Shown piece after piece: positions 1 to 64,000 of a stretch of DNA of 64,000 nucleotides. Origin of the DNA: Cephaloticoccus sp. (GTDB lineage: Bacteria > Verrucomicrobiota > Verrucomicrobiia > Opitutales > Opitutaceae); assembly GCA_030833445.1 (NCBI GenBank), contig JAURHD010000012.1:1-64000 (forward strand), read 5' to 3'. A program made the position numbers and the translations under genes. Each line of letters begins with the position of its first letter. Within the stretch, counting starts at the first letter, position 1. The notes under the pieces are model-generated. The model searched no databases. It saw nothing but the letters and a program-made list of their open reading frames with translations, and was not told where the DNA came from.

Positions 1-382
1 CGCACCACGGGCGGTTGAGTAGGATCGGCTCATCCCACGTTACGCCGTCATCGTGACTGTGACTGACGTAAAGCGGCAGAATCCACTGGGTGTAAATCTC
101 CGCTCCCCCGCCCCATTGCCAACCCGTGGCGAATTGTTTTTCAGCGAGATTAATCCATGCGGCGATGACCGTGCCGTCGCGCGTCCGTAACAAGGCATTC
201 TCCGTGCTCGGTTGATAACGCTGCACGTCGGCCACGAAGGGATGTGATTGCCACGTGCGCCCCTCTTCGTGACTCACGTGGGCATGGTGTGCATCGAAAC
301 ACAGGATGCCGCCGTCACCGGAGGTCACAAATGGACCCTGATGTGTGAACGGCAGAACCCGGGCCGCCGGATGCAGGCGCAT
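1..382 (-). CDS. Sialidase / BNR-repeat family protein (partial, runs off the left edge)
   Basis: I translated this frame from the minus strand; 127 codons lie in the window and the gene continues beyond base 1. The translation holds an Asp-box-like element, SHDDGVTW, followed by DEPILLNRP, and an earlier SHEEGRTWQ, as in the bladed beta-propeller of exo-alpha-sialidases and related BNR glycosidases. The ATG at 382 follows the stop codon of the sigma-54 regulator (384-386) by a single base (TGA-T-ATG), so the two are probably co-transcribed and translationally coupled. No signal peptide is seen at this start, so either the protein is cytoplasmic or the start is elsewhere. Substrate cannot be told. 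Confidence 0.75.
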   Translation of the reverse strand, partial: MRLHPAARVLPFTHQGPFVTSGDGGILCFDAHHAHVSHEEGRTWQSHPFVADVQRYQPSTENALLRTRDGTVIAAWINLAEKQFATGWQWGGGAEIYTQWILPLYVSHSHDDGVTWDEPILLNRPWC

Positions 383-383
383 A

Positions 384-1817
<1,434 letters not shown>

Positions 1818-1887
1818 CGGTGAGAGTTGAAACGGACAAACTAACTTGAAACTGGCGAAAACACAGCTCCCGGGTTTGTTGTGCGTC

Positions 1888-2646
1888 ATGCTGTCATGGT
1901 CAATGAACTTGTTTAAGATCCGCGGAATCCAGCTCGCGGTGCATATGACGTTTTTCCTGCTGCTGGCCTATGTCGCCTATGAAGGCTGGCAGGAGCAGGC
2001 CTGGCCCGGCCTGTTCTGGAGCCTGATCTCCGTGATCGCCTTTTTCGGCTGCGTGGTGCTCCACGAGCTCGGACATTCCTTCACGGCGATGCATTTTGGG
2101 GTCGGGGTATCGCGGATACTGTTGATGCCGATCGGCGGCATGGCGGAGTTCGATTCCATTCCTCGGCAACCGCGCAAGGAATTCCTGATCACCTTGGCTG
2201 GGCCAGCCGTCAACTTTGTGCTGGCCGCCCTACTCTGGTGGCCGGTGGAGCAACTACCCGACGTTATCCACCTGAACTCGTTCTACGGGTTGGTTTACCG
2301 GCTGTTTGCCGCCAATCTGTTTATGGGTATTTTCAATTTGATTCCGGTGTTCCCGATGGACGGTGGCCGGATCTTACGCGCGCTACTGGCCACGAAACTG
2401 AACTACCTAGAGGCCACCAAGTGGGCGGCGCAGATCGGCAAGTTGCTCGCGGTAGTCGGTATTCTAGTCATGGCCTTCTGGCTGCACAGTCCGTTGGGCG
2501 CGCTGCTCTTTGGGTTTATTATCCTGGCGGGGGAAGCGGAATATCGCGCGGTCAAACGCCGGGAAGTGGAAGACGCCCATTGGAAAGCAATGCTGGATCG
2601 ACTCTACGGCGTGCCTCGCGAAGAGCAGCCCCTGCTGAATCAGTAG
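1888..2646 (+). CDS. Site-2 protease family membrane metalloprotease (M50)
   Basis: About 252 residues, an integral membrane zinc protease. The zinc motif HELGH lies in the second hydrophobic segment ([13 protein letters not shown]), and the second metal/active-site motif is [17 protein letters not shown], matching the NPxxDGG pattern of the family. Several transmembrane helices flank both. The ATG at 1888 is preferred; 1903 is also possible, and neither has a clear ribosome-binding site. The divergent neighbour is the sigma-54 regulator. There is no PDZ or CBS domain, so it is a short form. Its substrate (membrane anti-sigma factor or other) is unknown. Confidence 0.88.
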
Positions 2647-2655
2647 CGCAGAGGA

Positions 2656-4494
2656 TTACAAACCGGTTTCGTCTTTCGCGATCGCTGCACGCAGCTCACT
2701 TAGCTTTTGTCGCTGGGCCGGATCGGCACTGTAGAGCAGAGCCTGAACAATGAGTTGCTTGGCGACATCGAAGTTGGAATTCATCGCCTGCAGGATGGCG
2801 ACCAACTGCAACAGGCGCACGCGACGTGGAAAGAGCCGCACGGCCTCATCGAGATTCGCGAGAGCCTTGGGTCGCAAAGCGACATTACTGCGGATCAGGA
2901 TCGTGGTGTAGAGTTCGTAGACGGCGGGAATCTTGGGTGACTGGGTGCGTGCCTTGGCGAGCAAAGCGAGGATCGGCGCAATTTCATCCGGCGTCGGTCG
3001 GTAGTCTGGTCGTTCCGCGGTTAACTTGGCGAATTCCAGCCGGGCCAATTCGAAGTAGGCAGATGGCCGCACCACTCCAGCTTCGACCGCAGCTCGCAGG
3101 AATGGTAGAGCGGCGTCATCCTGGCCGGCGTCGGTTTCGCACAGGCCTAGCGAGGCCAGCAACTGCGGATCCCGATCACCTTTATCGTAGGCGCTGCGCA
3201 AGCTCCGCCGGGCCTGCTCCAGGTAGCGCGGGGTTAGATCAGGATAAAGTTCGCGGACGTAATTGACCTCGAGCCGGGAGAGTTCGCCTTTGATGCGACC
3301 GACCTCTCCGGCCGTGGCATCGCGTAGATTGATCGGCGGAACGGCAATCGCTCGCGGGCTGCGCAAAGTGATAGTTTCCGTGAGCGCGGATTGCAGATAG
3401 TTCTGCATTTGCTCGGTCACTTCGGCATAACTCAAGCCGAAGCATTCCTTGAACACCGTTTCGGTAGCGGGTTCTACCCTGCTGCGTCGCACGAAATCCC
3501 AAAGCGCAGCCTTGCGCGGTGGCACCCCATTGACTGCAGGTTGCTCCGCTAACTGACCTTTGTTGGGATGCTTCCGGCCCGGATCGAGGGCCCAACGAAT
3601 GAACAGGGCGGACTCGGCGCGCCAAATAACCTCGAAAGCGGCATCGCGCTCACCTTGCGGTGGCGGGGTGATCACTTGAGCGAGTGGCAGAATATTTGGT
3701 TTCGCTTTTACATTCTGGCGCAGATTGGCCGTCACTTCGCCCCCGATCCAGTTGGTCGGGGCGAGTTTGATTTCGTCCTTGGGCCCAACGGGTCCCGTCA
3801 AACTATTGGTGGCCGCCATGACGTCGAGGGAGGTCTGCAGAGGAGGCTCAGTCATATCAACCGACGCATAGAGTTCCATCAGACCCTCGATATACCAACG
3901 AGGCAGCATGGGGGTGCGAGTTTCGAGCAGATAGCGGACATAGCCCGCGGACAGCGTGATGCCGTCGCGGTTGTCGGCGACCGGATCGACTACGAAAAAG
4001 ATCGCGAGTGAATCTTCATCCCAGAAACGGAAATTTGGCATGAAGCCCACTTGCACGTTGGGTTCGCTGCGGCGATTCAACCGGCCCGACTCGGCGGCGG
4101 ACTGTTCTTGCTTCTCAATACTCGTGACTATGTCCAGATTCACCGGGGGTTGGTTCTCAGCGTGATAGAAGACATAATAACGGGGCAAGTCACGTATGAC
4201 CGTGAGGTCCTCTGGCACGAGGATCTTGAGCAACTCATGCAGCCGGTATTGCCGTTGGATCAATTGACGGGTAAACGTGTCGGGACAGCGAGCGACCACT
4301 TCCACGCCTGGAATTGTCGCGTAGCGCCACGGCGGGGTCAGTGGCTCTTCCACTACGTAAGGCGGGAGCTCAACCAGTTTGCCCGGAAGAGGCACGATTT
4401 TATCGGCACTTCGCATAACCAGCGGTGTTAGGCAAAGCACCTGGCACACCAAGCAAGGCATGAGGGCAACTAAGGGTTGGAACTTAATCCTCAT
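2656..4494 (-). CDS. Exported TPR protein with a degenerate gluzincin-like region
   Basis: 612 residues from the ATG at 4494, which opens a signal peptide (MRIKFQPLVALMPCLVCQVLC). The middle contains LPRWYIEGLMELYAS, which resembles the 'PxWlxEGlAey' segment after the HExxH helix of collagenase-like/gluzincin peptidases. However, the expected HExxH just before it is replaced by AGYVRYLL, so it is probably not a peptidase. The C-terminal half is repeated helical sequence with TPR-like spacing (LASLGLCETDAGQDDAALPFLRAAVEAG). Likely periplasmic. It converges on the site-2 protease with 9 bp between stop codons. Function unknown. Confidence 0.75.
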   Translation of the reverse strand: MRIKFQPLVALMPCLVCQVLCLTPLVMRSADKIVPLPGKLVELPPYVVEEPLTPPWRYATIPGVEVVARCPDTFTRQLIQRQYRLHELLKILVPEDLTVIRDLPRYYVFYHAENQPPVNLDIVTSIEKQEQSAAESGRLNRRSEPNVQVGFMPNFRFWDEDSLAIFFVVDPVADNRDGITLSAGYVRYLLETRTPMLPRWYIEGLMELYASVDMTEPPLQTSLDVMAATNSLTGPVGPKDEIKLAPTNWIGGEVTANLRQNVKAKPNILPLAQVITPPPQGERDAAFEVIWRAESALFIRWALDPGRKHPNKGQLAEQPAVNGVPPRKAALWDFVRRSRVEPATETVFKECFGLSYAEVTEQMQNYLQSALTETITLRSPRAIAVPPINLRDATAGEVGRIKGELSRLEVNYVRELYPDLTPRYLEQARRSLRSAYDKGDRDPQLLASLGLCETDAGQDDAALPFLRAAVEAGVVRPSAYFELARLEFAKLTAERPDYRPTPDEIAPILALLAKARTQSPKIPAVYELYTTILIRSNVALRPKALANLDEAVRLFPRRVRLLQLVAILQAMNSNFDVAKQLIVQALLYSADPAQRQKLSELRAAIAKDETGL

Positions 4495-4631
4495 AGGTGG
4501 AAAAGAACTGATCTTTCGTGGGCCGGTTGTCGATGGACGATTGCCGGCTGGGGCATTTTTCATTGCTGCCATTGTCCTCCCTGTTTCGATGCAGTGGTCA
4601 ACCGTCGTTTCGAGCGGCCACCCCATATCCC

Positions 4632-6119
4632 ATGCGCATCCTTTACTTCGACATCGATTCCCTGCGAGCTGATCACCTCGGCTGCTACGGATATCACCGC
4701 AACACCAGTCCCTGCATCGATCGCATGGCGGCCCAAGGCGTCCGCTTCACCGGTTGCCATGTTTCGGATGCGCCCTGCCTGCCTTCGCGCACGGCGTTGT
4801 TTAGTGGCCGTGCGGGTATCCACACGGGGGTCGTCAATCACGGTGGGGCAGCCTCAGAGATGTTCAATGAAGGGCCCGGGCGCGACTTCACTTCACTCCA
4901 CGGTCGGAACAATTGGATGCGCCGCCTGCATGACGCCGGGTTGCACACCGCGACCATCAGCAGTTTCGGCGAACGGCACTCGGCCTGGCACTGGTATGCC
5001 GGTTTCAACGAGGTGCACAACAACGGCTGGGGTGGCATGGAAAATGCCGATGAAGTGGAGCCACTCGCACTCGATTGGATTAAGCGTCAGCCGGATGACT
5101 CCGACCATTGGTTTCTGCACGTGAACCTCTGGGATCCACATACACCCTACAATACGCCGTCGGATTTCGGCGAGCCTTTCGCCGATACTCCCCTGCCCGC
5201 ATGGTATACTGAGGAAGTGCTCGCGAAACACCGGGCCGGTTTCGGACCGCACTCGGCGCGGGAGGTTTGCGGCTTTGACACCGAATACCCCTTTGCGTCG
5301 CCCTTTCCGCGCCAGCCACTTGAAATCAATTCCATGGCGGACGCGCGCAAGGTTTTCGACGGTTACGACACTGGCGTGCTCTACGCGGACCAAGCGGTGG
5401 AACGCATCCTAAAAGCCGTTGAGGCGCGCGGTTGGCTGGATGATACGTGGGTCATTATCTCTTCGGACCACGGGGAGAATCTGGGCGAGTTCAATATTTA
5501 TGGCGATCATCAGACGGCCGACACGATCACGTCCCGCGTGCCTCTGATCATTCGTCCGCCAAAGAATTTTAAGTGCGCCCGTGGTCGGGTGGATGAGTCG
5601 TTGATCTATCAAGGTGACTTTGCCGCAACTCTGCTGGAATTGATCGGCCAGGAAGTCCCATCGAACTGGGATTGGCGCAGTTTTGCGTCAGCATTCAATT
5701 CGGATCAACCCGCCAACTTGCGGTCGGAGCTCGTGCTCTCGCAGATGGCATGGAGCTGCCAACGCTCGGTGCGTTGGGGCGACTGGCTTTGCATCCGTTC
5801 GTATCACGACGGCTATCATGGTTTCCCACCCGTCATGCTCTTCAACGTGAAGAACGATCCGCAACTTCAGCACGATCTGGCCCCGGGCAATCCGGCCCTC
5901 GCCGATCATGGACTCAAGTTGTTGGACCGCTGGATGAGTGAAATGATGGCTTTGGCGACACACTCGGATGATCCGATGCGGACGGTCATGCTGGAGGGCG
6001 GACCGCTGCACACCCGCGGCGTGTTGCCGGCGTATCTGGAACGGTTGCGCGCGACCGGACGGGCCGATGGCGCTGAGGTGCTGGCCAAGGCGCATCCGCG
6101 TGATGCAGGCACCGCCTGA
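4632..6119 (+). CDS. Type I sulfatase (formylglycine-dependent)
   Basis: 495 residues starting at ATG 4632 (MRILYFDIDSLRADHLG). The active-site signature is CLPSRTALFSGR, the Cys-type CxPxR motif that must be matured to formylglycine. Metal ligands are seen in the N-terminal DIDSLRADH and the later SSDHGENLGE. DPHTPY is also typical. No signal peptide is visible, so the enzyme may be cytoplasmic, and no maturase is in the window. The gene is followed after 17 bp by an aldo/keto reductase and then a zinc dehydrogenase, which points to a sulfated monosaccharide as substrate. The exact sulfatase subfamily is not determinable by eye. Confidence 0.92.
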   Translation: MRILYFDIDSLRADHLGCYGYHRNTSPCIDRMAAQGVRFTGCHVSDAPCLPSRTALFSGRAGIHTGVVNHGGAASEMFNEGPGRDFTSLHGRNNWMRRLHDAGLHTATISSFGERHSAWHWYAGFNEVHNNGWGGMENADEVEPLALDWIKRQPDDSDHWFLHVNLWDPHTPYNTPSDFGEPFADTPLPAWYTEEVLAKHRAGFGPHSAREVCGFDTEYPFASPFPRQPLEINSMADARKVFDGYDTGVLYADQAVERILKAVEARGWLDDTWVIISSDHGENLGEFNIYGDHQTADTITSRVPLIIRPPKNFKCARGRVDESLIYQGDFAATLLELIGQEVPSNWDWRSFASAFNSDQPANLRSELVLSQMAWSCQRSVRWGDWLCIRSYHDGYHGFPPVMLFNVKNDPQLQHDLAPGNPALADHGLKLLDRWMSEMMALATHSDDPMRTVMLEGGPLHTRGVLPAYLERLRATGRADGAEVLAKAHPRDAGTA

Positions 6120-6136
6120 ATTCCATCAGCAATACC

Positions 6137-7093
6137 ATGGAATACCGCCCACTTGGCCGGACCGGCCTCCAAGTATCCGCGCTGAGCTTTGGTGCCTCTT
6201 CGCTGGGCAGCGTCTTTCGCGTAACCGATGACACTGAGGCGATCCGCACCGTCCACACGGCCTTGGATCTCGGTATCAATTTTATCGATGTCTCGCCGAT
6301 GTATGGCCTGACCAAGGCTGAAACAGTGCTGGGACGCGCCTTGCGCGAAATTAAACGCGATCGCTATTACCTCGCCACCAAGGTCGGACAATATTGCGGA
6401 CCCGACAGTTTTGATTTTTCGGCTGAGCGGGTGACCCGCAGCCTCGACGAAAGCTGTGCGCGTCTGGGCGTTGACTATATCGATCTGCTGCAGTGCCACG
6501 ATATTGAGTTCGCCGACCTCAATCAGATCATCGACGAAACGCTACCCGCCTTGGTGAAATTGCGGGAGGCTGGCCGGATCGGTCACATTGGGATCACGGG
6601 CCTGCCCTTGAAAGTGCTGCGTGACGGATTGCTCCGGGCCGCACCCGGAGTGGTCGACACGATTCTCTCTTTTTGCCACTACGAACTGAACGATACCACC
6701 TTGGAGGGGCTGCTGCCACTCTGCCGGGAACGCGGCATTGGGGTGATCAACGCTTCGCCGACCGGCATGGGTCTGCTCACGGAGCGCGGTGCGCCTGCGT
6801 GGCATCCCGCTTCTCCGGAAATCATCGCGGGGTGTCGGCGCGCAGTGGAGTATTGTCAGTCGATTGGCGAAGACATCGTCAAACTTGCCGTGCAGTTTGC
6901 CATCAGTCATCCGGATATTGCGACCACCTTGGTCGGCACGGCCAATCCGGCTAACATCCGCAAGAATATCGCCCACGCGGAGGCCCCGGTGGATCAGGCG
7001 TTGATGGCGAAGGTGCAGGAGCTATTGAGTCCGATTCATAATCACAATTTTACTCGCGGCCGGCCTGAGAACCGTGACCCACTGATTTACTGA
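6137..7093 (+). CDS. Aldo/keto reductase, L-galactose/L-fucose dehydrogenase-like
   Basis: 318 residues, full length for the family. The N-terminus MEYRPLGRTGLQVSALSFG and the catalytic region (D in GINFIDVSPMYG, Y in SPMYG, K in YLATKVGQY, H in LLQCHDIEF) are those of AKR enzymes, and DLLQCHDIEF is close to the plant L-galactose dehydrogenase and bacterial D-threo-aldose (L-fucose) dehydrogenase groups. It would oxidise an aldose to its lactone with NAD(P). It sits 17 bp after the sulfatase and 7 bp before a zinc dehydrogenase, so the three are probably one operon. The sugar (L-fucose, L-galactose or similar) is an inference. Confidence 0.88.
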   Translation: MEYRPLGRTGLQVSALSFGASSLGSVFRVTDDTEAIRTVHTALDLGINFIDVSPMYGLTKAETVLGRALREIKRDRYYLATKVGQYCGPDSFDFSAERVTRSLDESCARLGVDYIDLLQCHDIEFADLNQIIDETLPALVKLREAGRIGHIGITGLPLKVLRDGLLRAAPGVVDTILSFCHYELNDTTLEGLLPLCRERGIGVINASPTGMGLLTERGAPAWHPASPEIIAGCRRAVEYCQSIGEDIVKLAVQFAISHPDIATTLVGTANPANIRKNIAHAEAPVDQALMAKVQELLSPIHNHNFTRGRPENRDPLIY

Positions 7094-7100
7094 TCAAATC

Positions 7101-8129
7101 ATGCTGACACTTTTACTGGAAACTCCCGGCAAACTGATCGCTACGGAAACTCCTCAACCCGACTCTCCCGGGCCCAAGGAAGCACTGGTGCGCATACATC
7201 GGATAGGCGTCTGCGGCACGGATCTACACGCCTATGCCGGCCGCCAACCATTCTTCACCTATCCTCGTATTCTGGGGCACGAACTGGGGGTTGAAGTCGT
7301 AGCCATCGGTTCGGAAGTGACCACTGTCGCTGTGGGCGATCGCTGTGCGGTCGAACCGTATTTGAATTGTGGGCATTGCATCGCCTGCACGCGCGGCAAG
7401 CCGAATTGCTGCCACACCCTGCAGGTGCTGGGAGTGCATACCGACGGCGGGCATCGCAGTCACATGCTTGTGCCAGCGGCCAAGCTGCACCGCTCCACCA
7501 AACTGACTTACGATCAACTGGCCTTGGTCGAAACGCTCGGCATCGGCGCGCACGCGGTCGGTCGGGCCAAACTTGAAGCGGGTGAATATGTGGCCGTGAT
7601 CGGCGCCGGTCCCATCGGGCTGGCCATCATGCAATTTGCCCGGGCGGCCGGTGCGCGGGTCATCGCCGTGGATGTAAGCGCGTCCCGCCTCACCTTTTGC
7701 CGTGACCGGATTGGCGTGGATGCGGTGGTCGATGCGCGCCAAGGCGACGTCGCCGAGCAATTGGGAAAATTGACCGACGGAAACCTGCCCACGGCCGTGT
7801 TTGAGGCGACCGGTAATGTGCAGTCGATGAACACCTCGTTCAATTTTCCCGCTCCGGGTGGTCGCTTGATCTTGGTCGGACTGGTGCAAGCAGACGTGAC
7901 CTTTCACGATCCGCATTTTCACAAACGGGAACTGACCGTGCTCTCCAGTCGCAACGCCCTCCCCTCGGAGTTTACCGCCATCATCCAGCTGATCGAGAAC
8001 GGTAAAATCGACACCGGGCCTTGGATTACCCATCGCGCGAAACTCGGCGAAGTGACCGCCCAATTTGAATCATGGACCAAACCCGCGACTGGCGTGATCA
8101 AGGCGATGATCGAGGTGCCGGCTGACTGA
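7101..8129 (+). CDS. Zinc-dependent medium-chain dehydrogenase (polyol/sugar-acid type)
   Basis: 342 residues. Catalytic zinc ligands are in GVCGTDLHAY and GHELGVEV. The structural-zinc cysteines are in the lobe CGHCIACTRGKPNCC, and the Rossmann motif is VIGAGPIGLAIM. This is the sorbitol/L-threonine/galactonate dehydrogenase branch of the MDR superfamily. It ends the sulfatase operon. A role in oxidising a downstream sugar acid or polyol made by the preceding reductase is inferred from position only. Confidence 0.9.
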   Translation: MLTLLLETPGKLIATETPQPDSPGPKEALVRIHRIGVCGTDLHAYAGRQPFFTYPRILGHELGVEVVAIGSEVTTVAVGDRCAVEPYLNCGHCIACTRGKPNCCHTLQVLGVHTDGGHRSHMLVPAAKLHRSTKLTYDQLALVETLGIGAHAVGRAKLEAGEYVAVIGAGPIGLAIMQFARAAGARVIAVDVSASRLTFCRDRIGVDAVVDARQGDVAEQLGKLTDGNLPTAVFEATGNVQSMNTSFNFPAPGGRLILVGLVQADVTFHDPHFHKRELTVLSSRNALPSEFTAIIQLIENGKIDTGPWITHRAKLGEVTAQFESWTKPATGVIKAMIEVPAD

Positions 8130-8148
8130 GGTAGGTCTTGGCTTTACT

Positions 8149-8373
8149 TCAGTAGATCGCCCGGAGCCGCAGGCGGGTGTCCCGCGGGGTTTCGGCAAAT
8201 CGCATGGGTTCCCGGTTGGGACCTTGGCGTAGGATCACCACCAGTTCCCGCCGGAGGACCTTGGTGATAGGCAGACGGCCCAAGATCACAATCACCTCAC
8301 CGGCTTGGCCGCCCTCCACGGCAACGACTGGCACCCATTCCCCGGCGATCAATAAATCGGTAGTTGGCATCAT
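8149..8373 (-). CDS. Small hypothetical protein
   Basis: A 74-residue frame starting MMPTTDLLIAGEWVPVV. Its alternating hydrophobic pattern (EVIVILGRLPITKVLRRELVVIL) and unbiased composition look like a small beta-barrel protein more than a shadow frame, and no gene opposes it. There is no recognisable domain and no clear ribosome-binding site. It is convergent with the zinc dehydrogenase. It could still be chance. Confidence 0.5.
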   Translation of the reverse strand: MMPTTDLLIAGEWVPVVAVEGGQAGEVIVILGRLPITKVLRRELVVILRQGPNREPMRFAETPRDTRLRLRAIY

Positions 8374-8518
8374 GCGGCCACTTTACGGCAGATGGTGGGA
8401 CATTGGCGGACCCAGCCGTAAAAAACCCACAAAATACGGACAACCGTTGGCGCAAATCCTAGGGCTAACGAACCAGTCCAATCTCTGCTGAATGTCGGAT
8501 TGACCCAAAGGATTTTCG

Positions 8519-11194
8519 GTGAAGTCATTACCCATGGTAAGGCTTATAAAAAGTGTATGTTTCTTGATTATCGTTGGCGCTTTGGGAGGAGGCATCCGGC
8601 TCCATGCCGAAGCTCCGTTTAATTTCGAAGCCGGGGCCGGCCACCTGCCGCGTTCCGTCGTTCCTACTCACTATACCCTGCGACTCGAACCCAACCTGCC
8701 CGACCGCACGTTTTCCGGCCAGGTTCGCACCGATATCACGGTCCGTGAAACCATCGCGGCGATTGTGATGAACGCCAACGCACTCGAAATTGAATCCGCC
8801 TTTCTGGATCAAGGCGACGGCACCACTTCGCAGGCGCTGCGTCCGTCCTACGACTCGAAAAAACAACAACTCTCCCTAACCCCCGACACGCCGCTGGCCC
8901 CCGGAAACTACCGGATCAATATTTCTTACCACGGCGTGATTTCGGATAATCCCCAAGGTCTGTTCTTTGATCGCTATCTGACTGATGATGGCCAGCGCGA
9001 ACTCTTCGGCACCCAATGCGAGGTTCCCGATGCCCGCCGCATTCTGCCCTGCTGGGATGAACCCGTGTTCAAAGCCACGTTCGACTCCACGCTGGTAGTT
9101 CCGGCTCGATTCATGGCGATGTCCAATATGCCCGTGCTGCGCGAGGAGAGTCTCGCAGACGATCGCAAGGCCGTGACCTTTGCCCGCACGCCGCTCATGT
9201 CGACTTACCTCCTGGCCTTTTTCGGCGGTGAGTTCGAGGTGCTCGAAACCACGCACCGGGGCACACATCTCCGGATTATCACCACTCAGGGAAAACACCA
9301 GCAGGGTGCCTACGCTCTAGAAATCACCGCGCAGGTGCTCGACTACTATGCCGACTACTTTGGCACGCCTTATCCACTCCCGCAACTCGACCAGATCGCC
9401 ATCCCCAACGCCTTTTCCAATTTCGGCGCGATGGAAAATTGGGGCGCGATTGCCTACATGGAGCAACTGCTGCTCTACGATCCCGCTAAAAGTTCTCAAA
9501 ACACCCGCGAGAATATTTTTGAAACCGTGGCCCACGAAGTCGCGCACCAATGGTTTGGCAATCTCGTCACCATGGGTTGGTGGGACAACTTGTGGCTCAA
9601 CGAAGGGTTTGCCTCGTGGATGGCCACCAAAGCCACCAACGACCTGAATCCCGATTGGAAAATCTGGATCCGGTCGAACGCCTCCAAAGAGAGCGCCTTC
9701 AATCTCGATGCCCGGGCGTCTACTCATGCCATCCAGCTGCCTGACGTTACCGAATATTCCGCCGTCGATGCCTTCGATGCGATTGCTTACTCCAAGGGCC
9801 AGGCCTTTGTGCGCATGCTGGAAAACTACCTCGGTTTCGAACCGTTCCGGGCCGGCCTGAGGCTCTACATGCAGCGCCATGCTTATAGTAATACGACCAC
9901 GGCGGATCTATGGCAGGCGCTGGGCGAAGCCTCGCAAGAACCAGTCACACAAATTGCCGCGAGTTGGACAGAACAGCCCGGCTTTCCGATTATCATCGCC
10001 TCAGTCTCCAATGAAAAACTTACCCTGAGCCAGAAACGTTTCACCCTCGATGACCCCAACCCCGAGCCATTGCAATGGACCGTTCCCATCATCCTGGCCC
10101 CCCTTGATGACCTGGCCCACCCGAGCACCTATTTGCTCCACCCCGGCGAAACCCTGACCTTGGATTGGCCCGCCACCCAGTCTCCGCCAAAACTCAACGT
10201 CAACGACGCCGGGTATTACCGGGTGCTTTACGATCACGATACCGTGGTCGCACTCACCGCGGCTCTGCCGCAACTTCCCGAAGCCGAACAGCTCAATCTC
10301 TTGGGCGACACCTGGGCCCTGGTGCAGGCCGGTCGACTGCGCACGCCGGACTATCTCGAAGTTGCGCTCGCCCTGCGAGCCAGCCAGAGCAAACCCGTTT
10401 GGGACTCTATTCTCAGGGCCTTGTCCACCATCGACGTGTGGTTGTGGGACGATCCGGGCCGGGAACTCTATCAGCAATGGGTCATTGACCTCCTGCGCCC
10501 GCAATACGAGCGGCTCAGGTGGACGGCCCAGCCGGACGAATCCCCGCTCATCGATACCCTGCGCACCCGCATCATTACCCGCCTTGGAAACTACGGTGAC
10601 GAAGCCGTCATCGCCGAAGCGCAAAATCGTTTCCGCCAATACCTCAGCGATCCTAAGAGCCTTACCGGGGGTCTGCGCGAAACCGTGCTAAACCTGGCCG
10701 GTCGCTACGCCAATCCCGACACCTACGCGCAATTGCATCGGCTCGCCATTGCCGCCATTTCGGCCGAGGAAAAAGAAGAGCTCTACGGTGCCATGCAACA
10801 CGCACTCGATCCCGCTTTGGCGCGCGAGACTCTCGCCCTCACTTTGGGCGATCAACTCCCGGTCACCATTCGCAACTGGAACATCGCGAGTGTCGCCCGG
10901 AATGGAGAGCACATCGATCTGGCGTGGGACTTCACCAAGACTCACGCTGCAGAACTCCTGGCACCGCTCGCGGCTTATGGGGCCAACAGCTATCTGGCCC
11001 GTGTCGTGCAAAATTCGTCCGATCCCCGTCTTGCGACCGAACTTGAGGCTCTTTCGCTTGAGCTTCGTGGGGAAACCTCGCTCCCCGAAGCCCGTAAAAT
11101 CTCCGGCCTCATTCGACTCCGCGCCGAGATCAAGGCCCGGGAAGTGCCCGGTTTGCTGGTTTGGTTGCGGACTCAGATCACTCCTCGGACATAG
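8519..11194 (+). CDS. M1 family exported aminopeptidase
   Basis: 891 residues from GTG 8519, which has AAAGGA six bases upstream; ATG 8534 is the alternative. The N-terminus is a signal peptide (MVRLIKSVCFLIIVGALGGG). The family hallmarks are the exopeptidase motif GAMENWG, the zinc motif HEVAHQWFGN with the third ligand in NEGFASWMA, and a C-terminal ERAP1-like alpha-helical domain. It removes N-terminal residues from peptides, most likely in the periplasm given the signal. It stands alone and ends before a bidirectional terminator. Confidence 0.93.
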   Translation: MKSLPMVRLIKSVCFLIIVGALGGGIRLHAEAPFNFEAGAGHLPRSVVPTHYTLRLEPNLPDRTFSGQVRTDITVRETIAAIVMNANALEIESAFLDQGDGTTSQALRPSYDSKKQQLSLTPDTPLAPGNYRINISYHGVISDNPQGLFFDRYLTDDGQRELFGTQCEVPDARRILPCWDEPVFKATFDSTLVVPARFMAMSNMPVLREESLADDRKAVTFARTPLMSTYLLAFFGGEFEVLETTHRGTHLRIITTQGKHQQGAYALEITAQVLDYYADYFGTPYPLPQLDQIAIPNAFSNFGAMENWGAIAYMEQLLLYDPAKSSQNTRENIFETVAHEVAHQWFGNLVTMGWWDNLWLNEGFASWMATKATNDLNPDWKIWIRSNASKESAFNLDARASTHAIQLPDVTEYSAVDAFDAIAYSKGQAFVRMLENYLGFEPFRAGLRLYMQRHAYSNTTTADLWQALGEASQEPVTQIAASWTEQPGFPIIIASVSNEKLTLSQKRFTLDDPNPEPLQWTVPIILAPLDDLAHPSTYLLHPGETLTLDWPATQSPPKLNVNDAGYYRVLYDHDTVVALTAALPQLPEAEQLNLLGDTWALVQAGRLRTPDYLEVALALRASQSKPVWDSILRALSTIDVWLWDDPGRELYQQWVIDLLRPQYERLRWTAQPDESPLIDTLRTRIITRLGNYGDEAVIAEAQNRFRQYLSDPKSLTGGLRETVLNLAGRYANPDTYAQLHRLAIAAISAEEKEELYGAMQHALDPALARETLALTLGDQLPVTIRNWNIASVARNGEHIDLAWDFTKTHAAELLAPLAAYGANSYLARVVQNSSDPRLATELEALSLELRGETSLPEARKISGLIRLRAEIKAREVPGLLVWLRTQITPRT

Positions 11195-11250
11195 GATAAG
11201 TGCGATATCCAAAACCGATCGTGACTGGGTAATCACCAATGCACCAAAAA

Positions 11251-11274
11251 GCCCACCCTTGCGGGTGGGCTTTT
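11251..11274. terminator. Bidirectional Rho-independent terminator
   Basis: Perfect 8-bp stem GCCCACCC / GGGTGGGC with a 4-base loop (TTGC), flanked by A and T runs on both sides. It can end the plus-strand aminopeptidase transcript and the minus-strand tRNA-Ala transcript. Confidence 0.9.
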
Positions 11275-11279
11275 AAAAA

Positions 11280-11355
11280 TGGTGGACCCTAGCGGGGTCG
11301 AACCGCTGACCTCCTCAATGCCATTGAGGCGCTCTGCCAACTGAGCTAAGAGCCC
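11280..11355 (-). tRNA. tRNA-Ala (anticodon GGC)
   Basis: A 76-nt cloverleaf on the minus strand. The acceptor stem GGGCTCT pairs with AGGGTCC and contains the G3:U70 wobble pair that identifies alanine tRNAs. The anticodon stem-loop is CCTCA-ATGGCAT-TGAGG with anticodon GGC. The T arm is GCGGTTCGACCCCGC. The 3' CCA is encoded. It lies between the TonB-like gene and a terminator, on the same strand as the exbB-exbD-tonB genes. Confidence 0.97.
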
Positions 11356-11417
11356 ATTTTCCCTGACGGGGAGTGAGAAAAATCAAAGTTCCGGGCGGGA
11401 ACGCAAGGACTTTTTCT

Positions 11418-12251
11418 TCAACCGTCCTCCCGCATCTTGAAGGCCACTTCCCAGACGTCACTTTTGCCATTTGGGGTAGGCCCGATGGAGCGGACCTTCG
11501 CGAAGGCCTCCAGCACGGATTGGTCGAATTCACGACTACCCGACGAAGTGACAATCTTGACCCCGGAGAGGGTGCCATTGGACGCGATATTAAAGCGCAC
11601 CTTGGCCGAGAGCAGATCGCTGAGTCCATCAGGTTTGATATGGGCGGCCCGCAGGCGCTGTAGCAACAACGCGATATAGGCGTCGAGTAGATCGCTTTCA
11701 GCCCGGGTCACGGCTTTACCGCCCGCCCCTTCCTTGACGTTAACTGAACCGCCAACAATGCCTTTCACATTAATGGACTTCACCTTGATATTGCTGGGGG
11801 CCGGTGCGGCGGTGGAGGCGTTCTTGGTGGTGGCATTTTGCTTCCGAAACTCCGCTAAGGTCATCTTCTTTTTGGGCGGCTCAACCTTGGGTTCGACCTT
11901 TTGGGGGGTCGGCTTGGGTTTGGTCTCGACGATGCGCTTAACCGGTTTGATCGGGGAAGGCTCGGGTGGCGTGATTTCCTGATCGACTGGTTCAGGCGTG
12001 GGCTCAATGGGCAGCGGCTTGGGCGTGGGGGTCCGCACCGCGGGGATCTTGAGCTTGATCATATCCTCCGCACTGGCGGCCGGAGCTTCGGTCGCGGCGT
12101 AATTACTCCCCTCACCCGCCACTAGTTCGAAGATTTTCGGTGATTCCTTTACCTGCTGTTGGATCACATAGGTAAATAGCAGCAGAAGCGCCACGATCAC
12201 TCCATGCAAAGTGAGCGAAAGAAAAAATGCGCTGGGCGTGTTGGACTGCAT
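11418..12251 (-). CDS. TonB/TolA-like energy transducer
   Basis: 277 residues from ATG 12251 (a TTG at 12263 overlapping the exbD stop is possible; a GAGGG precedes the ATG). One N-terminal membrane anchor (FFLSLTLHGVIVALLLLFTYVI) is followed by a long Pro/Lys/Glu-rich spacer (roughly residues 60-150) and a TonB/TolA C-terminal fold (KVRFNIASNGTLSGVKIVTS ... LEAFAKVRSI). It spans the periplasm to transmit proton-motive energy from ExbBD to an outer-membrane partner. Third gene of the exbB-exbD-tonB operon. Confidence 0.88.
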   Translation of the reverse strand: MQSNTPSAFFLSLTLHGVIVALLLLFTYVIQQQVKESPKIFELVAGEGSNYAATEAPAASAEDMIKLKIPAVRTPTPKPLPIEPTPEPVDQEITPPEPSPIKPVKRIVETKPKPTPQKVEPKVEPPKKKMTLAEFRKQNATTKNASTAAPAPSNIKVKSINVKGIVGGSVNVKEGAGGKAVTRAESDLLDAYIALLLQRLRAAHIKPDGLSDLLSAKVRFNIASNGTLSGVKIVTSSGSREFDQSVLEAFAKVRSIGPTPNGKSDVWEVAFKMREDG

Positions 12252-12259
12252 GTCGGCCC

Positions 12260-12688
12260 TCAATCAGTCGTCTGGGTATCGAAGGTGATTTTGGAGAGGT
12301 TGTGCTTCTTGATCTCGTCCATCAGCGTGACCACCTTCTGATACTGAAGGTTCCAATCCGCGCGAATCCGAATGACGGGGGGCTTGGCGGCTTGGGACTC
12401 GCGTTCCAACAAGGCAGGTAACTCAGCGAATGCGACCGGGCGGTCACCCCAGAAATACTGACCGGCCGAATTGATGCTGATGGACTGGAAGCGCAGATCC
12501 TTGTCCGGCTCGGCTTGCGAGCGCTTCGATTCGTTGGGCAGATTGATTTGAATCGCCTGCTCCTGGTTAATCAACGGAGTCGCGATCATGAAAATGATCA
12601 GCAGGGTAAAGCCGAGGTCGATCAGGTTGGTGACATTTAGCTCCGAGATCGGAGCCGTCTGCCGTTGACGTCTGAAGGTGCGTGCCAT
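12260..12688 (-). CDS. exbD: ExbD/TolR-family biopolymer transport protein
   Basis: 142 residues, the usual ExbD length. It has one N-terminal membrane helix (NVTNLIDLGFTLLIIFMIATPLI) with the functional Asp at its start, then a periplasmic domain (AIQINLPNES, VIRIRADWNLQYQKVVTLMDEI). It partners the ExbB-like channel 16 bp upstream and the TonB-like protein downstream. Confidence 0.92.
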   Translation of the reverse strand: MARTFRRQRQTAPISELNVTNLIDLGFTLLIIFMIATPLINQEQAIQINLPNESKRSQAEPDKDLRFQSISINSAGQYFWGDRPVAFAELPALLERESQAAKPPVIRIRADWNLQYQKVVTLMDEIKKHNLSKITFDTQTTD

Positions 12689-12704
12689 TTTAGCAATGAG
12701 CGAC

Positions 12705-13370
12705 TTAGTCGCTCTCCAACTCGAGACGGTCGGCCAGAGAGCTGGCGAAGTTTTCGAGTTCAGTCGTCAGACGGCGGGAATTGGCGAGGAGGAAGTTGTA
12801 GCCGAACATCGACGGGATGGCGACGACGAGCCCCGCAATGGTCGTGAGCAAGGCCGAGGCGACTCCGGGCGCGATGCTTTGGATGCTGGCGGATTGCTGC
12901 ACTGAAATCGCGCTAAATGCGGCCATCACGCCCCAGACCGTTCCGAGCAAACCGAGAAACGGCGCGCCGGAGACAATCGTGGCCAGAAAGATCATGCTCG
13001 ATTCGTAGCGCAGGGTTTGTCGTGCCAAGGCACGTTGCAGGGCGTTCTCGGCATGCTCGAGTCGCGCCCGGGTGCTGTCGCGGCCCTTCTCCTTGCCGAT
13101 GGCGGCGGCCCGCCAATACGCCTCGACCGCATCGGCGAACAAATCGGCATAAGGAATCGCCCGGCGTTGGCGGAAGGACTCGGGCAGATCGAGCAGTGAG
13201 CGTTCATCACGCAAGCGGGATTCGAAGGCGCCATTCAGTGCGCGCAGCCGCTTCAGTTCGAAATGCTTGCCCAGCATGATGGTCCACGCGATGAGACTGA
13301 AGATCGCGAGACCGACGACGATGATTTGGCCAACGGTGTCACTCGTCAGAAAAATCTGGATGACACTCAT
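12705..13370 (-). CDS. exbB: ExbB/TolQ/MotA-family proton channel
   Basis: 221 residues from ATG 13370; an in-frame ATG at 13445 would add 25 residues. It has three membrane helices: one near the N-terminus (IIVVGLAIFSLIAWTIML), and two around the signature GAPFLGLLGTVWGVMAAF and SALLTTIAGLVVAIPSMFGYNFL. These are the conserved pore helices of the family. First gene of the exbB-exbD-tonB operon. The operon lacks Pal/TolB, so a nutrient-uptake or ExbB role is more likely than the Tol-Pal system. Confidence 0.9.
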   Translation of the reverse strand: MSVIQIFLTSDTVGQIIVVGLAIFSLIAWTIMLGKHFELKRLRALNGAFESRLRDERSLLDLPESFRQRRAIPYADLFADAVEAYWRAAAIGKEKGRDSTRARLEHAENALQRALARQTLRYESSMIFLATIVSGAPFLGLLGTVWGVMAAFSAISVQQSASIQSIAPGVASALLTTIAGLVVAIPSMFGYNFLLANSRRLTTELENFASSLADRLELESD

Positions 13371-13527
13371 CGCGATGGTGGGAGAAGAAAGCAAAAGGGC
13401 GGCGCACATGGCGGAAAAAACAGTTGGCGGCTTTACCGGGTTCATTCAACGGAAATCCCGATTATTCGGCGGCGATTCTGTTTGCCGCTGCGTGTCGCGA
13501 AATCTTCGCTTAACGTTCATTCGTCTC

Positions 13528-14640
13528 ATGGATTTCAAAACCCGCACCCTTCAGGAGCTCCGCGGCCGCCGCTCCACCCTTACATCCCGTCACGCCCTCG
13601 TCGGTTTCGACGGCTTCGTCGACACCATCGTCACGCCGGTGGCTCAACGGGCGGGACAAGGGGAGAATTTCACCCCGATTGGCACGATTGCGGAGTTTGG
13701 GCAGCGCATCCTGGCCGCCGCCGGCAAGAGCACCAATATCGAGTTTTATCCCCGAATGGACAAACTTGGCGGCAACGGTCCCATCATGGCCAATGCCCTG
13801 CTCGCTCAGGGCACCAACCTGACCTATATCGGCGCGCTGGGTAACCCAGTGCTCAACCCGGTTTTTGCCGACATGGCTGCCCGGTCCGAGGTTATCAGCC
13901 TGTGCGATCCTGCCGCGACGACTGCGGCCGAGTTTACCGACGGCAAACTCATGCTCGGGATGATGAAGAGTCTCGACGAAATCACCCCGGCCAAGATCGA
14001 TGAGGTGGTCACCCCGCAGCGTTACCGCGAGATCCTCGGGGCGGCGGACCTCATCGCCTTGGTCAACTGGACCATGATTCCCAACATGACTTCGGTGTTC
14101 GTCGATCTGGTGGAGCGGGTATTGCCGCAAGTGCCGGTCAAACCCGGCCGGGTGTTCTTTTTCGATCTGGCCGATCCGGAAAAGCGTTCTCGCGCCGATT
14201 TGGTCTATGCCTTGGAAACCATCGGCCGGTTCGAGCAATTTGGCAGTGTCACGCTTGGGCTTAACCTCAAGGAAGCCCAGCAGGTCTACTCGGTGCTCGG
14301 TTTTGGCACGGAGGAGGAGACGGAGGCCGGCTTGCGCGCCATGGCAGCCAAGATCCGGGAACGGCTGGATCTGACCACGGTGGTGGTTCACCCCAAGGAA
14401 TCGGCCGCTTGTGCCAACCGCACCGATACTTATTGGGTGCCCGGACCTTATGTGGCCAAACCACTGATTACCACCGGAGCGGGCGACCATTTTAACGCAG
14501 GATTCAGTGCGGGTCAGATCATGGGTCTGGCACCGGACTGCTGTCTCGGTGTGGGCGTCTGCACCAGCGGGCATTATGTCCGCACGGGCAACAGTCCCAC
14601 CCTCGCCGATCTCGAAACCTTCCTCGCCAACTGGAAATAA
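13528..14640 (+). CDS. PfkB-family carbohydrate kinase
   Basis: 370 residues from ATG 13528 (MDFKTRTLQELRGRRSTL); the longer open frame upstream overlaps the divergent exbB. The C-terminal signature ITTGAGDHFNAGFSAG holds the catalytic Asp and anion hole of ribokinase-type enzymes. LGGNGPIMANALLAQG matches the first PfkB motif. It phosphorylates a sugar or related alcohol whose identity cannot be told. It is followed by tmk after 18 bp. Confidence 0.87.
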   Translation: MDFKTRTLQELRGRRSTLTSRHALVGFDGFVDTIVTPVAQRAGQGENFTPIGTIAEFGQRILAAAGKSTNIEFYPRMDKLGGNGPIMANALLAQGTNLTYIGALGNPVLNPVFADMAARSEVISLCDPAATTAAEFTDGKLMLGMMKSLDEITPAKIDEVVTPQRYREILGAADLIALVNWTMIPNMTSVFVDLVERVLPQVPVKPGRVFFFDLADPEKRSRADLVYALETIGRFEQFGSVTLGLNLKEAQQVYSVLGFGTEEETEAGLRAMAAKIRERLDLTTVVVHPKESAACANRTDTYWVPGPYVAKPLITTGAGDHFNAGFSAGQIMGLAPDCCLGVGVCTSGHYVRTGNSPTLADLETFLANWK

Positions 14641-14658
14641 CCCGGTCAAACTTTTCCC

Positions 14659-15309
14659 ATGCCTCTAAAATCCAAACCTGCCGGCAAACTCATCTCTTTC
14701 GAAGGCTCCGAAGGCAGCGGCAAATCCACCCAAATCTCTCTCCTCGCGGCCCACCTGCAAAAGGCCGGCAAGGAAGTCGTGACCACGCGCGAGCCCGGTG
14801 GCACCGAGATAGGTGAACAGATCCGCAACATCATTGTGCACAATTCCAAGGGTGACGAGATGTGCCCGGAGACGGAGCTACTGCTCTTTACGGCCGCCCG
14901 TGCCCAAGTCGTGCGTGAGATCATAGTCCCGGCGCTGATTGCTGGCCAATACGTCCTCACTGACCGCTATTTGGATTCGTCCACGGTTTACCAAGGCATT
15001 GCCCGCAACCTTGCCGCCGGCCCCGTGGCGGACATCAATCGGTTCGCGGTCGGCAATGTCATGCCGGACGTCACCGTGATCATTGATGTGCCGACCGAGG
15101 TCAGCATCAGTCGGCTCAAACAACGCACGACCGATCTGCCCGATCGGATGGAGCGCGAGAACATCGATTTCTATAACAAGGTGCGCGAAGGCTATCTGCT
15201 GTTGGCCAAGAACATGCCTGACCGGGTGATTTTGGTCGATGGCACGAAGTCGGTGGCCCAGGTCGCCAAGACCATTTGGGAGCACATCGAAGTGCTTCTC
15301 GGCCACTGA
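14659..15309 (+). CDS. tmk: Thymidylate kinase
   Basis: 216 residues. P-loop FEGSEGSGKSTQ, the DR(Y/H) motif in LTDRYLDSSTVYQG and the TREPGGTEIGEQIR motif are all present, so it converts dTMP to dTDP. The stop codon is 5 bp before the start of holB, the common tmk-holB pairing. Confidence 0.96.
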   Translation: MPLKSKPAGKLISFEGSEGSGKSTQISLLAAHLQKAGKEVVTTREPGGTEIGEQIRNIIVHNSKGDEMCPETELLLFTAARAQVVREIIVPALIAGQYVLTDRYLDSSTVYQGIARNLAAGPVADINRFAVGNVMPDVTVIIDVPTEVSISRLKQRTTDLPDRMERENIDFYNKVREGYLLLAKNMPDRVILVDGTKSVAQVAKTIWEHIEVLLGH

Positions 15310-15314
15310 TTACG

Positions 15315-16277
15315 ATGCCGACGAGCGAACGCGTTGCCTGGCCCTCCACCCTGATTGGCACTCCCACGGTGTCGGTCATCGAGCAAGCCATCGAACGGCA
15401 ACGCCTTTCGCACAGTCTGCTCCTGCACGGCGACGATAATGACACGCTGGTGCTGGTAGCTCTGGCGATTGCCGATCGGCTCCTCAATACGGATGAATCC
15501 ACGGGGCATTTTGCGCCGGAAACACACCCGGATTGTTTTGCCCTGAGGCCCGCTGGCAAAAGCCGGCAGATCGGTGCCGAGCCCACCCGCGAGCTGATCG
15601 GCAAGGTGCAGGTATCCGCCTCGGTATCCCGGCGGAAGGTGGCCATCATTCACGAGTGCGACCGCATGAACACGGCCGCCGCGAATATTTTCCTCAAGAC
15701 GCTGGAGGAACCCCCGGCCCATACCACCTTGTTGATGCTGACCACCCGGCCGTATGCGTTGCTGCCGACGATCCGCAGCCGCGTATTGCAGTTCAGGTTT
15801 CCCTCGGCGACCAACGCCATCAATCACGAAGGACTCCAACCATGGCTGGAGGATTATCAGCACTGGCTCGGACGGCTCTCTGACGGCGTTGGCGGCAAAC
15901 GGGATGTCGCGGACCATATCTTCACTCTCTACGGATTGGTGGCTCGGTTCACCTCAATCCTCGATACGGCGACCTTGACCGCTTGGAAGATCGAGAAGGA
16001 GAAACTCCCGCCGGATCTTGAAAACGATGAGCAAGTGGCAATCGAGACCGGGTTGGCCAACGGGATCCGTCAGCGCATCTTCGGTGAGTTGGAGCATGCC
16101 ACCCGGGCCTTCGCGATTCCGCGGCTCAAGCGCGGCGATGAGGATACCCGGCGCGCCCATGTGGCGGCGATCGAGGCCTTGGAACACAATGTCGGCTTGT
16201 TAAGGGTGAATTTGAATCAGGCCGCCGCGCTGGAAAATTTTCTGCTCAGCTCGCTCCGGATTTGGGTGAAGCGATAA
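15315..16277 (+). CDS. holB: DNA polymerase III delta' subunit-like
   Basis: 320 residues from ATG 15315. The AAA+ clamp-loader fold is recognised by KVAIIHECDRMNTAAANIF, FLKTLEEPP and the TIRSRVLQFRF motif. The Walker A position is GDDNDTL, which lacks the catalytic Lys, as expected for delta' and not DnaX. Directly downstream of tmk, which supports the call. Confidence 0.88.
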   Translation: MPTSERVAWPSTLIGTPTVSVIEQAIERQRLSHSLLLHGDDNDTLVLVALAIADRLLNTDESTGHFAPETHPDCFALRPAGKSRQIGAEPTRELIGKVQVSASVSRRKVAIIHECDRMNTAAANIFLKTLEEPPAHTTLLMLTTRPYALLPTIRSRVLQFRFPSATNAINHEGLQPWLEDYQHWLGRLSDGVGGKRDVADHIFTLYGLVARFTSILDTATLTAWKIEKEKLPPDLENDEQVAIETGLANGIRQRIFGELEHATRAFAIPRLKRGDEDTRRAHVAAIEALEHNVGLLRVNLNQAAALENFLLSSLRIWVKR

Positions 16278-16346
16278 GGGTCTGGTTGTCACTGGCGATT
16301 TGTGGTGACTGACCGGGCTGTCTGGGTTTTGCGTGTAAGCCCCCCT

Positions 16347-17639
16347 ATGCCCCGCCCCGCGCGAACCCTGACCAAGCATGAGACCCGCACGTCTTTGGCG
16401 TGGTTCAATTGGAACATCAGCCTGCGGGGAATCTTTGAGACGATCTGCGGCGGCGCGACGATGGTTTTTGTCGCCTATGCCTTGGTGATTGGCGTGCCGC
16501 GGGATGCGATGGGATACTTCAGTGCGGCCATCAGTTGTGCGTGTATCATTCAGTTATTATGTCTGCCCATGGTCAGCCGGATCAAACGCCGCAAGCGTTT
16601 CATCCTGATCGTCGCGGTGATTGAGCCATTGCTGTTAACCTTGGCCGTGCTGGCCACACCGTGGCTGCCGGCAGGACTGCGACCGGTGAGTCTCGGTATC
16701 GCGGTGTTTTTGGCGGCGGCTTGCCTGCATCTGACTCGACCCTTTGCCGATGACTGGTTGGCGACCACCATCCCCAGTGGCTTGCGCGGGCGTTACATCG
16801 GTCGGCGCGTGCGGGTGTCGAGTCTGGCCATTGTGGCGGCCACGCTCGTGGTGGGTTATATTGTTAATTTATTGGGAACGGAAAATCGGGCCGGTCTTGC
16901 TGGCCTCCTCGTGGTGGGGGGCGTTTTTGGGCTGGCCGCAGCGCTGACTCTGACCAAAGCCACCATGCCGGTGAATGAGCGAGAAATCGGCTTAACTGCC
17001 CGTGACATTCGCGGGGTAATGCACAATCGAGCCTTTGTGCGTCTCGTGATTGGCACATTGCTATTGATGCTGCCCTTCTATTTGGCGGTGGCTTACTATC
17101 ACGTCTTCAACCTGGAAGTGGTTAAGATGAGCCCTTGGCTGATCGCTTGCATGGGTGTGGGTTACCTGCTGGTGAAACTGCTGATCACACCCGCGATGGG
17201 CAAACTTTGTGACCGGCTGGGTCCGCGCAAACTGCTGTGGGTTAGTGGACCGATCTACGCGGCGTTTTTCCTGTGCTTCCCCTTTGCCGCCGAGGGACGG
17301 GCATGGCCAATTATACTCGCCTGGGCGTTCGTGGCACTGGCGGATGGCATTTATTCCGTGGCCGCTCCGGCGGCGCTCTACTCAACCATCCCGGAACAAG
17401 GCGCACGTCCGGCTTATTTCGCGACTTACAATCTGGTCAGTTTGGGGAGCTTTGCGGTTGGCGGAGTCATTGCCGTGCCCTTGCTCGGCTGGTTGGGAAA
17501 ACTGCATTGGACTTGGGGCGTTGCCAATCTTGGTGGCTACCACCTGTTTTTCGCCCTGTGTGGTCTCCTCATGCTTCCCTGCACGCTGGCCGTGACGTTG
17601 TTTCCTGAGAACCGTCGTTTGCCGGTCGGAAGTGTCTGA
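16347..17639 (+). CDS. Major facilitator superfamily transporter
   Basis: 430 residues from ATG 16347, with about 12 hydrophobic segments and an MFS loop (MVSRIKRRKRFILIVAVI). Another short cytoplasmic loop is GKLCDRLGPRKLLW, the family's DRxGRR-type motif between helices. Substrate unknown. It follows holB by 69 bp and converges on an alpha/beta hydrolase gene 6 bp from its end. Confidence 0.85.
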   Translation: MPRPARTLTKHETRTSLAWFNWNISLRGIFETICGGATMVFVAYALVIGVPRDAMGYFSAAISCACIIQLLCLPMVSRIKRRKRFILIVAVIEPLLLTLAVLATPWLPAGLRPVSLGIAVFLAAACLHLTRPFADDWLATTIPSGLRGRYIGRRVRVSSLAIVAATLVVGYIVNLLGTENRAGLAGLLVVGGVFGLAAALTLTKATMPVNEREIGLTARDIRGVMHNRAFVRLVIGTLLLMLPFYLAVAYYHVFNLEVVKMSPWLIACMGVGYLLVKLLITPAMGKLCDRLGPRKLLWVSGPIYAAFFLCFPFAAEGRAWPIILAWAFVALADGIYSVAAPAALYSTIPEQGARPAYFATYNLVSLGSFAVGGVIAVPLLGWLGKLHWTWGVANLGGYHLFFALCGLLMLPCTLAVTLFPENRRLPVGSV

Positions 17640-17644
17640 GGCCT

Positions 17645-18427
17645 TTACGAGTCCGCGAGGAAAGAACTGACCAGTTTAATGAACGGCTCCCGCGCATCCA
17701 TGTGCGGATTGTGCCCAGCTTCCGGTAACAGGTCGATCCGGGCCGCCGGGAAATGCGTTTGGATGACGCCATGATCGGCAGAAGTGACGTAGGGCGATTT
17801 GCCACCCAAAATGAATTGGGTTGGGCCGGAATAGTGGTCGGTCGTGGTCAACGGCGTGCGCTCCAATACACCCAATGCCGAGGTCAGCACCGGCAGGTTG
17901 ATCACCCAGCGCCACGCGCCCTCGGCCGTGCGCTCCAAATTCGTGGTGATAAATTTGCGCATGGCCCAATCATCAATCGTGGTCTCCAGCTGTTTTTCGG
18001 CATCGGCGCGGGTTTTGATTGCAGAGAGATCGAGGGCGTTCATCGCGTCGTATTCGGCCCGGCGGCCGACCCAATGATAGTCCTTGGGCGCGATATCCAC
18101 GACGATCAGCCGGTCGACGCGGTCGGGATGCCGGCAGGCCAGCAGCATCGCGGTCTTGCCGCCCATGCTGTGCCCCATGAGCGTGACCTTGGCCAGGCCC
18201 TGGGCATCCAGCCATTGAATGACATCGGCCGCCATCGCGGGGTAATCCATGGGCTCGGCATGGGGTGATTGGCCGTGATTGCGGGCATCCAAGGCCCAGA
18301 CGTGGTTGGTGGAGGCCAATTCGCGGCCCACGGTCTGCCAGTTGCGGGATGAACCAAGCATGCCGTGCAGGATGACCAGCGGCGGCCCCTCGCCGCCGAG
18401 GTCACGATGTTGGAGAATCAAGCCCAT
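17645..18427 (-). CDS. Alpha/beta hydrolase (YbfF-like esterase)
   Basis: 260 residues from ATG 18427 (MGLILQHRDLGGEGPPLV). The oxyanion motif ILHGMLGSSRNW, the nucleophile elbow GHSMGGK, the catalytic Asp region and the C-terminal His in LPEAGHNPHMD give a complete triad. The fold and motifs match YbfF/acetoin-type esterases. Divergent from mutS with 100 bp between starts. Confidence 0.88.
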   Translation of the reverse strand: MGLILQHRDLGGEGPPLVILHGMLGSSRNWQTVGRELASTNHVWALDARNHGQSPHAEPMDYPAMAADVIQWLDAQGLAKVTLMGHSMGGKTAMLLACRHPDRVDRLIVVDIAPKDYHWVGRRAEYDAMNALDLSAIKTRADAEKQLETTIDDWAMRKFITTNLERTAEGAWRWVINLPVLTSALGVLERTPLTTTDHYSGPTQFILGGKSPYVTSADHGVIQTHFPAARIDLLPEAGHNPHMDAREPFIKLVSSFLADS

Positions 18428-18527
18428 GCGGACACGCAAGTCAGCCTCCCGGTCAACGCAAGCCTGCACCCAGAAGCATCTTTTTTCTTTGCGCCGCCGC
18501 GTCTTTGCATGAGCGTTGCCACTTCCG

Positions 18528-21092
18528 ATGAGCGACGCACCGAAACTGACCCCGATGATGCAGCAATACTTCGAGGTAAAGCGCGGGCTGCCCCCGGACA
18601 CGCTGCTATTCTTCCGGCTAGGAGACTTTTTTGAGGTATTTTATGATGATGCGGTCATCGCTTCGCAATTGCTCGGTCTGACGCTCACCAAGCGTCAGGA
18701 TTATCCGATGGCGGGTATACCGTTCCATGCGGCGGATAACTACGTGACCAAGCTGCTCGCGGCTGGCCGCAAAGTCGCGATCTGTGATCAAGCGGAAACC
18801 GCCAAACCCGGCAAACTCGTCAAACGTGCCCTGACCCGCATCCTGACGCCCGGCACCACCTTGGCCGCGAATCAGCTGGATGCGAATCGCAATCATTACC
18901 TGTGTGCACTCCACGTGAACAAGGCGGGTTTGCACGCGGCTTGGCTCGATCTTTCCACCGGCGAATTCCGCCTGGCCTCCGATACCCGTATCGAGAATCT
19001 GCTGCCCGTGCTCACGGCGCTGGATCCGGCCGAATTGATCTTGCCCGAGGAAGAGTTGGGTCGTTGGGCCGCCGCACCCCACGAGGAAACGGGTCTGCAT
19101 GAACTGCACCAGTTTTGTCAGGAGCGACTGACCACGGTGGTGCCGGCCTACAATTTTGAAACGGCCACCGGCGCCAAGACGGTCATGGACACCCTCGGGG
19201 TGCTGAACCTGGAGGGCTTCGGTCTTCCGCACACGCATGCAGCCCTCGGGGCGGCTGGAGCCTTGGTTTATTACGCGACAGAAAATCTCTGCGCAAAGCC
19301 CGAGAACCTGCGTTCCCTCCAGGAATACCGCAGTGCGCAAACCCTCCTGCTCGACCCGGCCACGTTGCGCAATCTGGAGGTATTCGTGTCCAGCCGCGGC
19401 ACACGCGAAGGCTCTCTGCTCAGTGCGATCAATCGCACCAGCACCTCGGCGGGTGCGCGTTTGTTGGAACGCTGGCTGAGTGCCCCGACGCTTGATCTGG
19501 GCGAGATTCACCGCCGGCAACAATTGGTGGGCGAGTTCATCGCTCAACCGAGCCGTTTGGCGGCGATGCAAGAGATGCTCGCCAACGTGCGGGATATTCC
19601 GCGCATTCTGGGCCGGTTGCAAAACCGCCTGCGCAATCCCCGTGAACTCGGCGGTGTGCGCGATACCCTGGCGCAAGTGCCGGTGCTGTTGGCCGAGTTG
19701 GCGGCTTTCGACGGCATGTTGGCGACGGAATACGTTGAACGCATCGTGGATCTGCCTGAATTGCGGGATCTATTATCCCGCGGCTTGGCCGATGAGTTGC
19801 CGGCCGATGTCGCAGACGGGAATTATATCCGCAGTGGCCACGATGCGGAACTCGACCGGATGCGTTCCCTGACCAGTGACAACAAGACTTGGCTGTCTGA
19901 ACTGGAATCGGCCGAGCAACAGCGCACCGGGATCAAGAGCCTGAAGGTCAAGTTCACGAATAATTTCGGGTATTACATTGATGTGACCAAGGCCAACCTG
20001 CACCTCGTGCCGGAAGATTACATCCGGCGACAGACGACGGTCGGCGGTGAGCGCTATGTGACCGAGGCACTCAAGCAAAAGGAAAAGGAGATCTTTCACG
20101 CGGAGGAAAATGCACTGACCCGCGAACAGGATTTGTTTCATGCCTTGGTCTCATCGGTGTTGGCTGATGCCGATAGTCTGGCTCGCACCGCCGAGGCCAT
20201 GGCTGAGATCGACGTGCTGGCCGGCTGGGCCACCCTCGCCCGCGAATGGGATTACGCCCGCCCGGAAATTGATGAGAGCGATACGCTCGAAATCAAAGAA
20301 GGACGTCACCCGGTGGTGGAGCAGATGTTGAAGGCGCCCGAGGCCAACACCGCTCGCGGGGCCAGTGCGGCCTTTGTCCCCAACGATACGGAGTTGTCGG
20401 CGAGCGATGCGCAGCTCGCGCTGATCACCGGTCCCAACATGGCCGGTAAGTCCACCTACATCCGTCAAGTCGCCCTCATCAGCCTTTTGGCTCAGGTCGG
20501 GTGCTGGGTGCCGGCGAAGTCTTGCCGGATCGGTCTGGTCGACCGGATATTCTCGCGCGTCGGCGCGAGTGATGATCTGGCCCGCGGCAATTCGACCTTC
20601 ATGGTCGAGATGAACGAGACCGCGAATATTCTCAATAATGCCAGCAACCGGTCGCTGATCATCCTCGATGAGATTGGTCGTGGCACCTCGACCTACGACG
20701 GACTTTCCATTGCATGGGCGGTGGTCGAACATCTGCATGGCACTGAGGAGGCCGGTCCACGCACGCTGTTCGCCACGCACTACCAGGAATTGACCCAACT
20801 CGAGAAGCACCTGCCACGGCTGCGTAATTTCTCGGTCGCGGTGAAGGAGTGGAACGACGAAATCGTCTTCGTGCGGCGCGTCGTGCCGGGTGCTGCGGAT
20901 CGCAGTTACGGCATTCAGGTCGCGCGGCTGGCCGGTCTGCCGCTGACCGTGATCGACCGGGCCAAAACCATTCTCGCAAAATTGGAAAGCGACGATGTCG
21001 ACGTGACCCTGCCCTCGGTCACACCGGCAGCGCGACCGAAGAAAAAAATCTCGGTCACGCCGCAGGATGACGCCCAGCTCAACTTACTGTAA
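18528..21092 (+). CDS. mutS: DNA mismatch repair protein MutS
   Basis: 854 residues from ATG 18528 (MSDAPKLTPMMQQY). The mismatch-reading Phe-x-Glu lies in GDFFEVFYDDA, the ATPase has Walker A GPNMAGKSTYIRQV and Walker B DEIGRGTSTYDG, and FATHYQEL follows. The C-terminus is typical MutS1. Its last 14 bases overlap the convergent DAHP synthase gene. Confidence 0.97.
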   Translation: MSDAPKLTPMMQQYFEVKRGLPPDTLLFFRLGDFFEVFYDDAVIASQLLGLTLTKRQDYPMAGIPFHAADNYVTKLLAAGRKVAICDQAETAKPGKLVKRALTRILTPGTTLAANQLDANRNHYLCALHVNKAGLHAAWLDLSTGEFRLASDTRIENLLPVLTALDPAELILPEEELGRWAAAPHEETGLHELHQFCQERLTTVVPAYNFETATGAKTVMDTLGVLNLEGFGLPHTHAALGAAGALVYYATENLCAKPENLRSLQEYRSAQTLLLDPATLRNLEVFVSSRGTREGSLLSAINRTSTSAGARLLERWLSAPTLDLGEIHRRQQLVGEFIAQPSRLAAMQEMLANVRDIPRILGRLQNRLRNPRELGGVRDTLAQVPVLLAELAAFDGMLATEYVERIVDLPELRDLLSRGLADELPADVADGNYIRSGHDAELDRMRSLTSDNKTWLSELESAEQQRTGIKSLKVKFTNNFGYYIDVTKANLHLVPEDYIRRQTTVGGERYVTEALKQKEKEIFHAEENALTREQDLFHALVSSVLADADSLARTAEAMAEIDVLAGWATLAREWDYARPEIDESDTLEIKEGRHPVVEQMLKAPEANTARGASAAFVPNDTELSASDAQLALITGPNMAGKSTYIRQVALISLLAQVGCWVPAKSCRIGLVDRIFSRVGASDDLARGNSTFMVEMNETANILNNASNRSLIILDEIGRGTSTYDGLSIAWAVVEHLHGTEEAGPRTLFATHYQELTQLEKHLPRLRNFSVAVKEWNDEIVFVRRVVPGAADRSYGIQVARLAGLPLTVIDRAKTILAKLESDDVDVTLPSVTPAARPKKKISVTPQDDAQLNLL

Positions 21093-22131
21093 CGGCAGCT
21101 TCGCGCTGGATGGTCCAGAGCTGCTTGGCCTGACGGATCAATTTGGTCAGCACCTCCGGCGTGATCGATTGCTTCGGGTCATCGCCGATGCCATGCGACG
21201 GGCTGACATGGCTCTCGATGCAAAGTCCATCCGCACCGTAGGCCACGGCCGCCAGGGCTGCGGCGGGAACATAGGCAGCCTTGCCGACCGAATGCGAAGG
21301 ATCCACGACGACCGCGGCCCAGGTCTTTTCCTTGAGTAGCGGGGTTACGCTTTCGTCGGGATGATTGCGGTAGCCGTCGAGGGTGGGCGTCGTGCCACGC
21401 GGACACAGCATAATGTTGGGATTGCCGAAAGCCGCGATGTATTCGGCGGCGGAAATGAATTCATTGAGCGGGCCCATGTGCACGCTGCGCTTCAACAGGA
21501 CCGAAATTTCCGGTCGATTGCCAATGGCTTTACCGATGGCCCGGAGCAACGAGTAATTGAGGGCATTGCGGGCGCCGACTTGGAGCACCTGCACCCCGGC
21601 ATCGATCGCCAGTTTCAACTGTTCTTCGTCCATCACTTCCGTATCGACCGGTAGTCCGGTGCGCCGGGAGGCCTCCATCAGGATATCGAGGGATTTGTTG
21701 TCACCCTGAAAGGTGTAGGGATTGGTGCGGGGTTTCCACACCCCGCCGCGCAGCACATGGGCGCCTGCCACCTTCATCGCATCAGCGGTTTCGTAGAAGT
21801 AATTGGGGTTCTTCGGGTCGATGGTGCACTGTCCGGCAATGACAAACAGCTCCTCACCGAGGGTCACTCCACCAATGGTGAGCTTGCCTTTCGCCAGATC
21901 GGAACGGCGGTCCATCAATTTGAAAGGCGATTGGATCCGATCAATGCGGTCGATGTAATCGAGCCCTTCGAGCCGGTTGATCATGAGGTCATCGCGCTCG
22001 TCACCCACGATGGCGTAGATGGTCCGCACGGCGCCGATGATTGGCTGGATCTGACAGCCGAATTCAGTTGCGATGGCAGTAACCTCGGCGAGTTGCTCAG
22101 CCGAGAGTCGGTTGGGTTTTGGCAGGATCAT
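21079..22131 (-). CDS. aroF: 3-deoxy-7-phosphoheptulonate (DAHP) synthase
   Basis: 350 residues from ATG 22131. This is the Thermotoga/Bacillus-type enzyme with an N-terminal ACT-like extension (about 1-90) and the KDO8P/DAHP synthase barrel. FVIAGQCTI(DP), LRGGVWKPRTNPYTFQG, GARNALNYSLLRAIG, LCPRGTTP and VVVDPSHSVG are the family blocks that bind PEP, erythrose 4-phosphate and metal. The reaction is the first step of the shikimate pathway. The upstream in-frame GTG/ATG at 22155 would lie in the terminator, so 22131 is chosen. The gene is preceded by a leader peptide and terminator that look like an attenuator. Confidence 0.93.
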   Translation of the reverse strand: MILPKPNRLSAEQLAEVTAIATEFGCQIQPIIGAVRTIYAIVGDERDDLMINRLEGLDYIDRIDRIQSPFKLMDRRSDLAKGKLTIGGVTLGEELFVIAGQCTIDPKNPNYFYETADAMKVAGAHVLRGGVWKPRTNPYTFQGDNKSLDILMEASRRTGLPVDTEVMDEEQLKLAIDAGVQVLQVGARNALNYSLLRAIGKAIGNRPEISVLLKRSVHMGPLNEFISAAEYIAAFGNPNIMLCPRGTTPTLDGYRNHPDESVTPLLKEKTWAAVVVDPSHSVGKAAYVPAAALAAVAYGADGLCIESHVSPSHGIGDDPKQSITPEVLTKLIRQAKQLWTIQREAAVTVS

Positions 22132-22153
22132 GGGTTGGTTGGGTTGGGAAAAC

Positions 22154-22179
22154 AAAAAAGCCGCCCTTGGGAGGCGGCT
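22154..22179 (-). terminator. Terminator hairpin just upstream of DAHP synthase
   Basis: On the minus strand: 7-bp stem AGCCGCC / GGCGGCT, 7-base loop, then six T residues. It ends about 23 nt before the DAHP synthase start codon. It is the 3:4 hairpin of the proposed attenuator and could also end the maf-rluA operon. Confidence 0.85.
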
Positions 22180-22285
22180 GGATTGCGAAAGAGAATGATA
22201 TTCAGCTTAGTTTTCGCGGCAGCCGCCAAGGTGTTTCAGGGCATAGAAGGCCCAGAAACCAAAGCTAAAATAATAGGCGGCGAAA
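22154..22285 (-). promoter_or_regulatory. Putative ribosome-mediated transcription attenuator of DAHP synthase
   Basis: On the minus strand, segment 1 TTTCGCCGCC (22276-22285, just before the aromatic codons) can pair with segment 2. Segment 2 GGCGGCTG (22220-22227, codons 23-25 region) can pair perfectly for 8 bp with segment 3 CAGCCGCC (22173-22180), with 4 more pairs (CCTT at 22228-22231 with AAGG at 22165-22168) beyond a small bulge. Segment 3 also forms the terminator with segment 4 (22159-22165). A ribosome stalled on the aromatic codons would mask segment 1 and let 2:3 form, so transcription continues. A ribosome reaching the stop codon at 22207 would mask segment 2 and let the terminator form. 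The pairing is read from sequence; the mechanism is inferred. Confidence 0.72.
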
Positions 22286-22293
22286 CGAATCAC
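22207..22293 (-). CDS. Aromatic-rich leader peptide (28 codons) upstream of DAHP synthase
   Basis: Reading frame from GTG 22293 to TAA 22207; a TTG at 22329 in the same frame would give 40 codons. Residues 3-19 read RFAAYYFSFGFWAFYAL, so nine of positions 4-17 are Phe, Tyr or Trp. It lies 51 bp after the rluA stop, in the same frame, and just ahead of the terminator. There is no strong Shine-Dalgarno sequence. The position and residue bias are those of an attenuation leader peptide. The alternative is a small membrane peptide. Confidence 0.65.
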   Translation of the reverse strand: MIRFAAYYFSFGFWAFYALKHLGGCREN

Positions 22294-22344
22294 GGGACAA
22301 GGGGTGGGCAGTGCAGTGCGTTTTGTCAATCCCGCACCCGGGGA

Positions 22345-23094
22345 TTACCGTCGACCTACAAACTCAGGGGGCAATGGCGCGGTTGCGCTGAAGTGATGCA
22401 GTCGGCCCGCGTGTTCATAATCAAACGTGGTTTCATGCGAATGGAGAAAGAGGCGCTTCTGCCCCATCTTCTTTTCGAAGTCCCGGTTCTGGGCGAAGTC
22501 GCCGTAGGTGGCATCGCCAACGATCGGCAAGTGACGCTTGGCACATTGCACCCGGAGTTGATGGCTGCGGCCGGTGGTTGGCTCGAGTTTTAAATGGGAA
22601 ATGGCACCCCAGCTGCGCACCAGGGCCATTTTGCATTCGGCCGGAATGTGCCCGGATGTATTAGTGCGGATGTGTCCGCCCTGCTTTTGCACGGCCAACC
22701 GATCACGCCAAAGCTGAGTGGACGCATGTGGTTTGCCAAAGACCAGTGCATGGTAAACTTTGCGCACTTGCTTACGCTTGAAGTGGGCCTTCATCACGCT
22801 CGCCAGCGTTTCGTCAGCGCATATCAGAATCACCCCGGAAGTGGCTGAATCGAGACGGTTCAATAACCAAACCTTTTGAGTCCCGCCCTGCGCATCGGTC
22901 CACTGGAAATACTCGCCATCGAGATTGTAGCGGGCTTGTAAGAGCGAACGCTTTTCTTCGCCGGAGGTATTGGGATGCGAAAGCACGCCGGAAGGTTTGG
23001 CGAGTGCGGCCAAGCCGTTGGCATCGAAAGTAATCACACTGACATCGCGGCCCAAGGGCAGTTGCGCCCAGATGGGTTGATCGGAGTTACTCAC
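22345..23094 (-). CDS. RluA-family pseudouridine synthase
   Basis: 249 residues. The catalytic Asp is in NRLDSATSGVIL, the RLD signature of the family, and TGRSHQLRVQ and GDATYGD are also present. There is no S4 domain, so it is a short RluA/TruC-like enzyme that isomerises uridine in rRNA or tRNA. Its ATG overlaps the stop of the TonB-like gene by 4 bp (23091-23094), showing translational coupling. Last gene of the tolC-maf-tonB-rluA run. Confidence 0.9.
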   Translation of the reverse strand: MSNSDQPIWAQLPLGRDVSVITFDANGLAALAKPSGVLSHPNTSGEEKRSLLQARYNLDGEYFQWTDAQGGTQKVWLLNRLDSATSGVILICADETLASVMKAHFKRKQVRKVYHALVFGKPHASTQLWRDRLAVQKQGGHIRTNTSGHIPAECKMALVRSWGAISHLKLEPTTGRSHQLRVQCAKRHLPIVGDATYGDFAQNRDFEKKMGQKRLFLHSHETTFDYEHAGRLHHFSATAPLPPEFVGRR

Positions 23095-24212
23095 TGGTAA
23101 TAGAAGGTGAAGGTGAGTTCCTGCTCACTGCCGAGCACCCGCATCATATCTTCACTCCAGTCGCCATAGGGCGCCCGTTCCGTGATGGCGCTGACACAGC
23201 TGGATTGACTGAGTTCTCCGGCGGTGCCTTCGACCCCGAGGATCCGGGAAACCTGTCCCTTGCTGTTCAACTCAAATTTGACCACGACGCGGGTGCCGGA
23301 GGTGGGGTAAACTTTGCTTTGGGTCAGGATGCGTTCCCATTGGATCTGCACGGATTCAACCAAACGCTGCAGGTATTCGCCATACTCACTCCAGCGGGCA
23401 TCGCGGCCGATGTTACCAATATTGGAAGTGCCGATTTTATTTTCCGTGAATATTGCCGGCCGCGCCCGTTTTTCGAGCTGGGGTCGTGGTTGCGGTCTTT
23501 TGGGATCAATCTTCAGGACCATGCCCGTGGCATTCTGCGCCATCGGCGCGTCTTTTAACCCCTCGACGTGCTTTTCCACGTCGGCACTGCCATCGGGCAA
23601 TTGGGCAATGTTGGAACCGTAGCTGTCCTCGGGACTATCGGGTGATTTTTCGAAACCACTCAACGGAATCTGCTCCCGCTTGGGGGCTTCGGTCTGTTCA
23701 ACTTGCTCGTTTTGCTCCCGCTGCGGGGGTGCACTGGGAATCGGCGGTGAAGGGGGAATAAGTCGGCCGGTGACGATCGATTCAGTTTTTATTTCCGTCT
23801 GACCTTCCATCGCCGGTCGATTGCCACTCATGTCAGGCGTCTCTTCTTCCTGGGCGGATTGTTGGTTTTGGGAGGCAAAATTTTCCGTATTATCCGGCAC
23901 GTTGTCCGGAGCATCGGGATTGATTTCTACAAATTTAAATGGCGGTGGTTTTTCCTCCGGCGCCGGGATTTCGGTCGCGGCCTCATCCGGGGCCAGCTCG
24001 ATATTGAACTGGGGCGGTATCGGCGTGGGCCGGACCCCACTCCCACTTTCGAAACGGAGAATATAGGGCACCGTCAGAAACAGAAACAAATGCACCAGAA
24101 TCGTGCCGAGCACCCCGATTTGAATCGAACGAACCTCTGGATTGCGGGAAAACCGCGGCACGGTCAGGCGGCGTTTGGAGCCTTTGGCTGGTGGTTCGGA
24201 CAGTGAATTCAT
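23091..24212 (-). CDS. TonB/TolA-like envelope-spanning protein
   Basis: 373 residues from ATG 24212. One membrane anchor (IQIGVLGTILVHLFLFLTVPYIL) follows a basic cytoplasmic tail, then a long Pro/Glu/Gln-rich periplasmic region, then a TonB-like C-terminal domain (RVVVKFELNSKGQVSRILGVEG, ending FTFYYQ). It is longer than the other TonB-like protein in the window and lies in the tolC-maf-rluA operon with no ExbBD beside it. Its job, perhaps with an outer-membrane partner, is unknown. Confidence 0.78.
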   Translation of the reverse strand: MNSLSEPPAKGSKRRLTVPRFSRNPEVRSIQIGVLGTILVHLFLFLTVPYILRFESGSGVRPTPIPPQFNIELAPDEAATEIPAPEEKPPPFKFVEINPDAPDNVPDNTENFASQNQQSAQEEETPDMSGNRPAMEGQTEIKTESIVTGRLIPPSPPIPSAPPQREQNEQVEQTEAPKREQIPLSGFEKSPDSPEDSYGSNIAQLPDGSADVEKHVEGLKDAPMAQNATGMVLKIDPKRPQPRPQLEKRARPAIFTENKIGTSNIGNIGRDARWSEYGEYLQRLVESVQIQWERILTQSKVYPTSGTRVVVKFELNSKGQVSRILGVEGTAGELSQSSCVSAITERAPYGDWSEDMMRVLGSEQELTFTFYYQ

Positions 24213-24230
24213 ACCGGTGGACACGGAAAG

Positions 24231-24809
24231 TCAGGCCAGCAGACCCGCATTCGTCAAAATTTGTTTCGTTTCATCCAAGGGTAAGCCGATAATATTTGAA
24301 AGCGAGCCGGTGCGATGACGGACGATCAGCTCGCCGTGTTCTTGGATCGCGTAGCCTCCGGCCTTGTCGAGGGTATGCACTTTGGCGAGATAGTCGTTGA
24401 TGACACCCTCGGTCAGGTTCTTGAAGGTGACTTCGCTCGCCACTCCCTGATCGATCCTTATTTCCGGGGAAACCCGGCGCAGGGCCAGTCCGGTGAAAAC
24501 GGTATGGGTCCGTCCGCTCAATTGCCGGAGCATTTGCCGGGCGGCCTCTAAATCAGCCGGTTTGTTCAAGGCCTGCCCGTCGATGAACACCGTTGTATCG
24601 GCCCCCAAAACGAATGCCGCCGGATGACGTCCCGCAACCCAGTCTGCCTTGAGGGCGGCATTATGCGCTACCATGATGCGTGGATCAGTGGTGGGGTCCT
24701 CGTGTTCAATTACCTCTGCTGGCACGACCTCAAATGTAACGCCTAACTGGGACAGCAATTCGGATCGGCGCGGTGAGGCCGAAGCCAGCAGCAAACGTCG
24801 TTCGCTCAT
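24231..24809 (-). CDS. maf: Maf family nucleotide pyrophosphatase
   Basis: 192 residues. The N-terminal SASPRRSELLSQLG and the later GADTTVFIDGQALNKP blocks are the Maf/Ham1-type nucleotide-binding motifs. These proteins hydrolyse dTTP/UTP or modified NTPs. The ATG overlaps the stop of the upstream TolC-like gene by 4 bp. Confidence 0.94.
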   Translation of the reverse strand: MSERRLLLASASPRRSELLSQLGVTFEVVPAEVIEHEDPTTDPRIMVAHNAALKADWVAGRHPAAFVLGADTTVFIDGQALNKPADLEAARQMLRQLSGRTHTVFTGLALRRVSPEIRIDQGVASEVTFKNLTEGVINDYLAKVHTLDKAGGYAIQEHGELIVRHRTGSLSNIIGLPLDETKQILTNAGLLA

Positions 24810-26113
24810 GCATGATCCTCTTGCACAATCGTGCGGACATCCCCACGCACCCGGGCCAATTCCACGCGACTCAAGTTATAAAGATAGACCGCCTCCACCA
24901 CGTTGTCACTGGCGGTGGAGAGACGGCCTTGGGCCTCAATGATTTCGCGGTTATCGGCGACGCCTTGTTCGAAACGCTTTTGGGCCAACACGAGTTCTTC
25001 CCGGGCCAGTGCGAGCCCCTTTTCGGCGACGGCAATCTGCGCCAGGCGGGAGGTGGCATCCTGTCGGGCGAGCCGCAACTCGGCGGATATCTGATATTCC
25101 AGATCCCGCACCCGCAGGGCTTGGGCGCGCTGGCGGGACATGGCGAGACCAGTCAGTGAACGAATCCGAGAACCGTCAAATATCGGAATACTAAGGGCGA
25201 GGCTGCCGGACCAGGTCTTGGCTTCGTTGCCGTCGAACGCGTATTCGGTGGCATAGCCGTAACTGCCGATTAGCGCTAGTGAGGGTAACCGGCCGTATTT
25301 CGCCGCACGCACCTCCAGTTGATTCTGCTCCAATAAGGTTTGCGCACTTTGCAGATCCGGCCGGCGATCATAAACCAAATCGGTTTCAGTGGATGTGTAG
25401 ACACCCGGCGAGGTGCGACGGACCGCAAAGGGCGCCAGTTGCAAGGGCTGACCAATGTCCAAGGCGAGCAGTTGCTTCAATTGCAGTTCACTCCCCTGCA
25501 CCACCGTGTCCTGTTGCAACCGGGCCTGCTCGGCCACCGCCAGTTGAGACTCGGCCCGGGTCACATCGATCTGAGTGGCTACTCCGGCATTGAGTTGATT
25601 CTGGGCCAGCTCCAGCAGGCTCTGGGCACGGGAAATATTATCATCCAAAACAGTGATTCGTTCGAGATTCCGCAAATGGGCAAAATAGGTTGTGGCGACG
25701 GTTGCCATGATGGACTGCCGGACACCGGCTTCGCCCAATTCGGCTACTGTGACGGCCATCTTCGCCGCCTTGTAACGGGCGATATTACTCGGATTCAATA
25801 AATCCAAGCGACCGTTCAATTGGCCATCGAAGCGATTATTGACGCCACTCCGCACAAGATTGGCCCCCACCGAAGCGGACAAATTCCGCCGCTGGCTCGC
25901 ATCCAGGGTGATCTGGGGCATCAACCCGCTGCGGGATTGAGCCACCTGTTCGATGGCCTGGTTGACCGCCTCGCGGCTGATCAGCACGTTCAGGTTGGTG
26001 TCAGCAACCAGGGTAAGCGATTCCCCGAGGGTCAATTCACGGGAATCGGCCGAAGTAATGACCGAGCAGCTTAGCACAGCGCAGGCCAGACAGAATGGGC
26101 GGAAAAGTCGCAT
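24806..26113 (-). CDS. TolC-family outer-membrane efflux channel
   Basis: 435 residues with a signal peptide ([20 protein letters not shown]) and two homologous OEP domains of long coiled-coil helices (for example [20 protein letters not shown] and [20 protein letters not shown]). It forms the trimeric outer-membrane pore of type I or RND efflux systems, but no membrane-fusion protein or pump lies beside it. First gene of the tolC-maf-tonB-rluA run, divergent from nadE. Confidence 0.9.
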
Positions 26114-26209
26114 AGACTATCGATAACCAATCTCCGTCATCACTTGGAGTGCAAGCCTTGCGAGTTGTCAGGTTGCGGAAATCTGCTCATTGGTAACGTT
26201 TTTGTAACC

Positions 26210-27853
26210 ATGCGCATCGGACTTGCCCAACTAAACACCATCGTCGGCGACTTGGCCGGTAATCGGCAAAAGATCATCTCCGCCTACCAATCCTTGGTGG
26301 CCGAAGGCGCCGAGCTGGTCGTTTTCCCCGAACTGGTGGTCTGCGGGTATCCCCCACGCGATCTTCTGTTCAAGAAACGCTTCGTCGGCGATGTAGAGGC
26401 TTCGTTTCGCGAAATTGCGCAGAGTATTCGCAATGTGCCTGCGCTCATCGGCACGGTCACCTCGAATGCCGACGGTCCCGGTCGTGGCTGCTTCAACGCC
26501 GCGGCGTTCTGCCATGAAGGCAAGATCGTCACGGTCACGCATAAATGTCTGTTGCCGACCTACGATGTGTTTGATGAAGACCGCTATTTTGAACCGGCCG
26601 AAAAACCCGGGGTCATCATGTTTGCCGGCAAGCGGATTGGCGTGACCATCTGCGAGGACATTTGGACACATCCCATGATCAGCACCCGGCGACTTTATGC
26701 CGGACAGGATCCGGTCGCGCAGCTGGCCGACGAACACTGTGATTTGATGGTCAATTTGTCGGCGAGTCCTTGGCATCACGGCAAAGGTCACGTGCGCCAA
26801 CAACTCGTGATGGATGCCGCCAAGACTCTCGGTTGTCCGGTGGTTTACGTGAACGCAGTCGGCGGCAACGATGAGCTGATCTTTGACGGCCGCAGTGTGG
26901 TGGCCAACGCCAAGGGTGAAGTCACTTTCGGACTCGCGGCATTTCAGGAGGATCTTGAAGTCGTCAACATCGACGCGCACCAACCGCTGCTCGACCGGAG
27001 TTTTGCCCAAGAAGACATGAAAGACATATTTGATGCGCTGGTGCTGGGTTTGCGGGACTACGCGCACAAAAGTGGATTTAAACGCGCCTTGGTCGCCCTT
27101 TCCGGCGGAATCGATTCCGCGCTGGTGGCGGTGATCGCGGCGGAAGCCCTCGGCAGTGCCAATCTCATCGGGGTCTCACTGCCCTCATCCATTTCGTCGC
27201 AACATTCGCGCGACGACGCCCGTCAACTGGCCGAGAACCTGGGCATTCAATTTGAGACCATTGCAATCGCTGACGCGGTGCAGGCCACCGAGCAGGCGCT
27301 GGGACCGGTCTTCACCGGTCGCAAGGCCGATGTGACCGAGGAGAATATCCAAGCGCGCATTCGCGGTGTGTTGATGATGGCGATGTCCAACAAGTTTGGG
27401 TCCCTGCTGCTCACCACAGGCAACAAAAGCGAAATCGCCGTCGGTTATTGCACCCTCTACGGCGACATGGCCGGCGGACTGGCAGTGATCAGCGATGTCT
27501 TCAAGACGCAGGTCTATTCGCTGTGCCGCTGGATCAACCGCGAACGCGAAATCATCCCGGTTAATACGATCGAAAAACCGCCGAGTGCGGAACTGCGTCC
27601 CGGGCAAAAGGACGAGGACAGTCTGCCGCCTTATGATCAACTCGATGCCATTTTGCACGGCTACGTGGAGGAAGGCCTTTCCAGTCGCGACTTGGTCGAC
27701 GAGGGCTTCGATGCCGATGTGGTCAAGGAGATCATCCGCAAGGTCGATCTCAACGAATATAAGCGTAAGCAGGCCGCTCCGGGCTTGAAGATTACTCCCC
27801 TCGCCTTCGGCGTCGGTCGCCGCATACCCATCGTGCAAAAATACGTGAGCTGA
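26210..27853 (+). CDS. nadE: Glutamine-dependent NAD+ synthetase
   Basis: 547 residues from ATG 26210 ([18 protein letters not shown]). The N-terminal nitrilase-type glutaminase has the Glu in [12 protein letters not shown], Lys in [11 protein letters not shown] and Cys in [11 protein letters not shown]. The C-terminal synthetase has the P-loop [11 protein letters not shown]. It makes NAD+ from deamido-NAD+. The 66 bases upstream are divergent from tolC. It is followed by hemL after 15 bp. Confidence 0.97.
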
Positions 27854-27868
27854 ATTTCGCAACCGCTG

Positions 27869-29146
27869 ATGACTTTATCTGAAAACCTCTTCGAACGCGC
27901 CAAGCAACTCATCCCCGGTGGCGTAAATTCCCCCGTGCGGGCTTTTCGTTCGGTGGGCGGTGCGCCGTTTTTTGTGAAGTCCGCGCGTGGTGCCACCCTG
28001 ACCACCGCAGATGACCGTGAGCTGATTGACTTCGTCTGCACCTGGGGTCCCGCCATTCACGGGCACAATCATCCGGTCATCAAGGCGGCCATCGCCGCGG
28101 CCTTGGAAAACGGCACATCATTTGGGACGCCCAATCCATACGAAGTCGAAATGGCAGAGTTGATCGTTAAGTTCTTCCCCTCGTTCCAGAAAGTGCGGAT
28201 GTGCAACAGTGGGACCGAGGCGACCATGTCAGCCATCCGGCTGGCGCGCGGATTTACCAAGCGCGATAAGATCATCAAGTTTGCCGGTTGTTACCACGGC
28301 CACAGTGATTCGCTCCTGATCAAGGCTGGGTCAGGTGCCCTCACCCATGGCAATCCGGACAGTGCCGGCGTGCCGGCTTCGTTTGCCAGGGAGACGGTGG
28401 TATTGCCTTACAATGATTGCGCGGCCCTGGATGCGGCTTTCGCCGCCAACCCCGGCCAGATCGCCGGTGTGATCATTGAGCCCTACTGCGGCAACGTAGG
28501 CTTTATCATGCCTGATGCGGGTTATCTGTCTTATCTGCGCGAAATCACAGCGAAGCACGGCACGATTCTGATTTTCGACGAAGTCATGACTGGCTTTCGT
28601 CTCGCACCGGGTGGCGTTCAGGAGTTGGAGTCGATTACGCCCGATCTGACTACCTTGGGCAAAATTATCGGTGGCGGTTTGCCCGTCGGGGCTTTTGGTG
28701 GTCGCGCCGACATCATGGATCATCTGGCGCCCCTCGGTCCCGTTTACCAAGCAGGCACTTTGAGTGGAAACCCCTTGGCGATGGCTGCAGGGATTGCCTC
28801 GCTCAAATTACTCACCGAACTGAACCCCTACGGACGACTGGACGCTTTGGGCCGACAATTACGTGAAGCTGTTTTAGCCGCGGCCCAAGCCAAGGGCATG
28901 CCGGTGCAGGTGCCGCAGCGCGGGTCCATGTTCAGCATCTTCTTCACCGACACGCCGGTGCGCGATTACACCACCGCCCTTCAGGGTGACGCGAAACTGT
29001 TCGCGCGTTTCTTCCATGCCTGTCTCGAACGCGGGGTCTATTTTGCCCCCAGTGCCTATGAGGCCGGTTTCTTGAGCACCGCCCATGCCGGCCATACCAT
29101 CGACCGGGCTTGCGAAATAATTACCCAATCCCTGCGGGAACTTTAA
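27869..29146 (+). CDS. hemL: Glutamate-1-semialdehyde 2,1-aminomutase
   Basis: 425 residues. The N-terminal [18 protein letters not shown] and the PLP-binding Lys in [18 protein letters not shown] are characteristic. It converts glutamate 1-semialdehyde to 5-aminolevulinate in tetrapyrrole synthesis by the C5 route, which implies glutamyl-tRNA reductase elsewhere in the genome. Confidence 0.97.
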
Positions 29147-29195
29147 CCAATCGCGGTTTGCCTAAGAAAGTCATCCTCCCAGAGTATTCTACGTA

Positions 29196-30950
29196 ATGCT
29201 TTTTCTTGGCCGACGTTTTTCATGCATCCTGCTCTTGCCGTTACTGGGCCATGCCCAACCGACAGATGCCCCCATCATGGGGTTGGATGAACTGAAACCC
29301 GGCATGCAAGGTGAAGTTTGGACGGTGTTTCGCGGCACCACGGCCGAACCCTTTGCGGTGGAAGTCACCGGAGTCGTCCGCAATGCCTTGGGTCCGGGTA
29401 AATCCCTGATTTTGTGCCAGCTCACCGACGATCGCGTGCAAAAGATGGGCGCAGTCGCAGGGATGAGCGGCAGTCCTTTATATATCGACGGCAAACTCGC
29501 AGGGGCCCTCTCCTATCAGGTCCAGAAGTTTGAGACCGTGCGCTATGCGGGCTTCACCCCCATCGCCGATTTGCTTGAGGTGGGTGTGCAATCCGATCGT
29601 GCCGCCGCTCTATCCGCTGGAGATGCCGGGGGATTGGCCGCGCTTAATACCTCGCGGGGACAAGACGCCCTGCAACCGCTTTCGCCAGTCTTTGCCTTTG
29701 GAGGAATTTCACCGCGGGTCGTGGAGTGGCTGACTCCACAATTTTCCGCCATGGGGCTGCAGGTCAGTTCTCTTGGTGGACAGATGAGTCCAGCTGCCGC
29801 GGAGTCCGCCGATGATCATCCGCTGCGGGCAGGTGATGCCGTGGCCGTGGCGGTGGCGTCCGGTGATATTACTTTGGCGGCAACCGGCACCGTTTCCTAT
29901 GTGGACGGCGACAAGGTGCTCGCATTCGGGCATCCCATGATGGGACTGGGCAATATTTCCCTGCCGATGGCCCGGGCGGAAATTGTAACCATCCTGCCCT
30001 CCAACCAAAGCTCACTGAAAGTAGCCAATACCGGCAGCATCATCGGCACGATTGACCAAGACCGGCTCTCGGCGGTGGCGGGACGCATCGGCGCCGGTCC
30101 GGAAATGATTCCGATCAGAATTACCGTGAATCAATCCGGTGAAGCTCCACGCACTTTGAATTTCAAAGCCGCCCGGCATCCACAATTAACCGCCTTGGCC
30201 GTGGGCTCCGGCACCGCCCAAGCGGTGCTCGGATCCAATGATGCGGGTCTGACCAACGGAGCCGAACTCGAAACCCAATTTACGTTTCCCGGTGGTGAGA
30301 TCGTGACCACCCACGCCTTGTTCAGTGGTTCCCAAGGAGTCAGTCAGGGCTTGGCAGATTTTACCCGTGACGTAGGCATTCTTTTGCAGAATCCCTACGC
30401 GGCGGTGTATCCCACCGGTATTGACGTTCAAGTCACGCCCTTGGAAGAAAATCCCCTGACTATTCTCGAATATGTTCAGCTGTCGCGCAACGAAGTTGGG
30501 GTCGGTGACAATTTGTCGATCACGATTGGCTGGCGGGATTACCAAGGGAAGACAGGCCGGGACGTGATCGTGGTGCCGGTGGACGCCGCCTGGCAGGATC
30601 GCGAACTCGAACTGGTGGTCGCACCCGGAAATGTCATCGATCAATTGACCGGTCGCACCGGCACGATTGCCACTTCTCAATTGCGCGGGTTTTCCGCCTA
30701 CTTGGACTTCGTTCGACAGGTGCGCGATCCGGACGGACTTTACGTGGCGGTGGTAGAATCATCCAAATTGTTTGTCGATCAGACCAGTGAGACACGCGAA
30801 CTTCCCGGCTCGCTTGCCCGGATCGCCCAGCGGTCAGATCAAAGCCGCTATCAGCAGCGCACCACGCTCAATCCGCTATGGGAGGGCCGGGCCCTGCAGG
30901 GGCGTTTGGTTCCGGGTCTCATCCGCAAATCGTTCAAAGTAACCGACTGA
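29196..30950 (+). CDS. Exported SpoIVB/S55-type peptidase domain protein
   Basis: 584 residues with a signal peptide (MLFLGRRFSCILLLPLLGHA). The S55 signature is AGMSGSPLYIDGKLAGALSY (residues about 89-107), and a second conserved block, VLAFGHPMMGLGNISLPM, follows near residue 245. This is the Gram-negative member of the SpoIVB serine peptidase family, and here the Ser block precedes the His block. The C-terminal half resembles no domain I know. Non-sporulating bacteria carry such genes with unknown targets. It is followed after 13 bp by a large exported protein, so the two are likely co-expressed. Confidence 0.8.
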   Translation: MLFLGRRFSCILLLPLLGHAQPTDAPIMGLDELKPGMQGEVWTVFRGTTAEPFAVEVTGVVRNALGPGKSLILCQLTDDRVQKMGAVAGMSGSPLYIDGKLAGALSYQVQKFETVRYAGFTPIADLLEVGVQSDRAAALSAGDAGGLAALNTSRGQDALQPLSPVFAFGGISPRVVEWLTPQFSAMGLQVSSLGGQMSPAAAESADDHPLRAGDAVAVAVASGDITLAATGTVSYVDGDKVLAFGHPMMGLGNISLPMARAEIVTILPSNQSSLKVANTGSIIGTIDQDRLSAVAGRIGAGPEMIPIRITVNQSGEAPRTLNFKAARHPQLTALAVGSGTAQAVLGSNDAGLTNGAELETQFTFPGGEIVTTHALFSGSQGVSQGLADFTRDVGILLQNPYAAVYPTGIDVQVTPLEENPLTILEYVQLSRNEVGVGDNLSITIGWRDYQGKTGRDVIVVPVDAAWQDRELELVVAPGNVIDQLTGRTGTIATSQLRGFSAYLDFVRQVRDPDGLYVAVVESSKLFVDQTSETRELPGSLARIAQRSDQSRYQQRTTLNPLWEGRALQGRLVPGLIRKSFKVTD

Positions 30951-30963
30951 TTCAATTTTAGCT

Positions 30964-33231
30964 ATGGGACTTACTCGCAAATTCTGGGTGGCCCTCGGGC
31001 TGCTCACCACCGTGACTTCGGTTCTTGCCGATCCACTCTCGACTTCAAAGCGCATTGATTTCTATCGGGAGATATCCAGTCGCAATTTACACGGTATGGC
31101 CACGCGTTCCGATGGCCGCCTACTGGCGGGACCGGAGGTGCGCGCCCTGAAGGCAGATCTGGGCACGGATCTATTGTGGAGCCTGAGTGTGGATGAAAAT
31201 GAGCTCCTCATCGGCACAGGACCGGAGGGTAAATTGCTCGCGGTTGATCTGACCGATCCCGCGGCACCCAAGACCAAAGTGGTGCTTGAATTACCGGGCA
31301 CGCATCTGTTCAGCGTCGCGCGACTACCCAAGGATAATCTGCTGGTCGGGACTTCGCCGGACGGCGCTCTAGTGCTTGCACAGCAGGGTAAAATTCTCTC
31401 CCGGGTCAAACTGCCGGTAACATCAATCCTCGATATCAAGCTGGTGGGAACAGATGCAACCAAACCGACCGCTGCATTGGTCGCCACGGGCAGTCACGGC
31501 CAAATCTATCGGGTGGATTTGGCCAAATTTGCCAAAGCTGGCGTCGACCCTGACATCGATTTGGCCGCTGCGGGCATCGCCCTCTGGGGAGCGGTGCGTG
31601 ACGACAATGTGCGACGTTTACTCGTGTTGAATGATGGGACGGTAATCGCTGGTTCTGCACCCAAGGGAAACGTGTATCAATTTCCTGCAGAAGGTGGCGC
31701 TCCGATTTTGCTCGATGAAAACAACCATGCCGAAGTCACCGCTCTGCTGCCTTGGGACGGTGGCTTCTTCGCGGCGATAACCTTTACCAACGAAACACGG
31801 GAGACCCGGGTCAAACAGGCGAACAACAACCAACCGGCCAACCACGATGACGACAACAAGCCCAAGGAAGGATCTGAAAACAGCACAGTGGTAGTCGCAC
31901 CGACCACCCCCATCGTCACTTTTAGCGGCCGCAGTCAGCTGATCTGGTATCCCACCGGTGGTTTCCCCGAAGTGGTGGCTACGCGCATGAACACGGCGTT
32001 CTACGACTTGGCCAGTCACGAAGGCAATGTGCTGATTGCAGGAGGTGAGGAAGGTGAGTTGCTCGGCTATAATCCAGAGCAACAACGCAGCTATACCTTT
32101 GCCGGCGCCACGGCGTCCCAGGTCAACGCCATCATTCCAGCCGGAGCATCCAGTGGAAAATTCTATTTGCTCGGCAATAACCCGGGCACCCTTGAGTTGC
32201 TGGATTTCAATGATCGCGGCACGGCCACTGCAGAGACCGGCCGGCTGGACCTCAATGTGATGTCAACGGTCGGTGCCGTGCGCTTTGAGCGACCCGTGCC
32301 AATTCCGGCAGAACTGGTTAAGGTGGAACTGCGGGCCAGTTTTGGCAGTGATGAGCTGGAAGGTTGGACCGCTTGGCAAACCGCGGGCTATTGTGTTGGT
32401 GGCTGGTCAGTGGCAGGATTGCGCGGTCGCTATGTGCAGTTGCGCATTACTGCACAGGATGCCGCGGCGGAATTTGCCCGGGCCACCCTCTTTAGTTTGC
32501 CGCAAAACCGCCGGCCTCAGTTGCAAAATTTTCAAATTCTCTCGCCGAATTTCGCCCTCCTGCCGGCTCCCGCGCGGGCCGATCGTGCAGCGACTTCCCT
32601 GGCCCAAATCCTTCAAGCCAATGGCAAGAGCGAGGTGAAATCACGGGATGCGTTCTTGAACTCTGAAGTCACACCGCAACCGGGCACCCAAGTGGCTTTC
32701 TGGTCAGTGAACGACGCCGATGGAGATAACACCACCGCGACGTTTTCCATACGGGCGGCGGATGCCACGGAGTGGACCGATGTGCTGGTCAATAGTCCCG
32801 AGGATTATGCCCAGTTTGAAATCTCCCATCTGGCGGAAGGAATCTACCGAACCCGCCTCACGATTTCCGAAACCAGCCCAAGGCCATTGGATCAGCGTCT
32901 CGCCACAAGTATTGAAACGGATGACCTCATGATTGATCGCACGCCTCCGCAAATTCTTGACGTGTCCGCAATCAAACAGGGCAACGGCTGCATGATCACC
33001 GTGCATGCGCGGGATGCGCTGTCGCTGTTGCGCGGGGTTGAACTCAAGTTCAACAATGGCGCGTCGTTCGATTTGGAACAGCCCGTTGATGGCATTCTTG
33101 ATGGTCAGGAGGAAACGTTTGCCCTCGAGCTCACCGGGCAACAGTTGGATGGCAGCACGTCTGTGGAAGCGGCGGTGCTGGATGAGGCCGGCAATAGTTC
33201 CGCCCGGCGCATTTTCTTGCCGGTCAAATAA
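30964..33231 (+). CDS. Large exported beta-propeller-like protein
   Basis: 755 residues with a signal peptide (MGLTRKFWVALGLLTTVTSVLA). The first half has propeller-type blades such as LLIGTGPEGKLLAVDL, NLLVGTSPDGALVLAQ and IAGSAPKGNVYQFPAEG, then a charged Asn/Asp/Lys-rich linker near residues 280-305 (NNNQPANHDDDNKPKE). The C-terminal half is beta-rich with TINMDGTPP-like edges (MIDRTPPQILDVS), reminiscent of Ig-like repeats. It pairs with the S55 peptidase upstream. Function unknown. Confidence 0.72.
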   Translation: MGLTRKFWVALGLLTTVTSVLADPLSTSKRIDFYREISSRNLHGMATRSDGRLLAGPEVRALKADLGTDLLWSLSVDENELLIGTGPEGKLLAVDLTDPAAPKTKVVLELPGTHLFSVARLPKDNLLVGTSPDGALVLAQQGKILSRVKLPVTSILDIKLVGTDATKPTAALVATGSHGQIYRVDLAKFAKAGVDPDIDLAAAGIALWGAVRDDNVRRLLVLNDGTVIAGSAPKGNVYQFPAEGGAPILLDENNHAEVTALLPWDGGFFAAITFTNETRETRVKQANNNQPANHDDDNKPKEGSENSTVVVAPTTPIVTFSGRSQLIWYPTGGFPEVVATRMNTAFYDLASHEGNVLIAGGEEGELLGYNPEQQRSYTFAGATASQVNAIIPAGASSGKFYLLGNNPGTLELLDFNDRGTATAETGRLDLNVMSTVGAVRFERPVPIPAELVKVELRASFGSDELEGWTAWQTAGYCVGGWSVAGLRGRYVQLRITAQDAAAEFARATLFSLPQNRRPQLQNFQILSPNFALLPAPARADRAATSLAQILQANGKSEVKSRDAFLNSEVTPQPGTQVAFWSVNDADGDNTTATFSIRAADATEWTDVLVNSPEDYAQFEISHLAEGIYRTRLTISETSPRPLDQRLATSIETDDLMIDRTPPQILDVSAIKQGNGCMITVHARDALSLLRGVELKFNNGASFDLEQPVDGILDGQEETFALELTGQQLDGSTSVEAAVLDEAGNSSARRIFLPVK

Positions 33232-33250
33232 TCGGCCGGCCTGGTCCAAT

Positions 33251-33577
33251 TCAACTGATGGGAAAATCAGTGCCGCGATCCGACTCGGTGAGGGGTTTAT
33301 CCGGCAACATTGTCGCACGCACGATATGTCGAAGTCGCTCCGTCGAAACTCGCAATCGGAAGAGTCGGCGCAACAACCCGCGATTTTCCGGGTGATGCAC
33401 GAAATCAATACTGGCCGTGTAAAATTCGTGGTAGTGCGTGATCTGTCCTACCGAGCTGACGAAATCATTGTCCGCCGCCGCATAGTTACCATTCACCAGT
33501 AATATGACCGGCACCAACAGTCGGGCATGGGGATAAAAAAGCGCGGGCCCGAATATGGGTTTTGTATTGCCCATCAT
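33251..33577 (-). CDS. Doubtful 108-residue frame in a gene-poor gap
   Basis: The 489 bp between the exported protein (ends 33231) and the recombinase (ends 33721) hold no convincing gene. This minus-strand frame (MMGNTKPIFGPALFYPHARL ... HYHEFYTASIDFVHHPENRG) has protein-like composition but no known domain, and an 80-codon frame (33486-33728) overlaps it in another phase. A 165-codon plus-strand frame also crosses it. It may be the relic of one gene broken by frameshifts. The distal part (33640-33720) is A+T-rich. Confidence 0.25.
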   Translation of the reverse strand: MMGNTKPIFGPALFYPHARLLVPVILLVNGNYAAADNDFVSSVGQITHYHEFYTASIDFVHHPENRGLLRRLFRLRVSTERLRHIVRATMLPDKPLTESDRGTDFPIS

Positions 33578-33720
33578 CGATTCCGAATTTGGTGCAGTAA
33601 AGAGCGGCAGACTGCGGTGTTCCCGTGCTCATGAGGACGACTATAGGATTCTGTGAGTAGCTAATTTTCGACCAAATGCCATAGATTTCGACCAATCTCA
33701 GTAATTGCAGATAACTAATA

Positions 33721-34671
33721 TTAGGCACGCGGGTGCGCCTTGGCGTAGATCTCCTGCAGACGGGCTACACTCACATGGGTGTAGATTTGGGTGGTGGCCA
33801 GTTGCACATGACCGAGCAACTCTTGCACGAGCCGCAAATCAGCGCCCGAGTTTAGCAAATGGGTGGCGTAACTGTGCCGCAGTTTATGCGGCGTCAGATC
33901 GTGCGGCAGTTCGGCGAGGGACAAGTAACGTTTAAGCAGCAACTGAACCTGGCGGACTGGTAGACGCAGATGCCGCGACGTGATGACGATCGGCGCCGTG
34001 GGTCCGGTATCCCGGGCGTAGGTATCGCGAAACTTCACCAGCACTGTGAGGGCTACTTTCCCCAACGGGCATAGTCGCTCTTTGCGGCCTTTGCCGAGCA
34101 CCCGGGCGACGCCGGATTCGAAATCGATCGCGCCGTAATTCAGGCCGACGAGTTCGCTGACCCGCAGGCCACCGCCATAGAGCAATTCCATGACCAGCCG
34201 GTCGCGCCAAGCGGTAAAGCCGTCGATGGATTCATTTTCAAGCAATCGCAACGGGCCGGTCAGCAGGCGCTTCATCTGTTCTTCGGTGAGAAATTTAGGC
34301 AGTCGTTTCTCCAGTTTTGGCAGCGGGATCCCCGTGAATGGATTGCGCCGGATCCGTCCGCGCAGGAGCCAAAATTTCATGAAGGCACGCAGGCCGGATA
34401 CGTGATTATGCAGCGTGCGACGACCGTAGCGTCGCTGCGCTTCAATCACGAAGTCACGCAACATCCGGCTGTCGAGTTCACCCAAACCGATCGTCCACAA
34501 ATCTGCTTGCACCAGCCACCGATAGAAATCCTCGAAGGCCTGTCGGTAGTTGCGGACCGTGTAGGCGGAATAGCGTTTCTCCTTCGCCAGATAATCGGCG
34601 AAAGGCTGCCACCATTCCTGCAGTACGCTTTCAGGAATTTCGGGTATGGTTGGCGGGGTGCTGTTCGACAT
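33721..34671 (-). CDS. Tyrosine recombinase XerC/XerD
   Basis: 316 residues from ATG 34671. The N-terminal SAM-like core-binding domain (WWQPFADYLAKEKRYSAYTV) is followed by the catalytic domain with Arg in GGLRVSELVGLNYG, Lys in LGKGRKERL, the HxxR box in HKLRHSYATHLL, the GH motif ELLGHVQLATT and the nucleophile Tyr in QIYTHV. It acts at dif to resolve chromosome dimers. XerC versus XerD cannot be decided. Its start lies inside the 3' end of mazG (41-nt overlap). Confidence 0.92.
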   Translation of the reverse strand: MSNSTPPTIPEIPESVLQEWWQPFADYLAKEKRYSAYTVRNYRQAFEDFYRWLVQADLWTIGLGELDSRMLRDFVIEAQRRYGRRTLHNHVSGLRAFMKFWLLRGRIRRNPFTGIPLPKLEKRLPKFLTEEQMKRLLTGPLRLLENESIDGFTAWRDRLVMELLYGGGLRVSELVGLNYGAIDFESGVARVLGKGRKERLCPLGKVALTVLVKFRDTYARDTGPTAPIVITSRHLRLPVRQVQLLLKRYLSLAELPHDLTPHKLRHSYATHLLNSGADLRLVQELLGHVQLATTQIYTHVSVARLQEIYAKAHPRA

Positions 34672-35308
34672 CGTGCATGATCCGATTCGTGGTGAGACGC
34701 AGGGCCGCTTCCGGATCGAGGCCCTTTTGTCGGGCGGCCGCGGCAAGTTCAAACAAGGCCTGCCCGAGACTCGTTTCATCCAGTCCAGCGGCCAACTGGG
34801 TAATTCGTGCACGATCCACGGCGGTGACGCCTTCGTAGTGCTTCTTTTCCACCTGTTTCCAAACCGCCTCGGCAAACATCAAGGCGGGCAGACGCAGGGG
34901 TTGTGGCTTGAAAAGCCCGCTCTCGGTTTTACCTGCATCCAGTTTTTCCCGGGCCTTGATTTGATCCCATTGATGCAGGACTTGATCGGATGTCTCCAAC
35001 GCACCCTCGCCAAACACGTGCGGATGGCGGCGGACCAATTTTTCGTTCACTTCCCGGGCAACAGCCTCGAGATCAAAATGACCGGCCTCCTCGGCCAGTT
35101 GGGCGTGAAAGAGAACCTGGATCAATACGTCGCCCAGTTCCTCCCGCATGTGTGGCATGTCCAGCTGATCAATGGTCTCGATCAATTCGCTGACCTCATC
35201 GATCAGACAACGTACCAGACTGGCGTGCGTTTGCTCCTGATCCCACGGGCAGCCCCCGGGGGCCCGCAGGCGGGCGATTGTCGCACGAAGTTCATCCATG
35301 GCTTCCAT
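34631..35308 (-). CDS. mazG: Nucleoside triphosphate pyrophosphohydrolase MazG
   Basis: 225 residues from ATG 35308 (MEAMDELRATIARLRAPGGC). CPWDQEQTHASL and the EExxE-type motif EVSELIETID / REELGDVLIQVLFHA mark the MazG fold, here twice-repeated in the usual bacterial arrangement. It hydrolyses non-canonical and excess NTPs. The 3' end overlaps xerC/D by 41 nt. It is divergent from trpC. Confidence 0.93.
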   Translation of the reverse strand: MEAMDELRATIARLRAPGGCPWDQEQTHASLVRCLIDEVSELIETIDQLDMPHMREELGDVLIQVLFHAQLAEEAGHFDLEAVAREVNEKLVRRHPHVFGEGALETSDQVLHQWDQIKAREKLDAGKTESGLFKPQPLRLPALMFAEAVWKQVEKKHYEGVTAVDRARITQLAAGLDETSLGQALFELAAAARQKGLDPEAALRLTTNRIMHDVEQHPANHTRNS

Positions 35309-35411
35309 ATCAGCTATGGCCGCAAGAAGGCGGAGAAATCGCAAAAGGAAAAGCAGCGTGATGCAGGAATGTTTCTTGCGCCGTTCCCTGCAGTTTGCGG
35401 CTATTCTCGCG

Positions 35412-36212
35412 ATGGCAGACAAACTCACCGAGATTATGGCCTGGAAGCGGCACGAAATCGCACCCTTGGTGCGACCGGTCATGCTGGACGAATTGTCCAT
35501 GCTGCAGGCCGCACTTCCGCCTCTACCCTCCTTTGCCAAAGCCCTGCGGCGCACCGATGGGCAGCTTGCAGTCATCGCGGAAATCAAGCGACGGTCTCCG
35601 TCGGCCGGTGCCATCGCCGAAACCATTGCCGCTCCAGATCAAGCGCTGAAATACCGGGCGGCTGGTGCCAGTGCCCTCTCCGTGTTGACGGATACCAAGT
35701 TTTTCGGCGGTGAATTGGCCGATTTGCAGGCCGTGACCGCGCTGTTCAAGTTGCAACCGCCAGCCGTGCCATGCCTGCGGAAGGATTTTATGGTCCACCC
35801 GATTCAGGTGATTCAGGCCCGCGAGGCCGGCGCCAGTGCCATTCTGATCATTGTCCGCGCGTTGACGGATGATGAGATCAAGCCTTTGCACGAGGCCGCT
35901 ACGGCGGCGGGTCTAGCCGCCTTGTTTGAGATTCATAACGAACCCGATTTGGAACGTGCCGTGCGGCATGGAGCCAAAATCATCGGCGTGAATAATCGCG
36001 ATCTCGCCATCTTCAAGACCGATCTGACGATCAGTGAACGACTCATTCCTCAATTTCCCCGCGATGTGATTGCGGTGAGTGAGAGTGGCATTTTCAATGT
36101 CGCAGACGCTGCGCGAGCGCGAGCCGCTGGGGCCCATGCTGTGCTGGTCGGCGAGGCCTTGATGAAGGCGTCGGACACCCGGGCACTCCTGCAAGCTTTG
36201 GCCACCGCCTGA
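35412..36212 (+). CDS. trpC: Indole-3-glycerol phosphate synthase
   Basis: 266 residues from ATG 35412. TIM-barrel blocks AEIKRRSPSAG (catalytic Lys), LRKDFMVH, IGVNNRDLAIF and VSESGIF are complete. It performs the ring closure in tryptophan synthesis. It stands apart from other trp genes, next to an acetyltransferase that begins 2 bp after its stop. Confidence 0.96.
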   Translation: MADKLTEIMAWKRHEIAPLVRPVMLDELSMLQAALPPLPSFAKALRRTDGQLAVIAEIKRRSPSAGAIAETIAAPDQALKYRAAGASALSVLTDTKFFGGELADLQAVTALFKLQPPAVPCLRKDFMVHPIQVIQAREAGASAILIIVRALTDDEIKPLHEAATAAGLAALFEIHNEPDLERAVRHGAKIIGVNNRDLAIFKTDLTISERLIPQFPRDVIAVSESGIFNVADAARARAAGAHAVLVGEALMKASDTRALLQALATA

Positions 36213-36213
36213 T

Positions 36214-36702
36214 ATGGAACTGCAACTCCAGCCCATGTCGGATCAGGACTACACCGACTGGCTGGCCGATATCATTCCGGAATACGCCCAGGAGAAAGTG
36301 GCGAATGGCACATGGATCGAAGCCGAGTCGCTCCAAAAGTCCCGCGAATCGATCAACTCCCTGCTGCCGCAAGGGATGACCACCGAAAATCACTATTTGT
36401 TCAGCCTCAGATTGAGTGAAAGCGACGAGCGGGTCGGGTTCCTCTGGATTGGCCGTTATGAACAAGCGGCCTACCTTTACGATATCTCCATCGTGAAGGC
36501 CCACCGGCGAAAAGGTTACGGTCGGCAAGCCATGCAGCTCTTGGAGATCGCGGCGGCTCAGCACGGATTTGATCAAATTTCACTTCACGTTTTTGGTGAG
36601 AACCGGATCGCGCGGGAACTCTATCTCTCCGTCGGTTATGTAATCACCGATCTGACCATGCGCAAAAAACTGCCGGCGCCAAAACAGACGGCCGGCAGTT
36701 GA
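36214..36702 (+). CDS. GNAT family N-acetyltransferase
   Basis: 162 residues. The acetyl-CoA-binding motif is seen in YLYDISIVKAHRRKGYGRQA and the C-terminal LHVFGENRIARELYLSVGY. Start is 2 bp after trpC. Substrate unknown. The last 35 bp also carry a terminator for the opposing mscS gene. Confidence 0.9.
   Translation: MELQLQPMSDQDYTDWLADIIPEYAQEKVANGTWIEAESLQKSRESINSLLPQGMTTENHYLFSLRLSESDERVGFLWIGRYEQAAYLYDISIVKAHRRKGYGRQAMQLLEIAAAQHGFDQISLHVFGENRIARELYLSVGYVITDLTMRKKLPAPKQTAGS
36664..36700 (-). terminator. Terminator for mscS inside the 3' end of the acetyltransferase gene
   Basis: Minus-strand hairpin with 10-bp arms AACTGCCGGC / GCCGGCAGTT and a 13-base loop, followed by six T. It overlaps the last codons and stop of the convergent acetyltransferase gene. 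Confidence 0.82.
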
Positions 36703-36719
36703 AGTAAACTCTGCGGCGC

Positions 36720-37577
36720 TCAGGCGCTGTTCTGGCCAACGGCGTGCAAATGCACGTCGCGCTGTGGGAATGGGATCGAGCAACCGGCACTTTCGATGGC
36801 CGTTTTTACCTTCTCATTCAGATCCATCTTGGTGGTGAGAAAGTCCGTCCGCTTGACCCAAGGCCAGACAATCAGATTCACGCTGCTGTCAGCCAGCTCC
36901 ATCACGCCGACTATGGGCGCCGGATCCTTGAGTATGCGCTCATCGGCATGGAGGACTTCCCAGATCACCTTCTTGGCCACACTGATGTCGTCATCGTAGG
37001 CAATGCCAAAGGTCAGGTCGATGCGGCGGGTATCCTTGGCGGCGAAGTTCGTGATGCTGCCATCGGTTATCTTCGCGTTGGGCACAATCACGGCCAGGTT
37101 GTCGGGGGTGCGCAGATTGGTGGTAAAAATGGATATTTCCTCGACGATTCCCTTAATTCCTCCGGCATCGATGAAGTCGCCGATTTTGAAGGGACGGAAG
37201 ATGATGATCATCACCCCGGCGGCGAAATTGGCCAGGGAACCCTGCAGGGCCAGACCGACGGCCAGACCGGCGGCACCGATGATTGCAACCAGTGACGTGG
37301 TGCGGATGCCCAGCATATCCAACGACGCCATGATCACGATCAGAAGTAGCAGCACGTAGCTGATCTTGGTCACGAATCGGTTGAGCGTGGGCTCCAATTT
37401 GGCTTTTTCCAAGGCGCGGGAAATAGCGCCACTGATCAGGCGGGCGAGCCATTTGCCAATCACAAAGATGACCAGGGCGCCGAGCAACTTGATGCCAAAG
37501 GCCAGGCCCTCGGTGGCAAGCCACACTTGAACGCTGTCCCACGTCGTTTGCAGAGATGCAGTGTCTATTGTGTCCAT
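36720..37577 (-). CDS. Small-conductance mechanosensitive channel MscS-type
   Basis: 285 residues, the canonical MscS length. The pore helix is rich in Ala/Gly (VAIIGAAGLAVGLALQGSLANFAAG), followed by the conserved FRPFKIGDFID and the beta domain. It opens under membrane tension to release solutes. Terminated by the hairpin in the convergent acetyltransferase gene. Confidence 0.94.
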   Translation of the reverse strand: MDTIDTASLQTTWDSVQVWLATEGLAFGIKLLGALVIFVIGKWLARLISGAISRALEKAKLEPTLNRFVTKISYVLLLLIVIMASLDMLGIRTTSLVAIIGAAGLAVGLALQGSLANFAAGVMIIIFRPFKIGDFIDAGGIKGIVEEISIFTTNLRTPDNLAVIVPNAKITDGSITNFAAKDTRRIDLTFGIAYDDDISVAKKVIWEVLHADERILKDPAPIVGVMELADSSVNLIVWPWVKRTDFLTTKMDLNEKVKTAIESAGCSIPFPQRDVHLHAVGQNSA

Positions 37578-37667
37578 GGGTTTAGCCTAGCCATAGGCGA
37601 CTCCATGGGTCAACACCGCGACCGGCACGTTTGACCTTGGCGAAAATTCATTCAGTGTAGCAGGCAG

Positions 37668-38498
37668 ATGCCACTATCACCTAACGAAACCCGTGAACTC
37701 TTGACCCGCCTGGGTCACTCGCCGCGCCGGTTTCTGGGGCAAAATTTCCTGGTCGATGGCAATATCGTGCGGAAGTCCATCGAACTCGCCGAGGTTACGG
37801 CAGCGGATACGGTCGTGGAGATCGGACCCGGCTTGGGCACACTGACCCAAGCGCTCCTGGAGACGGGGGCTACGGTGTGGGCCATAGAAAAGGATCAGAC
37901 TCTCCATCATCATTTGGAGAATACGATCAATGCGAACGGTCGGTTTCACTTGCAGGAAGGTGATGCCGTGGAGCACCCACTTGCGTCGCTGCCGGCAGAA
38001 ACTGAATCCTTCAAGATCGTCGCAAACTTGCCCTATGCGATTTCAACGCCGTGGATGGATGGGGTGTTAAGCGGGGCCTTGCCGGATCGCATGGTGTTGA
38101 TGCTTCAGTTGGAGGCTGCGGAACGTTATGCCGCGACACATGGTTCCAAGACGTTTGGTGCCATCTCCATTTTCCTGCAGTCTGCCTACAATATCGCTCC
38201 GGGGCATCGCGTGGCGGCTAATTGTTTCCACCCGCGACCGGATGTAGATTCCTGCCTGTTGAATCTGGTGCGACGTCCCCGTCCGATCATCTTCAAAACC
38301 TCGGCCAAGGCCTTGGTGCGCGGGTGTTTTCAACAACGCCGCAAGCAGCTGGGGGCCCTACTGCGCGGCCGCCTGCCGGATGACGGCCGGGCATGGCTGG
38401 CACAAATCACCGCACAGGGCTATTCTGAGAAATCCCGCCCTGAGCAAATCCCTGTCACACTTTGGCAGGAATTGGCGCTTCATCCATCGCTGACTTGA
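37668..38498 (+). CDS. rsmA: 16S rRNA dimethyladenosine methyltransferase KsgA
   Basis: 276 residues. RRFLGQNFLVDGNIVRKSIE, the SAM motif VVEIGPGLGTLTQALLETG and the catalytic NLPYAIST are diagnostic. It dimethylates two adjacent adenosines in the 3' hairpin of 16S rRNA. Confidence 0.96.
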   Translation: MPLSPNETRELLTRLGHSPRRFLGQNFLVDGNIVRKSIELAEVTAADTVVEIGPGLGTLTQALLETGATVWAIEKDQTLHHHLENTINANGRFHLQEGDAVEHPLASLPAETESFKIVANLPYAISTPWMDGVLSGALPDRMVLMLQLEAAERYAATHGSKTFGAISIFLQSAYNIAPGHRVAANCFHPRPDVDSCLLNLVRRPRPIIFKTSAKALVRGCFQQRRKQLGALLRGRLPDDGRAWLAQITAQGYSEKSRPEQIPVTLWQELALHPSLT

Positions 38499-38529
38499 AA
38501 CTTGGGCAGAATACCCTACTTTACCTCTA

Positions 38530-39192
38530 ATGATTCGCACAGTCTTCGTCCTGCCAACCTTACTGTTGCTCAGTGCCGTTATGGCCTACGCCCAGTCGAC
38601 CCCGGGGTTAGTTGGACGGGTAGATGATCGGACTTACATTTCGCCAGGTGGAGTCTATCGGGTGCGCGTTCCCGTGCTGCCAGAACTTGGCGGGACGATC
38701 TCCGATACCGGTAATGTCGTGGTCTTTCGTGATGACTACAATGTGCATGTGAGCATTGGCTCGTTTCCGCTGGATGCCACCCAACGTTGGGAACTGTCCA
38801 CTCGCGGCCTCAAGGATTACCTGCCGGCTTTCTTTGCCAGTTTGGTGATGCCCGATTTTCAAAAGATGTTTCCCGGCACCCATATCGAAAGCGGGGTCTA
38901 TCTACCCAACTTTCTCGGCGGCTCATTGCTCTGCTACACCCTGCTACCCGGAGGATCAATGTTTGTGGCTGAGCTCGGTGACATTCAACCCAGCGGAGGT
39001 CCCCCAGTCGCTAAACGCGGCAACCTTATCTTCATGCAGAATCATGTGGTCTATGTGATCAGTATCGAACTGGCGGAACGCAGTCTGGAAGGTGCCCTCT
39101 ACAACAAGACCACCGAACAGGAGAATACCATTTTACGCAGTCGATTGAATGATGTCGTCAGCACGATGGAGTTCGCGGTGCCCAACGAATAA
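38530..39192 (+). CDS. Secreted protein of unknown function
   Basis: 220 residues with a signal peptide (MIRTVFVLPTLLLLSAVMAYA). The rest is predicted beta-rich with no known domain. It follows rsmA by 31 bp and is likely co-transcribed. Its stop is next to a terminator hairpin. Confidence 0.65.
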   Translation: MIRTVFVLPTLLLLSAVMAYAQSTPGLVGRVDDRTYISPGGVYRVRVPVLPELGGTISDTGNVVVFRDDYNVHVSIGSFPLDATQRWELSTRGLKDYLPAFFASLVMPDFQKMFPGTHIESGVYLPNFLGGSLLCYTLLPGGSMFVAELGDIQPSGGPPVAKRGNLIFMQNHVVYVISIELAERSLEGALYNKTTEQENTILRSRLNDVVSTMEFAVPNE

Positions 39193-39219
39193 AAAACCCC
39201 GGCCAAGTGACCGGGGTTT
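39191..39219. terminator. Rho-independent terminator (mainly for the GH4 gene)
   Basis: Stem AACCCCGG / CCGGGGTT, with AAACCCCGG (39194-39202) and CCGGGGTTT (39211-39219) as arms. The strong T run (six) is on the minus strand, so it chiefly ends the GH4 transcript; the plus-strand T run is short. Confidence 0.85.
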
Positions 39220-39243
39220 GCGGGATCCGACCACGAGTTCGGA

Positions 39244-40725
39244 TTATTTGTAACCGGGCAGGAATTTCTTCTCTGCCTTGAACATCTCCAAGGTCATTTG
39301 CTTGATCTCAGCCGGACTGCAGACCGCGGCAGTCAAAGGATCCAGCATCAAGGCGTAGATGGCCTTTTCGACGGAACGCTCGATACAAGCCTGGGCCCCG
39401 AGATCGAACATCCGCATATTGGAATCGCACAAGCCGGCCATCTGCGCCGGCAGCGCGCCATAACGGGTCGGATTGATGCCGTTGCGATCAATCATGCAGG
39501 CTACTTCCACGCAGCCATCGGCCGGCAGGTTGGTGATCAGTTGGCCGGCACCTTTGATGTTGTTCATCACATTGCCATGAATGCGGAAAGGGGTGTCCTT
39601 TTCCCGCGCCTCAATGATCCAGCTGGCGTATTCCCAACTGCGCGCCCACTCCATCGACTCCTTGCCCGCAATCATCGCCGCCCGCTGCTTGTCCGCATTT
39701 TTGCGCCAGGTCGGCCAGTTGTTCGCGTAAAAACTCGAACCCCCGTCATAACCCTCGCGACTGTATTTCTGCACCAGGTCCTTGCGCTTGCGGTAATACG
39801 GCAAGTATTCGGAGAGGTGGCCGCTCGATTCCGTGATGAAGGCACCGAAATGCAACATCATGTCCTTGCGAACAATATCCTTGTGCCACTCTGCTGATTC
39901 CCATGCGTGATGGTTCAGGCGCTTCGGATTCTTCGGACGTCCGTCCTTGAACGCCTTGGCCAGTTCGGCGGTCGCCTTGCGCTTGAGCAAGGGATACAAG
40001 TCGCGGCCGTTGTGCTGCAATTTGGTGAACCACGCCATGTGGTTGATCCCTGCGCACTCCCAATCCATTTCTTCAATCGGGACGCCGGCGCGAGTGGCCA
40101 GCAACTGACTCGTGCCCTGCACCGAATGGCAGAGTCCGACGATCTGCATCGACGAACTCCGGCCGGCAGCCAGACACATCATGGCCATCGGATTCGTGTA
40201 ATTGAGCACGATCGCTTTCGGGCAAAGCTCTTCCGCATCCTTCAGCACCTGCAGGAAAACCGGAATCGTGCGCATCGATTTGAAAAGTCCGCCCGGCCCG
40301 ATCGTGTCACCGATGCATTGGTCGATACCGTATTTTGCCGGTATGTCATTGTCGAAGCGCACACAGGCCGTGCCACTGACTTCGATACAATTCACGATGT
40401 AGTCAGAACCCGGCAACACCGTGCGGCGGTCGGCCGAACCGATTACGGTCCACTTCGTCTTGCCCAGATTTTGGGCCAGACGGGTGATTAGCTTGGTCAT
40501 CGTAGCGAGCCGTTCGCGGTCGATGTCGACAAGGGCAATGGTGCCTCCTTGATCTCCGGGAATTCTCAGGATGTCGTTCATCAGCCGCGGGGTGAAGGCA
40601 CTGCCCGCCCCGAGCATGGTGATCTTGATCGGCCGCAGGATGGTGCCGGCGAGACCGCGCGCCGCGGCGTCCTTCGTATGGTCGGCATGGCCGATTTGCT
40701 GGGTTTTTGCTTTGGCTGCACTCAT
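39244..40725 (-). CDS. Glycoside hydrolase family 4 (alpha-galactosidase/alpha-glucosidase type)
   Basis: 493 residues. The NAD-binding motif ITMLGAGSAFTPRLMNDILR near the N-terminus and the metal-binding Cys/His of GLCHSVQGTS, with GINHMAWF, are the GH4 hallmarks. These enzymes work by redox-assisted cleavage and need NAD+ and Mn2+. Substrate anomer is unknown. Divergent from an AraC regulator, near xylulokinase. No signal peptide, so it acts in the cytoplasm. Confidence 0.93.
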   Translation of the reverse strand: MSAAKAKTQQIGHADHTKDAAARGLAGTILRPIKITMLGAGSAFTPRLMNDILRIPGDQGGTIALVDIDRERLATMTKLITRLAQNLGKTKWTVIGSADRRTVLPGSDYIVNCIEVSGTACVRFDNDIPAKYGIDQCIGDTIGPGGLFKSMRTIPVFLQVLKDAEELCPKAIVLNYTNPMAMMCLAAGRSSSMQIVGLCHSVQGTSQLLATRAGVPIEEMDWECAGINHMAWFTKLQHNGRDLYPLLKRKATAELAKAFKDGRPKNPKRLNHHAWESAEWHKDIVRKDMMLHFGAFITESSGHLSEYLPYYRKRKDLVQKYSREGYDGGSSFYANNWPTWRKNADKQRAAMIAGKESMEWARSWEYASWIIEAREKDTPFRIHGNVMNNIKGAGQLITNLPADGCVEVACMIDRNGINPTRYGALPAQMAGLCDSNMRMFDLGAQACIERSVEKAIYALMLDPLTAAVCSPAEIKQMTLEMFKAEKKFLPGYK

Positions 40726-40846
40726 GGGATTATTGTGACTGATGGAGGGTCAAGGGTTGGTAACGTCGAGCATACTACATTGAGGACAATGGAGGCACGA
40801 TAGCAAAAGGTTGATTCCAGATGTGCATAATGTGATATCTGGGCCA

Positions 40847-41638
40847 ATGGCCGTGATCGATGTATTTCCCTATGTCCGGGTCGGTGCCGAGGAGGTGCAG
40901 ACTTCCCCGACCTATTGTTTCGAAAATATCAGGCGCGAGGCACCGGCATCGCTGGTAATACAACGCACCTTGGCCGGAGCGGCCTGGTTTCGCAATGCGC
41001 AGGGTGAACGCTTGGTCACCGCCGGACAGGCAATGCTGTTCACGCATGCCGAGCCCACGGCTTACGGTTATCCAGTTGGAGCGACCGAAGCCTACCGTTT
41101 GCGCTTTATTTCTTTTTCAGTCGCGGACATTCAGCCGCTGTTCGATCGCCTGCGCCACGATTTCGGTCCCGTGGTGCGTATGCCCGACAACTCAGAGGCG
41201 ACGGCACTGTTTGATGAAATCATCCAAAGCTACCGCCAACGGCAGTTTCGTGATCGATTGCACGAGGCCGAATTGTTGCACCGACTCTTGATCGCACTTT
41301 ATCGCGAACAAGTGCAGGACACGCGCACCACCGACCCGATTGAATTTGGACATCATTATCTGCGGAATCATTTTCGTTCCCCAGTCAACTTGAAGCACGT
41401 GGCGCAGGTTTGCGCGGTGAGTCGCGAGCATTTTATCCGGCAGTTCACCCGTCGTTACGCCGAGTCCCCCGGCATGTTGCTACGCCGGCTGCGTCTGGAA
41501 CACGCCCGGGCCTTGTTGCTCTCCACGCAGCTCAGCGTCCAGGAAGTCGCCCTTGCCAGTGGTTTCACCAGCAGCAACACCTTTTGCCGGGCCTACCGGG
41601 GCAAGTTCGCACAGACTCCGGGCAGTGCCCGACCGTGA
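40847..41638 (+). CDS. AraC-family transcriptional regulator
   Basis: 263 residues from ATG 40847 (a GTG at 40832 is an alternative). The C-terminal pair of helix-turn-helices is clear (LKHVAQVCAVSREHFIRQFT and VQEVALASGFTSSNTFCRAY). The N-terminal domain should bind a sugar. It is divergent from the GH4 gene with about 120 bp between, so it probably controls that promoter, and perhaps the converging xylB. Confidence 0.9.
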   Translation: MAVIDVFPYVRVGAEEVQTSPTYCFENIRREAPASLVIQRTLAGAAWFRNAQGERLVTAGQAMLFTHAEPTAYGYPVGATEAYRLRFISFSVADIQPLFDRLRHDFGPVVRMPDNSEATALFDEIIQSYRQRQFRDRLHEAELLHRLLIALYREQVQDTRTTDPIEFGHHYLRNHFRSPVNLKHVAQVCAVSREHFIRQFTRRYAESPGMLLRRLRLEHARALLLSTQLSVQEVALASGFTSSNTFCRAYRGKFAQTPGSARP

Positions 41639-41648
41639 GACTTGCGAC

Positions 41649-43163
41649 TCAGTCTGCCAGTTGTCGTTGCACTTTGAAAACCTCACGCAGGCTTTCACTC
41701 AACTGGGTTTGCACGACCTGGAGTTTGCGGTAACGCGCCACGTTCTTTGGGTTGGGTTTGCACCGCGTCGATTCCTTCACCGCGACCACCCCTTCCGTGA
41801 ACCGAGTGATCGGACTATTGGGTTTGGTTTTCCGGGCCAGTGCCCAGGCCGCCTGAATCGCGCCACCCAGGGCCGCACCCTCGTCTTCCACCATCGCCAC
41901 CACCGGCACGCCAAATATATCGGCCATCAGTTGCCGCCAAGCCGGTGATTTAGCCCCGCCGCCGGTCACGCGGATTTCCTTCGCCTTGACCCCGAGCGTC
42001 GCCAGCCGAAGCAATCCGTAATTCATGCCCATGGTGACGCCTTCCATTGCAGCCCGGGCGAGATGCGCAGAGGTCAGGGTCTTCGAATTCATTCCCAATA
42101 ATACGCCCGAACCGTCCGGCACATTGGGGGTGCGTTCACCGGCGAAATAAGGCAGTAGCATCAAGCCATTGGCACCGGCAGGAACGGTATGCACCGCCTC
42201 ATCGAATGCGGCGTGATCCAGACCGAACAAATTCCGCATCTGTTCGGTCACCGTTGTGACATTCATGGTGCACAACAGTGGCAACCAACCGTTGGTTGAA
42301 GAGCAAAACGCGGCTATCTCACCCCGTGGATCGACGACCGGCTTCGTGGCATACGCATAAATGGTTCCACTGGTGCCAAAACTCGCGGTAACCACCCCGG
42401 GTTTCACATTCCCCGTGCCAATGGCGCCCATCATGTTGTCACCCCCACCGGCTGAAACAATTACGTCGGTAGACAGGCCGTATTTTGTGGCGATTGCCTC
42501 CGTCAAGTTGCCGGCGATGCCGTCGGATGAACTCAGTGGCGGCAGCCACTCCATGAGCCGCGAATCAATGGCCTTGATGGCTTCTTTCGACCACTGACGT
42601 TTGCGCACATCTATCAGGGCGGTGCCCGACGCGTCGCCGTGCTCCATGAAGAAATTACCGGTCAGATAAAAATTAAGGTAGTCGTGGGGCAGCAAAACAT
42701 GACGCAGCTTTTTGAAATTGGTGGGTTCATGCCGTTTCAGCCACAGGATCTTCGGGGCGGTAAAGCCCGGCACAAAGGCGACGCCCAGTTTACGCAGCAC
42801 GGCCTTTTCTCCGCCCAACTTTTTGGTGAGAATGGCGCATTCGTCGCTGGTTGAGGTATCACACCAAAGTTTGGCCGGTCGTATCACCTGCCCTTTTGCG
42901 TCGAGCGGCACAAAGCCGTGTTGCTGTCCCGATATTCCGATGCCGCGCACCCCCTTGGCATCGATCTTGGCGACCACAGTCTTGATGACGATATCGAGTG
43001 CGTTGGTCCAATCCGCCGGATGCTGCTCCATATGCCCGGCCGGTAATCCTTCGATCAAGGCGTGGGGCGCCCTCGCCTCCGCGATGACTTTGGAGGATTC
43101 TAAATCGAGCACGACCGCCTTGGTGCTTTGGGTGCCGGAATCAATGCCGATAAATAAACTCAT
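41649..43163 (-). CDS. xylB: Xylulokinase
   Basis: 504 residues. FGGY-kinase blocks: FIGIDSGTQSTKAVVLDLE at the N-terminus, ASFGTSGTIYAY, and RVTGGGAKSPAWRQLMADIFG. It phosphorylates D-xylulose in pentose catabolism. No xylose isomerase is in the window. Converges on the AraC gene 10 bp from its end. Confidence 0.94.
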   Translation of the reverse strand: MSLFIGIDSGTQSTKAVVLDLESSKVIAEARAPHALIEGLPAGHMEQHPADWTNALDIVIKTVVAKIDAKGVRGIGISGQQHGFVPLDAKGQVIRPAKLWCDTSTSDECAILTKKLGGEKAVLRKLGVAFVPGFTAPKILWLKRHEPTNFKKLRHVLLPHDYLNFYLTGNFFMEHGDASGTALIDVRKRQWSKEAIKAIDSRLMEWLPPLSSSDGIAGNLTEAIATKYGLSTDVIVSAGGGDNMMGAIGTGNVKPGVVTASFGTSGTIYAYATKPVVDPRGEIAAFCSSTNGWLPLLCTMNVTTVTEQMRNLFGLDHAAFDEAVHTVPAGANGLMLLPYFAGERTPNVPDGSGVLLGMNSKTLTSAHLARAAMEGVTMGMNYGLLRLATLGVKAKEIRVTGGGAKSPAWRQLMADIFGVPVVAMVEDEGAALGGAIQAAWALARKTKPNSPITRFTEGVVAVKESTRCKPNPKNVARYRKLQVVQTQLSESLREVFKVQRQLAD

Positions 43164-43238
43164 GGGTAAAATGCGGTTTCTACTGCCGCAAGATTGCGGC
43201 CTCGGCGCAAGCCGTAGTTGTGAGCAACCTTCTTGAGC

Positions 43239-43853
43239 TCAAAGTTTCCAAGCCACACCCACCATGAAACCCACGGCATCGATTCCAGGGTTGGGATCAG
43301 TAGCCCCACCGTTCGACATGTGCTGAAACATGATGGCGGCCGTCCAGATACGATCTGGTTTGGGCGAATATTCGATGCCACCCCGCGCGAACCAATTAAG
43401 CGTGAAATCCTGACCCTGCCCGCCGCGGACTCCTTGGGAATCCAATAATCCGAAGCCGCCGCCAGCCCCGCCGAATAGTGACCACTTGTCGGCTGGATTG
43501 CGCCACTCAATTGAAGGAGAAGCCGCCAGTGCCACGTAATGGGATTCGGGGCCCTGTTGCATGAGTGCGCCGAGCAGCGTGAATCGGTGACGCACTGAAA
43601 ACCGTGAGCCGTCACGCAAATCCCACTTCAGAAATTCCCGCGAACGCCAAGAAAGTTGGGTTTGCACCAGACGGTAGGGCCAGGTTGTGCCCGTGCCCAC
43701 TTCCCAAAGAATACCGGATTCGACACTCAGCGCACGTGACATCCACGGATCCTCGGCCACCAGCGGATCCATGGATTCGGTCGCCCGCGCCATTGGTGCC
43801 CATAAAAGCAATCCAAGCAATAGACCGATACCGGGAAGTATTTTTATTAGCAT
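43239..43853 (-). CDS. PagL-like lipid A deacylase / acyloxyacyl hydrolase
   Basis: 204 residues from ATG 43853 with a signal peptide (MLIKILPGIGLLLGLLLWAP). The C-terminal FQHMSNGG with Asn/Ser-Asp context matches the H-x-S-N-G active-site motif of PagL, and the alternating beta strands ending in VAWKL with a terminal hydrophobic residue fit an outer-membrane barrel. It would remove an acyl chain from lipid A. It is 75 bp from xylB and probably transcribed separately or with it. Confidence 0.8.
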   Translation of the reverse strand: MLIKILPGIGLLLGLLLWAPMARATESMDPLVAEDPWMSRALSVESGILWEVGTGTTWPYRLVQTQLSWRSREFLKWDLRDGSRFSVRHRFTLLGALMQQGPESHYVALAASPSIEWRNPADKWSLFGGAGGGFGLLDSQGVRGGQGQDFTLNWFARGGIEYSPKPDRIWTAAIMFQHMSNGGATDPNPGIDAVGFMVGVAWKL

Positions 43854-43984
43854 GGTGGGGTGATCCGACGGCATCGTGGCGCGCAAGTTCCCAGCGTCAA
43901 TGATCGCGGACACTTCACGTGGTGCCATTCTCAGCATGTAAGCCATGCTGCTGGCCAATGTGTTTTCGGTATTTGTGGTCCTGA

Positions 43985-44015
43985 TATCCCGGGATAAGTC
44001 CGTATTACCGGGTAA
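43985..44015. promoter_or_regulatory. Pair of palindromes upstream of isocitrate dehydrogenase
   Basis: A perfect 12-bp palindrome TATCCCGGGATA (43985-43996) is followed by TTACCGGGTAA (44005-44015), with centres about 19.5 bp apart, close to two helical turns. Such spacing suits a dimeric regulator bound on one face. Position, 72 bp before the icd start, suits an operator. No regulator is identified. Confidence 0.4.
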
Positions 44016-46313
<2,298 letters not shown>

Positions 46314-46360
46314 GCACACTCATGGTCGCTGATTCACGTAATCGACATTTAAGGATTCAA

Positions 46361-46386
46361 AGGCGGGACTGCAGTCCCGCCTTTTT
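46361..46386 (+). terminator. Rho-independent terminator after icd
   Basis: Stem AGGCGGGAC / GTCCCGCCT with a TGCA loop (the full 22 bp is self-complementary) followed by five T on the plus strand. Confidence 0.9.
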
Positions 46387-46461
46387 AATGACCGCAAGCC
46401 TTTGAGGAACATCCCCATTATTTGATTCCCCCGGGTGAGGTTCTTCGCCACGAAAGGTGAC

Positions 46462-47646
46462 GTGAGTCCGGACACCGAACCCCTTGAAGCGGCAATCCAC
46501 TCCATTTTTGGGTTCATCGAACGAACGGCCGAACGCACTGACACCGGCATCACCTGGGAAACGATCAATTACAAAAATGAGCCTCATCATTCCATCAGTG
46601 TGTTCAATGGTGTGGGCGGGATCAGTTTCTTCCTCGTCGATTATTACCGTCGTTACGGCAACCCCGTTGCCTTGGAATTGAGTCAGGGGGCCATTGATTG
46701 GTGCACCAATTTACAGGGGGAGCATTTTAAACGTGGATTGCATTTCGGCCAGACTGGGGTCGCGGCAGCCGCCCTGCATCGTGCGGTTGCGTTGCATGAA
46801 CCAACCCCTGAGGTAGCAATCGCGAATGCAAAAGTGATCTTGGCGGGTCCTCCAGGTCCGATCACCGATCTGATTGGTGGGGAGGCCTCCAATGGCTTCT
46901 ATCTACTGAAATTGTGGCAACATACAGGTGACACGACCTACCTGCAGGGTGCGGAACGCTGTGCCATCTGGTTGGAACAGCAATTGGTTCGTGATGAACA
47001 CGGCACCCATTGCCTGATTGATCCTCAAAACAGCATGAATGGATTTCCCGATAAAATTTTCCTCGGGGTTGCGCACGGCGTATCTGGGGTAGCTCATTTT
47101 TTAACTTACTTGGCCGAAGAAACGCACAACGAACGTTGGGCCAACTTGGCCCGGGATATATTCGCCACTGTCACCCGCTATGCCCGTCAAAGTATGGGCG
47201 GCCTCAACTGGCCAAATCGCATCGATACGGAAGAACTCACGCGTTGCCAATGGAGTCACGGAGCCGCCGGGATCGGACTCACGTATTTAAACGCACATCG
47301 CGTATTGGGAGATCCCGAATTTCTGGAGACGGCCATTCAGGCGGCGGAGGCGACTTATGGCTATGGCGACTATCGAAATAACTATACTCAATGCACCGGA
47401 CTTGCCGGAGGTGGTGAATTGTTACTCGAGGTTTACCGCGCCACGGGTGATTCAAAGTGGAAAGACCGGGCGGTGGACTTCGCCCATCAGTGCATCGCCT
47501 ACAGGGAAATGACCCCGGAAGGCGATGCCTGGCCGACTGATGCCAAGGGACTCTATTCTGCGGATTTCGACTATGGAGCTTCGGGAGTCGGTCATTTCCT
47601 CCTGCGTGTGTGCTACGACGGAAAGATACCTATGCCCTTGATGTGA
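46462..47646 (+). CDS. LanC-like protein lacking the usual zinc ligands
   Basis: 394 residues from GTG 46462, which has AAAGG 4 bp upstream; GTG 46435 lacks one. Seven repeats of the LanC alpha/alpha barrel are visible, each ending in a glycine-rich motif (VFNGVGGISF, HFGQTGVAAA, GVAHGVSGVA, WSHGAAGIG, CTGLAGGGE, DYGASGVGHF). LanC enzymes bind zinc through Cys of WCxG and Cys-His of CHG. Here the first is WSHG (Ser265) and the second is CTG (Cys311-Thr312), so only one ligand remains. No lanthipeptide precursor or dehydratase is nearby. It may be a structural or regulatory relative. Confidence 0.75.
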   Translation: MSPDTEPLEAAIHSIFGFIERTAERTDTGITWETINYKNEPHHSISVFNGVGGISFFLVDYYRRYGNPVALELSQGAIDWCTNLQGEHFKRGLHFGQTGVAAAALHRAVALHEPTPEVAIANAKVILAGPPGPITDLIGGEASNGFYLLKLWQHTGDTTYLQGAERCAIWLEQQLVRDEHGTHCLIDPQNSMNGFPDKIFLGVAHGVSGVAHFLTYLAEETHNERWANLARDIFATVTRYARQSMGGLNWPNRIDTEELTRCQWSHGAAGIGLTYLNAHRVLGDPEFLETAIQAAEATYGYGDYRNNYTQCTGLAGGGELLLEVYRATGDSKWKDRAVDFAHQCIAYREMTPEGDAWPTDAKGLYSADFDYGASGVGHFLLRVCYDGKIPMPLM

Positions 47647-47661
47647 AGCTTTTATGGCACG

Positions 47662-48312
47662 TTAACGGGCAGTGTAACTCACCCACGAACGTGGCGCCTC
47701 AAAATGCATTTGCAAATCGCGCGCATAGGGACTGAGCAAACCAGCCATGGATTCCGGTGTAAAATAGGTCTTCACGATTTCATACGTGCCACCCTCCGGC
47801 AGCCGCCTGATCTCAAAGGTGTCACGGCTGTCGAGTTTGCTGTAATATGGATCAGTGTCGTTAGTGCGGCGAATATCATCGCACAATATTATCTTGGCCC
47901 CCGGTTTCAGTCTGGCGTGAAAGGCCACGAAAAATTCCGCCCAGCGGCTCTTGGGTATGTGCGACACCCAGTGCATGGCATACCCGACATCGAATAGTTC
48001 GTCACCCACTTTGCTCAAGCGGTAAGCATCATCCTAAACAAAGCAGACATTGGGTATTCCAGTGGAGATCGCCTCCGCAAGCATCGCCCCGGAAAAGTCC
48101 GTTGCCACTGTCAGTTGGGATAAGGGGGCGACATGCTGCGTCCAATAGCCGGTGCCGCAGGCGACTTCCAGCACCCTGTGTCCTGCGGCGTGGGTGGCGA
48201 GTTCTTGCAGTATTTCGGACAACTGCCCGGTTGGCGCCAGACCCAACCGCTTGGCCATGTGCGGTGCCCGGGCGCTGTAATAGGCGTGCATAGCATCGGT
48301 TGAATGGTCCAT
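47662..48312 (-). pseudogene. Class I SAM-dependent methyltransferase, broken by an in-frame TAG
   Basis: Two pieces in the same frame: an N-terminal part from ATG 48312 with the SAM motif VLEVACGTGYWTQHVA, ending at TAG (48034-48036), and a C-terminal part (DVGYAMHWVSHIPKSRW, ILCDDIRRT) that completes the methyltransferase fold. Only the single stop separates them, after GIPNVCFV and before DDAYRLSK. The original codon was probably Gln (CAG). Either a real nonsense mutation or a sequencing error. Divergent from an unknown gene at 48341. Confidence 0.85.
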
Positions 48313-48340
48313 CGGCATCACGGGTCGGTTGCGGTTCACG

Positions 48341-48721
48341 ATGAAACTAAATCCGGCCGTTCACTCGACACGGTGCAAATATTATTCCTCCTTCATCTCC
48401 GTGAAAGGCCACTTTGTCAGTGAACGGATCAGCCCGGTGGGAAACGACTTCGCTCTGCCACCCGCCATTGGTGAACCCGCCCTGCCCCTGTGTTTTAAAT
48501 GGAGCCAGCAAGTCCGCAAAGTTGAGACCGTGCAGCGGCATTGGAAAGTGATGGAACCCGATCGCACGCATGGCGGCAGTGAACGCTACCTGCGTAGGCA
48601 TTGGTTTGAACTCCAAATGGACGACGGTGCGTCGTGGACCATCTATTTTCAACGACAGCCGGGCTCCGGCCGAACGGCCAAAGCCCGCTGGTGGTTGTAT
48701 TCACTATTACCGAATTTGTAG
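48341..48721 (+). CDS. Small protein of unknown function (DUF6504-like)
   Basis: 126 residues from ATG 48341 (48329 possible). The C-terminal part (WFELQMDDGASWTIYFQRQ) resembles the DUF6504 type in which a short beta domain has a 'VFELxxDDGxxWtLY' edge. No catalytic residues known. The start overlaps that of the broken methyltransferase on the opposite strand. Confidence 0.6.
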   Translation: MKLNPAVHSTRCKYYSSFISVKGHFVSERISPVGNDFALPPAIGEPALPLCFKWSQQVRKVETVQRHWKVMEPDRTHGGSERYLRRHWFELQMDDGASWTIYFQRQPGSGRTAKARWWLYSLLPNL

Positions 48722-48732
48722 CATACTCCTAA

Positions 48733-48780
48733 CCGAGGAAGCATGATGCGGTTTCCCATTGCAGCTGGGTGCTTCCTCGG
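48733..48780. repeat. 11-bp inverted repeat, leader hairpin before a hydrolase gene
   Basis: Arms CCGAGGAAGCA (48733-48743) and TGCTTCCTCGG (48770-48780) are perfectly complementary with a 26-base loop. There is no T run on the plus strand after it. It ends 20 bp before the hydrolase start. It may be an operator, a terminator for the upstream gene or a leader hairpin. Confidence 0.5.
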
Positions 48781-48800
48781 ATTCTTCAGGATCAGCACGC

Positions 48801-49577
48801 ATGAAGCGGATTAAGCTCAATATTCTCGGTGGTGGCAGATTGGATATTTACGGTAAGGCGGACGCACGAAACACTGTGCTCATTATCAGCCGGGAAAGCT
48901 TCAGGCTGGATGATTTGCTCATGCGACGCCTGATCGGGTCTCTATCCAATGAAGACATCAGGGTGATTCATTATGAGGACCAGGCTGCGCTAACCACACG
49001 TCTGATTGATCGAAACTATTTCCGGCAACAATCGCAGCGGATTCGCCAGATATTGAAGGCCTTGCATCTGCTGATATTTCCCACGCACTGGCGCCACTTC
49101 TCTTCTGCTTATCGCCGGAGAATGCGTTCCATCAATTTCCGGGTCATGGCTCTGCAGGAATTGATCCAATTTCTTGGATCTGCGAACAACATAACCTTGA
49201 TTGGGCGCTCGGCCGGGGCGCGGGTCGCGACTTTGGCCGCCGATCTCACCGGAGTGCGCAACGTCATTTGTTTGGGCTATCCCTTCAAACACCCCAAGGA
49301 ATCTGCCGATCCGGCCCGTTATACCCACCTCGCCGGGCTTGCCACTCCGTGCCTCATTTTGCAGGGCACCCGGGATTCCTATGGAGACTCCGATGCAGTT
49401 CCACACTATACTCTATCGCCGTCCGTCCGCATCAATTGGGTGAATACAGACCATAGTTTCAATGTGCCTGATGTTGAGTGGCCGACGGTCATTAAGCAAA
49501 TCACCCGCTTCGCATTGGATGCCCGAATCTTGACTCCAGAACCAGCAGCCGCACCGACCGTGGCGATTCCAGTCTAA
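48801..49577 (+). CDS. Alpha/beta hydrolase-fold protein (KANL3/Tex30-like)
   Basis: 258 residues from ATG 48801 (MKRIKLNILGGGRLDIYG). The nucleophile elbow is GRSAGAR (GxSxG), the acid is in QGTRDSYGD and the His in NTDHSFNVPD, and the region GYPFKHPKE precedes the Asp. This is the KANL3/Tex30 alpha/beta hydrolase group. Substrate unknown. 48 bp before an oligopeptide-binding lipoprotein. Confidence 0.82.
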   Translation: MKRIKLNILGGGRLDIYGKADARNTVLIISRESFRLDDLLMRRLIGSLSNEDIRVIHYEDQAALTTRLIDRNYFRQQSQRIRQILKALHLLIFPTHWRHFSSAYRRRMRSINFRVMALQELIQFLGSANNITLIGRSAGARVATLAADLTGVRNVICLGYPFKHPKESADPARYTHLAGLATPCLILQGTRDSYGDSDAVPHYTLSPSVRINWVNTDHSFNVPDVEWPTVIKQITRFALDARILTPEPAAAPTVAIPV

Positions 49578-49625
49578 TTTGGGTCCACGATTTACACCTC
49601 CACGGTTTCCTGTCCACATGGAATC

Positions 49626-51278
49626 ATGACGCGACACATGCCTTGGTCTTTAGTCCAACACGGAATCTTAGGTGTCATGGTTGGCGCCATTGGATTGACC
49701 TTGTTGCCGGGGTGCGGTCGCACTCGCAGTGCCGTCGATCGTGGCTATGAGGAACGCGCGTTACACGTTGGCAATGGCATCGAACCATCGACCCTTGACC
49801 CCGCTATCAATACCGGGTCAGCCGAGAGCGCCATCCTGGGGGAAATCTATGAGCCCCTGATCGAGCGCGGGGACGACGGCCTGACCCTGATGCCCGCTGC
49901 GGCGCAAAGCTGGGAAATATCCGATGATGGCCTGACCTATACTTTTCACCTGAATTCCGATCGCCGCTGGTCCAATGGCGATCCGGTGACCGCCGATGAT
50001 TTCCTTCAGTCCTTCCGGCGCGTAGTGGATCCGCGACTGGCCGCAGAATTCGCGACCAAGGCCAACAGCGTAGTCGGGGTTCCCGAATACCTCAGTGGTA
50101 AACTTCACGATCCGGCGAAACTCGGTTTCAGCGCGCCCGATCCCCATACATTTGTCATTACCCTGTCCGCACCCAACGTGGTCTTCATTCAAAACTTGAT
50201 CGCCTATCCATGGGTGCCGGTGCACATGCCCACGCTTGATGCCACGGGTGGTCGCCTGCGCGACAATACCCTGTGGTGCAAACCCGGGGTGATGGTGACC
50301 AATGGCGCATTGGAGCTGGCCGAATGGCACCCGAATTCCCGAATCGTCCTGACGCCGAATCCTTATCATCCGGACCACGCCGAGATCTGGTTGCGCACGA
50401 CTAATTACTACCCGATCGAGGATCTTGATACCGAAGAACGAGCGTTCCGCGCCGGACAATTACACGCCACGACTTCCCTCCCCTCCGCAAAAGTGGCCAC
50501 TTATGAGGCCAGTCACAATCCAGCGCTGCAGATCAATCCGCGTTTGGGTATTAGTTTCATGATTTTCAATGCCCGCCAACCGCCTTTCAACGATCCTCGC
50601 GTGCGGCGTGCTTTTTCACTCGCGATTGACCGCGAGGCCCTGACCAAAGCGGCTTATCAAGGAGGCTATACTGCCGCCTATTCTCTAAGCCAACCCGGCA
50701 TGGGAGGCTATCAGCCCACCGACTTGATTACCAATGGTCCCGAGGAGGCCCGGGCACTCCTGGCCGAGGCCGGTTATCCTGAAGGCAAAGGATTTCCCAC
50801 CACGACCTATCTCTACAACACAATGGATCGCAATCGTGTCGTCGCCGAGGTGCTGCAGCAAATGTGGTCACATGAACTCGGGATCCGGGTCGAGTTGGTT
50901 AATCAAGAGTGGAAGGTGTTCCTCGATACGCGTAATGCCGGCGATTTCGGCATCGCCCGCAGTGGTTGGAACCCTTTCGCCAACGAGCCCACCGACTACT
51001 TTGAACTTTTTACCTCGAACAATCCGAACAACGACAGCGGTTGGGAGAATTCCCGGTTCGACGAACTCTATTATCAAGCCTTGCAGACTTTCGATGTGCC
51101 GGCCCGCCATGCACTCTATCACGAAATGGACCGGTTAATTCGGGACGAGTCCCCCTGCGCGCCATTGGTATTTAGTAGCACTGTGCGCTTGGTGCATCCC
51201 TCGGTCCAACACTGGCCCAACAATATTTTGGACAGCCGCTCGTTGCGCAATGTGACGTTGGCTGGCGAGGCTCCATGA
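49626..51278 (+). CDS. Oligopeptide-binding lipoprotein (OppA family)
   Basis: 550 residues. Lipoprotein signal with lipobox LLPGC at residues about 27-31. The SBP_bac_5 fold is clear from TLDPAINTGSAESAILGEIYEPLI, YTFHLNSDRRWSNGDPVTADDF and DPRVRRAFSLAIDREALTKA. It binds peptides or similar ligands in the periplasm for an ABC importer, but no permease or ATPase is beside it. Confidence 0.93.
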   Translation: MTRHMPWSLVQHGILGVMVGAIGLTLLPGCGRTRSAVDRGYEERALHVGNGIEPSTLDPAINTGSAESAILGEIYEPLIERGDDGLTLMPAAAQSWEISDDGLTYTFHLNSDRRWSNGDPVTADDFLQSFRRVVDPRLAAEFATKANSVVGVPEYLSGKLHDPAKLGFSAPDPHTFVITLSAPNVVFIQNLIAYPWVPVHMPTLDATGGRLRDNTLWCKPGVMVTNGALELAEWHPNSRIVLTPNPYHPDHAEIWLRTTNYYPIEDLDTEERAFRAGQLHATTSLPSAKVATYEASHNPALQINPRLGISFMIFNARQPPFNDPRVRRAFSLAIDREALTKAAYQGGYTAAYSLSQPGMGGYQPTDLITNGPEEARALLAEAGYPEGKGFPTTTYLYNTMDRNRVVAEVLQQMWSHELGIRVELVNQEWKVFLDTRNAGDFGIARSGWNPFANEPTDYFELFTSNNPNNDSGWENSRFDELYYQALQTFDVPARHALYHEMDRLIRDESPCAPLVFSSTVRLVHPSVQHWPNNILDSRSLRNVTLAGEAP

Positions 51279-51314
51279 GGAAGAGTCGGGTGACTTACCC
51301 GAGAGTTCCCCATG

Positions 51315-51859
51315 CTATGACTTGGTAAGCTTGTCCCGGAGTGCTTGGATTGACGGGAGAGGCAGGATAAACCAGATGGGCATTCCACCTTTTGCCCGGT
51401 TGGTCAGCGTGACCAAGGTGCCGGATTTCTCGCGATGTATCCGCACGGCAAGGGTTTGTTGCGGTGGTCCCGGAAGTTGCGCCAGCACCGGGATGCTCTG
51501 TTCACAAAGCCGATTTCAAACAAACCGTCGAAACAGCGTCCGAAGACGGTGCGGTCGTCCTGTATCTCTGCTCCCGGCGCAGCGGCCTGCAGGATACGGT
51601 CGGCAATTTGAACCAACTCCACGGGGTCATCCGGATTCGCGACCGGCCAGGTAAAGGAACGCTGCCGGATGCCCGCACGGCCGTCGTTCTTGCTGTCTGT
51701 AACCCTGAGCCGCGAGTGCGTGGCGCCTTGGAATTGCTCAAACCTGACTTCTAAACGGTAGGTCACGTAACCCTGCTGGCGTTCATCAATCGACACATAG
51801 TCACCCAAGGCGGTAATCCCTTCGGCCGATTTGAGGTTCTCAAGTGATTCTTCCAGCAT
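51315..51859 (-). pseudogene. Unknown gene broken by a one-base frameshift
   Basis: The first part reads from ATG 51859 (MLEESLENLKSAEGITALGD) to about 51495. The frame then stops making sense, and the frame shifted by one continues as SIPVLAQLPGPPQQTLAV ... MPIWFILPLPSIQALRD and ends at TAG 51315. Together they give about 181 residues. One missing base near FVN|SIPV (51490-51508) would restore it. No known domain. In the raw frame it would end at 51404. Confidence 0.75.
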
Positions 51860-51911
51860 CAGAATTTGCTAATGGACCTCACCCGTCCAATCGAGCCCGC
51901 GATGCATTGCA

Positions 51912-52961
51912 TCAGTTGGTCGTGACGAACTGCCAAAAATCAGGACTAAATTCGGCTACACCAATCCCGGGTTCCACTTCGGGATCTCCTGGGTAGCGCA
52001 TCTTACCATCATGCACGGTCGGCCGACCCTGATAAAATACGAGCACCTTGTCCTCCCAGGACACCGGATGACCCATGGCGCTGACCAAACCGCAGTCGAA
52101 GCTGCCGCGCGGTCCCAAGGGGAGAATCGGTTCACGGTTCAGTTCACGTTGCCAGGTCCAACCATCGCGACTGCTCACCAATTGCACGTCCATCGTTTGA
52201 TCAATCGTGTGATGACAATTGAGAAAACCGCCGTAGGCACCGGCCGGAGTTTTGAAGGCCGTCAGCCAATAGAACTGCAGGTCGGGGGCATCCATGCCGT
52301 CTGGTTCCAATATGCGGACCGGCCCGAGCCAGCGGCCATCGAATGCCTTGCACTGCCAAATTGAGATCGCCCGGTGCAGATGCTTTAGATTATCGCGCTC
52401 CGTGGGCAGTGCCGGGTTGTGCTTGAAAGTCTGTTGATGAATGAAGTGCGTGCCTTCCGCTAAGGGAGTCTTGGCCCCGGGAAACATTCCAATCATTGAG
52501 GCGGCATCGTTGGCCCCGGTAATAATCGGACGTTGGTAAAGCGGCTGCCACCGAATGCCATCGGCGCTCGTGGCCAAACAGATGCCCGAATCCATGGCCG
52601 GATCGGGCCGATCCCAGTAAATCATTTTCCAGCGCTGCTGGGGGTCTCTGGCTAAATCATCAAGCAGGATCGAGGTGGGGAAAAACTCCCCCCAATCATT
52701 CAGATTACCCGCGCCCCGCATGACAATATTGGTCCCAGCGTTCAAATCCGGTTTGCGCCAATGCATCCCATCGGTGGAACGGGCCAGGCATAGGGCATTG
52801 TCCAAGGGTCGCCCCCGAAACCGGAGCATATAATAAAGCAGCAAATCATTGCTCACTTGATCCACAAAAGCCGAGACGGGAAACAATCGTCCGCCTTTTT
52901 CCCAAGGCTGGTCCGGTAATAATATTGGTTGACTGGAGCGCTGAAGCAGAGGTTGGGGCAT
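51912..52961 (-). CDS. Five-bladed beta-propeller glycosidase-like protein
   Basis: 349 residues from ATG 52961 (MPQPLLQRSSQPILLPDQPW). Blades such as LCLARSTDGMHWRKPDL, CLATSADGIRWQPLY and LVSSRDGWTWQRELN resemble GH32/43/117-type propellers. The upstream extension of the open frame is an artefact of antisense to the DTW gene. No signal peptide. Substrate unknown. Confidence 0.72.
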   Translation of the reverse strand: MPQPLLQRSSQPILLPDQPWEKGGRLFPVSAFVDQVSNDLLLYYMLRFRGRPLDNALCLARSTDGMHWRKPDLNAGTNIVMRGAGNLNDWGEFFPTSILLDDLARDPQQRWKMIYWDRPDPAMDSGICLATSADGIRWQPLYQRPIITGANDAASMIGMFPGAKTPLAEGTHFIHQQTFKHNPALPTERDNLKHLHRAISIWQCKAFDGRWLGPVRILEPDGMDAPDLQFYWLTAFKTPAGAYGGFLNCHHTIDQTMDVQLVSSRDGWTWQRELNREPILPLGPRGSFDCGLVSAMGHPVSWEDKVLVFYQGRPTVHDGKMRYPGDPEVEPGIGVAEFSPDFWQFVTTN

Positions 52962-53054
52962 GGTCCTGAAGCCTTTAGTTACCTGAATTCCTTGGCCAGC
53001 CTCGAGTCCGGGATTTGACGAATACCTGGAAATCCCCCACTGACGACGCCAACC

Positions 53055-53726
53055 ATGGCCCGTAGTGTAATTTCGACCAAAACCCCGCGCTGCGAGCGTT
53101 GTCGCTTTGTCCCGCGCTGGTGCATTTGCTCGGGTTATCAAACCGTGGATTGTCCGGTTCAGGTCGACGTGCTGATGCACAAACGGGAGCAGCATCGCCC
53201 TACCAGCACCGGTCACTTGATCAACCGCCTGATCCCGGGGTCGTATCACCATGTGTTCAATGCGATGGAGCCACCCGTTGCGGACGAAGTGATCAATCCG
53301 GATCGGACCGTGTGGATTCTGCATCCCCGTGGCGGTCCTATGCCGACCGATGTGGCACCGGACAACCTGCAGGTGCTCCTGCTGGATGGCAATTGGCGCG
53401 AAGCGACCCGCATGGCCCAGACGGTCGGCGGTTGGGGCCGGCTGGTGAAACTGCCGATGACCGCGCCAAGCCGCTACTGGCTGCGCAAAAAACAGGACAC
53501 GGAAAGCTATTCCACGATCGAGGCCCTCTTGTTTCTGTTGGAGGCATTGGGATTGGAACGCCCGGCCATCATGCTGCGCCAACAGTTAGAGCTGCACGTT
53601 TATGCCGGCCTGCGTTCGCGGGGGGCATTGCAGTTGGCGACTAATTTTCTCGCCACGTCCACCCTACCCGCGGCCATGCCGGACTTGCTGGCGCAGTTAC
53701 ATCAACGCCGGTCCGAAGGAGAGTGA
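53055..53726 (+). CDS. DTW-domain protein (tRNA-uridine aminocarboxypropyltransferase type)
   Basis: 223 residues. A zinc-binding N-terminus with CERC and CIC (residues 13-25), the DTW-type block LLLDGNWREA (about 109-117) and the later DTESYSTIEA mark the TapT/DTW family, which transfers the aminocarboxypropyl group of SAM to uridine in tRNA (acp3U). Here the DTW triad reads DGNW. It is followed by a Tgt-MnmC fusion after 48 bp, so the two tRNA-modification genes are likely co-expressed. Confidence 0.85.
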   Translation: MARSVISTKTPRCERCRFVPRWCICSGYQTVDCPVQVDVLMHKREQHRPTSTGHLINRLIPGSYHHVFNAMEPPVADEVINPDRTVWILHPRGGPMPTDVAPDNLQVLLLDGNWREATRMAQTVGGWGRLVKLPMTAPSRYWLRKKQDTESYSTIEALLFLLEALGLERPAIMLRQQLELHVYAGLRSRGALQLATNFLATSTLPAAMPDLLAQLHQRRSEGE

Positions 53727-55808
<2,082 letters not shown>

Positions 55809-55859
55809 AGTCTGACTTCGCGCTCGCCGCCACCGAAATTTCCCGACCCAATCACAACT

Positions 55860-56114
55860 ATGTCAACCACACCCAATCTCCGCACTTACGCCGAATACTA
55901 TATCAAGGGTCTGACCGAGGGCTTTGTCACCGCCGCCGAGGTAATCGCGTGGGCCGATGAAGTGATCGTCGCCGAAGCCAAAACCGAGGACTGGATGCTC
56001 GATATTTCGACATCTGACGCCGAAGACCGGATGGGTGTCTTGCATCATCTCCACGCCGTTAAAGGTGAGATCGACGAAGCAGCCCTGGCGACCTTGCTCG
56101 CAGCCAAATCCTAA
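55860..56114 (+). CDS. Small hypothetical protein
   Basis: 84 residues (MSTTPNLRTYAEYYIKGLTE), acidic and mostly helical, with good codon pattern. It follows the Tgt fusion by 51 bp and is probably co-expressed. No known domain. Confidence 0.72.
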   Translation: MSTTPNLRTYAEYYIKGLTEGFVTAAEVIAWADEVIVAEAKTEDWMLDISTSDAEDRMGVLHHLHAVKGEIDEAALATLLAAKS

Positions 56115-56118
56115 AGGG

Positions 56119-56524
56119 TTACTTTTTCTTTTTGGATACCGGTTTTGCGGCCTTTTTGACCACCGCTTGTTTTGCCTGACTGCGCAAAAAGCGCGAGGCG
56201 GCCTGGTGGTCCTTGACCGAAAAATGGTATTTGATGCCCATGTGGGCAGTGCGGCTGGTCCAGCGAGCTCACGCAAGTCGAATCGCTAGATCCAACGCTG
56301 CTGGGCAGCAGCGCACCCCATTGATCCACTCGCGGAGATTGCCTGCAAACCGGGGATTTGCCATACTGCACCTTGGCGGCGGAGTGGCTGATCAGGTAGG
56401 CATGATCCACGACCGATGCCATCGAAAAGTAACCGTAGAGCACGAGGCGAGATTTGAGGTTGCGCCTCGGGACAGGGTCACCCTTGTTGGTCTTGTTCCA
56501 GCCCGGTTCGAATGTCGTTATCTC
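56119..56524 (-). pseudogene. Decayed gene of unknown family (frameshift plus in-frame TGA)
   Basis: The minus strand reads a coherent protein in two frames. From 56524, TFEPGWNKTNKGDPVPRR and LVLYGYFSMASVVDHAYLIS lead to KVQYGKSP. One extra base near 56350 shifts the frame, which continues as FAGNLREWINGVRCCPAAL to a TGA at 56269-56271, then RWTSRTAHMGIKYHFSVKD and a Lys-rich tail ending at 56119. The TGA was probably CGA (Arg). A TGA at 56525-56527 lies just upstream, and no start codon is clear. The last 40 codons from ATG 56241 could survive as a small basic protein. Confidence 0.7.
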
Positions 56525-56567
56525 TCATTCATCACCGCTGAACACCCAGCAATTTACTTTAGAGGCC

Positions 56568-56597
56568 AGGCGTCGACCCCGCGTCGACGCCTTTTTT
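56568..56597 (+). terminator. Strong terminator hairpin just upstream of sulP
   Basis: Arms AGGCGTCGAC (56568-56577) and GTCGACGCCT (56583-56592), 5-base loop, then a T run on the plus strand. It ends 16 bases before the sulP start codon. No gene on the plus strand lies in the 450 bp before it. Confidence 0.88.
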
Positions 56598-56613
56598 GTC
56601 TCCCAGCATTTAC

Positions 56614-58161
56614 ATGAAAAATCCATTTTATAAAAAACGCGGCAACCTGAAGGACGACGTTCTTTCGGGGATCACCGTCGCGCTGGCTCTCGTGCCTGAA
56701 GCCATTGCCTTTGCCTTTGTGGCCGGGGTGCCACCGCTCACCGGGATGTATGCGGCCTTTATCATTTGCCTTATCACCTCATTGTTCGGTGGACGGCCCG
56801 GGATGATTTCCGCCGCCGCCGGGTCCTTGGCCGTGGTAATGGTGGCCTTGGTTATGGAAGGTAATGCGCGTGGCGGAGCTGGAGCGGGTTTGGAATATCT
56901 ACTGGCGACCGTCGTGTTGATGGGCCTGATTCAATTGGTAATCGGTTGGTTGAAGCTGGGCCGGTTTATCCGATTGGTGCCGCACCCCGTCATGATGGGG
57001 TTTGTAAACGGCCTCGCCGTTGTGATCTTCCTCGCCCAGCTGGGGATGTTCAAAGAGCGCCGTGGGGCCATCGTGGGCGATTGGCTGCAGGGTCCGGCCA
57101 TGTGGACCATGCTGGGCCTGGTTGCGCTGACGATGTTGATCATCCATTTCCTTCCCAAGTTGACGAAGAAAGCCATCCCGTCTTCCCTCGCCGCGATTTT
57201 GGTGGTTACCGGGGTCGTCATGGCCGGTGTCAATACTCAGACGGTGGGCGACTTGTCGTCCGTGGCAGGTGGTTTTCCCCTGCCCCATATGCCCCGGGTG
57301 CCATTTACTTGGGCAACTCTGACCTTCATCTTCCCCTACGCGGTGATCTTGGCGGCGGTCGGGTTGATTGAGTCGCTAATGACGGTGCAATTAGTCGATG
57401 AACTTACCGAAACCCGAGGGCGTGGTAATCGCGAGGCCGTCGTATTGGGTTTTGCAAATGTGGTCGCCGGCTTTTTCAAAGGCATGGGCGGTTGTGCGCT
57501 CATCGGGCAAACCCTCATCAATATTCGCTCCGGTGGCCGGGGCCGCACTTCCGGCTTCGTGGCCGCCATGGGCCTGATCATCTTCATTTTGGTTGGAGCA
57601 CCCTTCATTGATCGCATCCCGATTGCCGCACTGACTGGGGTGATGTTCATTGTGGTCATCAGCACCTTTGAATGGGCCACCTTCAACACCGTGGGCAAAG
57701 CCCCGAAGAGTGATATCCTCGTAATTGCAATTGTCACCGGTGTCACCGTTGCCTTCGACCTCGCTATCGCCGTCTTGGTTGGCGTGATCGTATCCGCCTT
57801 GGTCTTCGCTTGGAAAAGCGCCAAGCATGTGCAGCTCACTCGCCAAAAAGACGGACCGGACGAACGCATCTACACCTTGGAAGGGTTGCTCTATTTCGGA
57901 TCGGTGCGCGAGTTCGCGGAACGCTTCGATCCGGCCAACGACCCCGAGAATGTAGTAATCGATTTCCGCGAATCACGTGTGTGTGACTTGTCTGGGCTCG
58001 AAGCCCTCAACGCCTTGGCCCTGCGTTACCGCAAACTCGGCAAGACCCTGCATCTGCGCCACCTGTCCTCCGATTGCCGCGCCATGCTGCAAACCGCCGG
58101 ATCACTCGTGGATATCGAGGTGATGGCCGACGATCCGCACTACAGTGTGGCCCGAGTCTAA
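56614..58161 (+). CDS. SulP family inorganic anion transporter with STAS domain
   Basis: 515 residues from ATG 56614 (the TTG 56596 start would lie in the terminator). About 12 membrane segments, with ALVPEAIAFAFVAGVPPLTGMY near the start, the SulP signature. The C-terminal cytoplasmic STAS domain follows (YFGSVREFAERFDPANDPEN, ESRVCDLSGLEAL). It transports sulfate, bicarbonate or similar anions. The hairpin right before the start may control it. Confidence 0.92.
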   Translation: MKNPFYKKRGNLKDDVLSGITVALALVPEAIAFAFVAGVPPLTGMYAAFIICLITSLFGGRPGMISAAAGSLAVVMVALVMEGNARGGAGAGLEYLLATVVLMGLIQLVIGWLKLGRFIRLVPHPVMMGFVNGLAVVIFLAQLGMFKERRGAIVGDWLQGPAMWTMLGLVALTMLIIHFLPKLTKKAIPSSLAAILVVTGVVMAGVNTQTVGDLSSVAGGFPLPHMPRVPFTWATLTFIFPYAVILAAVGLIESLMTVQLVDELTETRGRGNREAVVLGFANVVAGFFKGMGGCALIGQTLINIRSGGRGRTSGFVAAMGLIIFILVGAPFIDRIPIAALTGVMFIVVISTFEWATFNTVGKAPKSDILVIAIVTGVTVAFDLAIAVLVGVIVSALVFAWKSAKHVQLTRQKDGPDERIYTLEGLLYFGSVREFAERFDPANDPENVVIDFRESRVCDLSGLEALNALALRYRKLGKTLHLRHLSSDCRAMLQTAGSLVDIEVMADDPHYSVARV

Positions 58162-58165
58162 CGAT

Positions 58166-59350
58166 TCAAAGCCCCGCGCAGAATTTAGCCAAGCGCTCCA
58201 CGCCCTTGGCTAAAATCTCATCTGAAGTTGCGTAACTGATGCGCATGAAGCCTTGGGCCCCGAAAGCAGAGCCGTGCACGGCTGCCACTTTTTGTTCATC
58301 GAGCAATTTTCCGCAAAAAGTCAGATCATCCAGGCCGAAACTGGAGATATTGGGAAAGAGATAAAAGGCCCCTTGAGAAAGAAGACAATTTACGCCGGGA
58401 ATGCGGTTGAGTTCCGTATGCAGGAACTTCCGACGCCGGTCAAAGGCGATGAGCATTTCGTCCAATGCGGCTTGAGTCTTGGCCTTTTCGGTATAGGCCG
58501 CCAATGCACCCCACTGGGCGAAAGTCGTGGCATTGGAGGTCATCTGACTTTGCAACTCGCCCACGGCCTTGGCAATCGGGGCGGGAGCGACGATCGTGCC
58601 GAGACGCCAGCCAGTCATGGCGAAGGTCTTGGCAAATCCGGAAACGATAATGGTCCGCTCGCGGGCCTCGGTTGAAAAGGAGGCCGGTGATACATGCGAG
58701 ACACCATCGTAGAGCAAATGCTCATAAATTTCGTCCGACATGATGTAGAGGTTGTGGGCAACCGCGATCTCGGTCAGCGCCGCCAGTTCATCCCGGGTGT
58801 AGACTGCTCCGGTGGGATTGGAGGGCGAATTCAGAATCAACAGCTTGGAGCGAGGCGTAATGGCCGCCTTGAGCATTTCCGGGGTCAACTTGAAACCGGT
58901 GGCATCGGTGGCCAGAACTTCGACCGGGGTTGCTCCGGCCAATTTGACCATTTCCGGATAACTCACCCAGAAAGGCGCCGGCACAATGACTTCGTCCCCA
59001 GCAGAGCACGTGGCCAGAATCGTCAAATAGCAGGAAAACTTGCCGCCGGGACTAACGATGACCTGTGCGGCCTTGGTCGGGAGCTGGTAGAATTCGGAAT
59101 ATTTGGCGGCAATGGCTTCACGCAAAGGCGGGATGCCGGGCGTGGGGGCGTATTTGGTTTTGCCATCATGCAGAGCTTTAATAGCTGCCGCCTTGATGTG
59201 GTCCGGCGTATCGAAATCCGGCTCGCCCGCGGCAAAACCGCAGACGTCTTCGCCGGCCGCGATCAACGCCTTGGCCTTGGCGTCCACCGCCAAGGTTGGC
59301 GACGGGGAAATGTTACGAGCCCAAGTAGAGAGTTGCAGAGGTGTCGTCAT
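58166..59350 (-). CDS. Class I aminotransferase (aspartate aminotransferase type)
   Basis: 394 residues from ATG 59350. [19 protein letters not shown] and [16 protein letters not shown] mark the substrate and PLP pockets. The catalytic Lys is in [15 protein letters not shown], and a conserved Arg near the C-terminus ([10 protein letters not shown]) binds the carboxylate. Probably aspartate or prephenate transamination; which one cannot be said by eye. Confidence 0.93.
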
Positions 59351-59437
59351 TGCGTGTCGAACGCGGACTAAAACGCACGGCTGCATGGCATGGCAAGCCC
59401 GCTAAACGTCAAAACCAGTCCGAATGCCAATCGAAGC

Positions 59438-59788
59438 TTATTTGTGAGCGCGTTGCGCACGCTTCGCCGTGGACTTTTTGGCCCTCGGCTTGGCCATCGG
59501 CAGATCTTCCACCGCCATGCGCAACAACACTCCGACACTGACATCCTTGATCTTGGCGTAGCGTTTGAGGGCCGTGTGCTGTTCAGTCGTAAGTCGAACA
59601 GAAATCTGGCGGTGCGGACTGATCACCGGCTGGCAGCCAGCAAAGTCAAAACGGTCCAACGCCGCACGAATAACCGCACTGGCCGAACTGGCCCCGAGAC
59701 TTTCACGGCAGGCTTCGATTTTAGCCAACAAATCCAATGGCAGATCAAAGGTGACGGGAGCAGCGGAGTTTTTGGAGCGGGAAGGCAT
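59438..59788 (-). CDS. Tandem ribbon-helix-helix protein
   Basis: 116 residues. Two MetJ/Arc/CopG-like units occur in one chain: [19 protein letters not shown] with [12 protein letters not shown], and [19 protein letters not shown] with [13 protein letters not shown] basic tail follows ([14 protein letters not shown]). A single chain of two RHH units could act like a covalent dimer. It is divergent from the ABC ATPase and may be an autoregulator. DNA target unknown. Confidence 0.82.
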
Positions 59789-59936
59789 AGTAATCTTAGC
59801 GAGTTGGAAGTGTCATACGCAGCATGAAGCTTGCCTGTCGGGCAACGTAAAAAATATTACTAATGCAATGGCGTTGACTCACCGTGAGTTTAGCCGATTT
59901 TCGCAGGACCACCCCACCTCCAAACATTATTCATCC

Positions 59937-61067
59937 ATGGCACGTGTAGTTATTGAAAACCTAGTCAAAACCTATCCTGAAAAGAATGGTCCCGGTGTTA
60001 CGGCGGTAAAGGGTATCAATCTGGAGATCGAAGATCGCGAATTTATGGTTTTGGTGGGGCCGTCAGGTTGTGGCAAGTCCACTACCCTGCGCATGATTGC
60101 CGGTTTGGAAGATATCACCGGGGGATCTATCAGCATTGATACCAAAGTGGTTAACAATGTTCTCCCGAAGGATCGCGACATCGCGATGGTCTTTCAGAAT
60201 TACGCCCTCTACCCACACATGTCGGTTTACGACAATATGGCCTTCGGCCTCAAGTTGCGGAAATTCCCCAAGGCCGACATCGACAAACGTGTCCGGGAAG
60301 CCGCGCTTATGCTTGGCTTGGAAAACCTGCTCGAGCGTCGCCCCAAGGCCTTGTCGGGTGGTCAACGCCAACGCGTGGCGGTAGGTCGGGCCATTGTCCG
60401 CCGGCCCAAGGTATTTCTTTTCGACGAGCCGCTCTCAAATCTTGATGCCAAGATGCGTGTGTCGACCCGCACGGACATCTCCAAGCTGCATGCGCGCCTC
60501 GGAGCCACGATGATCTACGTCACGCATGATCAGGTCGAGGCCATGACGATGGGCGACCGGATTTGCGTCATGAAAGACGGCAATATCATGCAGGTGGCCC
60601 AACCGCTCGCGCTCTACAATCATCCGGAGAACATGTTTGTCGCCGGGTTCATCGGTTCACCGCCGATGAATTTCTTCAAGGGCAAGCTGAAGCGTTCGGG
60701 CAACCATGTGATCTTCACTGAAACCAACACCCTGAGCACCCCAATTTCCGTCGAATTAAACGATGAACTGGCTGCCAAGGCCGCCGCCTATATCGACAAA
60801 GATATCATCTTTGGCATTCGCCCGGAGGACGCGCAGGATTCCTTGACCCTTTCAGCCCCCAACCCCGCCCATACCATTGAGGTCACGGTGGAAGTTTCAG
60901 AACCCATGGGTGCCGAAACCTACCTGTATCTCGATACCGGGGCGCATTCATTTATCGCCCGTGTCCGGGCATCTGACCGGTTCGATGTGGGGCAGAAGGT
61001 GCAAATCACCCTCCAAATGGACAAGGTGCATCTTTTCGATCCTCAGACCGAAAACGTGATCAAGTAG
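59937..61067 (+). CDS. MalK/UgpC-type ABC transporter ATPase
   Basis: 376 residues from ATG 59937 ([20 protein letters not shown]). Walker [11 protein letters not shown]-loop [12 protein letters not shown], signature [12 protein letters not shown], Walker [13 protein letters not shown] and H-loop THDQ are complete. The C-terminal TOBE-like domain (about 240-376) places it in the CUT1 family (MalK, UgpC, MsmX). It has no permease beside it and may serve several sugar importers. Confidence 0.94.
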
Positions 61068-61082
61068 GGAGTGAGTCCCGGT

Positions 61083-61955
61083 TCAACGTCCCAGCGATAC
61101 GGTATTTGCGGGCGGCGTGACGGCTTCACCGAGGGACTCAGGCGAAAAGACCTGGGGAGATAAGTCCAGATTCAAGGCGGCTCGGGTGACTTGAAAGCGG
61201 GTTTTGTCCCGCGTCACTTCATTGCGCAGATCGATGGCTTTCACCATCCATTGATCGTCCACCTTCTTGAGATCCCGCACCGTCAAGGTCTTCACCTCCG
61301 CGCCTGCCGGACTGAGCACGGTCGATTGCATCATGGCATGAAACTGGGTGTCGAGCTGCACCCGGACAGCACCCAAGGCCGGATAGGCCGAATTGGTCGG
61401 GGGCCTGAGCACGAAAGTGTGGGCGGCACGTCCCAGGATTTTATTCACCCCTTCAAAAATGAAATCATCCCAATAGAGATAAGGCATCTGTAGATCGAAC
61501 AAAGTCAGTTCGGTCGTGGGTAACAGCGGATCAAACAACCGTGCTGCCGTGCTGCTGGGTTGCCCGTTCTGCCACGACGACACCGCCGGATTGGGACCAT
61601 TCTGGATCAACAATCTGCGTTGATTACCGGCTGCATCATCCACCACCACCCGGGAGATGGGGCCAAGTTCGTTGCGGCTACCCCACAGTCTTCCGGTATA
61701 AACTGTCTCCTCGCCCCGTCGGGGCATCACCCTTAGCTCAAATTCCAAATAGTAATCACCGGCGATACCCAGCCGGCGGAACTCGCGCAGAATTTCAGCC
61801 CCTTTCTCTTGGTCGGGCTGGCCGAGTTGGATAAAACTGTCGGATGGCCGGATCGTTTTTGCGGCCGGACCTGCCATGCCGGCAGCAGCAAAAGCTACGC
61901 CTAAAAAAAGCGCCCGCCAATACCAGGCGGGCGCAGAATGTTGAACTCCAATCAC
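61083..61955 (-). CDS. LolA-like/outer-membrane lipoprotein-sorting family protein
   Basis: 290 residues with an N-terminal export signal (WYWRALFLGVAFAAAGMAGP). The C-terminal beta-rich part (LTVRDLKKVDDQWMVKAIDL) resembles the LolA/TP_0789-type fold of outer-membrane lipoprotein sorting proteins. It is 9 bp from secG and converges on the ABC ATPase. Function uncertain. Confidence 0.7.
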   Translation of the reverse strand: MIGVQHSAPAWYWRALFLGVAFAAAGMAGPAAKTIRPSDSFIQLGQPDQEKGAEILREFRRLGIAGDYYLEFELRVMPRRGEETVYTGRLWGSRNELGPISRVVVDDAAGNQRRLLIQNGPNPAVSSWQNGQPSSTAARLFDPLLPTTELTLFDLQMPYLYWDDFIFEGVNKILGRAAHTFVLRPPTNSAYPALGAVRVQLDTQFHAMMQSTVLSPAGAEVKTLTVRDLKKVDDQWMVKAIDLRNEVTRDKTRFQVTRAALNLDLSPQVFSPESLGEAVTPPANTVSLGR

Positions 61956-61964
61956 GGAGATGAA

Positions 61965-62348
61965 TTACTTGCTGGCCGTATCGGACTTTTCCGTTGCGGG
62001 CACTTCCACCGTCACCGCGCTGGGAGCTGAAGCATCGGCAGCGGGAGCCAAAGTTGCGGGAGCGGCAATGCTCGGCAAGGAGTCATCAGTCGAAGCACCG
62101 TGATTGCGCTGATAAATATGGCCAAGATAGAGCACGAAACTCAGCACAAAAAAGACGATCGTGGCATTGATGGTCGTTTTGCTCAGCACATTGTTGGTGT
62201 CGGCACCGAAAGCAGATTCGGTCATGCCGCCACCCAAGGCAGCACCTACGCCGCCGTCTGATTTGGACTTCTGCATCAGGACCAGCAGAACCAACAAAAC
62301 GGAGACAATGATAAGGATGAAGGTAAGAATTCCGAGGAGAATGCTCAT
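61965..62348 (-). CDS. secG: Preprotein translocase subunit SecG
   Basis: 127 residues from ATG 62348. Two membrane helices ([20 protein letters not shown] and [19 protein letters not shown]) flank the conserved loop [15 protein letters not shown], the SecG pattern. A Ser/Ala-rich C-terminal tail is longer than usual. It aids SecYE export. Confidence 0.92.
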
Positions 62349-62479
62349 GGTAAAGGTCAATAGCATCCCTCTGACCTGCCTTTTGTCAATGCAGGGATAT
62401 AACCTTGGGAAGCACTGCTATTTGGCCCCTGAAACAATGTCCGGTAACCGTGGTCCTAAAGCCCACACGCAAACCTGTC

Positions 62480-63013
62480 ATGAATATGAAAACCTTCCTG
62501 AATCAGGCGCTGGGCCTTCTGATTTGTGTCAGTCTGGTTTCAGTCGCTTCCTTTGCCGCTGAAAAAGAAGCGGTTAAACCCTCCCTGCTCATTTCGGTAT
62601 CGGGCCCGCCGGTCTGGGATCCGATGCGGGAATCGGATGTGGCCGATGCGTTTTATAGTCGCATAGCCACGGCAATGGAACGCGCTGGCTATAAGGGAAA
62701 AATTGTATCCGCTGATCGCTTTGATGCGGCTAAATCAGGGACTACGGTGCTGGAAATCACTGTCATGCGCTGGCGACCAGAGCGCACAGGGAACGTGGAA
62801 TGCACCTTCAGCGCCGGCCTCAACTCCGGGATGTCCCGGCAGTCGTTGGGTCTATTTAGCGGTAACTCTCCGCAATGGATGACCACGGCCAGCCGAACTT
62901 GGGAAATACGTCGTGGTTTGGAGGATTCTGCCGATGCGGCGGTGAAAGACTTGGTGGCCAGGTTACGCAACGATGGACTGCTGTTACCGGAAAAATCCCG
63001 GGCGGCAGACTGA
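62480..63013 (+). CDS. Secreted protein of unknown function
   Basis: 177 residues from ATG 62480 with a signal peptide (MNMKTFLNQALGLLICVSLV ending near FAAE). The body is a mixed alpha/beta sequence with no motif I recognise (for example VLEITVMRWRPERTG). It is divergent from secG by 131 bp. Confidence 0.68.
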   Translation: MNMKTFLNQALGLLICVSLVSVASFAAEKEAVKPSLLISVSGPPVWDPMRESDVADAFYSRIATAMERAGYKGKIVSADRFDAAKSGTTVLEITVMRWRPERTGNVECTFSAGLNSGMSRQSLGLFSGNSPQWMTTASRTWEIRRGLEDSADAAVKDLVARLRNDGLLLPEKSRAAD

Positions 63014-63031
63014 GTTCCAAAGGCCGGTGGG

Positions 63032-63976
63032 TTACAAATCCACACCCAACTTGCCCAGCACCCGCTGCAAATCATCATTTCCGTGATACTCTATCACGAT
63101 GCGCCCTTTCTTTGGGGTGTGCAGCACGGCCACCCGAGAACCCAGGTGTGAGGTCAATTTGCGCTCAATATCGGCTAAGGATTCGGCATCTTTGGAAGGA
63201 AGCGATTTCGACTTGCGTGCGGATTTGCCGGCTGGACGCGATTTGCCTTCCTGCACCAGTTTCTCGGTGGCCCGCACACTCAAGCCTTCCTCGATCGCCC
63301 GACGTGCCAACAGGGAACGATGCGCAGCATCAGACAACCCGAGCAGCACTTTGGCATGACCCACACTGAGCAGACCCTTGCCCAAGAATCCTTGGGTTTC
63401 GGCATCCAACGTCAGGAGTCGGAGGGAATTTGCGACACTAGCCCGCCCCTTACCCACCCGATCTGAGGCCGCTTCCTGGGTCAGATCGAAGTCCCGAATC
63501 AAACTGGCGTAACCATGCGCTTCTTCAATCGGGTTCAGGCCCTCGCGTTGCAAATTCTCAATCAGCCCCAAGGCGGCCGAGGAGGCATCACTGGCTTGCA
63601 CCACCCTGGCGGGAATGGTCTTTAGCTTGAGTTGTTGAAAAACCCGCCAGCGGCGTTCGCCGGCAATGAGTTGATACTTGTCGCCGGTTTTCCGCACGAC
63701 GATCGGTTGGAGCAATCCTTCCGCACTGATGCTGTCAGCCAGTTCCTTTAACTGTTCGGCCGAGAACTCGCGCCGCGCCTGATAGGGACTGGGCTCAATT
63801 TGCGACACTGCAATTTCCAGATAGCCGGGAGCACCGGCTGGAGTTGCCGCAACGGAAATGGATTCCGATGATTTACCGGGAGCACTGGCTGCTGGGGTTG
63901 GTGCGGGAGCGGGGGCCGCTTTCGCGATCAAGCTGCCGAGACCGCGACCGAGACGGGATTTTGAAGGGGCGGACAT
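63032..63976 (-). CDS. parB: Chromosome partitioning protein ParB
   Basis: 314 residues. RLGRGLGSLI at the N-terminus (ParA-stimulating arm), the ParB/Srx fold with ISQIEPSPYQARREF and the CTP-binding GERRWR, and the central helix-turn-helix (TQEAASDRVGKGRASVANSLR) are complete. It binds parS and loads the SMC complex. parA should lie just beyond the right edge. Confidence 0.95.
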   Translation of the reverse strand: MSAPSKSRLGRGLGSLIAKAAPAPAPTPAASAPGKSSESISVAATPAGAPGYLEIAVSQIEPSPYQARREFSAEQLKELADSISAEGLLQPIVVRKTGDKYQLIAGERRWRVFQQLKLKTIPARVVQASDASSAALGLIENLQREGLNPIEEAHGYASLIRDFDLTQEAASDRVGKGRASVANSLRLLTLDAETQGFLGKGLLSVGHAKVLLGLSDAAHRSLLARRAIEEGLSVRATEKLVQEGKSRPAGKSARKSKSLPSKDAESLADIERKLTSHLGSRVAVLHTPKKGRIVIEYHGNDDLQRVLGKLGVDL

Positions 63977-64000
63977 GAAATTATTTTGAGGCCGGAATGA

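Follow-up and report, generated by a model that had tools for sequence, protein, structure and literature searches.

A probable ribosome-mediated attenuator with an aromatic-rich leader peptide upstream of the DAHP synthase gene aroF in the Opitutaceae

In the trpL and pheL leaders of Escherichia coli, codons for the amino acids of the pathway are combined with three mutually exclusive RNA pairings, and the leaders carry a Shine-Dalgarno sequence. At the entry to aromatic amino acid synthesis, published accounts of Corynebacterium glutamicum place an aroR leader with Phe-Tyr-Phe codons before aroF, transcription of which is said to rise by ribosome stalling when Phe is limiting (PMC4046766, PMC11802643). 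Leader transcripts that begin at the start codon of the leader itself have been described for trpL of Sinorhizobium meliloti and for leuL, trpL1 and ilvL of Streptomyces lividans (PMC7298713, PMC8079986). As far as these accounts go, both attenuation of a DAHP synthase gene and leaderless leaders are already known in other phyla. A paper from 2010 stated that, to the knowledge of its authors, leader-peptide systems had been found only in the Proteobacteria and Actinobacteria, to which the Firmicutes were added (PMC2965389). For the Verrucomicrobia, whether the phylum or the family concerned here, we found no report of leader-peptide attenuation in the open-licence full-text literature, in agreement with an earlier sequence-only reading of the present locus whose author knew of no such description for the group.

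The locus lies in a stretch of 64,000 nucleotides from Cephaloticoccus sp. (hereafter the window), the nearest named relatives of which are Opitutaceae (Verrucomicrobia), Cephaloticoccus among them, so that the verrucomicrobial origin first guessed from the letters is borne out. We consider it very likely that this locus contains a ribosome-mediated transcription attenuator of aroF, which is the best explanation of the comparative data presented below. It shares with trpL and pheL of E. coli the three exclusive pairings and the codons of the pathway, but its leader reads Phe and Tyr with or without Trp, has a further hairpin nested within the pairing of segments 1 and 2, and is probably leaderless, unlike the E. 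coli leaders with their Shine-Dalgarno sequence. Like aroR of C. glutamicum, as that leader has been described, it places a peptide with aromatic codons before a DAHP synthase gene; the likeness is one of description and not of sequence, as aroR belongs to an Actinobacterium and has three aromatic residues compared with nine here. The S. meliloti and S. lividans leaders, on the accounts cited, belong to other phyla and to targets other than aroF, and their start sites were measured, whereas ours is inferred. The aroF attenuator would therefore be an independent instance, distinguished by its nested hairpin, its strict spacing and a start that is probably leaderless.

The leader peptide and its locus

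Direct reading of the minus strand confirms a 28-codon frame from a GTG at 22293 to a TAA at 22207 that, with a terminator after it, precedes aroF. Its product is VIRFAAYYFSFGFWAFYALKHLGGCREN, and the nine Phe, Tyr or Trp that had been counted within residues 4-17 are indeed there. The aroF gene, which we propose to be the regulated gene, occupies 21079-22131 on the same strand, and its ATG at 22131 lies 22 nt past the U run of the terminator; the call as 3-deoxy-7-phosphoheptulonate (DAHP) synthase comes from NCBIfam (best match NF006421, E 1.8e-80, below curated cut-offs). The gene upstream, with its stop at 22345, is by NCBIfam an RluA-like pseudouridine synthase, again below cut-offs. In 21500-23000 all Rfam families stay below their gathering scores, the best match being RNAI with 22.3 bits against a required 47, and there were no Rfam matches in 13 loci of the study. 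In four relatives (L108, L100, L170 and L172), extra sequence lies between the terminator and the start of aroF, amounting to about 200 nt in L108.

The density of aromatic codons sets this frame apart, for it is the only one among 1188 short ORFs in the window to have nine aromatics in 14 residues, the other 1187 having at most five. When 65,122 short ORFs were drawn from 40 Markov sequences with the dinucleotide composition of the window, none reached eight in 14 and the maximum was seven. A collection of 80 homologous Opitutaceae leaders was cut by identity to a non-redundant set of 51 (L176 being shifted by 3 nt so as to begin at its ATG), and throughout this set both the coding pattern and the aromatic run are kept. 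Phe codons occur in 51 of the 51, Tyr in 50 and Trp in only 25, and the signal sensed would therefore be chiefly Phe and Tyr; the suggestion that Phe, Tyr and Trp are sensed together thus holds for the first two, but for Trp it could apply only to those leaders that have its codons. Among the 20 canonical leaders of 28 codons, codons 8, 11, 13, 16 and 17 are aromatic in 18, 19, 19, 19 and 20 cases, respectively. At codons 8, 16 and 17 the second base varies while the first hardly does, which amounts to exchange between Phe and Tyr, so homologues conserve the aromatic codons while these two residues interchange; codon 14 is mostly Trp or Arg (TGG or CGG).

RNA segments, helices and spacing

Segment 2 (GGCGGCUG, 22220-22227) and segment 3 (CAGCCGCC, 22173-22180) are exact complements over 8 bp, just as the sequence-only reading had proposed for this antiterminator. 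The terminator that it had placed after the leader frame is likewise confirmed at 22179-22154 on the minus strand, with segment 4 (GGCGGCU, 22159-22165) as its 3′ arm and a U run at 22154-22159. Its helix is near-invariant, being present in all 23 aligned sequences and paired in 100% of the cells that contain letters, and our script's terminator pattern matched in 47 of the 51 leaders, the misses including two leaders without a recognised segment 2. Segment 1, which had been drawn as 10 nt, does pair with segment 2, but over 6 bp only, since it is GCCGCC (22281-22276) that can pair with GGCGGC. The leader RNA as a whole folds better than its dinucleotide shuffles (z -2.63, with 2 of 200 as good). 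The minimum-energy fold of the full length favours the antiterminator and not the combination of 1:2 with the terminator, a result that we count against the attenuator reading.

Between segments 1 and 2 is nested a hairpin, P1, with its 5′ arm (UUUCUGGGC, 22250-22258) within the aromatic codons and its 3′ arm (GCCCUGAAA) at 22234-22242. Five of its eight pairs show two-sided changes, and in tests of fold against synonymous recodings, which took in 42 of the 51 leaders, P1 beat the recodings in all 42 (mean z -1.65 with CDS codon usage and -2.10 with leader usage). The 1:2 duplex did so in 38 of the 42, with a mean z of about -1; it is the weakest helix, paired in 77.5% of cells and no better than recodings in the remaining 4. 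A reading in which 1:2 is not conserved was considered and dropped, as the recoding and cognate-pairing tests showed its conservation.

The antiterminator appears to be extended by an inner stem of GCGAAA (22212-22217) with UUUCGC (22185-22190), the latter lying outside both the ORF and the terminator. In folds this stem varies by lineage, as GCGAA:UUCGC, GCAAA:UUUGC or GUUUU:AAAAC. The antiterminator loop folds better than shuffles in 43 of 47 leaders (z below -1 in 35), L009, L018, L024 and L195 having been left out of this test; the other 4 do no better, and of the closest relatives L002 stands near zero and L004 and L006 above it. Compensatory changes are lacking from the outer 2:3 pairs, which are uninformative for covariation in the aligned leaders because the three segments are nearly invariant. 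We count these uniform pairs, the four loops and the weakness of 1:2 against the attenuator reading. A further measure is whether the arms of one leader pair better with each other than with those of another: cognate arms were superior for the inner stem (z -6.1), P1 (z -7.5) and 1:2 (z -4.4), and in each case 0 of 5000 permutations did as well. Since shared ancestry of related genomes inflates permutation tests of this kind, the sets were also thinned to 65% identity, after which z was -4.3, -5.2 and -3.3, with 0, 0 and 4 of 5000 permutations as good. The covariation that had been looked for between segments is thus found as better cognate pairing in 1:2 and in the inner part of 2:3, but the outer part of 2:3 is too uniform to contribute. 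Taken with the conserved aromatic codons and the linkage to aroF, the cognate pairing supports the original proposal of attenuation of the trp/phe type.

The same conserved positions could be read in another way, as those of an arrest peptide. TnaC is an example of a nascent chain that stalls the ribosome, and here a peptide with the motif GYFTRK..GGCRE would do so in response to a free aromatic ligand, which would account for the conservation of non-aromatic residues such as FTRK and GGC. We regard this as very improbable. The P1 3′ arm and segment 2 fall on the TRK and GGC codons, so that the conservation of these codons is explained at the level of RNA, and they are lost in leaders with a different RNA, such as MSFARAFFAYFWFGYRLAD; moreover, Phe and Tyr swap freely, and related leaders before ilvD and leuA (see below) carry the codons of their own pathways.

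Under the attenuator reading, the position of the codons relative to segment 2 acquires a meaning. In 45 of the 49 leaders included in the spacing test (of 51), segment 2 begins 18 nt past the first base of the last aromatic codon, as it does in the window, the exceptions being L010 (9 nt), L087 (15), L195 (19) and L290 (17). The stop codon, by contrast, ranges over 27 nt while this spacing holds: relative to segment 2 it stands at -3 or -2 in 6 leaders, at +6 in 6, at +17 or +18 in 28 and at +24 in 9. Given the size of the ribosome footprint, a ribosome at any of these stop positions would cover segment 2. The geometry thus fits a device in which segment 2 would remain accessible during a stall at any of the aromatic codons and would be covered by a ribosome at the stop. 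Attenuation predicts a fixed spacing with a shifting stop, and a small protein does not. The idea that the frame encodes a small functional protein, perhaps of membrane type, with the hairpin merely its terminator, draws on the hydrophobic character of the peptide and on the upkeep of its sequence and 28-codon length in close relatives, but we give it hardly any credence: what is conserved in segments 1 and 2, in P1 and in the UUUCGC beyond the ORF is RNA pairing, the frame lies upstream of aroF at all 50 loci checked, and it shrinks to 18-20 codons in six leaders (L025, L097, L196, L197, L282 and L290) with the 18-nt spacing kept (17 in L290).

Putative promoter and proposed mechanism

Upstream of the leader, and 30 nt before its start, the minus strand has a TTGACA (22324-22329) that resembles a -35 box, followed after 17 nt by the -10-like heptamer CACCCCT (22300-22306; consensus CACnnnT), and together these form a putative promoter. 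The distance from TTGACA to the leader start is 29-32 nt in 48 of the 51 leaders and 35 nt in 2; the remaining leader lacks the hexamer. In 50 aligned promoters the columns of the -10-like element are C in 98%, A in 86%, C in 72% and T in 74%. From 22329 to 22300 and in the 50 aligned leaders, TTGACA-N17-CACnnnT is kept though the spacer is not, and the -10 element is unusually rich in C. We think it highly unlikely that aroF is unregulated and that there is only the usual terminator of rluA or a constitutive leader. The proximity of rluA, which stops at 22345, and the fact that its transcripts would also be ended by the terminator speak for this view, but such a terminator needs neither an antiterminator nor aromatic codons, and a conserved TTGACA stands at a fixed distance between rluA and the leader.

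The usual spacing of sigma-70 promoters would put the start of the transcript at the leader start codon or within about 2 nt of it. Of the words that might serve as a Shine-Dalgarno sequence, AGGAG, GGAGG, AGGA and GGAG occur in 0 of the 51 leaders and GAGG in 1. Because TTGACA lies 29-32 nt upstream and there is almost no Shine-Dalgarno-like sequence, the leader mRNA is probably leaderless, on the strength of promoter spacing. This probable start, together with the covarying nested P1 and the fixed 18-nt spacing, goes beyond what had been noticed at first.

A mechanism can be envisioned as follows. The transcript would begin at, or no more than about 2 nt from, the start codon of the leader, and a ribosome would initiate on the bare 5′ end, so that its passage along the aromatic run would open helix 1:2 and the P1 nested in it. 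The attenuator would sense charged tRNA-Phe and tRNA-Tyr, and also tRNA-Trp where Trp codons occur. When Phe and Tyr are ample, the ribosome would get to the stop and cover segment 2, 3:4 would pair, and transcription would terminate 22 nt short of aroF. If either Phe or Tyr is scarce, the ribosome would stall on an aromatic codon and leave segment 2 unoccupied, because the last of these codons sits 18 nt before it; the free segment 2 would then pair with segment 3, extended by GCGAAA:UUUCGC, no terminator would form, and aroF would be transcribed. If no ribosome loads, 1:2 would form and leave 3:4 to terminate. Comparison of the genomes establishes the leader, the terminator, the alternative helices, the spacing and the linkage to aroF; the start site, the stalling and the response to amino acids are those parts of the model that we infer.

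If this scheme is true, the mechanism extends to the Verrucomicrobiota, probably by convergence, and does so on leaderless transcripts, where the leading ribosome has to load onto a bare 5′ end and keep pace with RNA polymerase. This would imply that transcription and translation are tightly coupled in this phylum, and that organisms known only from metagenome-assembled genomes possess an amino acid sensor that can be read from their sequences.

Distribution and related leaders

When 252 genomes of the family were searched with a covariance model built from 23 leaders, 51 matches scored 60 bits or more, and at all 50 loci examined the leader precedes aroF, the one remaining match (G186) being cut by the end of its contig; the linkage to DAHP synthase expected of such a leader is therefore found. 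Diverged leaders scoring below 60 bits (L009, L024, L025, L195, L196, L197, L282 and L290) were verified by inspection of their sequences. The leader was found at 20 of 80 named aroF loci (3 of the 80 have less than 200 nt upstream), and this patchy occurrence, with many aroF loci lacking it, was counted against the attenuator reading. Such a leader was not seen at ten aroF orthologues (L272-L281), of which seven belong to other families within the order. Beyond the family, no match of the model exceeded 33.4 bits among 322 genomes of the order or 30.8 bits among 387 of the phylum, and these scores are at noise level except for G541, with leuA. A GC-rich pattern sought across the window's own genome gave 79 matches against 106 in the control and is uninformative beyond the aroF site. 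Cephaloticoccus primus (L009/L040) and C. capnophilus (L024/L089) have a diverged leader without a recognised segment 2, and C. capnophilus also lacks TTGACA at the usual distance; the divergence and the missing segment 2 are a further point against the attenuator reading.

Weak matches to the model led to other pathways. Of 20 regions with such matches, 13 lie before ilvD-type genes (L194 included) and 3 before aroF; L192, L193, L198 and L199 were judged to be chance. A further 20 weak matches included a second ilvD leader (L311), a leuA leader (L292) and a repeat of L185, with no convincing leader in the rest. In all, 14 Opitutaceae genomes have a comparable segment 2 and terminator upstream of ilvD (L180-L191, L194 and L311), the identity of IlvD being given by NCBIfam for 2 of the 14 and by likeness of the gene start for the others. 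Between 11 and 16 residues of their leaders, such as MILNVALIALITVVLALLATDPNTPGRLATATSS, are Ile, Leu or Val. In 12 of the 14 the start is 35-44 nt away from a TTGAC, a distance at which a leaderless start is less clear.

A Leu-rich leader before leuA accounted for one weak match, from a different family of the phylum. Among 30 leuA loci from other Verrucomicrobiota (L312-L341), 14 have TTGACA 28-32 nt before a short ORF, compared with 0.2 expected in shuffles, and these ORFs, which are mostly but not all Leu-rich, are probably leaderless Leu attenuators. The codons of the leader thus follow the pathway of the gene behind it for aroF, ilvD and leuA, as attenuation predicts. No Trp-rich leader was found before trpE in 27 loci, which was counted against the attenuator reading.

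With rather less confidence than for aroF itself, we lean towards a wider view in which leaderless attenuation is a general control of amino acid biosynthesis in the Verrucomicrobiota, one scaffold having been retuned from aroF to ilvD in the Opitutaceae and leuA leaders with Leu runs serving in other families; the 18-nt ruler would then report a ribosome footprint that has not been measured in this phylum. If so, aroF, ilvD and leuA would form a natural series from which to learn what sets the spacing between stall codon and antiterminator. Before the ilvD of the window's own genus no such leader was seen, and 60 ilvD and pheA loci of close relatives (L212-L271) yielded no short ORF rich in branched-chain or aromatic residues, a weak result, as frame or strand was wrong for some. 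In the window's genome (G000, contig C33, 61305-64771) as in several relatives, pheA and ilvD lie near each other in divergent orientation.
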